Assembly (NCBI GenBank): GCA_016869175.1
Contig: VGEV01000006.1
Coordinates: 1 to 54,818, forward strand
Direction: 5' to 3'
From: Alphaproteobacteria bacterium
GTDB taxonomy: Bacteria > Pseudomonadota > Alphaproteobacteria > GCA-2731375
Length of the DNA: 54,818 nucleotides
This document shows positions 1 through 54,818 of this stretch, in pieces. Both the position numbers and the translations under genes were made by a program. A model generated the notes under the pieces. That model ran no database searches. It was not told the DNA's origin and saw only the letters and a list, made by a program, of their open reading frames with translations. How positions within the stretch are numbered: position 1 is the first letter of the stretch; each line of letters starts with the position of its first letter.

Positions 1-1
1 G

Positions 2-160
2 GGGCCGTGGCGCTCCTTCGAGGCCGTCGAGTACGCTACCCTCGAATGGGTCGACTGGTTCAACAACCGGCGTATCCTGGAGCCCATCGGCAACATCCCG
101 CCGGCCGAAGCCGAGGAACGCTACTACGCCATGGCAGACCAACCTGCCATGGCCGCATGA
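2..160 (+). CDS. IS3-family transposase OrfB, C-terminal fragment (cut by window edge)
   Basis: The frame open from the window edge encodes the end of an integrase-core (rve) transposase. Recognisable residues are WVDWFNNRR, followed by an LEPIGNIPPAEAE-type segment and YYAM. This is the stereotyped C-terminus of IS3-group OrfB proteins, where the target-binding end follows the DDE catalytic core. The catalytic residues themselves are upstream of the window. The stop is TGA at 158-160. It cannot be judged whether the gene is functional. Confidence 0.8.
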   Translation, partial: GPWRSFEAVEYATLEWVDWFNNRRILEPIGNIPPAEAEERYYAMADQPAMAA

Positions 161-170
161 CTCAAACGAC

Positions 171-199
171 AATGCCTCCGGGAAACCCGGCGCGGTTCA
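171..199. repeat. IS3-type right terminal inverted repeat
   Basis: Read inward from the end, the sequence starts TGAACCGCGCCGGG and continues with TTTCCCGGAGG. Ends of this pattern flank many IS3-group elements. The matching left repeat is outside the window, so the exact boundary is inferred from the TGA/TCA end rule of the family. Confidence 0.5.
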
Positions 200-262
200 A
201 CCTGCATGGGGTTCTCTTTTGCTTCGAGTCTCAGCAACCCGAGCTTCGGAGAACCCCTTCCC

Positions 263-1243
263 TTACTCAACCGGTCTCACTTCTGTGCGAACCCGGACAT
301 CCGCCGCGACCTCCGCCAACTCGCCACCCAACGCCCGCCAAGCGGCCAGCCCGCCAGCCAGCCGATGCACCTTCACGCCGTGGCGGCGCAGCCTTGCTGC
401 CGCATCGATGCTGACCTGAAAGCCATAGACGCAGTAGACAGCGACCGGCCGCGCGGGAGCCTGCGCCGTCGCCCACTCGCCCAGCGCCTCCGGCGGACAC
501 CATCGCGCGCCGACGATGCCGAGCAGCGCCTTGGCACGGTCGCCCGGCAATCGCACGTCCAGCAGCACGAAGGCGCTGGGACTGGCGCGCAAGGCCTCGG
601 CGGTGAGCAGGTCATCGGGCGGCTGGTCAGGCGCCGTCGGCGGAGCCTGCCCGAGGAGCGCGGCCGCGTAGAGCCGTTCCAGGCGGGGCCAATCGAGATT
701 GCCGAGCGCGGCTTCGATATAGCCGTTGGCGTCGGCGCCGAAATCGAGGTGATAGGCGTGCTCGTACATGTCGAGCGCCAGGATCGGCCGCGCACCAGCC
801 AACGCATGCAGGTGGTCGGGTGCCCATTGGTTGACAAGACGCCCCGCACGGCTGTCGTGCAGCAGCAACGCCCAGCCCGAGCCGCCCGCGAGCGCCCGCG
901 CCAAGGCGACGAACTGCCCCCGCCAAGCCGCGAACGAGCCGAAATCGCGCGCGATCGCCGCCGCCAGCGGGCCCTCGGGCGACGCACCGTTGCCGCCGAG
1001 CGCCGCGAAATAGTGTTCGTGCAGCAGCATGGAATTCTGCGCCGCCAGCCGCTCCCGCAGCATGCCGGCCAGGCGGAAACCGGCGCCGGTCGCGGGCTCG
1101 AACTCCGCCAGCGCGGCCTCGATGGCGCCAAGCCGCCGCGCGGCACCGCCGTAATTGTTGACGTAATGACTGTCGATCAGCCGCTCCGACAGGCCTTGCA
1201 GCCGCGAGGGTTTGATCGGGAGCGCGGTGATGGATGGCTGCAT
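263..1243 (-). CDS. Fe/Mn superoxide dismutase fused to a rhodanese-like domain (chrC-type)
   Basis: A 326-residue fusion. Residues 1-200 are an iron/manganese superoxide dismutase that would convert superoxide to hydrogen peroxide and oxygen. The metal ligands are visible as His26 (SHYVNNYGG), His75 or His77 (HEHYF), Asp158 and His162 (DMYEHAYH). Residues 212-326 are a rhodanese-like domain with the DVRLPGD segment and a candidate catalytic Cys271 (VAVYCVYGFQ). No signal peptide is seen, so it is probably cytoplasmic. The ATG is preceded by AGGAGG about five bases upstream. It is divergent from chrB and shares a 107-base control region containing a perfect palindrome. SOD genes (chrC) accompany chrB and chrA in known chromate operons, where they are thought to relieve the oxidative stress of chromate reduction. 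The role of the rhodanese part is unknown; sulfur transfer or a redox Cys are guesses. Confidence 0.85.
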   Translation of the reverse strand: MQPSITALPIKPSRLQGLSERLIDSHYVNNYGGAARRLGAIEAALAEFEPATGAGFRLAGMLRERLAAQNSMLLHEHYFAALGGNGASPEGPLAAAIARDFGSFAAWRGQFVALARALAGGSGWALLLHDSRAGRLVNQWAPDHLHALAGARPILALDMYEHAYHLDFGADANGYIEAALGNLDWPRLERLYAAALLGQAPPTAPDQPPDDLLTAEALRASPSAFVLLDVRLPGDRAKALLGIVGARWCPPEALGEWATAQAPARPVAVYCVYGFQVSIDAAARLRRHGVKVHRLAGGLAAWRALGGELAEVAADVRVRTEVRPVE

Positions 1244-1291
1244 GCCGGCCTCCTAGTTGGCGTGTCGGGGACAATGGCATGGGATAAAGAT

Positions 1292-1307
1292 AGATACAAT
1301 TGTATCT
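1292..1307. promoter_or_regulatory. Perfect 16-bp palindrome, candidate operator of the divergent chr/SOD promoters
   Basis: AGATACAA is followed immediately by TTGTATCT, a perfect 8+8 inverted repeat with no spacer. It lies between the two divergent start codons, 44 bases before chrB and 49 before the SOD fusion, in the only AT-rich patch nearby. The position suits a repressor covering both promoters. ChrB is known to be the chromate-responsive regulator of chr operons, so it is the first candidate ligand. That link is inference; I recognise no published consensus with certainty. Confidence 0.55.
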
Positions 1308-1350
1308 TTTGAATAGACACCAATCAAAACGTCTGTTACAGATTCTAGCC

Positions 1351-2340
1351 ATGGACGACGATGCCAGCGCCTGGCTCTTGCTGATCCACCAGATCCCGCC
1401 CAAGCCCGACTACCTGCGGGTCAAGATCTGGCGACGGCTGCAGGTACTGGGCGCGGTGGCGGTGAAGAACTCGGTGTATGTGCTGCCGCCGGGCGCCGAG
1501 ACGCTCGAGGATTTTCAGTGGCTCGCCCGGGAAATCCGCGACGGCGGCGGCGAGGCCCTGGTGTGCGAAGCCAGGCTGCTGGACGGCCTGGACGAGGGCG
1601 AGGCGCGGCAGCTGTTCGTTGCGGCGCGCGATGCCGACTATGCGCAGCTCGCGGGCGACGCCCGCGAATTGCTGCAGGCGGCCGGCCAGATGGCCAACGA
1701 CGAGTTGCGCGCGCGCCTTACGCGCCTCGCCAAGCGGCGCGAACGGATCGGCGCCATCGATTTCTTTGCCGCACCGGGCGCCGAGGCCGTGGACGGTCTG
1801 CTGGCGGCCCTGGGCAACGCGGTTGCGCAACCACCGGAGGAAGTCGTGCCAATGCTCGCATCCGAACGGCCTTCGCTGGCCCCGGCCGGCACCATGTGGG
1901 TCACTCGCCGCGACGTGCGGGTCGACCGCATCGCCAGCGCCTGGCTGATCCGCCGCTTCATCGACCCCGAAGCCCGCTTCAAGTTCGTTGTCGCGCGCGG
2001 CTATAGGCCGAAGCGCCACGAATGCCGGTTCGACATGTTCGAAGCCGAGTTCACCCACGAAGGCGACCGATGCACCTTCGAAGTGCTGCTCGGGCGGACC
2101 GGCATGGAGGACGCGGCGCTCTCCGGCATTGCCGAGATCGTGCACGACCTCGACCTGAAGGACGGCAAGTTCGGCCGCGACGAGGCCGCCGGCCTCGAAC
2201 GGCTGATCGATGGCTTGTGCCTGACCAACGACGACGACGAAGCCCGGCTCGCCCAAGGCAACGCGCTGTTCGACGGGCTCTACGCCGCCCTGCGCAACAA
2301 CCGCGGCCGGGAACAACGCAAGAAGGAGGCAAGACCATGA
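1351..2340 (+). CDS. chrB: Chromate resistance regulator ChrB
   Basis: A 329-residue protein with both ChrB regions. The N-terminal part (residues 5-150) begins with WLLLIHQIPPKPDYLRVKIW, the conserved ChrB opening, and the C-terminal ChrB domain (about 190-320) contains VRVDRIASAWLIRRFIDP. In studied chr operons ChrB senses chromate and controls chrA. I chose the ATG at 1351 because the conserved opening follows at once; an in-frame TTG at 1300 lies inside the palindrome and is unlikely. There is no clear Shine-Dalgarno sequence, so the transcript may be nearly leaderless. It overlaps the next gene by ATGA, indicating translational coupling in a chrB-chrB2-chrA operon. Confidence 0.88.
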   Translation: MDDDASAWLLLIHQIPPKPDYLRVKIWRRLQVLGAVAVKNSVYVLPPGAETLEDFQWLAREIRDGGGEALVCEARLLDGLDEGEARQLFVAARDADYAQLAGDARELLQAAGQMANDELRARLTRLAKRRERIGAIDFFAAPGAEAVDGLLAALGNAVAQPPEEVVPMLASERPSLAPAGTMWVTRRDVRVDRIASAWLIRRFIDPEARFKFVVARGYRPKRHECRFDMFEAEFTHEGDRCTFEVLLGRTGMEDAALSGIAEIVHDLDLKDGKFGRDEAAGLERLIDGLCLTNDDDEARLAQGNALFDGLYAALRNNRGREQRKKEARP

Positions 2341-2789
2341 AGTGGATCACCCGCGAGCGCCCGAAGATCGACCGCATCGCCTGCCCCTGGCTGATCCAGC
2401 GCTTCATCGACAAGGCGCCCGAGTTCCTGTTCGTGCCGCCGCCCGAGGTGCTGCCGGTGGCCGAACGTATCGGCGCCATCCCCTATGACATTCCGGGCGT
2501 CGAGCTGAGCCATGTCGGCGAATTGTGCAGCTTCGATGCCTTCCTGACGAAATACCGGCTGGACGACCCGGCGCTGGCGCAGCTCGCCGTGATCGTGCGC
2601 GGCGCCGACACCGGCCACCCGGAACTGGCGCCGCAGGCGCCGGGCCTGCTGGCGCTGTCGCTCGGCCTGTCGCACGTCTACCCGGACGACCACGAGATGC
2701 TGACGCACGGCCTGGTCATGTACGACGCGCTTTACGCATGGTGTCGCGCAGCGAAAGCGGAAACGCACGGCTGGCCGCCCAGCGCATGA
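2337..2789 (+). CDS. Stand-alone ChrB C-terminal domain protein
   Basis: A 150-residue protein that corresponds only to the C-terminal domain of ChrB. It opens with PKIDRIACPWLIQRFIDK, clearly paralogous to the VRVDRIASAWLIRRFID segment of the gene before it, and goes on with GVELSHVGELCSFDAF. The start ATG overlaps the chrB stop (ATGA) and is served by an AGGAGG-type site at 2324-2330 inside chrB; its own stop overlaps the chrA start in the same way. Proteins of this type are annotated as chromate resistance proteins, but their biochemical role is not settled. It may modify or partner ChrB; that is inference. Confidence 0.82.
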   Translation: MKWITRERPKIDRIACPWLIQRFIDKAPEFLFVPPPEVLPVAERIGAIPYDIPGVELSHVGELCSFDAFLTKYRLDDPALAQLAVIVRGADTGHPELAPQAPGLLALSLGLSHVYPDDHEMLTHGLVMYDALYAWCRAAKAETHGWPPSA

Positions 2790-4126
2790 GCGCGCCGCAC
2801 ATCTCGCTGGCCACGGCCACGCGGACCTGGCTGCGCATCGGCTTGCTCAGCTTCGGCGGGCCGGCAGCGCAGATCGCCACCATGCATCGCATCCTGGTGG
2901 AGGAGAAGCGATGGATCGGCGAGACGCGGTTCCTGCACGCGCTCAATTACTGCATGCTGCTGCCCGGCCCGGAAGCGCAGCAATTGGCCACCTATATCGG
3001 CTGGCTGATGCATCGGGCGGCGGGCGGCTTCATCGCCGGCACGCTGTTCATCCTGCCGGGCTTCCTGTGCATGCTGGCGTTGAGCGCGATCTACGTCGCC
3101 TTCGGCCGGGTGCCCTTCGTCGCGGCGCTGTTTTTCGGGCTGAAGTCGGCGGTCCTGGCGATCGTGGTCGAGGCCGTGATCCGCATCGGTCGGCGGGCGT
3201 TGAAGAGCGGTACCGCGGTGGCGCTGGCGGCACTTGCCTTCATCGCCATCTTTTTCCTGGACCTGCCGTTTCCGCTGATCGTCGGCGCGGCGATCGCGAT
3301 CGGACTGGTCGGTCATCGCCTCGCGCCGGAGCAGTTCAAGGCGGGCGGCCACGGCAAGGCGGGCGACGGCCGGCCGGGCCTGTTCGACGACGTGTGCGAC
3401 CCGGTGGCGCCCAGCCTGGCGCGCGCCTTGCGTATCCTCGGCCTGTTCGCCCTGCTCTGGTTCGGCCCCATCGCGCTGATCGCCTGGACGGCCGGGTGGG
3501 ACAACCTGTTCGTCGCCATGGCGGTCTTCTTCAGCAAGATGGCTGTCGTCACTTTCGGCGGCGCCTACGCGGTGCTGGCCTATGTGGCGCAACAGGCTGT
3601 CAAGAGCCATGGCTGGCTGGCCGCGCCGGAGATGCTGGACGGCCTGGCGCTGGCCGAAACAACGCCCGGGCCGCTCATTCTGGTGCTGCAGTTCGTCGGC
3701 TTCCTGGCGGCGGCACGGGCGGGCGGCCTGGCCGAGCCGCTGCTCGGCGGCCTGCTGGGCGCGACCTTGACCGTATGGGTCACCTTCGTGCCGTGCTTCC
3801 TGTGGATCTTTCTCGGCGCCCCCTATGTCGAGCGGCTGCGGCAACAGCCGGCCCTGGCGAGCGCCCTGGCGGCGGTGACCGCGGCGGTGGTGGGCGTCAT
3901 CCTCAACCTGGCGATCTGGTTCGCCCTGCACGCGCTGTCCCACCGCCTGGACGAGACTTGGCTCGGCCCGGTTCGCCTGCTGCTTCCACAGCTCGCCAGC
4001 GTCGATCCGGCGGCGCTCGCCATTGCCGCGATTGCCTTCGTGCTGGTGTTTCGCCTGCGCTGGGGCATGGCAGCGACGCTGGCGATCTGTGCCGGCCTGG
4101 GCGCCGCGGTCCGGCTGGCGCTCTGA
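2786..4126 (+). CDS. chrA: Chromate efflux transporter ChrA
   Basis: A 446-residue inner-membrane protein of the CHR family, which exports chromate using the proton motive force. It has the two homologous halves of long ChrA proteins. Each starts with a FGGP or FGGAY signature (LLSFGGPAAQIATMHR near residue 20, VTFGGAYAVLAY near 255) followed by a PGP motif (LLPGPEAQQ near 62, TTPGPLILV near 293), and there are about ten hydrophobic segments. The ATG overlaps the stop of the preceding gene. The gene ends at 4126 and the convergent maiA stop codon begins at 4127, so the two transcripts must run into each other. Confidence 0.93.
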   Translation: MSAPHISLATATRTWLRIGLLSFGGPAAQIATMHRILVEEKRWIGETRFLHALNYCMLLPGPEAQQLATYIGWLMHRAAGGFIAGTLFILPGFLCMLALSAIYVAFGRVPFVAALFFGLKSAVLAIVVEAVIRIGRRALKSGTAVALAALAFIAIFFLDLPFPLIVGAAIAIGLVGHRLAPEQFKAGGHGKAGDGRPGLFDDVCDPVAPSLARALRILGLFALLWFGPIALIAWTAGWDNLFVAMAVFFSKMAVVTFGGAYAVLAYVAQQAVKSHGWLAAPEMLDGLALAETTPGPLILVLQFVGFLAAARAGGLAEPLLGGLLGATLTVWVTFVPCFLWIFLGAPYVERLRQQPALASALAAVTAAVVGVILNLAIWFALHALSHRLDETWLGPVRLLLPQLASVDPAALAIAAIAFVLVFRLRWGMAATLAICAGLGAAVRLAL

Positions 4127-4765
4127 CTATTCGGCGTCCGGCTGTTGCTCCGGCGCCGCCTCGGTGAAGGCCGGCAGCGCCAGGCACGCCGCCTCGATCT
4201 GCCGGATCGTCGGATAGAGCGCGAGGTCGACCTGAAACCGCCGGGCATTGTAGACCTGCGGCACCAGGCAGATATCGGCCAAGCCGGGCCGGTCGCCGTG
4301 GCAGAAGCGGCCGGTCGCCGGATGCTCCGCCAACAGCCCTTCCAGCGCGCGAAAGCCTTCGCCAACCCAATGGTGATACCAGAGCTTGCGCTGGGCCTCG
4401 TCCAGCTTGCACTCGGTGGCAAGGTGGTTCAGCACCTTGAGATTGTTGAGCGGGTGGATTTCGCAGGCGATCGTCAGCGCCAACTGCCGCACGCGCGCGC
4501 GGCCCGCCCAGTCGTCTGGCAGAAGCGGCGGCCGCGGCCGCGTCTCCTCCAAATACTCCAGGATCGCCAGAGACTGGCCGATGACGGCGCCGTCGGCCTC
4601 CAACGTCGGCACCACGCCTTGCGGGTTTAGCGCCCGATAGCTGGGCACCGACTGCTCGCCCTTGCGCAGGTGCACGAAGGCCTGCTCGTGGGCCAGGCCC
4701 TTCAGCCTGAGCGCGATGCGCACACGGTAGGCGGCCGAGGAGCGGTAGTAGGTGTACAGCTTCAT
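4127..4765 (-). CDS. maiA: Maleylacetoacetate isomerase
   Basis: A 212-residue zeta-class glutathione S-transferase that isomerises maleylacetoacetate to fumarylacetoacetate with glutathione as cofactor. The thioredoxin-like N-terminal domain begins MKLYTYYRSSAAYRVRIAL, with the zeta-class serine motif. The glutathione-site motif GVVPTLEADG follows near residue 50, then IGQSLAILEYLEE, and the helical C-terminal domain contains the CEIHPLNNLKVL segment typical of the family. It is the last gene of the tyrosine-degradation run and overlaps the preceding dioxygenase gene by ATGA. Confidence 0.93.
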   Translation of the reverse strand: MKLYTYYRSSAAYRVRIALRLKGLAHEQAFVHLRKGEQSVPSYRALNPQGVVPTLEADGAVIGQSLAILEYLEETRPRPPLLPDDWAGRARVRQLALTIACEIHPLNNLKVLNHLATECKLDEAQRKLWYHHWVGEGFRALEGLLAEHPATGRFCHGDRPGLADICLVPQVYNARRFQVDLALYPTIRQIEAACLALPAFTEAAPEQQPDAE

Positions 4766-5610
4766 GACAATTCCTTGGCTCGGGCAGCGCGCGGCCAGAC
4801 CGGAGGGAACAGGGCGCAGGCCATCGGGTCGCCTCGTTGCAGGCCGTGCTCCAGTATGGGCGGCGAGATCTGGCTGCGCGTCGCATAGCGCGCATCCTCG
4901 CCCAGCCAGCGCGTGGCATAGGCCCGTCGTCGGCGACTGGCGGAGCGGTTGCCGGGCGCACCGTGCACGGTCAGGCCGTGAAAGAAGATGCAGTCGCCGG
5001 GCGCTAGATCCCAGGCGAGGAAACGATGCCGCGGCCGCTCCGCGTCGATGTCCGGCATGTCCTCGAAACGGTCGTCGCTCACCGCCAATTCGGACGTCGC
5101 ACGATTGAAATAGCGCGGCCGGAACCAGCGGCCCCAGCGGTGCGAGCCTGCGACATACTCAACGCAGGTGGCGCGGTCGACCGGGTCGAGCGGCAACCAG
5201 ATCGAGCCGACCTGCCAGCCATCCACGGGGTAGTAGGGTTGGTCGTGGTGCCAGGGCGTGCACTCCTCGGTGCCGGGCTCCTTCACCAGCAGATGGTCGT
5301 GATAGTAGACGACCTCGGTTGCGCTGAGCATGCGCGCGGCGATCGCGGCCGCGGGCGAGTCGAAGACGAAGCGCCGGCAATTCGGCCAGCGCCGCCAAAG
5401 CTGGAAGTCGACGAAGAACTCGCCGGGCTTGCCGGGCGGCGTGTTGCGCCGGACCATCGGCCCCGGCTCGGCCTTGTCGCGCTCGATGTCCTCAGCCAGC
5501 GCAGCCAGCCAATCAGCCGAGAACATTCCGCGCAGACAGACGGCGCCGTCCTGCTCGAACGCCCTCACCTGCTCCTCGGCGATTTCCTGCAACGGCTCGC
5601 GGTGCAGCAT
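4762..5610 (-). CDS. Phytanoyl-CoA dioxygenase (PhyH) family protein
   Basis: A 282-residue Fe(II)/2-oxoglutarate-dependent oxygenase. The iron triad is visible as the HxD of WHHDQPYYP (about residue 120) and the distal His in FFHGLTVHGAPGN (about 220), with a following arginine-rich stretch that can bind 2-oxoglutarate. The substrate cannot be read from sequence; family members hydroxylate CoA esters, small amines, amino acids and natural products. It lies between the FAH-family gene and maiA, overlaps maiA, and has a strong GGAGGGG ribosome site before its ATG. It is therefore probably co-transcribed with homogentisate degradation, although no step of that pathway requires it. Confidence 0.85.
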   Translation of the reverse strand: MLHREPLQEIAEEQVRAFEQDGAVCLRGMFSADWLAALAEDIERDKAEPGPMVRRNTPPGKPGEFFVDFQLWRRWPNCRRFVFDSPAAAIAARMLSATEVVYYHDHLLVKEPGTEECTPWHHDQPYYPVDGWQVGSIWLPLDPVDRATCVEYVAGSHRWGRWFRPRYFNRATSELAVSDDRFEDMPDIDAERPRHRFLAWDLAPGDCIFFHGLTVHGAPGNRSASRRRRAYATRWLGEDARYATRSQISPPILEHGLQRGDPMACALFPPVWPRAARAKELS

Positions 5611-5634
5611 TCCGGCCCCTCCTCGCCCGCCACG

Positions 5635-6627
5635 CTAGCCGGCGGCGCGGCGATAGGGAACCACGCGCTGCTCGATGGCGCCGAATACCGAGCCGCCGGC
5701 CGCGTCCAGCACATCGATGCGCACGCGGTCGCCGAACCGCAGGAAGGGCGTTCTGGGCTTGCCGCCCGCGATCTGCTCGAGCATGCGCTGCTCGGCGATG
5801 CAGGCCGAGCCGCGGGCGCGGTCGACGTTGGACACCGTGCCGGCGCCCAGAATGGTGCCGGCGCTGAGCGGCCGGGTCTTGGCGGCATGCGCGACCAGCG
5901 TGGGGAAGTCGAAGGTCATGTCCTGGCCGGCCTCGGGCGCGCCGAAGCGTTCGCCGTTCAGGTGGATGCTGACCGGCAGGTGCAGCCTGGCGCCATCCCA
6001 GGCATCGCCCAGCGTCTCGGGCGTCACCGCCGCCGGCGCGAAGGCGGTGGGCGGCTTGCCGTGCAGGAAGCTAAAGCCCTTGGCCAGTTCGGCCGGGATC
6101 AGGTTGCGCAGGCTGACATCGTTGACCAGCAGCAGCAGGCGGATGGCCGCGGCAGCCTCGGCTACGCTCGCCCCCATCGGCACGTCGCCCAGCACCACCG
6201 CGATCTCGGCCTCGAAGTCGATGCCCCAGTCCTCGGAGACGGCCGCGATGTCCTCGCGCGGCCCCAGCAGGCGGTCGGAGCCGCCCTGATACATCAAGGG
6301 GTCGGTCCAGAAGCTGGCCGGCATTTCCGCGCCGCGCGCCTTGCGCACCAGTTCGACATGGTTGACATAGGCCGAGCCGTCGAGCCATTGCGGCGCGCGC
6401 GGCATGGGCGCCGCCAGGCGTTCGGGCGCAAGCGCGAAAGCATCGCCGGCGCGCCCCGCCGCCAGCTCGTCGGCGAGGACTTGCAGTTGCGGCCGCACCC
6501 GATCCCAGCGGTCGAGCGCGTCGCGCAGGCTCCGCGCCACATGCGCGGCGCTGACCGCGCGGGCAAGATCGTCGCTCGCCACCACCAGGCAGCCATCGCG
6601 CCCGGCCTTGAGCGAGGCGAGTTTCAT
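5635..6627 (-). CDS. Fumarylacetoacetate hydrolase (FAH) family protein, likely fumarylacetoacetase
   Basis: A 330-residue FAH-fold hydrolase. In this operon its expected reaction is fumarylacetoacetate to fumarate plus acetoacetate, the last step of tyrosine degradation. Family marks are the metal-binding acidic residues in DFEAEIAVVLGD (about residues 137-148), LVNDVSLRNLIP with KGFSFLHGKPPTAF (about 167-196), and TILGAGTVSN near 268. It is shorter than classical FahA (about 420 residues) and belongs to the compact bacterial group often found in homogentisate operons. It starts three bases after the hmgA stop, with AGG just upstream. The pathway assignment comes from context. Confidence 0.85.
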   Translation of the reverse strand: MKLASLKAGRDGCLVVASDDLARAVSAAHVARSLRDALDRWDRVRPQLQVLADELAAGRAGDAFALAPERLAAPMPRAPQWLDGSAYVNHVELVRKARGAEMPASFWTDPLMYQGGSDRLLGPREDIAAVSEDWGIDFEAEIAVVLGDVPMGASVAEAAAAIRLLLLVNDVSLRNLIPAELAKGFSFLHGKPPTAFAPAAVTPETLGDAWDGARLHLPVSIHLNGERFGAPEAGQDMTFDFPTLVAHAAKTRPLSAGTILGAGTVSNVDRARGSACIAEQRMLEQIAGGKPRTPFLRFGDRVRIDVLDAAGGSVFGAIEQRVVPYRRAAG

Positions 6628-6630
6628 GTC

Positions 6631-7779
6631 CTATTCCGCGGCCTTGCGGCGTTCGCCCGCTCCCCAGCTATCGACATAGCCGGTCCATTCGATGGCGGCC
6701 GCTTCCGGCGCCACCTCAAGGGCGTCGCGTGCATCGAGCATCACCGCCACTTCCTGCGTCATGGTGGCCGGCGCCTTGAACATGCTGGCCTGTGCCTTGG
6801 GATGCGGGCCATGCGGGAAGCCGCTGGGATGAAAACTGATCATGCCGGGCGGGCTGTTGTCGCGGCTGAAGAACTTGCCGGCGTGGAAGAAGATAACTTC
6901 GTCGTAGTCGTCGTTGGAATGGAAATACGGCACCTTGAGCGCGCCCGGCTCGCTCTCGAACGGTCGCGGCACGAAGCTGCAAACGACGAAACGGTTGGTA
7001 AGGAAGGTGGTGTGCGCCGAGGGCGGCACGTGATAGCGCGCGCTGGTGACCGGCCGGATGTCACGCCAGTTGAGTTTGACCGGCGCCAGGTCGCCCTTCC
7101 AGCCAACCGCGTCCAATGGATTGAAGGGATAGGTCACGCGGCTGACCTTGTCCCGCCGCTTGATCTCCACCTGCCAGGACCGCTCGTTCTGCTGCGCACG
7201 GAAGGCTTCGTTCAGCCTGGGTGTCGCCAGCACCGCCGGATCGAAGATGGCGTGTTCGCCCAGCAGGCCCTTCTCCGGCAGGCGAAAGGCGTCGTTGGTC
7301 GCCTCGATCAGCAGCAGGGCCGAGGCGACGCGCGGCTCCAGCCGCCACATGGTGCCGCGCGGCAGCACGATGTAATCGCCCTCGGCATATCTCAGATGGC
7401 CGAAGTCGCAATAGAGCTCGCCCTCGCCCGCGTGCACGAACAAGAGTTCGTCGCCGTCGCCGTTGCGCGCCAGGCGCGGCATTAGCCGGTCGAGCCGCCA
7501 GAAGCGGTATTGCACATGCGCGTTCGACAACAGCCGGTTCGCCGCCCACGGGCTGTCGGCGGTCGCTTCCAGCTTGGCGGTCTCGAAGCAGCGCGGCCGC
7601 AGCGGCCCCTCCCAGTCGATCCAATCGGTCGGCGGGTGGCGGTGGTAGAATTGCGTGGCGGGCCCGAAGAAGCCCTCGCGCCCCATCTCGCGTTCGAAGG
7701 TTCCGGGCGGCAGATCGACATGCGCCTGGCGGCTGGCTTGGCCTTCGCTGCGGGGCAGGGAAATCCACTTGCGCGCCAT
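6631..7779 (-). CDS. hmgA: Homogentisate 1,2-dioxygenase, compact form
   Basis: A 382-residue cupin-fold dioxygenase that opens the ring of homogentisate to maleylacetoacetate. The second cupin carries the likely iron ligands in VPYFHSNDDYDEV (His and Glu) and in SGFPHGPHPK (His), with the GMISFHP segment between them. It is about 50-60 residues shorter than the well-studied enzymes (430-445), and the spacing from the His to the Glu in the first motif differs by one from the human enzyme. Its place between hpd and the FAH gene makes the assignment firm at pathway level. The hpd stop codon overlaps its ribosome-binding site. Confidence 0.87.
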   Translation of the reverse strand: MARKWISLPRSEGQASRQAHVDLPPGTFEREMGREGFFGPATQFYHRHPPTDWIDWEGPLRPRCFETAKLEATADSPWAANRLLSNAHVQYRFWRLDRLMPRLARNGDGDELLFVHAGEGELYCDFGHLRYAEGDYIVLPRGTMWRLEPRVASALLLIEATNDAFRLPEKGLLGEHAIFDPAVLATPRLNEAFRAQQNERSWQVEIKRRDKVSRVTYPFNPLDAVGWKGDLAPVKLNWRDIRPVTSARYHVPPSAHTTFLTNRFVVCSFVPRPFESEPGALKVPYFHSNDDYDEVIFFHAGKFFSRDNSPPGMISFHPSGFPHGPHPKAQASMFKAPATMTQEVAVMLDARDALEVAPEAAAIEWTGYVDSWGAGERRKAAE

Positions 7780-7781
7780 CG

Positions 7782-8873
7782 CTATCTCCCTTGGCTGTCG
7801 GCCTTGGCGGGGTTCCCGGCCAGGTAGCCGCGCCGGACCTGGTCCTGCTCGATCAACTCGAAGAGCGCCTTGAAATTGCCCTCCCCGAAACCCTGATTGC
7901 CCCGGCGCTCGATCAGTTCGAAGAAGATCGGCCCGATCACCGTTTCCGTGAAGATCTGCAGCAGCAGTCCGCCGCCTTGTTCGGGTCCGCCGTCGATCAG
8001 AACGCGGTTGCGGCGCAGGCGGCTCACGTCCTGGCCGTGCCCGGGCACCCGCCGGTCAACGTTCCCGTAATAGGTGTCGGGTGTGGACTGGAATGGCACG
8101 CCGCGCGCCGCCAGGCTCTCCACCGCGGCGTGGATGTCGTCGCAGCCCAGCGCCACATGCTGGATGCCCTCGCCGCGATAGGCTTCCAGATATTCCTGGA
8201 TCTGCGAGCGCTCGTCGGCCGACTCGTTGATCGGGATGCGGATCTTGCCGCAAGGGCTGGTCATCGCCTTGGAACGCAAGCCCGTCAGCTTGCCCTCGAT
8301 GTCGAAATAGCGCAGTTCGCGGAACCCGAACAGCCGCTCATAGAAGCCGGCCCACTCCGCCATGCGGCCGCGATGCACGTTGTGCGTCAGGTGGTCGATG
8401 CCCGTCAGGCCGACGCCCTGCTCGGCCGGCGCTCCGGAGATGGGGCGGAAATCCACATCGTAGATGGTGCCGGCGGATCCATAGCGGTCGACCAGATAGA
8501 GCAGCGAATCGCCGATGCCCTTGATGGCGGGAATGTTGAGCTCCATCGGCCCGACCTTGCCGGCAACGTTCCAGGCGCCAAGCTCGAGCGCGCGGCGATG
8601 CGCCGTGGCGGCGTCGCGCACGCGGAACGCGATGGCGCAGATGCTGGGGCCATGCACGCGGGCGAAGGCTTGCGCGAAGCTGTCGGGCTCGGCGTTCAGA
8701 ACGAAGTTGACGTCGCCCTGGCGATAGAGCGTGACGTTCTTGGAACGGTGCCGGGCCACCGCGGTGAAACCCAGGCGGACGAACAGGCCGGCCAGCGCCG
8801 CCGGATCGGGCGCGGCATATTCGATGAACTCGAAACCGTCCGTGCCCATCGGATTGTCCCAGAGGTCGGGCAT
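7782..8873 (-). CDS. hpd: 4-hydroxyphenylpyruvate dioxygenase
   Basis: A 363-residue non-haem iron dioxygenase that converts 4-hydroxyphenylpyruvate to homogentisate. It has two vicinal-oxygen-chelate domains. The iron ligands are the His of GIDHLTHNV (about residue 164), the His of GIQHVALGCDDI (about 243) and the Glu of LLLQIFTE (about 321). The start ATG at 8873 was chosen because NPMGTDGFEF, the conserved opening of the family, follows within a few residues and AAAGGTG lies at good distance. The frame stays open far upstream, but that stretch is antisense-like thiG sequence in another frame. It is 20 bases downstream of thiSG and 2 bases upstream of hmgA. Confidence 0.95.
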   Translation of the reverse strand: MPDLWDNPMGTDGFEFIEYAAPDPAALAGLFVRLGFTAVARHRSKNVTLYRQGDVNFVLNAEPDSFAQAFARVHGPSICAIAFRVRDAATAHRRALELGAWNVAGKVGPMELNIPAIKGIGDSLLYLVDRYGSAGTIYDVDFRPISGAPAEQGVGLTGIDHLTHNVHRGRMAEWAGFYERLFGFRELRYFDIEGKLTGLRSKAMTSPCGKIRIPINESADERSQIQEYLEAYRGEGIQHVALGCDDIHAAVESLAARGVPFQSTPDTYYGNVDRRVPGHGQDVSRLRRNRVLIDGGPEQGGGLLLQIFTETVIGPIFFELIERRGNQGFGEGNFKALFELIEQDQVRRGYLAGNPAKADSQGR

Positions 8874-8893
8874 CGCCGGGCACCTTTCGACGG

Positions 8894-9883
8894 CTAGATC
8901 AACCCCGCCAAGGGCGACGAGGGATCGGCGTAATACTTGCGCTTCATGCGGCCCGCGAGATAGGCGAGCCGCCCCGCTTTCACCGCATGACGCATGGCGC
9001 GGGCCATCCGTACCGGATCGCGGGCCTCGGCGATCGCGGTGTTCATCAGCACGCCGTCGCAGCCCAGTTCCATGGCGATCGCGGCATCGGAGGCGGTGCC
9101 GACGCCGGCATCGACCAGCACCGGCACCTTGGCGTTCTCGACGATCATGCGGATGCCGACCGGGTTCTGCACGCCCAGGCCCGAGCCGATCGGGGCGGCG
9201 AGCGGCATGATGGCGCAGCAGCCGATCTCCTCCAGCCGCTTGGCCTGGATGGGATCGTCCGAGCAGTAGACCATCACCTCGAAGCCTTCCCGGATCAGCA
9301 ACTCGGCCGCGCGCAGGGTCTCCGGCATGTTGGGGTAGAGCGTCTTCTGGTCGCCCAGAACCTCCAGCTTGACCAAGCTCCAGCCGCCCGCCGCGCGCGC
9401 CAGGCGCAAGGTGCGCACCGCCTCCTCGCCCGTGTAGCAACCGGCGGTGTTGGGTAGAAAGACGTATTTCTTGGGGTCGATGTAGTCGACCAGCATCTCC
9501 TTCGCAGGGTCGGTCACGTTCACCCGGCGCACGGCGACCGTGATGATCTCCGCGCCCGAAGCCTCCAGGGCGTGCCGATTCTCCTCGAAACTCCTGTACT
9601 TGCCGGTGCCGATGATCAGGCGCGAGCGGAACCGGCGGCCGGCCAGCGTCCAGCCATCCTCGTCTTCGGATTCCGCCTGCGCATCGCCGCCGCCGACGAA
9701 ATGCACGATCTCCAGCCGGTCCCCGGACGCCACGCTGACCTGGCCATAGGCCGAGCGCGGCACGATCTCCAGGTTGCGTTCCAGCGCGATCTTGCGCGCA
9801 TCCAGGCCGAGTTCGGCCAAGAGCGCCGCAACCGTCATCGGCCCCGCCAATTCGCGCGCTTCGCCGTTGATCGTGATCCGCAT
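8894..9883 (-). CDS. thiG: ThiS-ThiG fusion: sulfur carrier protein / thiazole synthase
   Basis: A 329-residue bifunctional protein of thiamine biosynthesis. Residues 1-66 are ThiS ([12 protein letters not shown], ending FVGGG), the carrier that normally donates sulfur as a C-terminal Gly-Gly thiocarboxylate. Residues 80-329 are ThiG, which builds the thiazole phosphate from deoxyxylulose phosphate; [11 protein letters not shown], the lysine-containing [15 protein letters not shown] and [11 protein letters not shown] are seen. The Gly-Gly of ThiS is internal, so sulfur chemistry needs cleavage or a variant mechanism; such fusions are known in proteobacteria. I chose the ATG at 9883 where ThiS homology begins; an in-frame GTG at 9934 would add 17 residues. 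The neighbouring hpd is probably co-transcribed. Confidence 0.88.
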
Positions 9884-9969
9884 CTGCCCGCTGTCGTCTG
9901 CCACCGCCGTGCCCCTGGAAGTATGGGCTGGCACCTCATCGCCCGCAACCGAAGGCGGCCGCTAACGCC

Positions 9970-9998
9970 TTCTAAGCCCGGTTGGTTCCGTCTATATA
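9970..9998 (+). promoter_or_regulatory. Candidate promoter of aroQ-accBC
   Basis: A TATATA box at 9993-9998 with a weak -35 (TTCTAA at 9970-9975, spacer 17) stands 30 bases before the aroQ ATG, in the gap between divergent thiSG and aroQ. The -10 is good and the -35 matches the sigma-70 consensus at only three of six positions. Confidence 0.35.
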
Positions 9999-10027
9999 GG
10001 CAGCCGGTCCGTAGCCGTCGAGGTGGC

Positions 10028-10468
10028 ATGGTAATCCCCGTCCTGGTCCTGAACGGCCCCAATCTCAACCTGCTGGGCACGCGCGAACCGGCGATCTACG
10101 GCAGCCTGACGCTGGCCGAGATCGAGCGGCTGGCCCGCCAGCGCGCGCAAGCCCTCGACCTTGCCCCGGATTTCCGCCAGAGCAACCACGAAGGCGAACT
10201 GGTGAGCTGGATACAGGAGGCGGGCCGGCCGGCGCGCGCCATCGTCATCAATGCCGGCGCCTATACCCACACCTCGCTTGCCATCGCCGACGCGTTGAAG
10301 GCGGTGGCCCTGCCCTATTGGGAGGTGCATCTGTCGAACATTTACCGTCGCGAGCCGTTCCGCCATCATTCCTACTTGAGCGCAGGCGCGGAAGGGGTCA
10401 TTTGCGGGCTGGGCGGGCTAGGCTATTGCGCGGCCCTGGAGGCCGTAGCAGCAAAATTGCGCGGCTGA
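10028..10468 (+). CDS. aroQ: Type II 3-dehydroquinate dehydratase
   Basis: A 146-residue dodecameric-type dehydratase that turns 3-dehydroquinate into 3-dehydroshikimate in aromatic amino acid synthesis. It shows [20 protein letters not shown] at the start, with the catalytic Tyr in this loop, the [14 protein letters not shown] segment, NAGAYTHTS (about residue 75) and the catalytic-His region [17 protein letters not shown] (about 99-115). Length is normal. The ATG at 10028 has GAGG just upstream. It heads the plus-strand set aroQ-accB-accC, an order common in alphaproteobacteria. Confidence 0.95.
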
Positions 10469-10497
10469 GCGTGAAAACGGGCGGAGCAGCGAGGGCC

Positions 10498-10950
10498 ATG
10501 GCCAAGTTCGACATCGACCGCGCACTGATCCGCGAGCTCGCCGCCTTGCTGGCCGAGACCGGCCTGTCGGAAATCGAGGTGGCCGACAAGGACCATCGCC
10601 TGCGCGTGGCCCGCCAGGCGGCGCCCGTGGCGTTCACGCAAGCCGCGCCGACGGTGCCGGGGCATCGGCCGGGCAACGGCGCCGAGCCGGCGGCCCCGGT
10701 CCAGCCCGGCAACCATCCGGGCGCCCTCACCTCGCCCATGGTTGGCACGGTCTACCTGTCGCCCGAGCCGGATAAGCCGCCGTTCGTGCGGGCCGGGCAG
10801 TCGGTCGTCAAGGGCCAAACGCTGCTGCTGATCGAGGCGATGAAGACCTATAACGAGATCGCCGCGCCGCGCGACGGCCGGGTGACCCTGATCCTGGTGG
10901 AGAACGGCGCCCCCGTCGAATACGCGCAGGCGCTGCTGGTCCTGGAATAG
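10498..10950 (+). CDS. accB: Acetyl-CoA carboxylase biotin carboxyl carrier protein
   Basis: A 150-residue BCCP. The N-terminal helical part (MAKFDIDRALIRELAALL) contacts AccC, a Pro/Ala-rich linker spans about residues 42-75, and the biotinyl domain (about 76-150) carries the biotin lysine in EAMKTYNEI. The residue after the biotin lysine is Thr instead of the usual Met, a variant seen in other alphaproteobacteria. It carries the carboxyl group between biotin carboxylase and carboxyltransferase in the first step of fatty acid synthesis. accC follows after eight bases. Confidence 0.95.
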   Translation: MAKFDIDRALIRELAALLAETGLSEIEVADKDHRLRVARQAAPVAFTQAAPTVPGHRPGNGAEPAAPVQPGNHPGALTSPMVGTVYLSPEPDKPPFVRAGQSVVKGQTLLLIEAMKTYNEIAAPRDGRVTLILVENGAPVEYAQALLVLE

Positions 10951-10958
10951 AGCCGGTC

Positions 10959-12305
10959 TTGTTCGACAAGGTCCTGATCGCCAATCGCGGTGAGATCGCG
11001 CTGCGCATCCATCGGGCGTGCCGAGAACTGGGCATTCACACGGTCGCGGTCCATTCGACCGCGGATGCCGAGGCGATGCACGTACGGCTGGCCGACGAAA
11101 GCGTCTGCATCGGCCCGCCGGACGCGCGTAGCAGCTATCTCAACATCCCCGCCATCATCGCGGCGGCGCAGATCAGCGGCGCCGAGGCCATCCACCCCGG
11201 CTACGGATTCCTGGCCGAGAACGCGGAATTCGCCGCCATCGTGGAGGAACACAAGTTTGCCTTCATCGGCCCCAGCCCCGAGCATATCCGGCTGATGGGC
11301 GACAAGATCGCCGCACGACGACGGGCGGCGGAGTTGGGGCTGCCGCTGATTCCAGGCAGCGAAGGGCCGGTGGCGGATGAGGCGGCTGCGCTGCGGGAAG
11401 CCCGCGGCATCGGCTTTCCGGTGCTGCTGAAGGCGGCGGCGGGCGGCGGCGGGCGCGGCATGAAGCGGGTCGAGCGCGAAGAGGATCTGCCAGCCGCGCT
11501 AACCGCCGCGCGGGCGGAAAGCAGGGCGGCCTTTGGCAACGACGCGATCTACCTCGAGAAGTACCTGACCGGACCCCGCCATATCGAACTGCAGGTGCTG
11601 GGCGACGGCCATGGCAAGATGGTGCATCTGGGTGAGCGCGACTGCTCGTTGCAGCGCCGGCATCAGAAGGTGATCGAGGAAGCGCCCTCGCCCGCGCTCA
11701 ACGCGACCGAGCGCGCGGCCTTGGCGGACCTGGTGATGCCGGCCTTGCGCGCGCTGCGCTACCGGGGCGCCGGCACGGTCGAGTTCCTCTATCAGGACGG
11801 CCGCTTCTTCTTCATCGAGATGAACACCCGCCTGCAGGTCGAACATCCGGTGACCGAGGCCGTCACCGGCATCGACATCGTGCGCGAGCAGATCCGCATT
11901 GCCGCCGGGGCGCCGTTCGTGCTCAAACAGCAGGACATCCGCTTCCATGGCCACGCCATCGAATGCCGCATCAACGCCGAGCATCCCGAGACCTTTGCGC
12001 CAGCCCCTGGGCGGGTCAGCGAGTATCACCCGCCGGGCGGCCCCGGAGTGCGCATCGATTCGGCGCTCTATGCCGGCTGCCGGGTGCCGCCATATTACGA
12101 CAGCCTGATCGGCAAGCTGATCGTGCATGGCCAAAGCCGCAACGAATGCCTGATGCGCCTGCGCCGGGCGCTGGAGGAGTATGTCATCGGTGGCATCGAC
12201 ACCAACATTCCCCTGCATTTGGCCCTTTCGGGCACGCGCGCCTTCGTCGACGGCGACTACCACGTCCGCTGGCTGGAGGACTATCTGGCTGGACGGCAGC
12301 CCTGA
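10959..12305 (+). CDS. accC: Acetyl-CoA carboxylase, biotin carboxylase subunit
   Basis: A 448-residue ATP-grasp enzyme that carboxylates the biotin of AccB. It begins [17 protein letters not shown], exactly where the family begins, so the start codon is TTG at 10959; there is no ATG or GTG nearby that keeps this sequence. The glycine-rich ATP loop [12 protein letters not shown] (about residues 158-169), the catalytic [16 protein letters not shown] (about 284-299) and RINAE are present. A weak start codon beside a strong accB may set the AccB:AccC ratio, which is known to be kept above one. Confidence 0.96.
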
Positions 12306-12313
12306 GCCGGCAC

Positions 12314-12964
12314 GTGCCACCGATCACCCCTGACCTGGTGTTGCGCGCCTATGCAGCGGGCGTGTTTCCGATGTCCGAATCGCGCACCGATACGCGCCTG
12401 TTCTGGGTCGATCCGGAGCGCCGCGGCGTCTTGCCGCTCGACCGCTTCCACCTGCCCCGCCGCCTTGCCCGCACCGTGCGGTCGGGCCGATTTCAGGTGT
12501 CGGTCGATCAAGACTTCGCGGCCACCATCGAGGCATGCGCGGAAGCCCAGACCCGCCGGCCGGACACCTGGATCAACCGGCCGATCCACGAGCTGTTCTG
12601 CGAATTGCACCGGCTGGGCCATGCCCATTCCGTGGAGGTGCGGCGGGCCGGCGATCTGGTCGGCGGCCTCTATGGCGTCGCCCTGGGCGGGGTGTTCTTC
12701 GGCGAGAGCATGTTCAGCCGCGAACGCGACGCCAGCAAGGTCGCGCTGGTGCATCTGGTCGGGCGCCTGATCCTGGGCGGTTTCACGCTGCTCGACACGC
12801 AGTTCGTGACCAAGCATCTGGCGCGCTTCGGCACGATCGAGATCGCCCGAGCGGAGTATCATGTCCGGCTTGCCGCCGCGCTGAACGCGCCCGCGGATTT
12901 CTATTGTTTCGGCCGCGAGCCGTCACCGGAGACCATTCTGCAGTCGATCACCGTGACATCGTAG
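12314..12964 (+). CDS. aat: Leucyl/phenylalanyl-tRNA--protein transferase
   Basis: A 216-residue enzyme that adds Leu or Phe from aminoacyl-tRNA to proteins with N-terminal Arg or Lys, feeding the ClpS/ClpAP N-degron pathway. Seen are [13 protein letters not shown] at the start, [33 protein letters not shown] (about 120-138), and [15 protein letters not shown]. The start is GTG at 12314, eight bases after the accC stop. The last 64 bases overlap the convergent DUF2155 gene in antisense. Confidence 0.95.
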
Positions 12965-13311
12965 ACCGGGTGATCCAGGGCCGACAGCGCCGGCGTGGAA
13001 GCGAACATCCAGCCGGTGAAGCGCATGACCGGCTGGCTGACGCCGGGCGGCTGCTCGAGGATTTCCAGGAACGCGGTGACTTCGGCGGTCTCTTCGGGGG
13101 GCCGCTTGACGCAGGCGCGCGCGGTGATGGTGAGCCGCCCGAACGCGACCGGCGCGCCGATCGGCGCCTCGATCAAGCCAACCCGAGCCGTGATCTTGTC
13201 GAGACCCCGCAGGATCGCCGCGTTGTCGCCTTCCGCGCGAGCCGTACCGGCCGAAGCCAGGGCCGTGGCGACCGCCAGGGCGGCGGTCAGCCCGCTATTT
13301 GCGCTCGCCAC
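12901..13311 (-). CDS. DUF2155 domain protein, exported
   Basis: A 136-residue protein of unknown function. Residues 1-26 look like a cleavable signal peptide ending ASAGTARA. The mature part has the DUF2155 features [10 protein letters not shown] and [16 protein letters not shown], then [26 protein letters not shown]. Two cysteines could pair in the periplasm. The GTG start lies inside the end of mlaD (17-base overlap), and its own 3' end overlaps aat in antisense. The NDUFA12-mlaD-DUF2155 order is typical of alphaproteobacteria, so an envelope role is plausible but unproven. Confidence 0.82.
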
Positions 13312-13753
13312 CGCCCTGGCTGCTGTAGAGGGCCTTGCCCAACAGCTCCATCAGATCAACCGAGCCTTGCGTGAAGCGGATCTCCTGGCCCGGCTTCAAC
13401 ATGGTGTCCGATCCGCCGGGCTGCACCGAAAGGTACTTGTTGCCGAGCAGACCGTCGGAAGTGATCTTGATCGAGCTATCCTCCGGCACCTTGACCCGCT
13501 CCGCGACACTGAAACGCAGCACCGCCAAGTAAGCCTTGGTGTCGAGTTCCTGCTCGGTGACGGTGCCGATCTTGATGCCGGACAGCAGCACGTCGGTTCC
13601 CACCCGCACCCCGTCCACCTTCTCGAACTGCGCCACCAGTTCGTAGCCTTCGACCTTGCCGATATCGGCGGTGCGATAGGCGAACACCAGGAACACCGCC
13701 GCGACGGCCAGCACCGCGGCGCCCAGCAGAGTATCGACCAGATTCTCGCGCAT
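13295..13753 (-). CDS. mlaD: Phospholipid transport system substrate-binding protein MlaD (MCE domain)
   Basis: A 152-residue membrane-anchored MCE protein. One N-terminal transmembrane segment (about residues 8-26) is followed by the MCE domain (about 35-115, AQFEKVDGVRVGTDVLLSGI ... SDGLLGNKYLSV). MlaD forms the hexameric periplasmic ring of the MlaFEDB transporter, which moves phospholipids to keep outer-membrane asymmetry. The mlaE and mlaF genes are not in this window, so mlaD is separated from its partners here. Confidence 0.9.
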   Translation of the reverse strand: MRENLVDTLLGAAVLAVAAVFLVFAYRTADIGKVEGYELVAQFEKVDGVRVGTDVLLSGIKIGTVTEQELDTKAYLAVLRFSVAERVKVPEDSSIKITSDGLLGNKYLSVQPGGSDTMLKPGQEIRFTQGSVDLMELLGKALYSSQGGGERK

Positions 13754-13765
13754 GCCTGCCCAGAC

Positions 13766-14107
13766 TCAATCCGGCCGCCAGGCCTCGTAGTCGCCGGTCG
13801 CGTGCGGCCGCCGTCCGCCCTGCAGCAAGCTGCCTGGCGGCCGATAGGCGCCGGCCGTCCCGCTCAGGTTCGGCACATGCTCCTTCTCCCAGGGCTTGGC
13901 GGCTGCCCTGCCGGCCGGCACCGCGTCGGTCGTGCGGTGCAGCCAGGCGTGCCATTCCGGCGGCACCTTGGAGGCTTCAGGCATGCCCCGGTACAGCACC
14001 CAGCGGCGCAGGCCCGCCTTTTCCCGGTAGTAGCGATTGCCGAACTGGTCCTGCCCGACCAGTTCGCCTTTCCACCACGTCATCAACCGGGTACCGATGG
14101 TTGCCAT
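13766..14107 (-). CDS. NADH:ubiquinone oxidoreductase NDUFA12-type accessory subunit
   Basis: A 113-residue homologue of mitochondrial complex I subunit NDUFA12 (B17.2), found in alphaproteobacterial complex I. Typical segments are LVGQDQFGNRYYREK (about residues 16-30), WVLYRGMPEASKVPPEWHAW and the C-terminal YRPPGSLLQGG. It is a peripheral stabilising subunit, not catalytic. It is the first gene of the minus-strand unit with mlaD and DUF2155, divergent from nrdJ. Confidence 0.92.
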   Translation of the reverse strand: MATIGTRLMTWWKGELVGQDQFGNRYYREKAGLRRWVLYRGMPEASKVPPEWHAWLHRTTDAVPAGRAAAKPWEKEHVPNLSGTAGAYRPPGSLLQGGRRPHATGDYEAWRPD

Positions 14108-14284
14108 GCCGCCCGTCCGCCCAGTCGCCGCTTCGCGCGGGGCGCACTATGGCATCAGCGTCGGGCCAATGGAAGTCTATCGATTCAGGGACTTCCACCA
14201 ACATCCTGTGTCCGGTTTGCAACAGGCGACACAAAATCTGGTAAGGCGCGTTGCCAGCACTCTCGCGGACGCGTACACATGGGC

Positions 14285-14319
14285 TTGCGATTGATTCGTG
14301 CATGACCGCTATATCTAGT
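14285..14319 (+). promoter_or_regulatory. Candidate nrdJ promoter with overlapping NrdR box
   Basis: TTGCGA (14285-14290) and CTATAT (14309-14314), 18 bases apart, resemble a sigma-70 promoter about 55 bases before the nrdJ start. The -10 lies within CTATATCTAGT (14309-14319), which matches the core of the NrdR operator (consensus around CTATATATAG) at nine of ten positions. NrdR represses ribonucleotide reductase genes and often binds over the promoter. A second box, usual about three helical turns away, is not clear; a poor match is at 14228-14242. Confidence 0.45.
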
Positions 14320-14369
14320 AGGTTGTCCGAGGTCGTGCCAGCTGCACGTCAGTGCCTCGGGGGGGCAGG

Positions 14370-18014
<3,645 letters not shown>

Positions 18015-18037
18015 GTTCGTCGGTTCATCGAGGCCCA

Positions 18038-18070
18038 GGCGCCGGTGTTTTCCCCCTTTGCGCCGGCGCC
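18038..18070 (+). other. Inverted repeat in the nrdJ 3' region, possible structured RNA
   Basis: GGCGCCGG (18038-18045) pairs perfectly with CCGGCGCC (18063-18070) across a 17-base pyrimidine-rich loop. No T-run follows, so it is not itself an intrinsic terminator. With the terminator at 18173-18202 it frames about 135 bases without a convincing gene, which could be a structured 3' untranslated region or a small RNA. Confidence 0.35.
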
Positions 18071-18172
18071 AGTTGCGTAAGGCCCGCCCTGTCTGGGCAA
18101 GCCTGTTGGGGGTGGGTCTAGTAGCGGCGGCAACAGTAGGCCGTCGCATCGGCAGTCCTCCCTTGTGAGACT

Positions 18173-18202
18173 CGGCCCGGCGCTTGGCGCCGGGCCGTTT
18201 TT
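18173..18202 (+). terminator. Strong rho-independent terminator after nrdJ
   Basis: A perfect 11-bp GC stem (18173-18183 with 18187-18197), a three-base loop and a run of five T at 18198-18202. It is the best intrinsic terminator in the window and ends the nrdJ transcript about 160 bases after the stop codon, before the FeeM/cNMP gene. Confidence 0.92.
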
Positions 18203-18291
18203 CGTTGCTCCGAAGCCCGCGCGGCCGCGCCGTTAACCGCGGTTTCAGGGCTGCCATGCGAAGTTCGTCGCCAAACCGACGGAGGCAGCGC

Positions 18292-19467
18292 ATGGATGGT
18301 TCGGCCGCCGGCGAGCGGGTGCGCCAGCGGGTGGTGCTGGCGACGACGGACGCCGACCGGCGGCGGGTTGAGCGCTTTCGCCTGGCGGCGTTGCGACGCG
18401 AACGCGGCCTCGCCGCGGGCGCCAACCTGCCGGCCGGCATCGACCGGCTGGAATCGCTGGCCGCCCAAGCCGAGCACTACTTTATCGAGCAGGACGGCGA
18501 GATCCGCGCGACACTCTGGCAAGTGGGAGCGGCCGCGCCCGACCGGCTGCCGGAAAGCCTGCGCCAAGCATTCATGCTGGCACGCTTCGCCGAGTACGGC
18601 CATGCGCTGTCGGTAACGGGCCCGCCGGTTGTCGCTCCCGACTGGCCGGGTGGGGAAGCGGCCGCGCTGCTTCTGGCGGCGGCGTTCAAGACCACCCGCC
18701 AGCTTCGCCGCGAGATCGATTTCACCCATTGCGAGCTCGCCAATACCGGGCTCTATCAGCAGCTCGGCTACCGCCGCTACGCGCCGCATTTCTACGACGC
18801 CGACCAGCGTGTGCGCACGCCGCTCTTGATGCTGCTGAAGGATTTCGGCCACCTGCGCGCGGTCAATTCCCCCTTTACCCGCCTGGCGGCCGCGTTGCCC
18901 AACGATCGCACCGCCGCCAACTGGTTCGCCCGTCATTTTCCCGAGGCGCCAGCCATCGACACCAAGCAGCTGCGCGACGAGGAGCGCTTCTGGCGCTTCT
19001 TGACCAAGCGTCTGCAGCAGACCCCGCTCACCTCCATTCCGCTGTTCCGGGGCTTGAGCTACGCCGATGCCTTGCGCTTCCTGCACCAGGCCAAGCTGTT
19101 GGCGCTGGAGCCGGGCGACCTGCTGGTGCGCGCGGGCAGCACGGGACACGAGATGTATGTGGTGCTGGCCGGCCGGCTTCATGTCGAGGCCGAATATTCC
19201 GGCCACCGACGCCGCCTGGCCTCGATCGGCCCTGGCGGCCTGGCCGGCGAGATCGGCTTCCTGGCCGAGACCCCGCGCTCGGCCGACCTGGTGGCGGGCG
19301 AGACCAGCGAGGTGCTGGTACTGACCCAGGCGGCGGTACGCCGGGCGATGGAGGAGATCCCGAAGATCGCCGCCAATGTGCTGCTGCACCTCTCGCTCAT
19401 CCTGTGCGAGCGGCTGCGCCACAGTACGCGGGATCTGCTCGACGCCAGGCCGACGGACCCCGCCTGA
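18292..19467 (+). CDS. FeeM-like N-acyltransferase (GNAT fold) fused to a cyclic-nucleotide-binding domain
   Basis: A 391-residue two-domain protein. Residues 1-215 resemble the FeeM/N-acyl amino acid synthase branch of the GNAT superfamily: an early VERFRLAALRRERGL segment, IRATLWQV, and the late ELANTGLYQQLGYRRYAP with FYDADQRVRTPLLMLL. Residues 255-385 are a cyclic-nucleotide-binding domain with the phosphate-binding cassette LAGEIGFLAETPRSADLV, including the Glu and Arg that contact cAMP or cGMP. There is no DNA-binding helix-turn-helix after it. Acyltransferase activity under control of cAMP/cGMP is the natural inference; the substrate is unknown. The ATG at 18292 has GGAGG seven bases upstream. 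Confidence 0.72.
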   Translation: MDGSAAGERVRQRVVLATTDADRRRVERFRLAALRRERGLAAGANLPAGIDRLESLAAQAEHYFIEQDGEIRATLWQVGAAAPDRLPESLRQAFMLARFAEYGHALSVTGPPVVAPDWPGGEAAALLLAAAFKTTRQLRREIDFTHCELANTGLYQQLGYRRYAPHFYDADQRVRTPLLMLLKDFGHLRAVNSPFTRLAAALPNDRTAANWFARHFPEAPAIDTKQLRDEERFWRFLTKRLQQTPLTSIPLFRGLSYADALRFLHQAKLLALEPGDLLVRAGSTGHEMYVVLAGRLHVEAEYSGHRRRLASIGPGGLAGEIGFLAETPRSADLVAGETSEVLVLTQAAVRRAMEEIPKIAANVLLHLSLILCERLRHSTRDLLDARPTDPA

Positions 19468-19470
19468 CCG

Positions 19471-20628
19471 CTATTTGGTTCCGCCGTTGACCGCCAGCAG
19501 CTCGATCCGGCCCTTCCTCGCCGTCAGCGCCAGCCGGCCGGAGAGCAGGGCCAGCGCCGCATCGCCGAATACCTCGCGCCGCCAGCCCGACAGCGCTGGC
19601 AGGTCGGCCCTGGGGTCGCTGGCGATGCGCGCCAAGTCCTCGCTGCTGGCCACCAGCTTGGCCGCCACGCCATGTTCATTGCATTGCTGCTTCAGCAACA
19701 CTTTCAACAGTTCCAGGGCCGGTCCCGCGTTGATCTGCGGCTCCTCGGCGAGCACCGGCAATGCCGCTTCCGGCAGCTCCAGGCCGCGGCGGATGGCGTT
19801 CAGCAGGCCCTCGCCCATGGCGTTGTCGGCGAACGACTTGGGCACCGCGCGCAGGGCTCTCAGACCGTCCGCGCCGGTCGGCCGCTCGGCCGCCAGTTCC
19901 AGCACGGCCTCGTCGCGCAGGACGTGTCCGCGCGGCAAGTCGCGGCGCTGCGCTTCCAGTTCGCGCCAGGCGGCAACTTCCTTCAGGACGCCCAGGTATC
20001 GGGGATTGCGGCCGCGCGGCTTGAGCCGCCTCCAGGCCTGTTCCGGCACCAAGGCATAGGTACCAGGATCGGCCAGGATCGCCATCTCCTCGTTCAGCCA
20101 ATGCGCCCGGCCGCTGTCCTTCAGCCGCTGCTCCAGCACCTTGTAGACCTCCGCCAGATGGCGCACATCGGCAAGCGCGTAGTCGAGCTGGCGCGGCGAC
20201 AACGGCCGGCGGGCCCAGTCGGTGAATTGCGCCGACTTGTCGAGCCGCCGCCCGGTCAACCGCTGCACCAGCATCTCGAAACCGATCTGCTCGCCCAGGC
20301 CGCAGACCATCGCCGCCACCTGCGTATCGAACAGCGGCCCCGGCACCAGGCCGGTGGCGTGAAAGAAAATCTCCAGGTCCTGTCGGGCGGCATGAAATAC
20401 CTTCAGCACATCGGGTGCCGCCATCAGGTCGTGCAATGGGCTGAGCTCGATGCCCTCGGCCAGCGGGTCGATTGCCCAGACCTGGCCCTCGGCCGCGACC
20501 TGCACCAGGCACAATTTCGACCAATAGCTGCGGTCGCGCATGAACTCGGTATCGACAATGATCGCTGGCTGCCTGGCGAGCCGCTGGCAGAGCTCGGCCA
20601 GGGCATCGGTGTTGCGAACAATGCTCAT
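19471..20628 (-). CDS. rnd: Ribonuclease D
   Basis: A 385-residue 3'-5' exoribonuclease that trims tRNA and other stable RNA precursors. The DEDDy exonuclease domain is intact: [14 protein letters not shown] (about residues 20-33), the Asp of [14 protein letters not shown] (about 84-97), and the Tyr/Asp of [15 protein letters not shown] (about 150-164). An HRDC domain follows (about 205-290). The start ATG at 20628 was chosen where homology begins; no good ribosome site is seen. The gene is divergent from aspS and its stop lies three bases from the stop of the convergent FeeM/cNMP gene. Confidence 0.94.
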
Positions 20629-20785
20629 CGCGGAGGTGTTTCTTGCAATCGGTCTCGGGCGGCGGGGATGCGCCGGGCCGCACCATAGGCGGGCTGGCTT
20701 GACAACGCGAGCTTTCCTATGCGCTGTTCCCGCCGTTTTGCGGCCGGCCGGCTGCCGTCCGTCCAAGACCATGGTTTCCCGCCGC

Positions 20786-22567
20786 ATGCACCGCTATCGC
20801 ACCCATACTTGCAGCCAACTGCGCCGCGACCATGTCGGCCAGCAGGTCCGCTTGTCGGGCTGGGTCCACCGCAAGCGCGACCACGGCGGGCTGGTGTTCA
20901 TCGACTTGCGCGACCATTACGGCACAACGCAATGTGTGGTGGAACCCGACGCGGCCTGCTTCGCCGCGGTCGGAGAGGCGCGCGCCGAATGGGTGGTCCG
21001 AGTGGACGGGCGGGTCGTGGCGCGCAGCCCGGAGACCGTGAACGCCAGCCTCGCCACGGGCGAGGTCGAGCTGCGGATTGATGCCTGCGAAGTGCTGTCG
21101 AGCGCCGACGAGTTGCCGCTACAGGTGTTCGGCGAGCAGCAATATCCCGAGGACATCCGGCTGCGCTACCGTTTCCTGGATCTCAGGCGCGAGCGCCCGC
21201 ACGCCAATATCGTGCTGCGTTCGCGCGTCATCTCCAGCATCCGCCGACGCATGGAGGCGCAAGGCTTCCTGGAGTTCCAAACCCCCATCCTGACCGCCTC
21301 CAGCCCCGAAGGCGCACGCGACTTCCTGGTGCCGAGCCGGCTCCATCCCGGCCATTTCTATGCCCTGCCGCAAGCGCCGCAGCAGTTCAAGCAACTGTGC
21401 ATGGTGGCAGGCTTCGATCGCTACTTCCAGATCGCGCCCTGCTTCCGCGACGAGGATGCGCGTGCCGATCGCAGCCCGGGCGAGTTCTACCAGCTCGACA
21501 TCGAGATGTCGTTCGTCGAGCAGGAAGACGTGTTCTCGGCCGTCGAGCCGGTCATGCACGGCGTGTTCACCGAGTTCACCCATCGCCAGGTCACCGCACC
21601 GCCGTTCCCGCGTATCGCCTACCGCGATGCGCTGCTGCAATACGGGACCGACAAGCCAGACCTGCGGATCCCGCTGCTCATCGTCGATGTCAGCGAGGTG
21701 TTTGCCGGCTCCGAGTTCCAACTCTTCGCCAAGGCAGTGGCGGCGGGCGATGTGGTCCGGGCGATCCCAGCTCCCGGATCGGCCGACCGGCCGCGCAGCT
21801 TCTTCGACCGCATGAACGACTGGGCACGCAGCGAGGGGGCGCCGGGCTTGGGCTGGCTCGCCTTTGCCGAGGGCGGCGCCAAGGGCCCGATCGGACAGCG
21901 GCTGGATCCCGGCCGGCTCGCCCGGCTGAAGCAGTTGACGGGCCTTGGCGACGGCGACGGCCTGTTCTTCGCCAGCGGGCCGGCGGACAAGGCGGCCCTG
22001 CTTGCCGGCAAGGCGCGCGTGCGGCTCGGCCAGGAACTCAGCCTGGTCGAGAAAGACAGCTACCGGTTTTGCTGGATCGTCGATTTTCCCATGTACGAGT
22101 GGAACGAGGACGAGAAGCGGGTCGATTTCAGCCATAACCCGTTCTCCATGCCGCAAGGCGGTCTTGCGGCGCTGAACGGCAAGCAGCCGCTGGACATCCT
22201 CGCCTACCAGTATGACATCGTCTGCAATGGCATCGAGCTGTCCTCGGGCGCCATCCGCAACCACCGCCCCGACATTATGTTGCGGGCCTTTGAAATCGCC
22301 GGCTACGACCGCGACGAGGTGGAACGTCGGTTTGGCGGCATGCTGCATGCCTTGCGCCATGGCGCCCCCCCCCATGGCGGCACCGCGCCAGGCATCGACC
22401 GCATCGTCATGCTGCTTGCCGATGAGCCGAATATCCGCGAGGTCATCCTGTTCCCGATGAACCAGCAGGCGCAGGACCTGATGATGGGGGCGCCTTCGGA
22501 GGTCTCGCCCAAGCAGTTGCGCGAACTGCATATCCGCCTCGCCCTGCCGGACGGCCCCAAGACCTAG
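20786..22567 (+). CDS. aspS: Aspartyl-tRNA synthetase
   Basis: A 593-residue class II synthetase that charges tRNA-Asp. An anticodon-binding OB domain (residues 1-110, [20 protein letters not shown]) is followed by the catalytic core: [13 protein letters not shown], the motif 2 loop [20 protein letters not shown] (about residues 219-238), the bacterial insertion domain (about 280-410), and the motif 3 region [20 protein letters not shown] near 530-550. I chose the ATG at 20786 (MHRYRTHTC, the usual opening); the in-frame ATG at 20771 would add five residues. A run of nine C at 22365-22373 lies in the coding sequence and preserves the frame (HGAPPHGG). Confidence 0.96.
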
Positions 22568-22676
22568 CGCTGGCCTCCCTGGGTCGGCAACGCTAACCGG
22601 GCCTTAAGCCTTTCGCCGTCATGCTGGCGGCCTGGTTCGCTGGGGCGGTTTCCTCGCCCGCGCGCAGACGGGGCCC

Positions 22677-24383
22677 ATGGCCAACCTTTCGACCATCGAG
22701 CCTGCGACCGAGGGCGCTCCGGCCGCCGCGCTGAAGCTGGAACGCGACCGCTTCGTCGCGTTCTCGTTCGCGGCCGCCGACCTGCTGATGGAGGTCGACG
22801 AAGCGGGCAAGGTGCGCTACGTCATGGGTGCCGCCAAGGGCCTGACCGGGCTCGATGCCAAGGCGCTGATCGGCACCGCGTTCAGTGAGATCGTGGCCGC
22901 CGGCGATCGCGGCTTGGCGCAACGGCTCGTCGGCGAGCTGAAACCTGGCAGTCGTCTGCTGCCGACCGGAATCAACTTGGCGGCGAGTCGAGGCATGGCA
23001 ATCCTGGGCGGTTGCCGCCTGCCGGCGGGCGACGGCCGGCGCTATGTCACCTTGAGTATTGCGCGTCTGCCCTTCGCCGCCGCGGCCCAGTCCGCCAAGC
23101 GCGACCCGGCGACCGGACTGGTGGCCGGCGAGGACTTCGCCACGCTGGTCGGCGACTGCATGGCGGCCGGGCGCGAGGCCGGCCAGGAACTCAAGCTGAC
23201 ACTGCTGGATCTGCCGGGCTTGGCGGAACTGAAGCAGCGCTCCGGCGATGCGGTCTACAGCCGCTTCCTGAGCGACGTCGGCGGTCTGTTGCGCTCGCGC
23301 TCGCTCGGCGGCGAAGCAGCTTCGGCTTTGGCCGACGGCAAGTTCGGCATCGTGCATGACGGCACGCTGTCGGCGGTCAGCCTCGGCAAGGAGGTGGAAG
23401 GCCTGAGTCAACGGGCCGACCCGACCGGCCAGGGCGTTTCCGCCACGGCGGCCGACCTCGCGCTCGATGCCGGCACGGCCTCGGCCGAGGACGCCAACAA
23501 GGCGCTGGCCTATGCCTTGCGCCAGTTCACCGAGGACGGCAGCGGCAGCTTCAGCGTCAACAGCTTGGGCCAGGCGCTGCGCGGGGTGATGGACGAGACG
23601 GTCAAGCGCATCGCCAAGTTCAAAGATACATTGGACCGCCGCCGGTTCGACCTCGCCTTCCAGCCGATCGTCTCGCTGTTCGACGGCCAATTGCACCATT
23701 ACGAAGTGCTGAGCCGGTTCGAGGAGCGCGACAAGACCGCCAGCATGATCGCTTTCGCCGAGGAAGTGGACGTCATCCAAGACTTCGACTTGGCCGTTTG
23801 CCAGCGTTCGGTCGAATTCCTGCTGAAGCGCGAAGAGGCTGGCGCGCCGGTCTCGCTGGCCGGCAACCTGTCCGGCAAGTCACTGATGAACCAGCTCTTC
23901 ATGGCGGCGCTTCGGCAGCTCTCCGCAGCCCTGGGCCGCCACCGTCGGCAGCTGCTATTCGAGGTGACGGAATCGAGCAAGATCGCCAACCTGGAAGCCG
24001 CGCGGAACGTTGTCGAGCAGTTGAAGGCCGACGGCCACCATGTGTGCTTGGACGATTTCGGCGCCGGCTCGGCTTCGTTCCCGTACCTGCAGGCGCTGCC
24101 GATCAACTATGTCAAGATCGACGGCGCCTATGTCCGGCAGGCGCAGAACTCGAGCTGCGACCAGGCGATCCTCAAAGCTATCGCCCAGCTTTGCACCGAC
24201 CTGAAGATCGGCACCATCGCCGAGATGGTCGAGACCACCGAGCAGCACAAGTTGCTGCGCGGGCTGGGGGTGGGCTATGGCCAGGGCTGGCTGTTCGGAC
24301 GACCGCAGACCGGCTTGCCGATGCCCGCGCCGGATCCGGCAAGCGCCGGGCCGCTGGCGCCAAAGGTTCGCCGCACCGAGTAG
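22677..24383 (+). CDS. EAL-domain protein with PAS-like and degenerate GGDEF regions
   Basis: A 568-residue soluble signalling protein. Residues 15-140 look like a PAS fold (FVAFSFAAADLLMEVDE ... KGLTGLDAKALIG). Residues 145-245 have GGDEF-like layout, but the active-site motif is lost (ALADGKFGIV where GGDEF is expected), so diguanylate cyclase activity is unlikely. Residues 310-550 are an EAL domain: the name motif is EVL (HHYEVLSRF), followed by GNLSGKSL, LFEVTES, CLDDFGAGSASF, YVKIDG, IAEMVETTEQ and GYGQGWLFGRP. Most metal and catalytic residues remain, so cyclic-di-GMP hydrolysis or binding are both possible. It stands alone, convergent with ppx. Confidence 0.85.
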   Translation: MANLSTIEPATEGAPAAALKLERDRFVAFSFAAADLLMEVDEAGKVRYVMGAAKGLTGLDAKALIGTAFSEIVAAGDRGLAQRLVGELKPGSRLLPTGINLAASRGMAILGGCRLPAGDGRRYVTLSIARLPFAAAAQSAKRDPATGLVAGEDFATLVGDCMAAGREAGQELKLTLLDLPGLAELKQRSGDAVYSRFLSDVGGLLRSRSLGGEAASALADGKFGIVHDGTLSAVSLGKEVEGLSQRADPTGQGVSATAADLALDAGTASAEDANKALAYALRQFTEDGSGSFSVNSLGQALRGVMDETVKRIAKFKDTLDRRRFDLAFQPIVSLFDGQLHHYEVLSRFEERDKTASMIAFAEEVDVIQDFDLAVCQRSVEFLLKREEAGAPVSLAGNLSGKSLMNQLFMAALRQLSAALGRHRRQLLFEVTESSKIANLEAARNVVEQLKADGHHVCLDDFGAGSASFPYLQALPINYVKIDGAYVRQAQNSSCDQAILKAIAQLCTDLKIGTIAEMVETTEQHKLLRGLGVGYGQGWLFGRPQTGLPMPAPDPASAGPLAPKVRRTE

Positions 24384-24394
24384 GCGCCGCCAGC

Positions 24395-24421
24395 ACACGA
24401 CGGCACCAGGTGCCGACGTGT
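24395..24421. terminator. Hairpin between convergent EAL gene and ppx, probable shared terminator
   Basis: Two arms, ACACG-a-CGGCACC and GGTGCCG-a-CGTGT, form a 27-base near-perfect palindrome that fills the gap between the two stop codons. The symmetry would give a hairpin in either transcript. No T-run follows, so rho-independent termination is not certain. Confidence 0.45.
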
Positions 24422-24423
24422 CA

Positions 24424-25932
24424 TCAGCCGTATTGGGCCTTGCCGTCGAAGGCCCGCACCAGGGACTCGAAGCGACGCATCACGACGTCGGCCCGCAGCA
24501 ACCCGGCCTCGCCCGGCAAGGCCAACCGCGGCAGACCGTCCCGCAAGCCCAGCGTCGCTTCCCCCAACAGACCAGCAGCGCCGCCGGATATCGTATGGGC
24601 CAGCCGCAACGCCAGGCCGACACGCCGGGCCTGCACAGCGTCCGGACGGCCGAGCAGTTCGACGATCGCCGCCACCGTCTCGCCGCCAGCGCCGCCGGTG
24701 TAGCGGGCGTGCAGCGCCAGCGACAGCCACGCCCGGTCGGCGTGCTCCGCTCCCGCCAACGGCGCCCGCAGCATTTCCACGAAAGCGTGCTCGGCGCGGT
24801 AATCGGGATGCACCCGCCAGGCGATGTCGCTCAACAGGCAGGCCGCCTGTCGCAGCCGTCTGTGGGCGCTCTCTTCTTCCGGAAACAACGGATCGAGCCA
24901 CGCCATCAGTTCCTCGGCATGGACCGCGAACCGGGCGCCGATGGCGGCTTCGCGCCGGCATGCCGCCAGCAGGGGGTCTTCCGCCCGGGCCGCCTGCGGC
25001 AACATCTCGAAGATCAGCCCTTCGCGCAGGCCGTGCGCGCAGAACACCGCGTGACGCGGCTGCAACCGCCGCAGCAGGTGCATCAGCGTCAGCGCCGCGA
25101 ACGGTAGCGCGGGCAGACGCTCCGCCGGTACCCCCTCGATGCGGCGCAGGCTCTTGCGACCAAGTCCCGCAAGCAGCTCGCAGAGCGTGAGCAGGCTCTC
25201 CGCCGGCACCTTATAGGCATCCAGCACGCGCAGCGGGTAATCGGTACGCGCCATGTGCACCCGACCGATGGCGCGCAGCGCGCCGCCGACCAAATGGAGC
25301 GTCTGCCCCGCCCGTCCCGCCAGCCAGGACACGCCGGCCATCGCCTGATCGACCACCGCGCGAGGATCATGGCCCAGTTTGGCGCCGCTGCCGATGCGCA
25401 ACGGTCCGATCGGCAGCGTCGTCGATCGACCCGTCTGGCCACCCGCGACCTCGACCAGTTCCAGGCTGCCGCCGCCCAGATCGGCCACCACGCCCTTGGC
25501 CGAAGCATTGCCCGCCAGGACACCCAACGCCGACAGGCGCCCTTCGTCCGCGCCCGACAGCACTTCGACGTCAATGCCGTGACGGGCCGCCGCGGCATCG
25601 ACGAAGGCCGGCCCGTTGCGGGCATCGCGCACTGCCGCCGTGGCGACCGCCCGGAGCCGGCCAACCTGCATGGCCTTGGTCAACACCGCGAAGCGCCCCA
25701 AGGTGCGCAGCGCCTGCGCCATGTCGGCCTCGGCGAGTGCCCCGGTCTCCTCGATCGCGTGGCCCAGGCCGCATTGCGCCTTCTCGTTGAACAGCGCGAC
25801 CGGTGCCCGCACCAGGCCTTCGTAGACCACCAAGCGAACGGAGTTGGAGCCGATGTCGATGACGCCGACCGGACCGCGATCGGCCGCCATTCCGCTGTCG
25901 CTGCTCGCCACGGCGAAAGTGCCTCGCCTCAC
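24424..25932 (-). CDS. ppx: Exopolyphosphatase, Ppx/GppA family
   Basis: A protein of up to 502 residues that removes terminal phosphate from polyphosphate. Actin-like ATPase-fold motifs are present: VGVIDIGSNSVRLVVYEG (about residues 22-39), the catalytic Glu region VEVLSGADEGRLSA (about 123-136) and VVADLGGGSLELVEV (about 149-163). The C-terminal half is the HD-like helical region of long Ppx proteins. The start given is GTG at 25932; an ATG at 25890 (MAADRGPVGVID) is equally plausible and would shorten it by 14 residues. It is 14 bases downstream of ppk, so synthesis and degradation of polyphosphate share one transcript. Confidence 0.92.
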   Translation of the reverse strand: MRRGTFAVASSDSGMAADRGPVGVIDIGSNSVRLVVYEGLVRAPVALFNEKAQCGLGHAIEETGALAEADMAQALRTLGRFAVLTKAMQVGRLRAVATAAVRDARNGPAFVDAAAARHGIDVEVLSGADEGRLSALGVLAGNASAKGVVADLGGGSLELVEVAGGQTGRSTTLPIGPLRIGSGAKLGHDPRAVVDQAMAGVSWLAGRAGQTLHLVGGALRAIGRVHMARTDYPLRVLDAYKVPAESLLTLCELLAGLGRKSLRRIEGVPAERLPALPFAALTLMHLLRRLQPRHAVFCAHGLREGLIFEMLPQAARAEDPLLAACRREAAIGARFAVHAEELMAWLDPLFPEEESAHRRLRQAACLLSDIAWRVHPDYRAEHAFVEMLRAPLAGAEHADRAWLSLALHARYTGGAGGETVAAIVELLGRPDAVQARRVGLALRLAHTISGGAAGLLGEATLGLRDGLPRLALPGEAGLLRADVVMRRFESLVRAFDGKAQYG

Positions 25933-25946
25933 GTTACCCGCTGGCG

Positions 25947-28127
25947 CTAGAGCGACGCGGGCATCTGACCTTGCGACTTCAGCGCACTGCCACGCCCGGA
26001 AAGGCTAGGGTTGGTCATGAAATAGCGGTGCGCGCTGAACGCATTGGCCGCCGCAGGCAAACGTTCGTAGCAGCCGTCGGCCAGCAGCGTCCAGCTCTGC
26101 GCCTGGTCGCACAAATTGGCCACCATGATCTGGTCCAGGATTTGCGCATGCACTGTCGCATTCTCGATCGGCACCAGGGTTTCGACCCGCCGGTCGAAAT
26201 TGCGCTGCATCCAATCGGCCGAGGAGATGAACACCTTGGCATGCGGCGAGGGTAGCTTGTTGCCGGCCCCAAAGCAGACGATGCGGCTGTGCTCAAGGAA
26301 GCGGCCGACGATACTCTTGACCCGAATGTTCTCCGACAGGCCGGGCACGCCCGGCCTGAGGCAGCAAATCCCGCGCACCACCAAGTCGATCTGGACGCCG
26401 GCCGACGATGCCCGATAAAGCGCATCGATCACCCGGGCATCGACCAGCGAGTTCAGCTTGGCCCAGATCATGGCCGGCCGCCCGGCTTGGGCATGGGCGA
26501 TCTCCGCGTCGATCAGCTCCAGGATCCGCCGCCGGATGCCGTGCGGCGAGGTCACCAGCTTGGCGAAATTCTCAGGCTCGGCATAGCCCGTCAGATGGTT
26601 GAACAGTTTGGCCGCGTCCTGGCCCAGCTCCGGATCGGCGGTGAAGAACGACAGGTCCGTATAGATCTTGGCGGTGATCGGATGATAGTTGCCGGTCCCG
26701 AAATGCACATAGGTGCGCAAGCCGCCACCCTCGTTGCGCACCACCAGAGAGACCTTGGCATGGGTCTTCAGGTCGATGAAACCATAGACCACATGCACGC
26801 CGGCGCGTTCCAGGTCGCCCGCCCAACGGATATTCGCTTCCTCGTCGAAGCGCGCCTTCAATTCGACCAGGGCGGTCACCGACTTGCCGGCTCCCGCCGC
26901 CGCGATCAGTGCCTTGACGATCGGGGAATCGTCGCTGGTGCGGTAGAGCGTCTGCTTGATCGCCACCACTTCCGGGTCGGCCGCGGCCTGGGCGACGAAC
27001 TGCACCACCACGTCGAAGCTCTCGTAGGGGTGATGCACCACGATGTCCTTTTGTCGGATCGAGGCCAGGCAGTCGCCACGGAAGTCGCGGATGCGCTCCG
27101 GAAACCGTGCGTGATAGGGCTGGAACAGCAGCTCGGGCCAACTGTCGACGATCAACCCCTTGACATCGGCCATGCCCAACAGGCCGTCGACCGCCACCGC
27201 CTCGTTCGCCGTGATGCCCAGCGTCTCGCGCACGAACCGCCGCAGATCCTCGGGCATCTCGTGGTCGAACCACAGGCCGATCACGCTGCCGCGCCGGCGC
27301 CGCTTCAGCGCGGTCTGAAAGAACCGCACCAGATCCTCGGCCTCTTCCTCCACTTCGATATCGCTGTCGCGCACGATGCGGAAGAGGCCCCGCCCCAGCA
27401 CCTCGTAACCGGGGAACAGACGATCAAGCGACAACCGCACCAGGTGCTCCAGCCGCAGGAAACGGATCCGATCGCCCGGCAGGCGAATGAACCGGGCGAT
27501 CCGGTTCGGCAGCGGCACCAAGGCCCGCATTACGTGCCCATCCGCGCGACGGCGCAGCTGCAGCACCTTGACAAAGCCGAGATTCGGCAGGAACGGAAAG
27601 GGATGCGCCGGATCGATGGCCAAGGGCGTCAAGACCGGGAAGACCCGTTCGGTGAAGTGCCGGGCGAGCCAGGTCTGGTCGGCGGCGTCGAGTTCGTCGG
27701 GCTCCAGCACGGCGATGCCGGCTTCGCGTAACTCCGCCTGCAGCGCCCGCCAACAGCGCGCCTGCTCGACCAACAAGTGGCCGGCAACGTGCTTGATGGC
27801 CTGCAGTTGTTGCGCCGGGGTCAGGCCTTCGTCGCTCATGTCGGCGATGTTGGCCTTGAGCTGGCCGTGCAGGCCGGCCACGCGCACCATGTAGAACTCG
27901 TCCAGGTTGGACGCCGAGATCGACAGGAAACGCACGCGCTCGAGCAGGGGATGGGCCGGATTGCAGGCTTCCTCCAGCACCCGGGTGTTGAAGGCAAGCC
28001 AGGATAGCTCGCGGTTGATGTAGCGCGGATCGCGACTGAACGGCACCGTCGGCCGGCCGAGACTGGGCATCGTCGGCAACGGGTCGGCCGGTGCAACTGC
28101 CTGCTTGCGCTTGCGCGATGCCCTCAT
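25947..28127 (-). CDS. ppk: Polyphosphate kinase 1
   Basis: A 726-residue PPK1 that reversibly polymerises the gamma-phosphate of ATP into polyphosphate. It opens the conserved part with [19 protein letters not shown] (about residues 36-54) and keeps [15 protein letters not shown]. The autophosphorylated His is in [11 protein letters not shown] (about 464), and the second conserved His is in [17 protein letters not shown] (about 621). [15 protein letters not shown] follows the first. Length is normal. The ATG is preceded by GGAGAGGG. It forms a two-gene unit with ppx. Confidence 0.96.
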
Positions 28128-28203
28128 GATCCCTCTCCGCCAGCCCGGTCCCCGCCATGTTACACCACCGGAAAAGACCGAATGGTGAACCGGCGCGCGC
28201 CGG

Positions 28204-28983
28204 TCAGGTGGTCCCCGGGTAGGCGCCGCCGTCCAACAGCACCTGCTGGCCCGTCATGAAACCGACATGTTGACTGCAGAGGAACGCGCATACCGCCCCG
28301 AACTCCTCCACGCTGCCGAACCGGCCGGCGGGGTTGCGCGCCTGCATCTGCTCGACCTGTTCGGCTTCGCTGCGGCCGGCCGCCCGGGCGTTGAAGCGAA
28401 TGCCGGCGCGCAGCCGGTCGGTATTGAACGGGCCCGGCAACAGATTGTTGATGATCACGTTGTGCCTGGCCACCTGGCGGGACAGGCCGGCGACGAAGCC
28501 GGTCAGGCCGGCCCGCGCGCCGTTCGACAGGCAAAGTTCGGGGATCGGGTGCTTGACCGATGCCGAGGTGATGTTGACGATCCGCCCGAAACGTCGGGCC
28601 AGCATTCCGTCCAGCACCGCCTTGATCAGCTCGATCGGCGTGATCATGTTGGCGTTGACCGCCTTCTGCCAGTCCTCAGGGTTGAACTCGCGGAAGTCGC
28701 CGCGCGGCGGACCGCCCGCATTGTTCACCAGGATATCCGGTGCGGGGCATGCCGCCACCAGGCGCGCGCGCACCGGGGCCTCGCTCACATCGCCCGCGAG
28801 CGTATGGACTTGCACCGGGTAAGCGCCGCGAATTTCCGCCGCCGTCGCCTCCAGCGCCTCAACGCCGCGTGCATTCAGCACCAGGTTGACGCCTTCGCGC
28901 GCCAGCGCCACCGCCGAGCCCTTGCCCAGCCCCTTGCTGGCCGCGCAGACGATCGCCCACTTGCCGCCGATTCCCAGATCCAT
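28204..28983 (-). CDS. SDR-family protein with non-canonical active site
   Basis: A 259-residue Rossmann-fold short-chain dehydrogenase relative. The cofactor loop [12 protein letters not shown] (about residues 13-24) replaces the usual TGxxxGIG, NNAG is present (about 87-90), and the catalytic Ser is in NITSASVK (about 137-144). Where YxxxK should follow there is [12 protein letters not shown], so the Tyr is Ser and the Lys is Arg. The C-terminus GGAYPGTT is typical of the family. Activity as an ordinary dehydrogenase is doubtful; a known SDR subgroup shares this SNGAR variant. It lies between hda and ppk with a strong GGGGAGA ribosome site; its substrate is unknown. Confidence 0.82.
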
Positions 28984-29001
28984 GACATCTCCCCTCGTCG
29001 T

Positions 29002-29682
29002 TCATTGTCCGGCAATCGTGTCGCGCAGACCGGTCAGCACTTCGCGCGCCAAAGCCAGCGTGATCGCGCGGTGCGCCGCCAGCGAGTGCTGGTCGAGTTG
29101 CGCGATGGCCGCCGCCAGCGCGTCGTAGCGCCGTTCGCCGCGCGCCACCAGATACTCGACGACGCCCGCACCCAGCACCAGTTGCCGATCGGCCGCCAGC
29201 TTGCCCGCCAGCGCCGCCAGCATCGCATCGTCCGGTCTCGCCACCAACGCCAGCGGGGCCGCCAGCAGCCGTGAACGCAAGTCAGGCAGCCGCAACGGCC
29301 AGCGGGCGGGCGGATCGCGGCCGGTCAGCAGCAAGGTTCCGCGCCGTTCGCGCAGCAGATTGACGAGATGCAGCAACGCGGCTTCGCTTCGCAGATCCTC
29401 GGCCGCCGTGACGGCGGCGGCGCCGCTGGACGCCAGCGTCGGCGGGTCGTCTTGCCCAAACTCTGCCGCCAAGAGCAGCGGCGCCCCGCTGCGCTGGCGC
29501 CACACTTCCGCCAAGTGGCGCTTGCCGCAGCCGGGCGGCCCGGCAAGCACCAGCAGGCCCTGCGGCCAGTCCGGCCAGCGGTCGATCCAGGCCACCGCTT
29601 CGGCGTTGCCGGCCCCGACCACCAAGTCCGCCCGCCGATAGCCGGGGCGGGTCGGCAACGGCAATGGCAGCTGCCGACTCAC
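29002..29682 (-). CDS. DnaA-related Hda-like protein (chromosomal replication regulator)
   Basis: A 226-residue protein similar to HdaA, which with the DNA clamp stimulates ATP hydrolysis by DnaA and prevents re-initiation. The N-terminus RQLPLPLP (residues 3-10) looks like the clamp-binding motif (QLxLPL). The P-loop reads GPPGCGKRHLAEVW, with Arg where Thr or Ser normally binds magnesium, and the Walker B region is weak. RDPPARWPLRLPDLRSRL matches the sensor/box VII region. The GTG start at 29682 overlaps the stop of the AI-2E gene (GTGA). The assignment is good by position and N-terminus; ATP use may be altered. Confidence 0.78.
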   Translation of the reverse strand: MSRQLPLPLPTRPGYRRADLVVGAGNAEAVAWIDRWPDWPQGLLVLAGPPGCGKRHLAEVWRQRSGAPLLLAAEFGQDDPPTLASSGAAAVTAAEDLRSEAALLHLVNLLRERRGTLLLTGRDPPARWPLRLPDLRSRLLAAPLALVARPDDAMLAALAGKLAADRQLVLGAGVVEYLVARGERRYDALAAAIAQLDQHSLAAHRAITLALAREVLTGLRDTIAGQ

Positions 29683-30764
29683 GGCGGCTGGTCGCCCGCG
29701 GCCTTCGCACCGCCGTGGAATAGCGGGCTGTGCAAGTAGTGCGCCAGCAGGAACCGAAGCATCACGCCCATGACCGCAGCCAACGGCACCGCCAGCAACA
29801 CCCCGACGAAACCGAACAGACTGCCGCCCGCGAGCAACGCGAACATGATCCACACGGGATGCAACCCGGTATGCCGGCCAACGATGCGCGGCGTCAGCCA
29901 ATAGCCGTCCGCCACTTGCCCGGCGGCGAAAATCGCCGCCAGCAGCAGGAAATGCACGATTTCCCAACCGAACTGACTGAACAGCGTGACGAACGACAGG
30001 GCCATGCCCAGCATCACCCCGACGAACGGCACGAAATTGAGCAGGCCGGTCAGCAGGCCGATGATCAGCCCGAAATCCAGCCCGATCAGGGTCAGCGCGG
30101 TGGCGTAGTAGGCGGCCAGGATTAAGCAGGTCGTGCCCTGTCCGCGCACGAAGCCGGCCAGCACGTCATCGAACCGCGAGAACAGCTCGCGGATGACGGT
30201 GCGATGCTGGAGTGGCAGCCAGCCGTCGACCCGCGCCACGATCAGGTCGAAGTCGCGCAACAGATAGAACGCCACGACCGGCGTGATGAGCAGCAGGGCC
30301 AGCAGATTGAGGATGGCCGCGCCGCCGCTCAACGCACCGCCCAGGAGCTTGCCGAGGAACGCCACCGCGTCGCCGGCGACACCGGCCACCGCCTGCCGCA
30401 TGTCGCCCTCGATGCTGAGCCCGAGCGCCTGCAGCCGCTCGACGATCGAAGGCAACGCCTGCTCGCGCAGCATCTGCACGAAACGCGGCACCCGCTGCAG
30501 AAGCTGATCGAGCTGCCCCTGCACCAACGGAGCCAGCAGCAGCCCCACCAGAATGGCGGCCAGGAACACCGCCACGACGACCAGCGCGGCGGCCAGCGAC
30601 CGCGGCAGGCCCGAGCGCTTCAGGCGGTCGGCCACGGGATCGAAGAAATAGGCGATGGTAATACCCGCGACGAACGGCAACAGCACGCCGCGCAGCAGAT
30701 AGGTCAGCAGGCAGAACAGCACTAATCCCGCGGTCCAGGCCAGGATCTGCGCGCGGTCGTTCAT
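29679..30764 (-). CDS. AI-2E family transporter (PerM-like permease)
   Basis: A 361-residue inner-membrane protein of the AI-2 exporter/PerM family. It has about eight hydrophobic segments; family marks are PFVAGITIAYFFDPVADRL (about residues 30-48), LLITPVVAFYLLRDFD (about 158-173), and LLNFVPFVGVMLG with GYWLTPRIVGRHTGLHPVW near 265-310. The transported substrate is usually unknown and the AI-2 name should not be taken literally. It sits in the hda-perM-pgsA-like-DUF2066 unit conserved in alphaproteobacteria. Confidence 0.9.
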   Translation of the reverse strand: MNDRAQILAWTAGLVLFCLLTYLLRGVLLPFVAGITIAYFFDPVADRLKRSGLPRSLAAALVVVAVFLAAILVGLLLAPLVQGQLDQLLQRVPRFVQMLREQALPSIVERLQALGLSIEGDMRQAVAGVAGDAVAFLGKLLGGALSGGAAILNLLALLLITPVVAFYLLRDFDLIVARVDGWLPLQHRTVIRELFSRFDDVLAGFVRGQGTTCLILAAYYATALTLIGLDFGLIIGLLTGLLNFVPFVGVMLGMALSFVTLFSQFGWEIVHFLLLAAIFAAGQVADGYWLTPRIVGRHTGLHPVWIMFALLAGGSLFGFVGVLLAVPLAAVMGVMLRFLLAHYLHSPLFHGGAKAAGDQPP

Positions 30765-30765
30765 T

Positions 30766-31311
30766 TCAGGTTTCCTCCATCGTCGAGGACTGCCGCGACC
30801 AGCTCAGCACATAGCCGGCGCCAGAAGCGACGGTGGTGCCGGCAACGGCGGCGCTCAACAGATGCAAGCCCGCCGGCGGCAGATCCACGCCCAAGGCAGG
30901 GCCGCCCAGCACGACACCCGCGCAAACGATCTGCATCACGGTGTTGAGCTTGCTGATGCGCGAAGGCGCGAGCTCCGCCCGGTGCCCGAGCATATAGAGA
31001 AGCAACGCGCCGCCGACGATCAGCAGGTCGCGGGACACCACCAGCACCACGAGCCAAAGCGGCAGCAGCGCGAGCGAGGCCAGCGCCAGGTAGATCGCCA
31101 CCAGCATGGTCTTGTCGGCCACCGGGTCAAGGTAGACGCCAAGCCGCGTGCGCTGGCGCCAATGCCGGGCGATGAACCCATCCAGCGCGTCCGACAGGCC
31201 GGCGAACAGGAAAACCGCGAAAGCGCCGGTCCAGTGCTGCTCGAGAATTAGCAAGACGATGAGCGGCACCGACAGCAGTCGCAGCAGGCTCAGCAGGTTC
31301 GGAATGTTCAC
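30766..31311 (-). CDS. CDP-alcohol phosphatidyltransferase family protein
   Basis: A 181-residue membrane enzyme with the full signature of the family, LSDALDGFIAR followed by G and two Asp (LGVYLDPVADK), about residues 39-68: D-x2-DG-x2-AR-x8-G-x3-D-x3-D. It transfers a phosphatidyl group from CDP-diacylglycerol to an alcohol. It resembles PgsA (phosphatidylglycerophosphate synthase) or a bacterial cardiolipin synthase; the alcohol cannot be settled here. The GTG start overlaps the DUF2066 stop (GTGA). Confidence 0.88.
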   Translation of the reverse strand: MNIPNLLSLLRLLSVPLIVLLILEQHWTGAFAVFLFAGLSDALDGFIARHWRQRTRLGVYLDPVADKTMLVAIYLALASLALLPLWLVVLVVSRDLLIVGGALLLYMLGHRAELAPSRISKLNTVMQIVCAGVVLGGPALGVDLPPAGLHLLSAAVAGTTVASGAGYVLSWSRQSSTMEET

Positions 31312-32426
31312 TTCGGGCTCGTCGGTTGCCGCACCGCCATGCGCCAGGCTTCGCCTTCCTGCCTCAACTCGATCCCACGCTGGGCCAGCGCCAGCGCCAA
31401 CTGCGCCGGCTCGCCCAGCACTTGCAGCAGCAGTTGGGCCTGCCGCCGGGTAAGCGAGAGAATCTCAACACGGCGGATCGCGGCCGTCTGTTGCATGGTC
31501 CGCCGCAGCGTCACCAGGTCGGCCAGTCCGCCCAGTGCCGCTTCCACCAGAAGTTGGCCGCGCTGTTCGAAGTTGAGCAGGATGCTCCGCTTCCATTGTT
31601 CCTCCAGTTCGCTCAGCGCGGCGGTCGCCGCTTGGCGCAGCAGGTCGGCGGCGGGCGTGCCGGCGGCCGCCTGAAGGCGCCGCACGATGGTCGTGTCCTG
31701 CGCCCCGTCAAGTGCGTGAAGCGTGAGATCGAGCACGCTGCCGCCTGCGTCCTCCAGCAGTTTGGCGTCGGCCAGGATGACCGAGTCGGCGCCAAGTCGC
31801 GCCGCCAGCGGTCGCCAGGTCTCGACCGACGAAAGGCGCGCCCGGTCGGCCGGCGGCAGGGTCGCCGGCTCGGCGTCGGCTGACGGCAGAAGCATGGGTC
31901 GCAAGCCGGCCAACAGCGGCAGTTCCGCCCATGCCGCGGCCCAGGGATTGTCCCCCTCGAACAGCAGCAGTTGCCGTTCCCGTTCGAGCAGCGGCAGCAG
32001 CAGGGCGGGCTGCGCCCGCGTCTCGGCGAAGGGAATGCCCGCCTGCCGCAGCAGCGCGCGGATGCCCGCCCGACGGAACGCCACGTCGATGCGGGCGATG
32101 TAGCGCGTGGCGGAAACCCGCTCGCCGTGCACCTCCATGCCTTCGATCAGTGCTTGCAAGGCGGCTCCGACCGGCCGCGGCAGCCGGGCATGATCGGCCG
32201 GCAGGGTCAGTCGCTCCAGCACCTGCTGCACCGCCCGTCGTTCGGCGTCCGCGATGGCCTGTTCGCGCGCTTGAGCAGCGCTGGCCGAGGTAACATCGAC
32301 GGCGATCTCCCGTCCGACAAACGGACTGGCCTCGCCGCTCCGGTCCGGCGGCGACTGCGCCTGCACACGGCCCGCCAGCAGGCCCAAACTGGCGGCCAGC
32401 AACAGGGCAAGGCCACGCGACCACAT
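31308..32426 (-). CDS. DUF2066 domain protein, exported
   Basis: A 372-residue protein of unknown function with a clear signal peptide ([20 protein letters not shown], cut near VQA-Q). DUF2066 spans most of the mature protein, with repeated short segments such as [21 protein letters not shown] and the late [14 protein letters not shown]. It is the first gene of the minus-strand unit and diverges from purM. I chose the ATG at 32426, where the signal peptide begins; an upstream in-frame start would run into the purM leader. A periplasmic location is expected; the function is not known. Confidence 0.82.
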
Positions 32427-32448
32427 TGCAAACCACCTGCGATTGGCT

Positions 32449-33557
<1,109 letters not shown>

Positions 33558-33561
<4 letters not shown>

Positions 33562-34214
33562 GCGCGAAGCGCGCGGTCGCCGTGCTGCTGTCTGGCCGCG
33601 GCAGCAACATGGTGGCTCTGGCCGAGGCCGCCGCCCGGCCGGACTATCCCGCCCGCATCGTCACGGTGCTGTCGGACAAGGCGGATGCCCCCGGGTTGAG
33701 CCGGGCGCGCGCGCTCGGCCTGCCCGCTGGCGTGGTCGCCCGGGCGCAGCATCCGAGCAAACCGGCCTTCGAAGCGGCGCTCGACGCCGAATTGCGTGCC
33801 GCCGGCGCGGAGTTCATCTGCCTGGCCGGCTTCATGCGGCTGTTGAGCGCGGCCTTCCTGGCCGGCTGGCACGACCGCGTGCTCAACATCCATCCCTCGC
33901 TGTTGCCGGCATTCAAGGGTCTGTCCGCCCAGGCACAGGCCTTGGCGGCTGGCGTTCGCATCGCCGGCTGTACGGTGCACATCGTGCGCCCGGAAATGGA
34001 TGCCGGCCCGATCATCGCGCAGGCGGCCGTGCCGGTGCTCGCCGACGACAGCCTGGACCGCCTGGAGGCGCGCATCCTGGCGGCCGAGCACCGGCTTTAT
34101 CCGCGCGCCTTGGCGCTGTTCTGCCAGGGCCGCGTGCGGCTCACGGACGGGCGCGCGCGGGTCGATGCCCCGACGCCCGCCCCGACGGCATTGTACAATC
34201 CACCCGCCGACTAA
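33558..34214 (+). CDS. purN: Phosphoribosylglycinamide formyltransferase
   Basis: A 218-residue folate-dependent GAR transformylase. The start GTG overlaps the purM stop. The phosphate-binding loop LLSGRGSNM (about residues 9-17), the formyl-folate catalytic region [15 protein letters not shown] (about 104-118, Asn and His) and the catalytic Asp in [11 protein letters not shown] (about 143-153) are all present. purM-purN coupling is common in proteobacteria. Its last bases overlap the convergent ndk stop. Confidence 0.96.
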
Positions 34215-34633
34215 CCCACGATCTCGGTCTGGCTGAAGAAATAGGCGATCTCGATGGCCGCGTTCTCCACCGAATCCGAGCCGTGCGCGGAGTTGGCTTC
34301 GATCGATTGGGCCAGGTCGGCGCGGATCGTGCCGGGCGCCGCCTTCTTGGGATCGGTCGCGCCCATGACCTCGCGGTTGCGGGCCACCGCGCTCTCGCCT
34401 TCCAGCACTTGCACGACCACCGGACCGGACGACATGAAATCGCAGAGCGAATTGAAGAAGGGTCGCTCTCGGTGCACCGCATAGAACCCTTCGGCCTGCT
34501 TGCGGCTCAGCCAAAGCCGTTTCTGCGCCACCACGCGCAGCCCGGCCGCCTCCAGTCGACGGATCACCTCACCCGTCAGGTTGCGGCGCGTGGCATCGGG
34601 CTTGATGATCGACAGCGTGCGTTCCAGCGCCAT
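34211..34633 (-). CDS. ndk: Nucleoside diphosphate kinase
   Basis: A 140-residue kinase that balances nucleoside triphosphate pools through a phospho-histidine. [13 protein letters not shown] (about residues 6-18), the active-site His in [12 protein letters not shown] (about 112-123) and the C-terminal YFFSQTEI are typical. The ATG has AAGGAG seven bases upstream. It overlaps purN tail to tail by four bases. Confidence 0.97.
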
Positions 34634-34731
34634 GGAAAACTCCTTCGAAGGCAGCGGTATTGCCTGGGCGGGCGGGTTATATCGAGCACCGAACAGAGGA
34701 ACAAGCCGGCCCGAGCCAGACCCATCACGAC

Positions 34732-36618
<1,887 letters not shown>

Positions 36619-36624
<6 letters not shown>

Positions 36625-36644
36625 GACCGCCCTCAGTCCTTTTT
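36619..36644 (+). terminator. Probable intrinsic terminator of the ABC-F gene
   Basis: GGCTGAG pairs with CTCAGTC (one G-T pair) around the loop ACCGCC, followed after one base by five T (36640-36644). It sits between the convergent ABC-F and holC genes and overlaps the last codons of both. Confidence 0.5.
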
Positions 36645-37082
36645 CTCCCAGCCGCCGCGCTCGCCCTGCTGCCAGTATGTCAGCTGGTGGCCAGCGGCCC
36701 GGTAGCGACTCCAGCGCTCGCGCGCCGCCTGCACGGTCGCCTCGTCGCGGCCATTGAACAGGTCGGCAACCCGGTCGAAGCGGTCGACGAAGGCAGGTTC
36801 GGTGCCATCGACCACCACCAGGATCTGGGCGGCGTTCGGGTTCTCCTCGCGGGTGGTGAGGAAGATCGGCTGCTGCTCGGGCCAGCCCTCGCGGCCGGTG
36901 CCGTGCGGCAGCCAGCTTCGTTCCTCATAGGTCCACAGATGCCCGTCGAGCGCCGCCACCCGCTCCTCGCTGCCGGCCAGCACCACCGCCCGCTGCCCGC
37001 GCTCCAGCACTCTTTCCAACAGCTTCGGCAGCACGTCTTCCAGGCTCTGCCGCTGCAAGTGGTAGAAGCCGATCTCGCTCAT
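36633..37082 (-). CDS. holC: DNA polymerase III chi subunit
   Basis: A 149-residue accessory protein of the clamp-loader complex that links the replisome to SSB through its partner psi. MSEIGFYHLQRQSLEDVLPK opens the protein, GQRAVVLAGSEERVAALD follows, and the conserved LWTYEERSWLPHG lies near residues 49-61. NGRDEATVQAARERWSRY is near 111-128. The ATG overlaps the pepA stop, a gene pair conserved in proteobacteria. Confidence 0.93.
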   Translation of the reverse strand: MSEIGFYHLQRQSLEDVLPKLLERVLERGQRAVVLAGSEERVAALDGHLWTYEERSWLPHGTGREGWPEQQPIFLTTREENPNAAQILVVVDGTEPAFVDRFDRVADLFNGRDEATVQAARERWSRYRAAGHQLTYWQQGERGGWEKKD

Positions 37083-38575
37083 TTGCCTTCGTAGTGATCG
37101 CGCACCAGCCGATCGAGCAGCCTGACGCCCCAGCCGACCGCGCCCTTCGGCACCGTCGGCCGCTCCTTGCTCGCCCAAGCGACGCCGGCGATGTCAAGGT
37201 GCGCCCACGGCACCTTGTTGACAAAGCGCTGCAGGAACACCGCGCCCATGATCGAGCCGGCGGCGCGGTTGGCGCCGATGTTCTGCATGTCGGCGATCTG
37301 GCTGTCGATCTGCTTGTCGTACGCGTCACCCAGCGGCAGCCGCCAGATCAGCTCGCCCTCGGCCTTGCCGGCCGCCAGCATGTGGTCGGCCAGCGTATCG
37401 TCACTGGCGAACAGGCCGGCATATTCGTGTCCCAGCGCCACCACCATGGCACCGGTCAGGGTGGCCAGGTCGATCATGAATTGCGGCTTGAACCGGTCTT
37501 GCGTGTACCAAAGCGCATCGGCCAGCACCAGGCGGCCCTCAGCGTCGGTGTTCAGCACCTCGATGGTTTGCCCGGACATCGAGCGCACCACATCGCCTGG
37601 CCGCTGCGCGGTGCCGGAGGGCATGTTCTCGACCAAGCCGACAATACCGACCGCGTTGACCCTGGCCTTGCGCGCGGCCAGCGCGCGCATCACGCCGATC
37701 ACCGCCGCCGAGCCGCCCATGTCCCACTTCATGTCCTCCATGCCCTGCGCCGGCTTGATCGAGATCCCGCCGGTATCGAAAGTGACCCCCTTGCCGACGA
37801 AGGCTACCGGCTTGCTGCCGCGCGGACCTCCCAGCCATTGCATGACCACGAGCTGGGTTTCGTGCGCGCTGCCCTGACCGACGCCCAACAGGGCGTTCAT
37901 GCCCAGCCGCTTCAACTGTGCCTCGCCCAGCACCTCGACCTTGAGACCGAGCTTGACCAGACCCCGGCATTCCCGGGCCAAGCTTTCGGGATAGATCACG
38001 TTGGCGGGCTCGCTGACCAGGTCGCGCGAGAAGGCGATGGCCTCGGCCACCGCCCGCAGCGGCTGGAAGGCGCGCCGCGCGCCGGTCGCGGCCCTCGCCA
38101 ACACGGTCACCGACCGAAGGCTCGGCTTCTGTTCCGGCTTCTGCGTGGTACGGTACTTGTCGAAGCGATAGCTTCCCAAGGCGGCGCCATAAGCCAGCCG
38201 CGCGGCGCAATCGGCGGCGTCGAGTTTGCCATCGGGGATTGTGTCGCTGACGATCGTCAGCTCGCTCTCGCCGCTGACCATCAAGCGCTGCACCGCGCCG
38301 CCGCCGACCGCCTCCAGCGCCAACGCATCCACCTCGCCCGGCTTGCCAAGGCCGGCAAGCAGCACGCGGTTGAGCTTGAGCCCTGCCGGAGCGATCACTT
38401 CCAGCCATTGCCCCCGTTCGCCGCGGAACCGGCTGGCCTTGATCGCCCGGCTCAGCGCACCGTTGCTGGCCTCATCCAGGCGCCGCGCGGTCGGCAGCAG
38501 CATGCCCTCCTTCAGCACAGCCACCACCACGCTGCCCGCATTCGGCAGCTTGCCTTCGTTGATTTCAACCTTCAT
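37079..38575 (-). CDS. pepA: Leucyl aminopeptidase (M17)
   Basis: A 498-residue cytosolic metallo-aminopeptidase. The catalytic domain carries FVGKGVTFDTGGISIKPA (about residues 256-273), the metal and substrate residues KWDMGGSAAVIG (about 279-290) and the M17 signature NTDAEGRLVLADAL (about 342-355). PepA homologues can also bind DNA in site-specific recombination and regulation; nothing here indicates that use. A TAATAT -10-like box lies about 26 bases upstream of the ATG, in the gap divergent from lptF. Confidence 0.96.
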   Translation of the reverse strand: MKVEINEGKLPNAGSVVVAVLKEGMLLPTARRLDEASNGALSRAIKASRFRGERGQWLEVIAPAGLKLNRVLLAGLGKPGEVDALALEAVGGGAVQRLMVSGESELTIVSDTIPDGKLDAADCAARLAYGAALGSYRFDKYRTTQKPEQKPSLRSVTVLARAATGARRAFQPLRAVAEAIAFSRDLVSEPANVIYPESLARECRGLVKLGLKVEVLGEAQLKRLGMNALLGVGQGSAHETQLVVMQWLGGPRGSKPVAFVGKGVTFDTGGISIKPAQGMEDMKWDMGGSAAVIGVMRALAARKARVNAVGIVGLVENMPSGTAQRPGDVVRSMSGQTIEVLNTDAEGRLVLADALWYTQDRFKPQFMIDLATLTGAMVVALGHEYAGLFASDDTLADHMLAAGKAEGELIWRLPLGDAYDKQIDSQIADMQNIGANRAAGSIMGAVFLQRFVNKVPWAHLDIAGVAWASKERPTVPKGAVGWGVRLLDRLVRDHYEGK

Positions 38576-38679
38576 AACCGGCCCCGTCGCTGACGGTCGG
38601 CATATTAGCGGCCGGCCGCCCGAATGAAAGCCGCCCAGGGGGCGCAGCGCGGCTTAGGGCGCACCAGGGAAACGCAACC

Positions 38680-39801
38680 GTGTGGGCTCGCAACCGTTTC
38701 CAACGCTACGTCCTGGCGCAACTGGCCGGCCCCCTGTTGCTGTTCACCCTGTCGCTGACCGGCGTCGTCTGGCTGACGCAATCGCTGCGTTCGGTGGACC
38801 TGATCGTCAACCGCGGCCTCTCGGTTGGCGCCTTCCTGTCGCTGACGACGCTGGTCCTGCCGAGCGTGTTGACCTTGATCTTGCCGATCGGGCTGTTTGC
38901 CGCCGTACTCTACGCCTATCAGCGGCTGGCCGCGGAAAGCGAACTGGTGGCAATGGTGGCCACGGGTCTCAGCCCCTGGCAGCTGGCGGCGCCGGCGCTG
39001 AAGCTCGCCTCGCTGATCACGTTGCTGTGTTACGCCTTCACCCTCTACTTGATGCCGGCCGGCCTGCGCAGCTTCAAGACGATGCAGACCGAGTTGCGCA
39101 GCGACCTGTCGCATGTGCTGTTGCAGGAAGGCGCCTTCAACACGCTGGGCGACCGCTTGACGGTCTACATTCGCGAACGACTGCCCGGCGGCGAGCTGCG
39201 CGGCATCCTGGTGCACGATAGCCGCGACGCGCAGCGGCCGGTCACCATGATGGCGAGCCAGGCGGCCTTGGTGCTGAGCGCGGCGGGGCCACGACTGGTC
39301 ATGCTGGACGGCAATCGGCAGGAAGTCGAGCGCGCGGCGGGACGCGTCTCGCTGCTGAACTTCCAGCGTTACGAACTCGATCTGCGGGCCTTCATGAAGA
39401 ATCCGGAAAGCCGTTGGTTGGAGCCGCGCGAACGCTACCTGCACGAACTCTTGGTGCTGACCGACAACCTGGACGACGTCAAGAATGCCGGGCGTCTGCG
39501 CGCCGAAGCGCATGACCGGCTGGTGGGACCGCTCTATGCGTTGAGCTTCACGCTGATCGCGCTGGCCGCGGTCCTGGGCGGCGAGTTCAACCGCAAGGGC
39601 AAGACCTTGCGGCTGGCCGCCGCGGTGCTGGTGGCGTTGGTCACCCGGCTAGCCGGCGTCGGGCTGGTCACCCTGTCGGCGCGCACGCCGCTTCTGCTGC
39701 CACTCCTCTATGCCACCGCCTTGTTGCCGGCGATCGTGGCGGCGCACTTGCTGAGCGACCGTGCGCGGAATTCGTCCGGTCTGTGGCCGGTCAACCCCTG
39801 A
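38680..39801 (+). CDS. lptF: LPS export ABC transporter permease LptF
   Basis: A 373-residue inner-membrane permease. With LptG and the ATPase LptB it extracts lipopolysaccharide from the inner membrane. It has six predicted membrane segments in two groups of three (about residues 12-100 and 285-365) around a periplasmic jellyroll domain (about 120-265). RNRFQRYVLAQLAGPLL at the start and SELVAMVATGLSPWQLAAPAL are typical of YjgP/YjgQ proteins. The start is GTG with AGGGAAA upstream. It heads the lptF-lptG-lptD-surA-pdxA-rsmA operon. Confidence 0.94.
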   Translation: MWARNRFQRYVLAQLAGPLLLFTLSLTGVVWLTQSLRSVDLIVNRGLSVGAFLSLTTLVLPSVLTLILPIGLFAAVLYAYQRLAAESELVAMVATGLSPWQLAAPALKLASLITLLCYAFTLYLMPAGLRSFKTMQTELRSDLSHVLLQEGAFNTLGDRLTVYIRERLPGGELRGILVHDSRDAQRPVTMMASQAALVLSAAGPRLVMLDGNRQEVERAAGRVSLLNFQRYELDLRAFMKNPESRWLEPRERYLHELLVLTDNLDDVKNAGRLRAEAHDRLVGPLYALSFTLIALAAVLGGEFNRKGKTLRLAAAVLVALVTRLAGVGLVTLSARTPLLLPLLYATALLPAIVAAHLLSDRARNSSGLWPVNP

Positions 39802-40895
39802 TGTTCCTTCCCGTCACGCTCCTGGCTTATCTCGGACGGCATTTCCTGCTGTCGCTGGCGGCGGTGCTGGGCGCCCTGCTGGCGCTGCTGCTGATCGCTG
39901 ACAGCATCGAACTGCTGCGCCGAGCGGCCAAGCGGGAGGCGGTCGAACTGGCGCAGATCGCGGCCATGGCGCTGCTCAAGCTGCCTTCGAGCGCGCACAA
40001 GCTGCTGCCTTTCGCCTGCCTGTTCGGAGCGCTTGCCAGCTTTTCGCGCCTGACCCGCTCGAGCGAACTGGTGGCCACCCGCGCGGCCGGCGTATCGGTC
40101 TGGCAGTTCTTGCTGCCGGCGACGCTGCTGGCCTTCCTGCTGGGCCTGCTGGCGGTGGCGGTGCTCAACCCGCTTTCGGCGGTCCTGGCGCTGCGCTTCG
40201 AGATCCTGGAGGCAAAGTTCCTGGAGGGCCGCGTCAGCCTGCTGACGGTATCGCCGACCGGATTGTGGTTGCGGCAAGGCGATCGCCAGGGCCAGCAAGT
40301 CGTGCACGCGCTGCGGGTCTCAGCGGAGGGCATGCGGCTTTCCGAGGTGACGATCTATCTCTATCAGGGCGGCGACCGGTTTGTCGGCCGGCTGGATGCG
40401 CGTCAGGCGCAGTTGCTGCCCGGCGCTTGGCTGTTGCAGGACGGCCTGAAGACCGCGGCGAACGGCGCCGTCGAACGCTTTCAGGACTACCGCCTGCCCA
40501 CCTCGCTCACGGTCGCGCAGGCGCAGGAGAGCTTTGCCTCGCCCAGCACCTTGTCCTTTTGGACGCTGCCGCGCTTCATCGACGGCCTGCGCCAAGCGGG
40601 CTTTTCGGCGTTGCTTCATCGCCTGCACTGGCATTCGCTGTTGGCTACGCCGCTCTTGCTGGCCGTCATGGTGCCGCTGGCGGCCGCTTTCTCGCTACGT
40701 TTTCATCGCCGGGGGGGCGCCGGGCTGGTCATCGGCGCCGGCGTGCTGTCCGGCTTCCTGCTCTACTTCCTTGGCGACCTGGTGCGGGCCCTCGGCCAGT
40801 CCGGCAGCGTGCCGATCGTGCTGGCGGCCTGGGCGCCTGGCGCGATCAGCCTGTTGGCGGCACTTGCCTTGCTGTTCCATCTGGAGGACGGCTGA
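39801..40895 (+). CDS. lptG: LPS export ABC transporter permease LptG
   Basis: A 364-residue partner of LptF with the same layout: membrane segments at about residues 12-35, 55-80, 95-120 and three more after 270, around a periplasmic domain. LLRRAAKREAVELAQIAAMA and TRSSELVATRAAGVSVWQFL are the cytoplasmic coupling region. The ATG overlaps the lptF stop (TGATG). A run of seven G (40711-40717) sits within the coding sequence. Confidence 0.93.
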   Translation: MFLPVTLLAYLGRHFLLSLAAVLGALLALLLIADSIELLRRAAKREAVELAQIAAMALLKLPSSAHKLLPFACLFGALASFSRLTRSSELVATRAAGVSVWQFLLPATLLAFLLGLLAVAVLNPLSAVLALRFEILEAKFLEGRVSLLTVSPTGLWLRQGDRQGQQVVHALRVSAEGMRLSEVTIYLYQGGDRFVGRLDARQAQLLPGAWLLQDGLKTAANGAVERFQDYRLPTSLTVAQAQESFASPSTLSFWTLPRFIDGLRQAGFSALLHRLHWHSLLATPLLLAVMVPLAAAFSLRFHRRGGAGLVIGAGVLSGFLLYFLGDLVRALGQSGSVPIVLAAWAPGAISLLAALALLFHLEDG

Positions 40896-40900
40896 ACGCC

Positions 40901-43060
40901 ATGGCGGCGAGAGCTTGGCTGTGGGCGATGCTCGGCCTTCTGGCGGCGAACCTGGCCCAGGCCCAGGCGCCCGTGCTGGGCAACCGCCCCGGCGATTTCA
41001 GTTCGCCCGTGCTGCTGGCGGCCGACGAGGTGACCTACGATCAGGAGGCCGGCATTGTCAGCGCCAGCGGCAATGTCGAGTTGGCGCAAGGCGAGCGAGT
41101 GCTGCTGGCCGACCGCGTGAGCTATTCGGTCGCCGACAGCATCGTCACGGCCAGCGGCAATGTCAGCCTCCTGGAACCCTCGGGCGAGGTATTGTTCGCC
41201 GAGTTCGTCGAACTCGACAGCGCACTCAGCACCGGCTTCATCGAGAACCTGCGCCTCCTGCTGAGCGACGATTCGCGCTTCGCCGCCAACGAGGCGCGGC
41301 GCGATGCCAACGAGCGCACCGAACTGTCGCGCGCGGTTTACTCGCCTTGCGAGATCTGCATCGGCAGGGCCCTGGCGCCGCTCTGGCAACTCAAGGCGGT
41401 CAAGATCGTGCATGACGGGCGCAAGCGCGAGATCCGTTACCAAGACGCGGTGCTGGAGGTGTTTGGCCTGCCGGTCGCCTATACCCCCTTCTTCCGCCAC
41501 GCCGACCCTTCGGTAAGACGGCAGAGCGGCTTCCTCGCCCCCAATTTCGGCCAGTCCAGCACCCTCGGCGCCACCGTGCAGGTGCCCTACTTCTTCAACC
41601 TGGCGCCCGAGCGAGACCTCACGCTGGAGCCGATCTTCACCAGCAAGGAGGGCGTCGTGCTGGCCGGCGAGTACCGCAGCCTGACCCGCGATGGCCGCTA
41701 TCGCTTCGAAGGCAGCATCACGCAAGCCGACCGCCGCGACGACAATGGCGACCGCCTGGATGAGCGGGAAATTCGCGGCCATATCCGCGGCGACGGGCGA
41801 TTCGAGATCGACCAGTACCGGCGCTGGGGCTTCAATCTGGCCCGCAGCACCGACGATACCTATCTCAAACGCTACCGCCTTGGCGGTGGCGAGAACCTAG
41901 TCAGTTCGCTTTTTGCGCAAGACATTCGCGGCCGCAATTTCGCCGGCGCGACCGCCTATGCCTTTCAGGGCCTGCGCCAGGACGACGACCCCGGCCTGAC
42001 CCCCTTGGTCCTGCCGCTGCTGGAATACTCCTACAGCAGCGAACCACGCTGGGCCGGCAGCCTGCTGCGCTTCGATGCCAGCGCGGTGGCGCTCCACCGG
42101 AGCGAATCAACCGATACGCGCCGGATTACGCTGGAGGGCGGCTGGCAGTTGCCCTACGTCACCTCGGCCGGCGAAGTCATCACCCTCACGGCCTCGTTGC
42201 GCGGCGACGGATACTGGGTAAACGGCCCGGTCGACCCCAGCCGCCCCGACGACCCGGCCGAGAACGGGGTGAGTGGCCGCGTCGTGCCACGGCTGGTCGC
42301 CGACTGGCGCTATCCGCTGGCAGCAACCGCCGGCACGTCGATGCCGGTGATCGAACCCATCGTGCAGGCTGTGCTGGCACCCTATACGGGAAGTGGTCCG
42401 GATATCCCCAACGAGGACAGCCAGACGCTCGAGTTCGACGACACCAACCTGTTCGGCCTCAACCGCTTCCCCGGATTCGACCGGATCGAGAGCGGACCCC
42501 GGCTGAACGTTGGCGTGAAGAACTCGGTCTATACCGAGACCGGCGGCTACTACAGCGTCCTGCTGGGCCAAGTGCTGCGCGCCAAGGCCGACGATTCCTT
42601 CGGCCCGACCACGGGGCTGGACGACGAGCGGTCGGACTATGTCGCGCGCATCGTGCTGTCGCCCGCCCCGTTCCTGGACCTGACCGAGCGGGTGCGCTTC
42701 GACCGCGACGACCTGAGCCTGCGCCGGCACGAGATCTATGCCACCGTCGGACCGCGCTGGCTGCGCCTGCAGGCGCTCTATGTTCAGCTTGACCGCGAAC
42801 TGACGCCCGATGGACTGGCGGCGCGGGAGGAAGTCGCGCTGCTCGGACGCGCGCAGCTCACACCCTATTGGGCGGCGCTGGCGGAAAGCCGGCGAGACCT
42901 GACGGAGGACGGCGGCGCGATCCGCAACGGCGTCTCGTTCGAATACCTCGACGAATGCATCGGGGTGTTGTTCGGCGTCCGTCGCGACTTCACCCGCGAC
43001 CGCGATCTCGAACCTTCGACCTCCTACGGCTTCCGTGTCGTGTTCCGCAATCTGGGATAG
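40901..43060 (+). CDS. lptD: LPS-assembly protein LptD
   Basis: A 719-residue outer-membrane protein that, with LptE, inserts lipopolysaccharide into the outer leaflet. A signal peptide (residues 1-22, ending LAQA) is followed by an LptA-like periplasmic domain (about 35-150, VTYDQEAGIVSASGNVELAQ), then a beta-barrel to the C-terminus, which ends in the aromatic-rich SYGFRVVFRNLG. Cysteines occur in SPCEIC (about 147-150) and DECIGVLF (about 684), so a disulfide as in known LptD proteins is possible. It lies five bases after lptG; no lptE is in the window. Confidence 0.94.
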   Translation: MAARAWLWAMLGLLAANLAQAQAPVLGNRPGDFSSPVLLAADEVTYDQEAGIVSASGNVELAQGERVLLADRVSYSVADSIVTASGNVSLLEPSGEVLFAEFVELDSALSTGFIENLRLLLSDDSRFAANEARRDANERTELSRAVYSPCEICIGRALAPLWQLKAVKIVHDGRKREIRYQDAVLEVFGLPVAYTPFFRHADPSVRRQSGFLAPNFGQSSTLGATVQVPYFFNLAPERDLTLEPIFTSKEGVVLAGEYRSLTRDGRYRFEGSITQADRRDDNGDRLDEREIRGHIRGDGRFEIDQYRRWGFNLARSTDDTYLKRYRLGGGENLVSSLFAQDIRGRNFAGATAYAFQGLRQDDDPGLTPLVLPLLEYSYSSEPRWAGSLLRFDASAVALHRSESTDTRRITLEGGWQLPYVTSAGEVITLTASLRGDGYWVNGPVDPSRPDDPAENGVSGRVVPRLVADWRYPLAATAGTSMPVIEPIVQAVLAPYTGSGPDIPNEDSQTLEFDDTNLFGLNRFPGFDRIESGPRLNVGVKNSVYTETGGYYSVLLGQVLRAKADDSFGPTTGLDDERSDYVARIVLSPAPFLDLTERVRFDRDDLSLRRHEIYATVGPRWLRLQALYVQLDRELTPDGLAAREEVALLGRAQLTPYWAALAESRRDLTEDGGAIRNGVSFEYLDECIGVLFGVRRDFTRDRDLEPSTSYGFRVVFRNLG

Positions 43061-43112
43061 GGTCGCCGCCGGCCTTCTAACAGGCGGGCGGGACCGCTAA
43101 GGTTGTGCCGAG

Positions 43113-44387
43113 ATGAGGCGACCTGGAGCATCCGGCCCAACGGCCCGAGCGACCTGGCGAGCAGCGGCTTGGCTGCTGGCCGTTGTTTGCGCGTTCGCCT
43201 TGCCGGCCCAGGGGCAGGAGGTGCAGCGGATTGCCGCGATCGTCAACGACGAGATCGTCTCCGGCTTCGACCTGGAGCGGCGCATCGATCTGATGCTGGT
43301 GTCGACCGGCCAGCCCAACAGCCAGGAGGCCCGGCGCCGGGTCCGTCGCGACGCGTTGCGGGCACTCGTGGACGAGAAGCTGCAGACGCAGGAGGCCCGG
43401 CGACTGAAGCTCAGGGTCAGCGAGGACGAGCTGCGCCAGGGGCTCGGCCTGATCGAACGGCAGAACCGCTTGCCGGAGGGCCAGCTCGGCGCCTTCCTGC
43501 GGCAGAGCGGCATCGACCAGGAGGCGCTCAAGCAGCAGATCACCGCCGATCTTGCCTGGGGCAAGGTGGTCCGCCGGCGGCTCACGCCCACGGTCAGCAT
43601 CAGCGACGAGGAAGTGGACGAGGCCTTGCAGCGGATAAAGGCCGCGGTCGATGAGCCGGAAGTCCGGATCTCCGAGATCTTCCTGCCGGTCGATTCCGCC
43701 GATCAGGAGGAAGACACCGCGCGCGATGCACAGCGGCTGTTCGAGGATGTCCGCGCCGGCGCGCCGTTCGCGGCGCTGGCCCGCCAGTTCAGCCGCGCGC
43801 CGACCGCGGCGACGGGCGGGGATATCGGCTGGATGCGACCGAGCCAGCTTGCCGAGGAACTGGAACCGGTGGTGCGCGGCCTGCAACCGGGCGAGACCTC
43901 GGAGCCGGTTCGGGCGAGCGGCGGCTTCTATGTCCTGCAGTTGCGCCAGCGGCGCAATCCGGGCGGCGGCGATCCGATGGATACCCGGGTCCGCCTGCTG
44001 CGCGCGACCCTGGCGTTGCGAAGCGAGGCGCCGGCCGCGGTCGAACGACGCGGACGCGCGGCGCTGGATGTCGGTTGCGAGAGCTTCCTGGCCGCGGCGC
44101 GCGGGCTGGCCGAGGCCTCGGCCAGCGACAGCGAGCCGACCCGCATTGGCGATCTGGCGCCAGCCGTGCGCGACGCTGCCGCCACGTTGCCGCTTGGTCG
44201 ACTGGGGCCCAGCGTGCGGACCCCCGACGGTCTGCTGTTCTTCATGGTCTGCGCGCGCGAGGCGCCGCCCGCCGCCGAGCCGGTTCGTGAGCAGGTGTTG
44301 GAGGGGCTGACCCGACGCAAGCTCGCCATGCTGGCACAACGCTACCTGCGCGATTTGCGCCGCTCCGCCGTCGTCGAGTTGCGCTGA
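43113..44387 (+). CDS. surA: Periplasmic chaperone / peptidyl-prolyl isomerase SurA
   Basis: A 424-residue chaperone for outer-membrane proteins. A signal peptide spans residues 1-34 (ends FALPAQGQ). The SurA N-domain follows (VQRIAAIVNDEIVSGFDLERR, about 37-57, to about 180). One good parvulin domain lies at about 185-285, with RISEIFLPVD, FAALARQFSRAPTAATGGDI, GWMRPSQL and GGFYVLQLR. The rest is a weak second parvulin-like or C-terminal region. It sits between lptD, whose product needs SurA to fold, and pdxA, an order widely conserved. Confidence 0.92.
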   Translation: MRRPGASGPTARATWRAAAWLLAVVCAFALPAQGQEVQRIAAIVNDEIVSGFDLERRIDLMLVSTGQPNSQEARRRVRRDALRALVDEKLQTQEARRLKLRVSEDELRQGLGLIERQNRLPEGQLGAFLRQSGIDQEALKQQITADLAWGKVVRRRLTPTVSISDEEVDEALQRIKAAVDEPEVRISEIFLPVDSADQEEDTARDAQRLFEDVRAGAPFAALARQFSRAPTAATGGDIGWMRPSQLAEELEPVVRGLQPGETSEPVRASGGFYVLQLRQRRNPGGGDPMDTRVRLLRATLALRSEAPAAVERRGRAALDVGCESFLAAARGLAEASASDSEPTRIGDLAPAVRDAAATLPLGRLGPSVRTPDGLLFFMVCAREAPPAAEPVREQVLEGLTRRKLAMLAQRYLRDLRRSAVVELR

Positions 44388-45418
44388 TGCCGGATGCAGC
44401 CGCCAGGCCAAGGCCCTTCGCACTCACCATGGGCGATCCGGCGGGCATTGGCGGCGAGATCGCGGTCAAGGCCTGGCGGCGGCGTGCCAGGCTGGAATTG
44501 CCGGAATTCTTCCTGCTGGACGATCCGGCGCGGATCGCTGGCATTGCGCGGCAACTCAACATCGAGGCGCCGATCCGCGAAGTGGACGGTCCGGCAGCGG
44601 CGGCAGGCTGCTTTGATACGGCTTTGCCTGTGTTGCCCGTGCGCCTGGCCAAGGCGGCGGTGGCCGGCAAGCCCTCGCCCGACGCCGCGCCAGCGGTATT
44701 GCGCTCGATTGAACTGGCGGTGACGCTCGCGCTCGCCGGCGAAGCCGGGGGCGTTGTCACCAATCCCGTGGGCAAGGCCGTGCTGGCCACCGCCGGCTTC
44801 AAACATGCCGGCCACACCCAGTATCTCGGCGAATTGTGCGGGCCGGGGCACCGGCCAGTGATGATGTTCGTCTGTTCGACATTGCGCACCGTGCCGCTGA
44901 CCGTGCACTGCGCGCTGTACGAGGCGGTGCGCCGGATATCGGCGGACCTGCTGCGCCACACCGCGCAGACCATCGCGCAGGCTCTGGAGATCGATTTCGG
45001 CGTGTCGCGCCCGCGCATCGCGGTGGCCGGCCTCAATCCGCATGCCGGCGAAGGCGGCCTGCTGGGGCGCGAGGAGTTGGAGGTCATCGGCCCGGCCCTG
45101 GAGCGGTTGCGGGCAGAGGGGCTCAACCTGATTGGCCCACTGCCGGGCGATGCGCTGTTCACGGAGAAATCGCGGCAGCACTACGACGCCGCCTTGTGCA
45201 TGTATCACGACCAGGCGCTGATCCCGATCAAGACCATCGACTTCGAGCATGGAGTCAATGTCACGCTGGGCCTGCCGATCATACGCACCTCGCCCGACCA
45301 CGGCACGGCCTACGACATCGCCGGCACCGGCGCAGCGCAAGCCACCAGCCTGGTGGCCGCCCTGTGGCTGGCCAACGATATCGCGCGCCGGCGCCAACGA
45401 GCCCGTGCCGCAGGCTGA
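44387..45418 (+). CDS. pdxA: 4-hydroxythreonine-4-phosphate dehydrogenase
   Basis: A 343-residue NAD-dependent enzyme of the DXP-dependent pyridoxal phosphate pathway. TMGDPAGIGGEIAVKA (about residues 14-29), the metal/substrate region TNPVGKAVL with HAGHTQYL (about 124-146), GLNPHAGEGGLLGREE (about 221-236) and MYHDQALIPIKTIDFEHGVN (about 268-287) are present. The ATG overlaps the surA stop (TGATG), and its 3' end overlaps rsmA by 14 bases. Confidence 0.96.
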   Translation: MPDAAARPRPFALTMGDPAGIGGEIAVKAWRRRARLELPEFFLLDDPARIAGIARQLNIEAPIREVDGPAAAAGCFDTALPVLPVRLAKAAVAGKPSPDAAPAVLRSIELAVTLALAGEAGGVVTNPVGKAVLATAGFKHAGHTQYLGELCGPGHRPVMMFVCSTLRTVPLTVHCALYEAVRRISADLLRHTAQTIAQALEIDFGVSRPRIAVAGLNPHAGEGGLLGREELEVIGPALERLRAEGLNLIGPLPGDALFTEKSRQHYDAALCMYHDQALIPIKTIDFEHGVNVTLGLPIIRTSPDHGTAYDIAGTGAAQATSLVAALWLANDIARRRQRARAAG

Positions 45419-46280
45419 GCCCTCGCTCACGCTGCCGCCCCTGCGCGAGGTCATCCGCCGGCACGGACTGACCGCCTTCAAGGGTTTGGGCCAGCACTAC
45501 CTGCTGGATGGCAATCTCGCGGCCCGCATCGTGCGCGCCGCCGGCGACCTGGCCGGCCGCACCGTGCTGGAGGTCGGACCGGGTCCCGGCGGGCTCACGC
45601 GCGCGCTGCTGGCGGCGCCCATCGCGCGGGCGGTGGCGGTCGAGCGCGATGCGCGCTTCCTGCCGGCCCTGGCCGAGCTGGCCGCCGCCTATCCCGGCCG
45701 GTTGCAGGTGATCGAAGCGGATGCGCTGACGATCGACGAGGCGGCCTTGCTGCCGCATGGCGCCGTGGTGGTGGCCAATCTGCCCTACAATATCGCCACG
45801 GCATTGTTGCTGAAATGGCTCGACCGGCTGGATCTGTTCGAGCGCCTGGTGCTGATGTTCCAGCGCGAGGTGGCGGAGCGGCTGGTGGCCTTGCCCGGCG
45901 GCAAGGCCCATGGCCGACTGTCGGTGCAGGTGAATTGGCTGACCCAGGCGCGCCTGCTGTTCGATGTGGCGCCCACCGCCTTCGTGCCGCCCCCGAAGGT
46001 GCGTTCGAGCGTCGTCGAGCTGCTGCCGCGCGAAGCGCCGCTGGCACCAGCCGATCGCAAGGACTTGCGCGCCGTACTGGCCGCCGCCTTCGGCCAGCGC
46101 CGCAAGATGCTGCGCGTGGCGCTGCGGCAACTGGTTGCGGAGCCGGAAGCCTTGCTGGCGGCCGCCGGCATCGCCCCCACCGCCCGTGCCGAGTCGCTCG
46201 ACGTCCAGTCCTTCTGCCGGCTGGCGCTGGCCTATGCGCCGCTACGTAAGGCCTTGACGAATTCCAGCAGGCCCGGCTGA
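45405..46280 (+). CDS. rsmA: 16S rRNA dimethyltransferase RsmA (KsgA)
   Basis: A 291-residue methyltransferase that dimethylates two adjacent adenines near the 3' end of 16S rRNA, a late checkpoint of small-subunit assembly. The family opening FKGLGQHYLLDGNLAARI (about residues 25-42), the SAM loop VLEVGPGPGGLTRALL (about 54-69), and the NLPYN motif (about 125-129) are intact. The GTG at 45405 is the start; it overlaps pdxA. The last 49 bases overlap the end of the convergent gmk gene. Confidence 0.94.
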   Translation: MPQAEPSLTLPPLREVIRRHGLTAFKGLGQHYLLDGNLAARIVRAAGDLAGRTVLEVGPGPGGLTRALLAAPIARAVAVERDARFLPALAELAAAYPGRLQVIEADALTIDEAALLPHGAVVVANLPYNIATALLLKWLDRLDLFERLVLMFQREVAERLVALPGGKAHGRLSVQVNWLTQARLLFDVAPTAFVPPPKVRSSVVELLPREAPLAPADRKDLRAVLAAAFGQRRKMLRVALRQLVAEPEALLAAAGIAPTARAESLDVQSFCRLALAYAPLRKALTNSSRPG

Positions 46281-46870
46281 CGCTGCCGCCGCAGCCGCTC
46301 GGCGGTCAGGATTGCCCGCACCTGGGCCAGGCAGTTCTCGACGTCGTCGTTGATGACGATATAATCGTACTCTGCCCAATGGCTGATCTCGTCTGCCGCC
46401 CGTGCCATGCGCCGCGCCACCACCTCGGCGCTGTCCTGCGCCCGGCGCCGCAGCCGGCTTTCCAATTCGCGCGTCGAAGGCGGCAGAATGAACACGCTGA
46501 CCAGATCGTCGCGCGCGCGCTGCTTCAACTGCTGCGTGCCTTGCCAGTCGATGTCGAAGAGCACGTCGGCGCCGTCCGCCATCGCCGCTTCGACCGGTCT
46601 CGCCGGGGTGCCGTAGTAATGGTCGAACACCTTGGCGTGCTCCAACAGCTCCTGGCGATTGAGCAACAGGTTAAACTCGACCGCGTCGATGAAATGGTAG
46701 TCGATGCCCGGTCGTTCTGCCGGGCGCGGTGGCCGGGTCGTCACGGAGACCGACATCCTCAGCCCGCGATCGAGGTCCAGCAGGCGGCGCGAGATCGTGG
46801 TCTTGCCGGCGCCCGAGGGCGAGGACAGCACCAGCATCAGGCCGCGACGCTGGATGACGATGGCGGACAC
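46232..46870 (-). CDS. gmk: Guanylate kinase
   Basis: A 212-residue kinase that phosphorylates GMP to GDP with ATP. The P-loop is LSSPSGAGKTTISRRLL (about residues 15-31), the GMP-binding segment is SVSVTTRPPRPAERPGIDYH (about 40-59), and FDIDWQGTQQLK (about 104-115) follows. The start is GTG at 46870. It is eight bases downstream of yicC, the usual neighbour of gmk. Confidence 0.96.
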   Translation of the reverse strand: MSAIVIQRRGLMLVLSSPSGAGKTTISRRLLDLDRGLRMSVSVTTRPPRPAERPGIDYHFIDAVEFNLLLNRQELLEHAKVFDHYYGTPARPVEAAMADGADVLFDIDWQGTQQLKQRARDDLVSVFILPPSTRELESRLRRRAQDSAEVVARRMARAADEISHWAEYDYIVINDDVENCLAQVRAILTAERLRRQRQPGLLEFVKALRSGA

Positions 46871-46878
46871 CCTCGATC

Positions 46879-47775
46879 CTACTCGACGTTCTGTACTTGC
46901 TCGCGCAAGCGCTCGATGGCGGCCTTGAGATCCAGGCCGATCGTCGTCAGCTGGGGATCGGCCGATTTGGAGCAGAGGGTATTGGCTTCGCGGTTGAATT
47001 CCTGCGCCAGGAAATCGAACCGACGGCCGGCGGCGGCGGCGCCCGCCATTAGGCCGCGCGCCGCGGCGATGTGACCTTCCAGGCGATCCAGCTCCTCGCG
47101 CACGTCGGCCTTGGTGGCAAGCAGCGCGATCTCCAGGGCCAGACGATCTTCCGGCACCGCCGCCGATCCCTGCAGCAATTCGGCGAGCTGCAACTTCAGG
47201 CGCTGGCGAATTTGCTGGGGCTGCGCCGCCGCCAACTGGCGGGCCGATTGCACCAGTCCCGCCATCTCGACGAGCAGTCGGTCCAGCACCGCAACCAGAT
47301 GCCGGCCCTCGTCCGCCCGGGCCTTGGCGAGCGCGCCCAGCGCGGCCTCGAGCCCGGCAAGCAGGGCCGCTTCACGCGCGGCGCGCGCTTCCTCGGTCTC
47401 CTCCAGTTCGATCGCCTCCACCACTCCGCGCAAGGCCATCAGGCCCTCGATGCGCGGCGCCTCCAGTTGGTGCCGGACGGCGTGGATCCGTGCCGCCTCG
47501 ATCAGCCGCTGCAAGGCCTCCTCGTTGATCCGGATGGCCGTGGCGCCGGCGGCGCGGGCGATTTGGAGTGTCAGGTTAAGGTTGCCGCGGGCGAAGCGTT
47601 TGCCAACCGCAGCGCGCAGCGGACCGTCCAGCGCCTCATAGCCGGTCGGCAGGCGGCAGCGCACTTCCAGGCCGCGGCCGTTGACGCTGCGTGCCTCCCA
47701 CGCCCAATGCAATTCGCCATGCACGCCACTCGCCCGCGCGAAGCCGGTCATGCTGCTGAGACCCAAGTGTGCCAC
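46879..47775 (-). CDS. YicC/YloC family endoribonuclease
   Basis: A 298-residue protein of the YicC family, now known to contain endoribonucleases. SSMTGFARASG at the start, NGRGLEVRCRLP (about residues 32-43), and the C-terminal EFNREANTLCSKSADPQLT are the family marks. GTG at 47775 puts the conserved SSMTGFAR at residue 7; an ATG at 47751 would remove eight residues. It shares the minus-strand unit with gmk and lies 90 bases after mltG. Confidence 0.9.
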   Translation of the reverse strand: MAHLGLSSMTGFARASGVHGELHWAWEARSVNGRGLEVRCRLPTGYEALDGPLRAAVGKRFARGNLNLTLQIARAAGATAIRINEEALQRLIEAARIHAVRHQLEAPRIEGLMALRGVVEAIELEETEEARAAREAALLAGLEAALGALAKARADEGRHLVAVLDRLLVEMAGLVQSARQLAAAQPQQIRQRLKLQLAELLQGSAAVPEDRLALEIALLATKADVREELDRLEGHIAAARGLMAGAAAAGRRFDFLAQEFNREANTLCSKSADPQLTTIGLDLKAAIERLREQVQNVE

Positions 47776-47865
47776 CCCCCGCTTACCCCAGGACCCGGGC
47801 AAGCGGCCGGACTATAGGAGCCGGCCAGAGCGCTGCAAAGCCGAGCGCGCTGCCGACCAAGGCGC

Positions 47866-48840
47866 TCAATCCTGATTGAGCCGCCGCCAGCGCTCGACGT
47901 TCTGACGGTGCTCGGCATAGGACTCCGCGAACGCATGGCCGCCTTGGCCATCGGCAACGAAATAGAGATAACGCACCGGCGCCGGCCGTAACGCAGCGGC
48001 GATGGCCTCGCGGCCCGGGTTGGCGATGGGACCGGGCGGCAGGCCTGGCACGACATAGGTGTTGTAGGGGCTCGGGTGGTCGAGATCGGCCCGCGCCAGC
48101 GGCCGCGACATCGTTCCCTGACATTGGCTCACGGCATAGGCGACAGTCGGATCGGCTTGCAGACGCATGCCGCGGCGCAACCGGTTGACAAAGACACCGG
48201 CGACGACGGCGCGCTCGGAAGGCCGGGCGGTCTCCTTCTCGACGATGGAGGCCAGCGTCAGCGCCTCGCGCGGATCGCTGAAGGGCAAGCCCTCCTGCCG
48301 TTGCGGCCATAACTCGTCCAGCGCTTGCCGCATGGCCTGGTTCATCCGCCGCAACAGGGCGGCGCGACTTTCGCCGCGGCTGTAGCCATAGATGTCCGGC
48401 AGCAGGCTGCCTTCCTCCGGCGTCGGCGCCACCTCGCCGACCAAGCCTTCCGCGGCTTCCAGCAGGGCGATGATCTGCCGGACCGTCAAACCTTCCGGCA
48501 CGGTGATCCGGCGGACCAGGGTCTGGCCGGCCACCAGCATTGCCAAGGCGTCGCGCGGGGTGAGGGCGGCGGGGAAGCGGTACTCGCCGGCTTTCAGCTT
48601 GTCCGCCACGCCGAACCAGGCCGCCGCCGCCAGGAAAGCCCAGGCTCGGCGCAGCACGACCGCATCGCGCAAGGCGGCCGCGATCGCCCGGGCGCCGCTG
48701 CCGGCGGGCACCACCAACGTGATCGCCGCGATTGCCGGGCCGGGCCGGTGGAACTCGCGCGCCAAGCCGCCCAAGCCGATCAGCGCGTATAACACCAGCA
48801 GCAAGCAAGCGATCGTGACGCGCCAGGCCCAGCGTTGCAT
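47866..48840 (-). CDS. mltG: Endolytic transglycosylase MltG
   Basis: A 324-residue inner-membrane-anchored murein enzyme that cuts nascent glycan strands and may set strand length. One N-terminal membrane segment (about residues 7-25) precedes a LysM-like region (KAGEYRFPAALTPRDALAML, about 81-100) and the YceG catalytic domain with the catalytic Glu in LASIVEKETARPSERAVVAG (about 196-215). PTVAYAV and SPYNTYVVPGLPPGPIANPG (about 258-277) follow. It is downstream of fabF, as in many proteobacteria. Confidence 0.95.
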   Translation of the reverse strand: MQRWAWRVTIACLLLVLYALIGLGGLAREFHRPGPAIAAITLVVPAGSGARAIAAALRDAVVLRRAWAFLAAAAWFGVADKLKAGEYRFPAALTPRDALAMLVAGQTLVRRITVPEGLTVRQIIALLEAAEGLVGEVAPTPEEGSLLPDIYGYSRGESRAALLRRMNQAMRQALDELWPQRQEGLPFSDPREALTLASIVEKETARPSERAVVAGVFVNRLRRGMRLQADPTVAYAVSQCQGTMSRPLARADLDHPSPYNTYVVPGLPPGPIANPGREAIAAALRPAPVRYLYFVADGQGGHAFAESYAEHRQNVERWRRLNQD

Positions 48841-48850
48841 CCGACAATTC

Positions 48851-50155
48851 TCAGGCCGGCGGCTCCCGCAGGATGATCGAGGCGTTGGTGCCGCCGAAGC
48901 CGAAGGAATTGGACATTGCCGTCCGCACCGGCCGCTCCTTGGCCCGGTTCGGCACCAAGTCGATGTCGCAGCCTTCCGACGGGTCGTCAAGATTGAGGGT
49001 TGGCGGCACGATGCCGTCGCGAATGGCCAATGCCGTGAAGATGGCCTCTACGCTACCGGCCGCGCCCAGCAAGTGCCCGATCGAGGACTTGGTCGAGGAC
49101 ATCGACAAGGACATTGCCTGTTCGGCGAAAAGCCGCTTAACCGCCTTGACTTCGATCTCGTCGCCCAGCGGCGTCGAGGTGCCATGCGCATTGATATAGT
49201 CGATGCTCTGCGGCGGCAGGCCGGCGTCGCGCAGCGCGTTGCGCATCGCCCGATAGGCCCCGTCCCCATCCTCCGGTGGCGCGGTGATGTGGTGGGCGTC
49301 GCCTGACATGCCGTAGCCGACCAGTTCGGCATAGATCTTGGCGCCACGCCGGCGAGCGTGTTCCAGCTCTTCCAGCACCACGATGCCGGCGCCTTCGCCC
49401 ATGACGAAGCCGTCGCGCAGCTTGTCCCAGGGTCGCGAGGCGCGCTTGGGGTCGTGGTTGAAACGGGTCGACAGAGCCTTGCACGCGGCGAAGCCGGCCA
49501 TGCCCAGGCGCGAGATCGCCGCCTCGGCCCCGCCCGCAACCATCACGTCGGCATCGCCCCACTTGATGATGCGCGCCGCGTCGCCCAGTGCGTGGGCGCC
49601 GGTCGAACAGGCCGTCACCACGGCATGATTGGGACCGGTAAAGCCATAGCGGATCGAGACATGGCCGGAGCAGAGGTTGATCAACCGGCCCGGAATGAAG
49701 AACGGACTGACGCGCCGGGTCCCGCGTTCCTTCAGCAGCAGGGCGCCATCCTCGATGCCCGGCAAACCGCCGATACCCGAGCCGATCATCACGCCCGTCG
49801 CCTCGCGTTCGGCCGGATCGCTCGGCTTCCAGCCGGCGTCGGTCAACGCCTGCTCGGCCGCCGCCATGGCGAAGACGATGAAATCGTCGATCCGCCTCTG
49901 CTCCTTGGGGTCCACCCAGTCGTCGGGATTGAAATCCGGTGCGGCGGCGCCCCGCGGCACGTCGCAGGCGATCTTCGCAGACAGATCGGAGGTATCGAAT
50001 TTCTGGATGGCATGCGCCCCCGATTCGCCGTCGAGCAGACGCTGCCAAACCGTCTCGACGCCCACCCCCAGGGGTGTGACCAGCCCCATCCCGGTGATCA
50101 CGATCCGTCGGTCGCGCGGGTTCGGTCGGGCGCTCTCGCCTGATGCGTTTGGCAT
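48851..50155 (-). CDS. fabF: 3-oxoacyl-ACP synthase II
   Basis: A 434-residue condensing enzyme that elongates acyl-ACP with malonyl-ACP. The catalytic triad is the Cys of VVTACSTGAHALG (about 179), the His of NAHGTSTPLGDE (about 320) and the His of KSSIGHLLGAAG (about 357); the C-terminal FGFGGTNASIIL is present. The N-terminus is about 15 residues longer than usual before RRIVITGMG. It lies eight bases after acpP, its carrier partner. Confidence 0.97.
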   Translation of the reverse strand: MPNASGESARPNPRDRRIVITGMGLVTPLGVGVETVWQRLLDGESGAHAIQKFDTSDLSAKIACDVPRGAAAPDFNPDDWVDPKEQRRIDDFIVFAMAAAEQALTDAGWKPSDPAEREATGVMIGSGIGGLPGIEDGALLLKERGTRRVSPFFIPGRLINLCSGHVSIRYGFTGPNHAVVTACSTGAHALGDAARIIKWGDADVMVAGGAEAAISRLGMAGFAACKALSTRFNHDPKRASRPWDKLRDGFVMGEGAGIVVLEELEHARRRGAKIYAELVGYGMSGDAHHITAPPEDGDGAYRAMRNALRDAGLPPQSIDYINAHGTSTPLGDEIEVKAVKRLFAEQAMSLSMSSTKSSIGHLLGAAGSVEAIFTALAIRDGIVPPTLNLDDPSEGCDIDLVPNRAKERPVRTAMSNSFGFGGTNASIILREPPA

Positions 50156-50163
50156 GGTCGACG

Positions 50164-50406
50164 CTAGGCGGCGGAGCTGTTTTCCTTGATGAAGGTGATG
50201 GCATCCTTCACCGTCTGAATCTTCTCCGCGGCGTCGTCCGGGATTTCCAGGCCGAACTCTTCCTCGAATGCCATCACCAGTTCGACCGTGTCCAGGCTGT
50301 CGGCACCCAGGTCGTCGATAAAGCTCGCCTCATCCTCCACCTTGTCTTCCTCGACGCCGAGATGATCGACCACGATCTTCCTGACGCGCGCGGCGATATC
50401 GCTCAT
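50164..50406 (-). CDS. acpP: Acyl carrier protein
   Basis: An 80-residue acidic carrier that holds growing acyl chains on a phosphopantetheine arm attached to the Ser of [11 protein letters not shown] (about residue 38). The ATG at 50406 was chosen where [13 protein letters not shown] begins, with GAGGG and AAGG upstream. It lies between fabG and fabF but is separated from fabG by a likely terminator, so it probably has its own promoter, as expected for a very highly expressed gene. Confidence 0.97.
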
Positions 50407-50491
50407 CCTTGTTTCCCTCGAGTGTACAATTGTGGGCACTGGTGCAGGTTACTACTGGGCTTGGACCGGCCAAACGGCGGCGTCGAACGGC

Positions 50492-50540
50492 AAAAAAGCG
50501 CGGCTTCGTAGCACAATTCCCGTGAGCGTGCCAGAAGCCG
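50492..50540 (-). terminator. Probable terminator between fabG and acpP
   Basis: On the minus strand, CGGCTTC (50540-50534) pairs with GAAGCCG (50507-50501), and an inner GCAC/GTGC pair shortens the loop. After three bases there is a run of six T (50497-50492). This would end the fabD-fabG transcript before acpP. Confidence 0.45.
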
Positions 50541-50550
50541 GTCCATGCCG

Positions 50551-51288
50551 CTAGAGCATCGCCATGCCGCCGTTCACGTGCAGCGTCTGCCCGGTGACGT
50601 ATGCAGCTTCCTCGGAGGCAAGAAACACCACCGCCGCCGCCACGTCGGCGCCGACCCCGAAGCGGCCGACCGGAATTGCCGCCAGCAGTTTCTCCTTCTG
50701 CGGCTCTGGCAGCGCCTCGGTCATCGGCGTGGCAATGAAGCCCGGAGCCACACAATTGGCGGTGATGTTGCGGCTGGCCACTTCGGCGGCCAGCGACTTG
50801 GTCATGCCGACCAAACCGGCCTTGGCCGCGGCATAGTTCGCTTGACCGGCATTGCCGGTGGCGCCGACCACGGAGGTAATGCTGATCAGCCGGCCCCAGC
50901 GCCGGCGCAGCATGCCGCGCAGGCTGGCGCGCGACAGGCGGAAGGCGGCGGTGAGGTCGACGTCCAGCACCTTCTGCCAGTCCTCGTCCTTGAGCCGCAT
51001 GGCGAGGTTGTCGCGCGTCAGGCCGGCATTGTTGACCAGGATGTCGAGCCCGCCCAGGGCGGTCTCGGCCCGGCCGGGCAGCGCATCGGCCGCCGCCGGA
51101 TCGGCCAGGTCGGCCGGCAAGACGGCCGTGTCCCCGCCCAGCTCGTCCGCCAACGCCCGCAACGCCGTCTCGCGCGTGCCGGACAGCGCCACCGCCGCGC
51201 CGGCAGCCCGCAGCGCGCGCGCGATGGCGCCACCGATGCCGCCCGAGGCGCCGGTGACCAGAGCACGTTTGTTCGTGAGGTCGAACAT
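50551..51288 (-). CDS. fabG: 3-oxoacyl-ACP reductase
   Basis: A 245-residue SDR that reduces 3-oxoacyl-ACP with NADPH. The cofactor loop TGASGGIGGAIA (about residues 12-23), NNAG (about 85-88), the catalytic Ser of SITSVVGATGN and the YxxxK of NYAAAKAGLVG (about 150-160) are all intact, as is the C-terminal VNGGMAML. It follows fabD by 29 bases. Its canonical active site contrasts with the altered SDR at 28204-28983. Confidence 0.97.
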   Translation of the reverse strand: MFDLTNKRALVTGASGGIGGAIARALRAAGAAVALSGTRETALRALADELGGDTAVLPADLADPAAADALPGRAETALGGLDILVNNAGLTRDNLAMRLKDEDWQKVLDVDLTAAFRLSRASLRGMLRRRWGRLISITSVVGATGNAGQANYAAAKAGLVGMTKSLAAEVASRNITANCVAPGFIATPMTEALPEPQKEKLLAAIPVGRFGVGADVAAAVVFLASEEAAYVTGQTLHVNGGMAML

Positions 51289-51317
51289 GGCCTAGCTGAG
51301 ATCAGTGTCCACGGAAC

Positions 51318-52256
51318 CTAGCCCACCTTGGCATAGGCTTCGATATCCTGCGGCGTGCCCACCGCCAGGCTCGTCAACTCGCGGTCGATGCGTTTAACCA
51401 TGCCGCTCAAGACCTTGCCGGCGCCGACCTCGACCAAGGTGTCGACCCCTTGGTCTTTCATGAACAGCACGCTCTCGCGCCAGCGCACCAAGCCGGTTAC
51501 CTGGCGGACCAAAAGGGCCTTCAATTCCGCCGGGTCGCTGGCGGCCCGTGCCTCCACATTGCAGACCACAGGCACCACCGGCGCGCGCCACGCGATCTTG
51601 TCCATCGCCTCGGCCATAACCTCGGCCGCCGGCGCCATCAGCCGGCAATGGAACGGCGCACTGACCGGCAGGCGGATCGCCTTCAGTTTGCGTTCCTTGG
51701 CCATTTCCAGCGCCCGTTCGATGGCCACGGCGTGGCCGCTCAGCACGATCTGGCCGGGCGCATTGTCGTTGGCGACCTGGCAGACGTCCGACCCCGCGGC
51801 GGCTTCCGCCACCGCGCGCGCAACCTCGATCTCGGCCCCGAGCAGCGCGGCCATGGCGCCAACCCCGACCGGTACCGCCTGCTGCATGGCCTGGCCGCGT
51901 CGCCGCAACAGCCGCGCCGCGTCGGCCAGCGAGATGGCCCCGGCCGCCGCCAGCGCCGAATACTCGCCCAGCGAATGGCCGGCGACGAAGCGCAGTGCCG
52001 TGCCGAGCCGCAGTCCCCCCTGGCGTTCCAGCACACGCACCACCGCCAAGCTGACGGCCATCAGCGCCGGCTGCGCGTTCTCCGTCAGTGTCAGGTCCGG
52101 TTCCGGCCCGTCGAACATCAGACGCGACAGGCGGTGCGACAATGCCTCGTCAACCTCCTCGAACACCTCGCGCGCGGGCGCGAAGGCCTCGGCCAGGGCC
52201 TTGCCCATGCCTACCGCCTGAGAGCCCTGACCGGGAAATACGAACGCGAGCGGCAC
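51318..52256 (-). CDS. fabD: Malonyl-CoA--ACP transacylase
   Basis: A 312-residue enzyme that loads malonate onto ACP. FVFPGQGSQAVGMGK (about residues 6-20), the nucleophile Ser in VAGHSLGEYSALAAAG (about 91-106) and the His region PFHCRLM (about 200) are present. The GTG at 52256 was chosen because it puts AFVFPGQGSQ at the normal distance from the start; the frame stays open upstream. It begins the fabD-fabG block. Confidence 0.95.
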   Translation of the reverse strand: MPLAFVFPGQGSQAVGMGKALAEAFAPAREVFEEVDEALSHRLSRLMFDGPEPDLTLTENAQPALMAVSLAVVRVLERQGGLRLGTALRFVAGHSLGEYSALAAAGAISLADAARLLRRRGQAMQQAVPVGVGAMAALLGAEIEVARAVAEAAAGSDVCQVANDNAPGQIVLSGHAVAIERALEMAKERKLKAIRLPVSAPFHCRLMAPAAEVMAEAMDKIAWRAPVVPVVCNVEARAASDPAELKALLVRQVTGLVRWRESVLFMKDQGVDTLVEVGAGKVLSGMVKRIDRELTSLAVGTPQDIEAYAKVG

Positions 52257-52323
52257 CGCTACCCCCCGACTGCCTGCCCATGTGCCCCGTGGCCGGCGGA
52301 AGATACGGGACACCCCCCGCCAG

Positions 52324-52986
52324 TCAAGTCGCCGGTTCGCCCTCGCGCGCCGGCCGGAAGCCCTGCGCCACCAAGTAGACCTCGGCCGACTCGGCTCGGC
52401 TGGCCTTGGGCTTGGCGTGGCGCACGCTGGCGAAGGCGTGCTTCAGTCGGCGCAGCAAGTCGCCTTCCGCGCCGCCCTGCCGCACCTTGGCGACGAACAC
52501 CCCGCCTGGCCGCAGGAGACGCCAGGCAAGCTCCGCCGCCTGTTCCACCAGGGCAACGATCCGCAGGTGATCGACCCCCGCATGACCGCTGGCATTGGGC
52601 GCCATGTCGCTCAGCACCACGTCCGCCGCGCCGCCCAGCGCTTGGCGGATGGCGCTTTCGCTGGCCGGCAGGCTGACATCGAGCGTCAACACCGAAACCC
52701 CGGGCAGCGGCGGCATCGCCAGCAGGTCGACGGCCACCACGACGCCTTGCCCCGATTTGGCAGCCACCCGTTCCGCCGCCACTTGCGCCCAGCCGCCCGG
52801 CGCCGCGCCCAGGTCCAGGACCCGGCCACCCGGCCGCAGAAAGCCGAAGCGATCGTCCAGTTCCGCGAGCTTGAACGCCGCCCGGCTGCGATAGCCGGCA
52901 CGCCGCGCCTGGACCACGTAGGGATCGCGCTGTTGGCGCGCCAGCCACCGCCGGGAGGATGGCGTTCGCCGGTCGCCAGCGCTCAC
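52324..52986 (-). CDS. rlmE: 23S rRNA 2'-O-methyltransferase RlmE (FtsJ/RrmJ)
   Basis: A 220-residue SAM-dependent methyltransferase that modifies a uridine in the 23S rRNA peptidyl-transferase region. The family K-D-K-E residues are recognisable: the Lys of YRSRAAFKLAELDDRF (about residues 34-49), the SAM loop VLDLGAAPGGWAQVAAE (about 58-74), the Asp of VLSDMAPNASGHAGVD (about 126-141), and the late Lys and Glu in VAKVRQGG and RAESAEVYLVAQGF. The GTG start overlaps the stop of the Ppx/GppA gene. This pairing is typical of alphaproteobacteria. Confidence 0.94.
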   Translation of the reverse strand: MSAGDRRTPSSRRWLARQQRDPYVVQARRAGYRSRAAFKLAELDDRFGFLRPGGRVLDLGAAPGGWAQVAAERVAAKSGQGVVVAVDLLAMPPLPGVSVLTLDVSLPASESAIRQALGGAADVVLSDMAPNASGHAGVDHLRIVALVEQAAELAWRLLRPGGVFVAKVRQGGAEGDLLRRLKHAFASVRHAKPKASRAESAEVYLVAQGFRPAREGEPAT

Positions 52987-54032
52987 GCCGGCCAGTGACC
53001 GTTCGCGCTGTCGCGCATCAGGTCCTGCAGCACTCCCTCGCGCACGCCGCGGTCGGCCACCCGCAGGCGTGGCACCGGCCAGGTACGGCAGATCGCCTCG
53101 AACACGGCGCAGCCCGCCACCACCAAGTCGGCCCGTTCGCAGCCGATGCAGGGCTCCGCGGCGCGTTCGGCAAACGTCATCGCGCGCAAGCGGCGGACGA
53201 TGCCCAACGCCTGGCGCACCTCCAGCCACTGGCCGTCGACCCGCCGGCGATCGTAGCGCGGCAATCCAAGCCGGATACCAACCAGCGTCGTCACGGTGCC
53301 GGAGGTACCCAGCATCTGCAGCCGCCCCAGTTCCCGTTCGCCGTCCGGCCGCCAGCGTTCGGCGAACGGGCGCAGGCGATGCTCGACGCCGTCCACCATG
53401 GCCCGGTAGGTCGCGGCCGAGATGGTCTGGCCGCCATACTGCTCGCAGAGCGAGACCACCCCGCACGGGATGGAGAGCCAGGCTGGTTCCGCCTCGCCCG
53501 CCCCCGACAACCAGGTCAGTTCGGTGCTGCCCCCGCCGATGTCGAACACCAGGACATGATCCGCCAGCGGGTCGATCAGAGGCGCGCAGCCCGCCACCGC
53601 CAGCCGCGCCTCCTCGGCCGAACTAATGACATCGAAGCGCAGACCGGTCTCGGCCTCGACGCAAGCCAAGAATTCCGCGCCATTGGCCGCCTGACGGCAG
53701 GCTTCCGTGGCCACGCAGCGCGCCCGGTCGACACCGCGCCGGCGCATGCGCTCGGCGCAGATGCGCAAGGCCTCCAGCGTGCGCTGCATGGCGCCGTCCG
53801 ACAGTCGGCCAGTCGCCTGCAGGCCTTCGCCCAGCCGGACAATCCGCGAAAACGCCTCCACCACCCGAAAGCCCTGGCGGGCCGGCCGGGCGACCAGCAA
53901 CCGACAGTTGTTGGTGCCAAGATCGAGCGCCGCGTAGGTATGCCGGGCCACGGCTTGACGATCGGCCCAGGGGTCCGCGGTCGCCGGCGGCTCGCTTGCG
54001 GCGCCAGCCACGATGCCATCCGCCCTCGCCAC
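52983..54032 (-). CDS. Ppx/GppA phosphatase family protein, short form
   Basis: A roughly 349-residue protein of the exopolyphosphatase/guanosine pentaphosphatase family. It has the actin-like ATPase-fold motifs YAALDLGTNNCRLLVARP (about residues 33-50), VISSAEEARLAVAG (about 133-146), VLVFDIGGGSTELTWL (about 159-174) and LGTSGTVTTLVG. It lacks the long C-terminal helical domain of the ppx gene at 24424, so the two are different subtypes; this one may act on pppGpp or short polyphosphate. The start is uncertain: TTG 54050, GTG 54032 (preceded by GGAGG) or GTG 54011. It is coupled to rlmE by GTGA. Confidence 0.88.
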   Translation of the reverse strand: MARADGIVAGAASEPPATADPWADRQAVARHTYAALDLGTNNCRLLVARPARQGFRVVEAFSRIVRLGEGLQATGRLSDGAMQRTLEALRICAERMRRRGVDRARCVATEACRQAANGAEFLACVEAETGLRFDVISSAEEARLAVAGCAPLIDPLADHVLVFDIGGGSTELTWLSGAGEAEPAWLSIPCGVVSLCEQYGGQTISAATYRAMVDGVEHRLRPFAERWRPDGERELGRLQMLGTSGTVTTLVGIRLGLPRYDRRRVDGQWLEVRQALGIVRRLRAMTFAERAAEPCIGCERADLVVAGCAVFEAICRTWPVPRLRVADRGVREGVLQDLMRDSANGHWPA

Positions 54033-54135
54033 TTGCCGCCGAGCCTCCAACCGACGCCGTTATCTTCTTGCTTGCCGCCTAGAATGCGGCGCCCGGTTGG
54101 CCAGTGCAAGCCAGGGATGGCGCCCGGTCCCGGCG

Positions 54136-54164
54136 TTGACAAGGGCGGAGCGGCCGACCTAATT
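54136..54164 (+). promoter_or_regulatory. Promoter of tRNA-Gln
   Basis: A perfect -35 TTGACA (54136-54141), a 17-base spacer and a -10 CTAATT (54159-54164) stand 20 bases before the tRNA. This is the most consensus-like sigma-70 promoter seen in the window. Confidence 0.75.
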
Positions 54165-54183
54165 ACCCGGCACCGGTTGCCGT

Positions 54184-54257
54184 TGGGGGATAGTTTAACG
54201 GTAGAACTCTCGGCTCTGGACCGAGCGGTCGTGGTTCGAATCCATGTCCCCCAGCCA
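54184..54257 (+). tRNA. tRNA-Gln (anticodon CUG)
   Basis: The 7-bp acceptor stem TGGGGGA (54184-54190) pairs with TCCCCCA (54247-54253), followed by discriminator G and an encoded CCA (54255-54257). The D-arm region TAGTTTAACGGTAG, an anticodon loop CTCTGGA with anticodon CTG, and the T-arm with the GGTTCGAATCC core are all in place. The 3' half coincides with the end of a serine recombinase frame on the opposite strand, which marks this tRNA as a probable attachment site for an integrated element. Confidence 0.95.
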
Positions 54258-54818
54258 AATCTCACTTTTGCCCGAATTGGCCATTGGCACCGCCTCTTGG
54301 CGGGCCGCGATGGCGGTGGTTTCCGCCAACAGATCAAAAGGTTGGCGGAAGGTGGCGGTCATCTCGCCGTCCGCCCAGGAGCAGTTCGATAGTACGAAAT
54401 TGAGCAGGCGGCGTTTTTGGCGCGGTTCCTGGCGCTCGAACAGCCGCTGCGCGTTCCGCGCCAGTTCGAGAAGCTGCACGCCTTCGTCCATGTAAGACTG
54501 CTCGGCGGTCTCGTGCCGGTCGATCTCCCGTTGCAGGCGCAGTTGCTCCTCGCGCCATTCGCCGGCGAAGCGGTCGTAGAAGTCGCCGCCGATCTTGCCG
54601 TCGAGCTTGTCGATGTACATGGCGTTGATGCGCTCGCCGAGCCGCTTGTGCTCGGCGCGCAGCCGCTCGATGGCGGCCTCGTGCTCGCGTCGCTCGTCGG
54701 CATGGCTGGCCTGAAGCGCCTCGCGCACCCAGCCCAGCACCTCGTCGTCGAAGCGCAGCCGGCCGAGCAGTTCCGTGAACCGCTCCTCCAGCACCTCCTC
54801 GCGGACGTATTTGCGGGT
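54195..54818 (-). CDS. Serine recombinase, C-terminal part (cut by window edge), tail running antisense through tRNA-Gln
   Basis: The last 207 codons of a site-specific recombinase of the resolvase/invertase superfamily. The visible part is the charged coiled-coil region after the recombinase domain: YVREEVLEERFTELLGRL, VREALQASHADERREHE, DKLDGKIGGDFYDR, and the ending KRRLLNFVLSNCSWADG with TFRQPFDLL, all familiar from large proteobacterial recombinases. The catalytic Ser domain and zinc ribbon would be beyond the window edge. The final 20 or so codons (from about 54257 down to the stop at 54195-54197) are simply the antisense of tRNA-Gln (DSNHDRSVQSREFYR). The native end of the protein was therefore probably created by integration at the tRNA. 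Confidence 0.85.
   Translation of the reverse strand, partial: TRKYVREEVLEERFTELLGRLRFDDEVLGWVREALQASHADERREHEAAIERLRAEHKRLGERINAMYIDKLDGKIGGDFYDRFAGEWREEQLRLQREIDRHETAEQSYMDEGVQLLELARNAQRLFERQEPRQKRRLLNFVLSNCSWADGEMTATFRQPFDLLAETTAIAARQEAVPMANSGKSEIWLGDMDSNHDRSVQSREFYR

Follow-up and report, generated by a model that had tools for sequence, protein, structure and literature searches.

A conserved alphaproteobacterial family joining a FeeM-like GNAT domain to a cyclic-nucleotide-binding domain, with an apparently altered acyltransferase domain in one copy

Can a cyclic nucleotide gate an acyltransferase of the FeeM type within a single polypeptide, and is such an enzyme likely to be active in every copy? 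This question is raised by a gene on the plus strand (18292–19467) of the window, the whole stretch of 54,818 nucleotides analysed here. A first-pass annotation had proposed a FeeM-like acyltransferase joined to a cyclic-nucleotide sensor that might produce N-acyl amino acids. The open reading frame is intact from the ATG at 18292 to the TGA at 19467 and is a real gene encoding 391 amino acids; a Shine-Dalgarno-like GGAGG (18281–18285, +) is seen in the sequence six bases 5' of the ATG. The window protein consists of a FeeM/LuxI-like GNAT domain (residues 12–190; 18325–18861, +), assigned from PF13444/PF21926 matches of homologues, an hhalign comparison and the fold of the homologue L020 against 2G0B, followed by a linker of 54 residues (191–244; 18862–19023, +) delimited by the alignment of homologues, and a cyclic-nucleotide-binding (CNB) domain with flanking helices (residues 245–378; 19024–19425, +), delimited by Pfam and PDB sequence matches.

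The C-terminal half forms a clear CNB sensor domain whose conserved positions appear intact. It matches Pfam cNMP_binding (PF00027) over residues 272–354 with an E value of 6.3e-16 and 58.6 bits against a curated cut-off of 27.5, and it contains the phosphate-binding cassette GEIGFLAETPRSA (residues 319–331; 19246–19284, +), in which Gly319-Glu320 and Arg329 are present. In known cyclic-nucleotide receptors the cassette Glu and Arg are ligand-contacting residues. Of the 22 other aligned homologues, 21 retain both and one (L057) has neither, and the good cassette with Glu and Arg noted in the first-pass annotation is thus borne out. In a comparison of the full protein with PDB sequences, all stretches listed for the best 60 of 146 matches (E≤1) fell within residues 238–389, and the C-terminal part alone gave 44 matches at E≤1e-5. 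The best PDB sequence matches of the CNB domain were cGMP-dependent kinases, CRP-type regulators (4ev0, E 1.2e-10) and PKA regulatory subunits; cyclic-nucleotide-gated channels and, in the full-protein search, the mycobacterial acetyltransferase Pat were also among the matches listed. Neither Pfam nor NCBIfam found a DNA-binding domain or HTH in the window protein, in which 37 residues are left after the CNB match; its absence from these scans rules out a CRP-type regulator, as had been stated before. The window protein is predicted to bind cAMP or cGMP. In the genome (G000), class III cyclase domains are matched at 18 places, of which two belong to one frame, giving 17–18 domains, so that cAMP or cGMP is likely made by this organism. 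Several of these domains lie in open frames of 700–1,169 codons; for a genome of 4 Mb, this is a rich endowment for cyclic-nucleotide signalling.

In the case of the N-terminal domain, single-sequence scans of the window protein against Pfam (E≤10) and NCBIfam gave no match, including none to PF21926 and PF00765. When ten family proteins, the window protein among them, were scanned against Pfam at E≤10, PF13444 was matched by seven, PF21926 (FeeM) by two and PF00765 by one. The PF21926 cut-off was passed by four of the nine family proteins with scores listed (L020, L036, L050 and L057), and that of PF00765 (AHL synthase, 24 bits) was not reached, the best member seen being L020 with 13.4 bits (E 0.059). 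Alignment by hhalign of 23 family N-domains with a FeeM-family profile, built from 14 of the 25 PF21926 proteins found, gave a probability of 98.9 and an E value of 2.9e-17 over 177 columns, against 0.2 for a reversed control. Searched against PDB sequences, the N-domain profile matched the GNAT SACOL1063 (E 3.1e-6) and the AHL synthase TofI (E 1.6e-4). The AlphaFold model of the full window protein was poor (pLDDT 57, pTM 0.38), and fold comparison was made with the N-domain of the closest relative found, L020 (42–43% identity to the window protein), for which a middling model was obtained (pLDDT 60.6, pTM 0.60; residues 134–194 mostly below 50). The best 50 Foldseek rows for this model carry acetyltransferase or GNAT-family titles in all but two cases (4e0a and 1z4e), and FeeM was absent from these 50. 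Direct superposition of the model on FeeM (2G0B) by VIA-align gave a Z of 12.3 (3.3 Å, 150 residues); 2G0B ranked third, after two bacterial GNATs that scored within 1 Z of it, and TofI reached a Z of 11.6. By homology, and not from the window's own letters, the assignment as a FeeM/LuxI-like GNAT domain seems sound. The homologue Pfam matches, the hhalign probability and the fit of the L020 model to 2G0B, taken with the PF00027 match, confirm the gene as encoding a predicted FeeM-like/CNB fusion, and the GNAT resemblance expected of the N-terminal half was found, with the L020 model and not the window protein as query.

Of the 14 other genomes of the order that were searched, 13 contain homologues of residues 1–241, and all nine homologues that were aligned at full length carry the same two domains, which indicates that the fusion is not due to chance. 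The linker motif NSPF..WF..FPE..LRDE..FW..LT is kept across the order and partly outside it. A sample of 385 genomes of the class, searched at E≤1e-20, yielded 27 genomes with matches, 25 of them with both domains and two (G118 and G125) with CNB-only matches; counted among the 25 is G286, whose CNB domain lies slightly under the Pfam cut-off, and in G325 both domains are present but split by a stop. A single-sequence scan of genome contigs found nothing, and an alignment query found 11 loci. A search of a sample of 398 genomes from the phylum gave matches in 17 at E≤1e-30, a cut-off that would miss weaker matches such as L083; among the rows listed, no full-length FeeM-CNB match beyond the window was found, whether within the class or outside it, and the 11 loci and six further rows were CNB only (about residues 232–389). 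The family tree has mixed support, with 9 of its 27 inner branches open. No paper on an alphaproteobacterial FeeM-CNB fusion family was found by title or by the start of the abstract. Several members have unusual arrangements. L057 (G286:C109) carries a fused response-regulator receiver domain ahead of its FeeM domain, and its CNB domain is degenerate. Two FeeM-CNB genes lie in tandem on the same strand in L040/L058 (G208:C6:1703-4120). Copies broken by a frame change or stop occur in three draft genomes (L015/L030, L018 and L053/L060) and represent either assembly errors or decaying genes.

The gene upstream in the window (14352–18014, +) is nrdJ, encoding a vitamin B12-dependent ribonucleotide reductase (NF005736, 2117 bits against 1737), and it is a conserved neighbour: of the 14 loci from the order, 13 have nrdJ next to the FeeM-CNB gene, and the remaining one (L019) begins at a contig end. 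Outside the window's family it is adjacent in 7 of 20 two-domain genomes of the class (G324, G043, G173, G242, G139, G106 and G325), as scored within flanks of at most 1.5 kb, some of the 13 genomes without nrdJ having short flanks. The seven nrdJ-linked genomes span four families, and in five of their loci (L037, L039, L041, L042 and L046) aspS is convergent on the other side. When 18 chosen loci were compared, aspS was matched in 16 loci with 67–81% identity. On the tree the nrdJ-linkage label clusters: it needs 4 changes, where shuffled labels average 10.1 (30 rows). This agrees with an ancient locus passed on vertically. The rnd-aspS block of the window (19471–22567) is inverted relative to L020 and L022–L030, where aspS adjoins the FeeM-CNB gene and rnd lies farther out.

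Between nrdJ and the FeeM-CNB gene an intrinsic-terminator-like hairpin (18173–18197, +; fold z −4.6) was detected, suggesting that the two genes are transcribed separately, so that the linkage need not mean a common function; an operon with nrdJ is not favoured with so strong a terminator-like hairpin intervening. A consensus terminator scan of the same stretch found 2 sites against 1.3 (sd 1.3) expected by chance, and no sigma-70-like promoter was found between the two genes. Biosynthetic neighbours were not seen, the conserved neighbours being nrdJ, aspS and rnd, and an RNA family scan of the window revealed one tRNA only. Further downstream, the window encodes an EAL-domain protein (22677–24383; PF00563, E 5e-56) in which Pfam finds no other domain; NCBIfam matches below cut-off, starting at residue 138, may point to a degenerate second domain that precedes the EAL domain.

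Glu95 is the proposed catalytic residue of FeeM, and changing the equivalent Glu103 of Nas354 to Ala abolished the phenotype, according to PMC4897644. The position was located in the family by two agreeing alignments, MAFFT and hhalign, in which the Glu of L061 is equated with FeeM Glu95 by its motif. In the fused proteins it is occupied by F, L, I, T, V, M or Y in 23 of 23 and by Glu or Asp in none; in the window protein, Val108 (18613–18615, +) lies opposite the presumed catalytic Glu. Among the 14 aligned PF21926 proteins, as counted by eye, ten have Glu or Asp at this position and four are non-acidic. These alignments indicate that the catalytic base of FeeM is missing from the family. Inactivity need not follow, because removal of the Glu base of mycobacterial Pat, as described in PMC8556138, did no more than lower its activity.

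The window copy departs further from its relatives. Each of the 23 proteins was compared in turn with the remaining 22 (leave-one-out), a column counting as conserved when 20 or more of these keep it; the window protein breaks five of 12 conserved N-domain columns (Y31L, V35R, D57A, R77Q and P149L), whereas other members break 0–3 of 11–12; it breaks one of 15 conserved CNB columns. Ala57 (18460–18462, +) replaces an Asp found in all 22 other aligned homologues, and Trp76-Gln77 (18517–18522, +) stands opposite an Arg found in 21 of 22, the choice between Trp76 and Gln77 being set by alignment gap placement. This Asp and Arg are presumably akin to the Asp/Arg cluster of AHL synthases. The invariant Arg of the first helix (Arg30) is kept. 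Among 21 rows, the longest end branch belongs to the window protein both for the N-domain (1.81, median 0.39) and for the CNB domain (0.90, median 0.45). The ratio of N- to C-terminal branch is 2.0 for the window and 1.8–2.1 for L044, L046 and L049 (L054 and L057 having been excluded before this count), and relaxed constraint unique to the window N-domain was therefore rejected. Given the five broken columns in 12 against one in 15, and the longest N-domain branch, the acyltransferase domain of the window copy is unusually altered and the conserved sensor positions are not. For this copy, as judged from its residues, reduced or lost catalysis would be about as likely as activity.

The reading that we prefer, with a probability of roughly 60%, is that of a two-domain protein with a cyclic-nucleotide-gated GNAT domain as described above and with doubtful catalysis in the window copy; for the family, a cyclic-nucleotide-gated acyltransferase is the best reading. 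It builds on computed results for the domain pair, the cassette and the residues lost, on the fold as modelled for a homologue, and on the conserved gene neighbourhood and the cyclase genes of the genome. The predicted sequence of events would begin with cAMP (or cGMP) binding to the C-terminal cassette, which would most likely shift the cassette, hinge and C-helix. By analogy with cAMP in Pat and, reportedly, in NasP, this movement would most likely pass through the linker, and the GNAT domain would be released or reshaped. In the family, this domain probably acts as an N-acyltransferase that depends on acyl-ACP or acyl-CoA, and its donor would probably be acyl-ACP, as in FeeM and LuxI. In the window copy the sensor would be intact and the acyltransferase domain would lack residues that are otherwise conserved, making catalysis doubtful, and any chemistry of this protein, like its gating, is a prediction.

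It is possible, if less probable, that the GNAT-fold domain is non-catalytic here, perhaps family-wide, and acts instead as a module for binding or interaction, switched by a cyclic nucleotide. The non-acidic residue at the Glu95 position in all 23 members argues for such a module, as do the loss of Asp57, of the Arg at 76/77 and of Tyr31, Val35 and Pro149 from a protein whose CNB columns are nearly all kept, and the long N-domain branch. However, the few columns broken by other members suggest a domain under constraint, possibly for catalysis, the loss of the Glu base in Pat merely reduced activity (PMC8556138), four of the 14 aligned PF21926 proteins are likewise non-acidic, and a high branch ratio is also found in L044, L046 and L049. 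A genuine cAMP-gated synthase of the NasP/FeeM type, making N-acyl amino acids, appears unlikely: the domain pair, which NasP shares, and the relatives with a FeeM fold and PF21926 matches would agree with it, but the catalytic Glu of FeeM occurs in 0 of 23 members and the conserved neighbours nrdJ, aspS and rnd are not biosynthetic ones. The production of N-acyl amino acids suggested in the first-pass annotation is weakened by that non-acidic position and by the residues lost from the window N-domain, an active site that, as aligned, offers no support for such synthesis by the window protein. Similarly doubtful is a more specific proposal, a gated FeeM-fold family without the FeeM base that would either use a new acceptor or serve as a switch without catalysis, and would be functionally tied to its nrdJ and aspS neighbours, with the window copy as a pseudo-enzyme sensor. 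That the protein is an unrecognised CRP/FNR-type regulator, or simply joins a CNB domain to some unrelated N-domain, is very improbable: its CNB domain does match CRP-type regulators such as 4ev0, but no HTH was found by Pfam or NCBIfam, and the N-domain is a GNAT by profile and by homologue fold.

Three features are new: an alphaproteobacterial family with the FeeM-CNB fusion and a long linker, often beside nrdJ and aspS; a non-acidic residue at the FeeM Glu position in all 23 aligned members; and a window copy with five of 12 N-domain positions broken, among them the Asp that all 22 other aligned proteins retain, and an intact CNB domain. If the gated acyltransferases of our preferred reading are active, direct second-messenger control of acyl transfer would extend from the isolated cases of NasP and Pat to a chromosomal FeeM-CNB locus conserved in several families of Alphaproteobacteria, and the family, whose members naturally lack the catalytic Glu, would help in studying how FeeM/LuxI-fold enzymes work. 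If they are inactive in lineages such as that of the window, a cyclic-nucleotide receptor would have been built upon a dead acyltransferase.

Among known systems, NasP, for which PMC11631085 gives the accession ABB76600, is said to join an N-acyl amino acid synthase-type domain and a CNB domain in one chain, as does the window protein. Going by the title of the report by Clardy and Brady (2007, J Bacteriol 189:6487), NasP is reportedly proteobacterial and directly activated by cAMP. NasP is a demonstrated enzyme, whereas the alphaproteobacterial family has a non-acidic Glu95 position and often adjoins nrdJ. As a kind, such proteins are already known from NasP and from Pat, a cAMP-activated GNAT, and the view that they are little explored did not hold: a cAMP-activated N-acyl amino acid synthase, NasP, published in 2007, is cited in PMC4897644. 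FeeM (2G0B) and PF21926 resemble the family in homologue fold (Z 12.3), in profile (98.9%) and in the kept first-helix Arg; the family differs in the non-acidic residue and in its extra linker and CNB domain, and the window protein itself lies below Pfam detection. AHL synthases (TofI; PF00765) are similar in fold (Z 11.6) and give a weak sequence-profile match (E 1.6e-4), but the family has a fused CNB domain and stays under the PF00765 cut-off. Mycobacterial Pat (Rv0998, MSMEG_5458), a GNAT activated by cAMP according to PMC8556138, also carries a CNB and a GNAT domain in a single chain, but in the opposite order, with the CNB first; it is a protein-lysine acetyltransferase and matches the window protein via the CNB only (residues 245–337). 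Nas343 and Nas354, described in PMC4897644, likewise have an N-acyl amino acid synthase-type domain with a C-terminal second-messenger sensor, which is PilZ (c-di-GMP) in place of CNB, and the catalytic Glu is present. The same domain order as in the window protein is found in L083 (L083:1456-2388, +), from another class of the phylum, in which FeeM (E 1e-24) and cNMP_binding (E 3e-21) are combined in a compact protein of 311 amino acids. L083 is without the long linker, much closer to FeeM and perhaps a nearer relative of NasP, and like the window family it is non-acidic at the Glu95 position.

Follow-up and report, generated by a model that had tools for sequence, protein, structure and literature searches.

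A large serine recombinase that probably carries its attachment site within its own gene and is parted from a conserved C-terminal tail by integration at tRNA-Gln

The stretch of DNA analyzed here (the window) is the whole of contig C6 of genome G000, positions 1-54818, and near its right end a recombinase frame runs into a tRNA-Gln gene on the opposite strand. The question raised by this locus is why the last residues of a recombinase should be encoded by antisense tRNA. The frame extends on the minus strand from 54818 to 54195 and comprises 207 aa, being open at the contig end and therefore cut off by the assembly. It enters the tRNA gene from the 3′ end of the latter, with W and L codons at 54257-54252 (the complement of CAGCCA), and stops after 18 further residues (GDMDSNHDRSVQSREFYR) at a TAA occupying tRNA positions 12-14. 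This arrangement had been proposed in a preliminary description and was confirmed by ARAGORN together with the translated frame. The features of the junction are as follows.

54184..54257, plus strand: tRNA-Gln (CTG), identified by ARAGORN; the integration target, intact after insertion, in a gppA-tRNA-Gln neighborhood conserved in relatives of the class
54252..54818, minus strand: C-terminal body of the recombinase, element derived, truncated at the contig end
54195..54251, minus strand: antisense-tRNA extension of 18 residues plus the stop codon, host derived
54252..54257, plus strand: the core CAGCCA, the last six bases of the tRNA, whose opposite strand encodes the W-L of the recombinase
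54220..54300, no strand assigned: approximate extent of the probable attL, consisting of the host tRNA arm, the core, and the element P′ arm

From its homology, the frame at 54195-54818 (minus strand) is assigned to the large serine recombinases (LSRs), of which it represents a C-terminal portion. This rests on relatives with up to 93% identity, in which the complete protein combines Resolvase, Recombinase, and Zn-ribbon domains, and it bears out the family named in the preliminary description. The 207-aa fragment itself, which covers the C-terminal region only, gave no significant Pfam match and a weak match to a PHROG integrase (phrog_95; E value, 2.5e-5). Searches of the same assembly for PF00239 (Resolvase) and PF07508 (Recombinase) produced no match, and since the catalytic domain is absent from the assembly, the front of the gene is deduced to lie in an assembly gap or to have been lost.

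A total of 31 relatives, taken from genomes, were compared. In 24/31, the recombinase gene lies directly against a tRNA 3′ end, this being tRNA-Gln(CTG) in 18, tRNA-Gln(TTG) in 4, and tRNA-Met in 2. As these 24 enter antisense tRNA at the same residue, past the conserved end of the body, the overlap of frame and tRNA was deemed to be more than chance, and the earlier proposal of an insertion at the tRNA-Gln 3′ end, with attL at the tRNA and an island beyond 54818, was supported. On the element side the junction is conserved in the relatives, and on the tRNA side it has the sequence of the host. The C terminus after W-L consequently varies by host (LGD, LGW, LGDLDSNQD, LGDLDSNQGCPGQSREFYR, etc.), and the antisense extensions range from 2 to about 30 residues, their length and sequence following the host tRNA.

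Further members of the family were located at tRNA-Asn and tRNA-Pro. Distant relatives on Legionella and Neochlamydia plasmids, whose tRNAs were identified by eye, and on viral contigs also end in antisense tRNA. The related recombinases of the viral contigs (L131-L133) end in antisense tRNA-Gln TTG, and no tail was recognized in the stretches of these contigs that were examined. One locus (L120) was dropped as an intact gene because it is degenerate.

Junctions with sequences other than tRNA were also observed. In two Rhodobacteraceae (L021 at ~1434 and L023/L139/L146 at ~8593), the body ends at GGCTG and is continued there by TGCASCCAGTCYCGAGC and then by ACAGGGAA repeats; in G712, one of the two, the tail lies at a distance of 28 kb. 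At L034 (3399-3640) and L035 (273-515), the recombinase 3′ end is fused at the same GGCTG to a tyrosine-integrase-like frame with no tRNA, and an uninterrupted tRNA-Gln lies 4.2 kb from the junction. The latter is possibly a secondary integration site.

The preliminary description had also suggested looking in close relatives for an empty site at this tRNA-Gln. Such sites were found in class-level relatives: the gppA-tRNA-Gln(CTG) neighborhood is conserved in the class, with the tRNA near gppA in 19/20 regions from relatives, and the recombinase was absent from all 20 regions, where the sole matches were the 20 to 21 antisense-tRNA residues themselves. The comparison is one of class relatives from other genera, each with a different sequence downstream of the tRNA. 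The locus has the arrangement of a tRNA-targeting island, an integrase beside an intact tRNA with the site empty in related genomes. In one class relative (G018; L080, 797-2230), the same tRNA-Gln(CTG) is followed by a gene that we take to be of the tyrosine-integrase type, which suggests that the site is common to both integrase families.

A direct repeat of 20 to 50 bp from the tRNA end had been predicted, and it is absent: the last 25 nt of the tRNA did not recur in the same genome (up to 3 mismatches allowed), and 23-bp matches at C161, C114, and C51 were rejected as unrelated coding matches. The best other match to the junction in this genome is on contig C17 (L002), which resembles the far ends of complete islands in having a P arm (cacat.gt.cgata.gt.ttcaggaacgg), then CAGCCA, then differing flanks. 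The two ends, attL and attR, have just 6 bp in common, CAGCCA, located on the tRNA side of attL and on the P-arm side of attR. So short a shared core is what a serine integrase, not a tyrosine integrase, would be expected to leave. On the recombinase strand, the P arm prolongs the reading frame through the core with the consensus WLPFLNTYRTMCLAPEPDFRRVLEEIRELRLAA-stop, so that the far ends of the islands carry an orphan exon that is in frame across the core, WL-PFLNTYRTMCLAPEPDFRRVLEEIRELRLAA-stop. For the genome under study, the native tail comprises about 31 residues (PFLKTYRTMCLAPKPEFRRVLEEIRELRLAA), and the candidate site is as follows.

C17, near 37828-37972 (L002, 1500-1645), outside the window: candidate matching attR with the orphan tail exon WLPFLKTYRTMCLAPKPEFRRVLEEIRELRLAA-stop

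In nine cases, body and tail were found on the same contig, with the tail at the far end of the island, 12 to 50 kb away and in the same orientation as the body. The distances between body and tail are as follows.

G061, Kordiimonadales bacterium IMCC3096, complete genome: 17.8 kb from the tRNA
G062, Jannaschia seohaensis: 12.9 kb
G063, Bradyrhizobium iriomotense, tRNA-Met: 49.8 kb, with a diverged tail (WWTFLDTYRTLCIAPS...)
G064: 14.8 kb
G065: 14.5 kb
G067: 24.4 kb
G058, tRNA-Asn: 17.1 kb
G712, joined to a non-tRNA site: 28.0 kb
Legionella adelaidensis plasmid: 12.4 kb

Body and tail lie on separate contigs in the genome under study and in G146, G106, and G683. In each group, the first six bases of the tail are identical to the last six of the target tRNA, these being CAGCCA for Gln, GAGCCA for Asn, and CCACCA for Met. 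The C17 site is inferred to be the partner of the attL in the window, the genome having one body and one tail on different contigs. Pairing of C6 with C17 by synteny failed, the C17 gene that flanks attR not being found beside gppA in relatives.

It is therefore proposed, with a probability of roughly 0.86, that 54184-54818 is the attL of an LSR island at the 3′ end of tRNA-Gln, that attP lies within the recombinase gene, and that integration splits off the conserved tail. In this mechanism, the W-L codons (TGGCTG), within the 3′ end of the element's recombinase gene, would mark the position of attP. Before integration, when the element is presumably a circle, the gene would be intact and would terminate in the conserved tail of about 31 residues. 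A crossover somewhere within CAGCCA would cut the gene; at attL the body would read into antisense tRNA as far as a stop that depends on the host, and attR (here on C17) would keep the tail as an orphan exon beside an XRE regulator gene. Integration would in this way swap a conserved C terminus for host antisense-tRNA residues. The antisense residues had been described as what integration would leave; more than that, they take the place of a native, conserved C terminus that is now at attR.

Among 385 class genomes, no body and tail joined in a full-length gene were found, and plasmids, phages, and viral contigs yielded neither a circular form nor an attP junction; the sole viral pattern match for a circular form (L138) was a chance match. 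A contiguous body-plus-tail frame of 170 aa at L140 (1222-1734; G553:C28), which has no N terminus, W-L core, or tRNA, may be what is left of a lineage in which the gene is not split. An orphan, degenerating tail with no recombinase body, ~285 bp after a tRNA-Gln (L078/L128; G058:C19, 13402-13527), is probably the scar of a lost island.

The detached tail evolves as a protein under purifying selection. For eleven tails, the median dN/dS was 0.18 in the predicted frame, compared to 1.4 and 2.4 in the other two sense frames; the tail pairs are not independent, and the values are descriptive. One antisense frame gave 0.37, which is expected since its third positions are shared with the coding frame. 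The mean pairwise DNA identity was mostly 0.65 to 0.8 in the tail (range, about 0.6 to 0.8) and about 0.27, the background level, just beyond the stop codon. These data bear on whether the locus could be no more than a common tRNA-inserted LSR island, with an incidental antisense overlap and a conserved attR sequence that is a noncoding attP half-site. The attP sites of LSRs flank the core, and the first ~30 bases beside the core are indeed the most conserved (identity, 0.7 to 0.8), as a half-site would be. The conservation nevertheless spans 99 bp to the stop codon and ends there, codons 13 to 33, past the usual half-site, still have a dN/dS of 0.23, and the same peptide is retained by the Gln-, Asn-, and Met-targeting groups despite their different cores. 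A noncoding half-site was thus considered very improbable.

Since no joined gene was found in the 385 class genomes, selection is deduced to act outside the usual integrated state. A tail that is detached in nearly all integrated copies and yet under purifying selection is presumably used when the element is unintegrated or upon reattachment by a second, tandem insertion. If so, integration switches the enzyme to a tail-less form, and we infer that, most likely, the activity, direction, or stability of the native-tail enzyme is changed thereby. Efficient recombination may depend on the tail, in which case integration would partly lock the enzyme. A neutral split was weighed against such a switch: the native tail would have been important in the past, or be of only slight importance now, and an enzyme ending in antisense tRNA would perform equally well. 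What is lost is indeed a short C-terminal segment and not the catalytic domain, and several integrated bodies retain long open frames of 547 to 582 aa. Neutrality was judged unlikely, because the selection on the detached tail implies a function in some state and because the replacements range so widely in length with the host tRNA.

Within the proposed switch, the tail could be a degradation signal, the native-tail enzyme ending in -LAA/-AA being a short-lived ClpXP substrate that is stabilized when integration removes the signal. Most tails do end in AA (RLAA in the genome under study; LAA, IAA, or AAA elsewhere), the host's tmRNA tag, ANDNEMALAA, ends in ALAA, and a mycobacteriophage repressor loses an --LAA tag on integration, the mycobacteriophage integrase being tagged also (PMC9262239). 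The conservation covers the entire tail (YRTMCxAP) rather than its end alone, some tails end in FEA, AGA, or LGA, or in ILL in the case of Bradyrhizobium, and no benefit from stabilizing the enzyme after integration is evident. A degradation signal was regarded as a possible but not a probable explanation of the switch.

Reattachment of the tail was indicated by tandem insertions. Immediately beyond attR on C17, in G067 and L027, and on the plasmid from Legionella, an older recombinase ends, and its frame now continues into the tail of the newcomer; a later insertion hence restores a native tail to the earlier copy. All older recombinase copies seen in these tandem cases are decayed.

Beside the tail on C17 are the XRE regulator gene (Pfam) and a gene that is ImmA/IrrE-like by appearance, with no Pfam match; similar frames are beside the tail in G061, G064, and G065. 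A small DUF5659 frame by the XRE/ImmA-like genes near the G061 tail (L091, 3541-3804), with similar-looking frames in G064 and G065, is a candidate directionality factor by position only. As for cargo, the G061 and G067 islands contain type I restriction-modification genes, and frames in L011 and G065 resemble such genes. Two defense-like proteins were also observed in the G067 island, namely, a TIR-nSTAND1-FGE-sulfatase protein (L102, 1105-3852, minus strand) and a metallophosphoesterase-FGE-sulfatase protein (L101, 15681-19073, plus strand).

Several known systems are comparable. The closest is DsiB, a serine recombinase of the Dehalococcoides ssrA genomic islands, whose authors suggested that its gene is whole perhaps only on the circle or beside a neighboring island with a 3′ fragment (McMurdie et al. 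2011, PMC3146451). As described there, the 3′ end of the recombinase overlaps attL, the target RNA gene beyond the island boundary supplies the stop codon, and tandem islands occur; the recombinase in the window likewise lies with its 3′ end over attL and lacks a stop codon of its own. DsiB is a CcrB homologue accompanied by a second small recombinase, DsiA, and inserts in the T-loop region of ssrA with a 20-bp repeat (PMC3146451), whereas the island described here has a tRNA target and a 6-bp core. Its tail, furthermore, is identified and under selection, while in the parts of the DsiB report consulted no conserved 3′ fragment is identified.

The archaeal suicidal (SSV-type) integrases split their own genes, have been called exclusively archaeal, and are proposed to be rescued in trans by a related element (PMC8371274). 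Their attP lies in the integrase gene, as it probably does in the present family, and the split parts are at attL and attR, as observed in the nine same-contig cases. They differ in being archaeal and of the tyrosine family, with the catalytic domain parted from the N-terminal part (PMC8371274); here the enzyme is a bacterial serine recombinase from which ~31 C-terminal residues are removed, and the body keeps all three Pfam domains (in relatives). In the integration-dependent immunity of mycobacteriophages, attP also lies in a coding gene, attB is at a tRNA gene, and a C-terminal extension ending in --LAA is removed (PMC9262239). In that case a repressor is split by a tyrosine integrase at a 35-bp core, in contrast to the splitting of the serine recombinase itself at a 6-bp core. 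The tRNA islands of the Islander collection resemble this one in lying at a tRNA 3′ end with the tRNA intact and the integrase beside attL but mostly have tyrosine integrases and carry a displaced piece of the tRNA at their other end (PMC4383910). A direct repeat of the tRNA 3′ end of tens of base pairs is absent here, the far end having none beyond 6 bp. In searches that covered part of the literature, no publication was found that describes a conserved split tail identified in a serine recombinase.

Many annotated C termini of these recombinases are antisense tRNA and not native protein, and recombinases cloned as annotated may therefore fail. Searching for the orphan tail is a way to locate attR. 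The islands examined mobilize type I restriction-modification systems. Serine integrases normally require a separate directionality factor, and a recombinase altered by integration itself would follow a self-contained logic, previously described mainly for archaeal tyrosine integrases and a phage repressor and merely suggested for one Dehalococcoides serine recombinase. We tentatively hypothesize, at a little under even odds, that a lineage of serine recombinases in the Alphaproteobacteria, and also in Legionella, carries its att site in its own C terminus and is rewritten at each integration, the native tail being a built-in switch (a directionality or degradation signal) that marks the unintegrated state and is returned to resident copies by tandem insertions.
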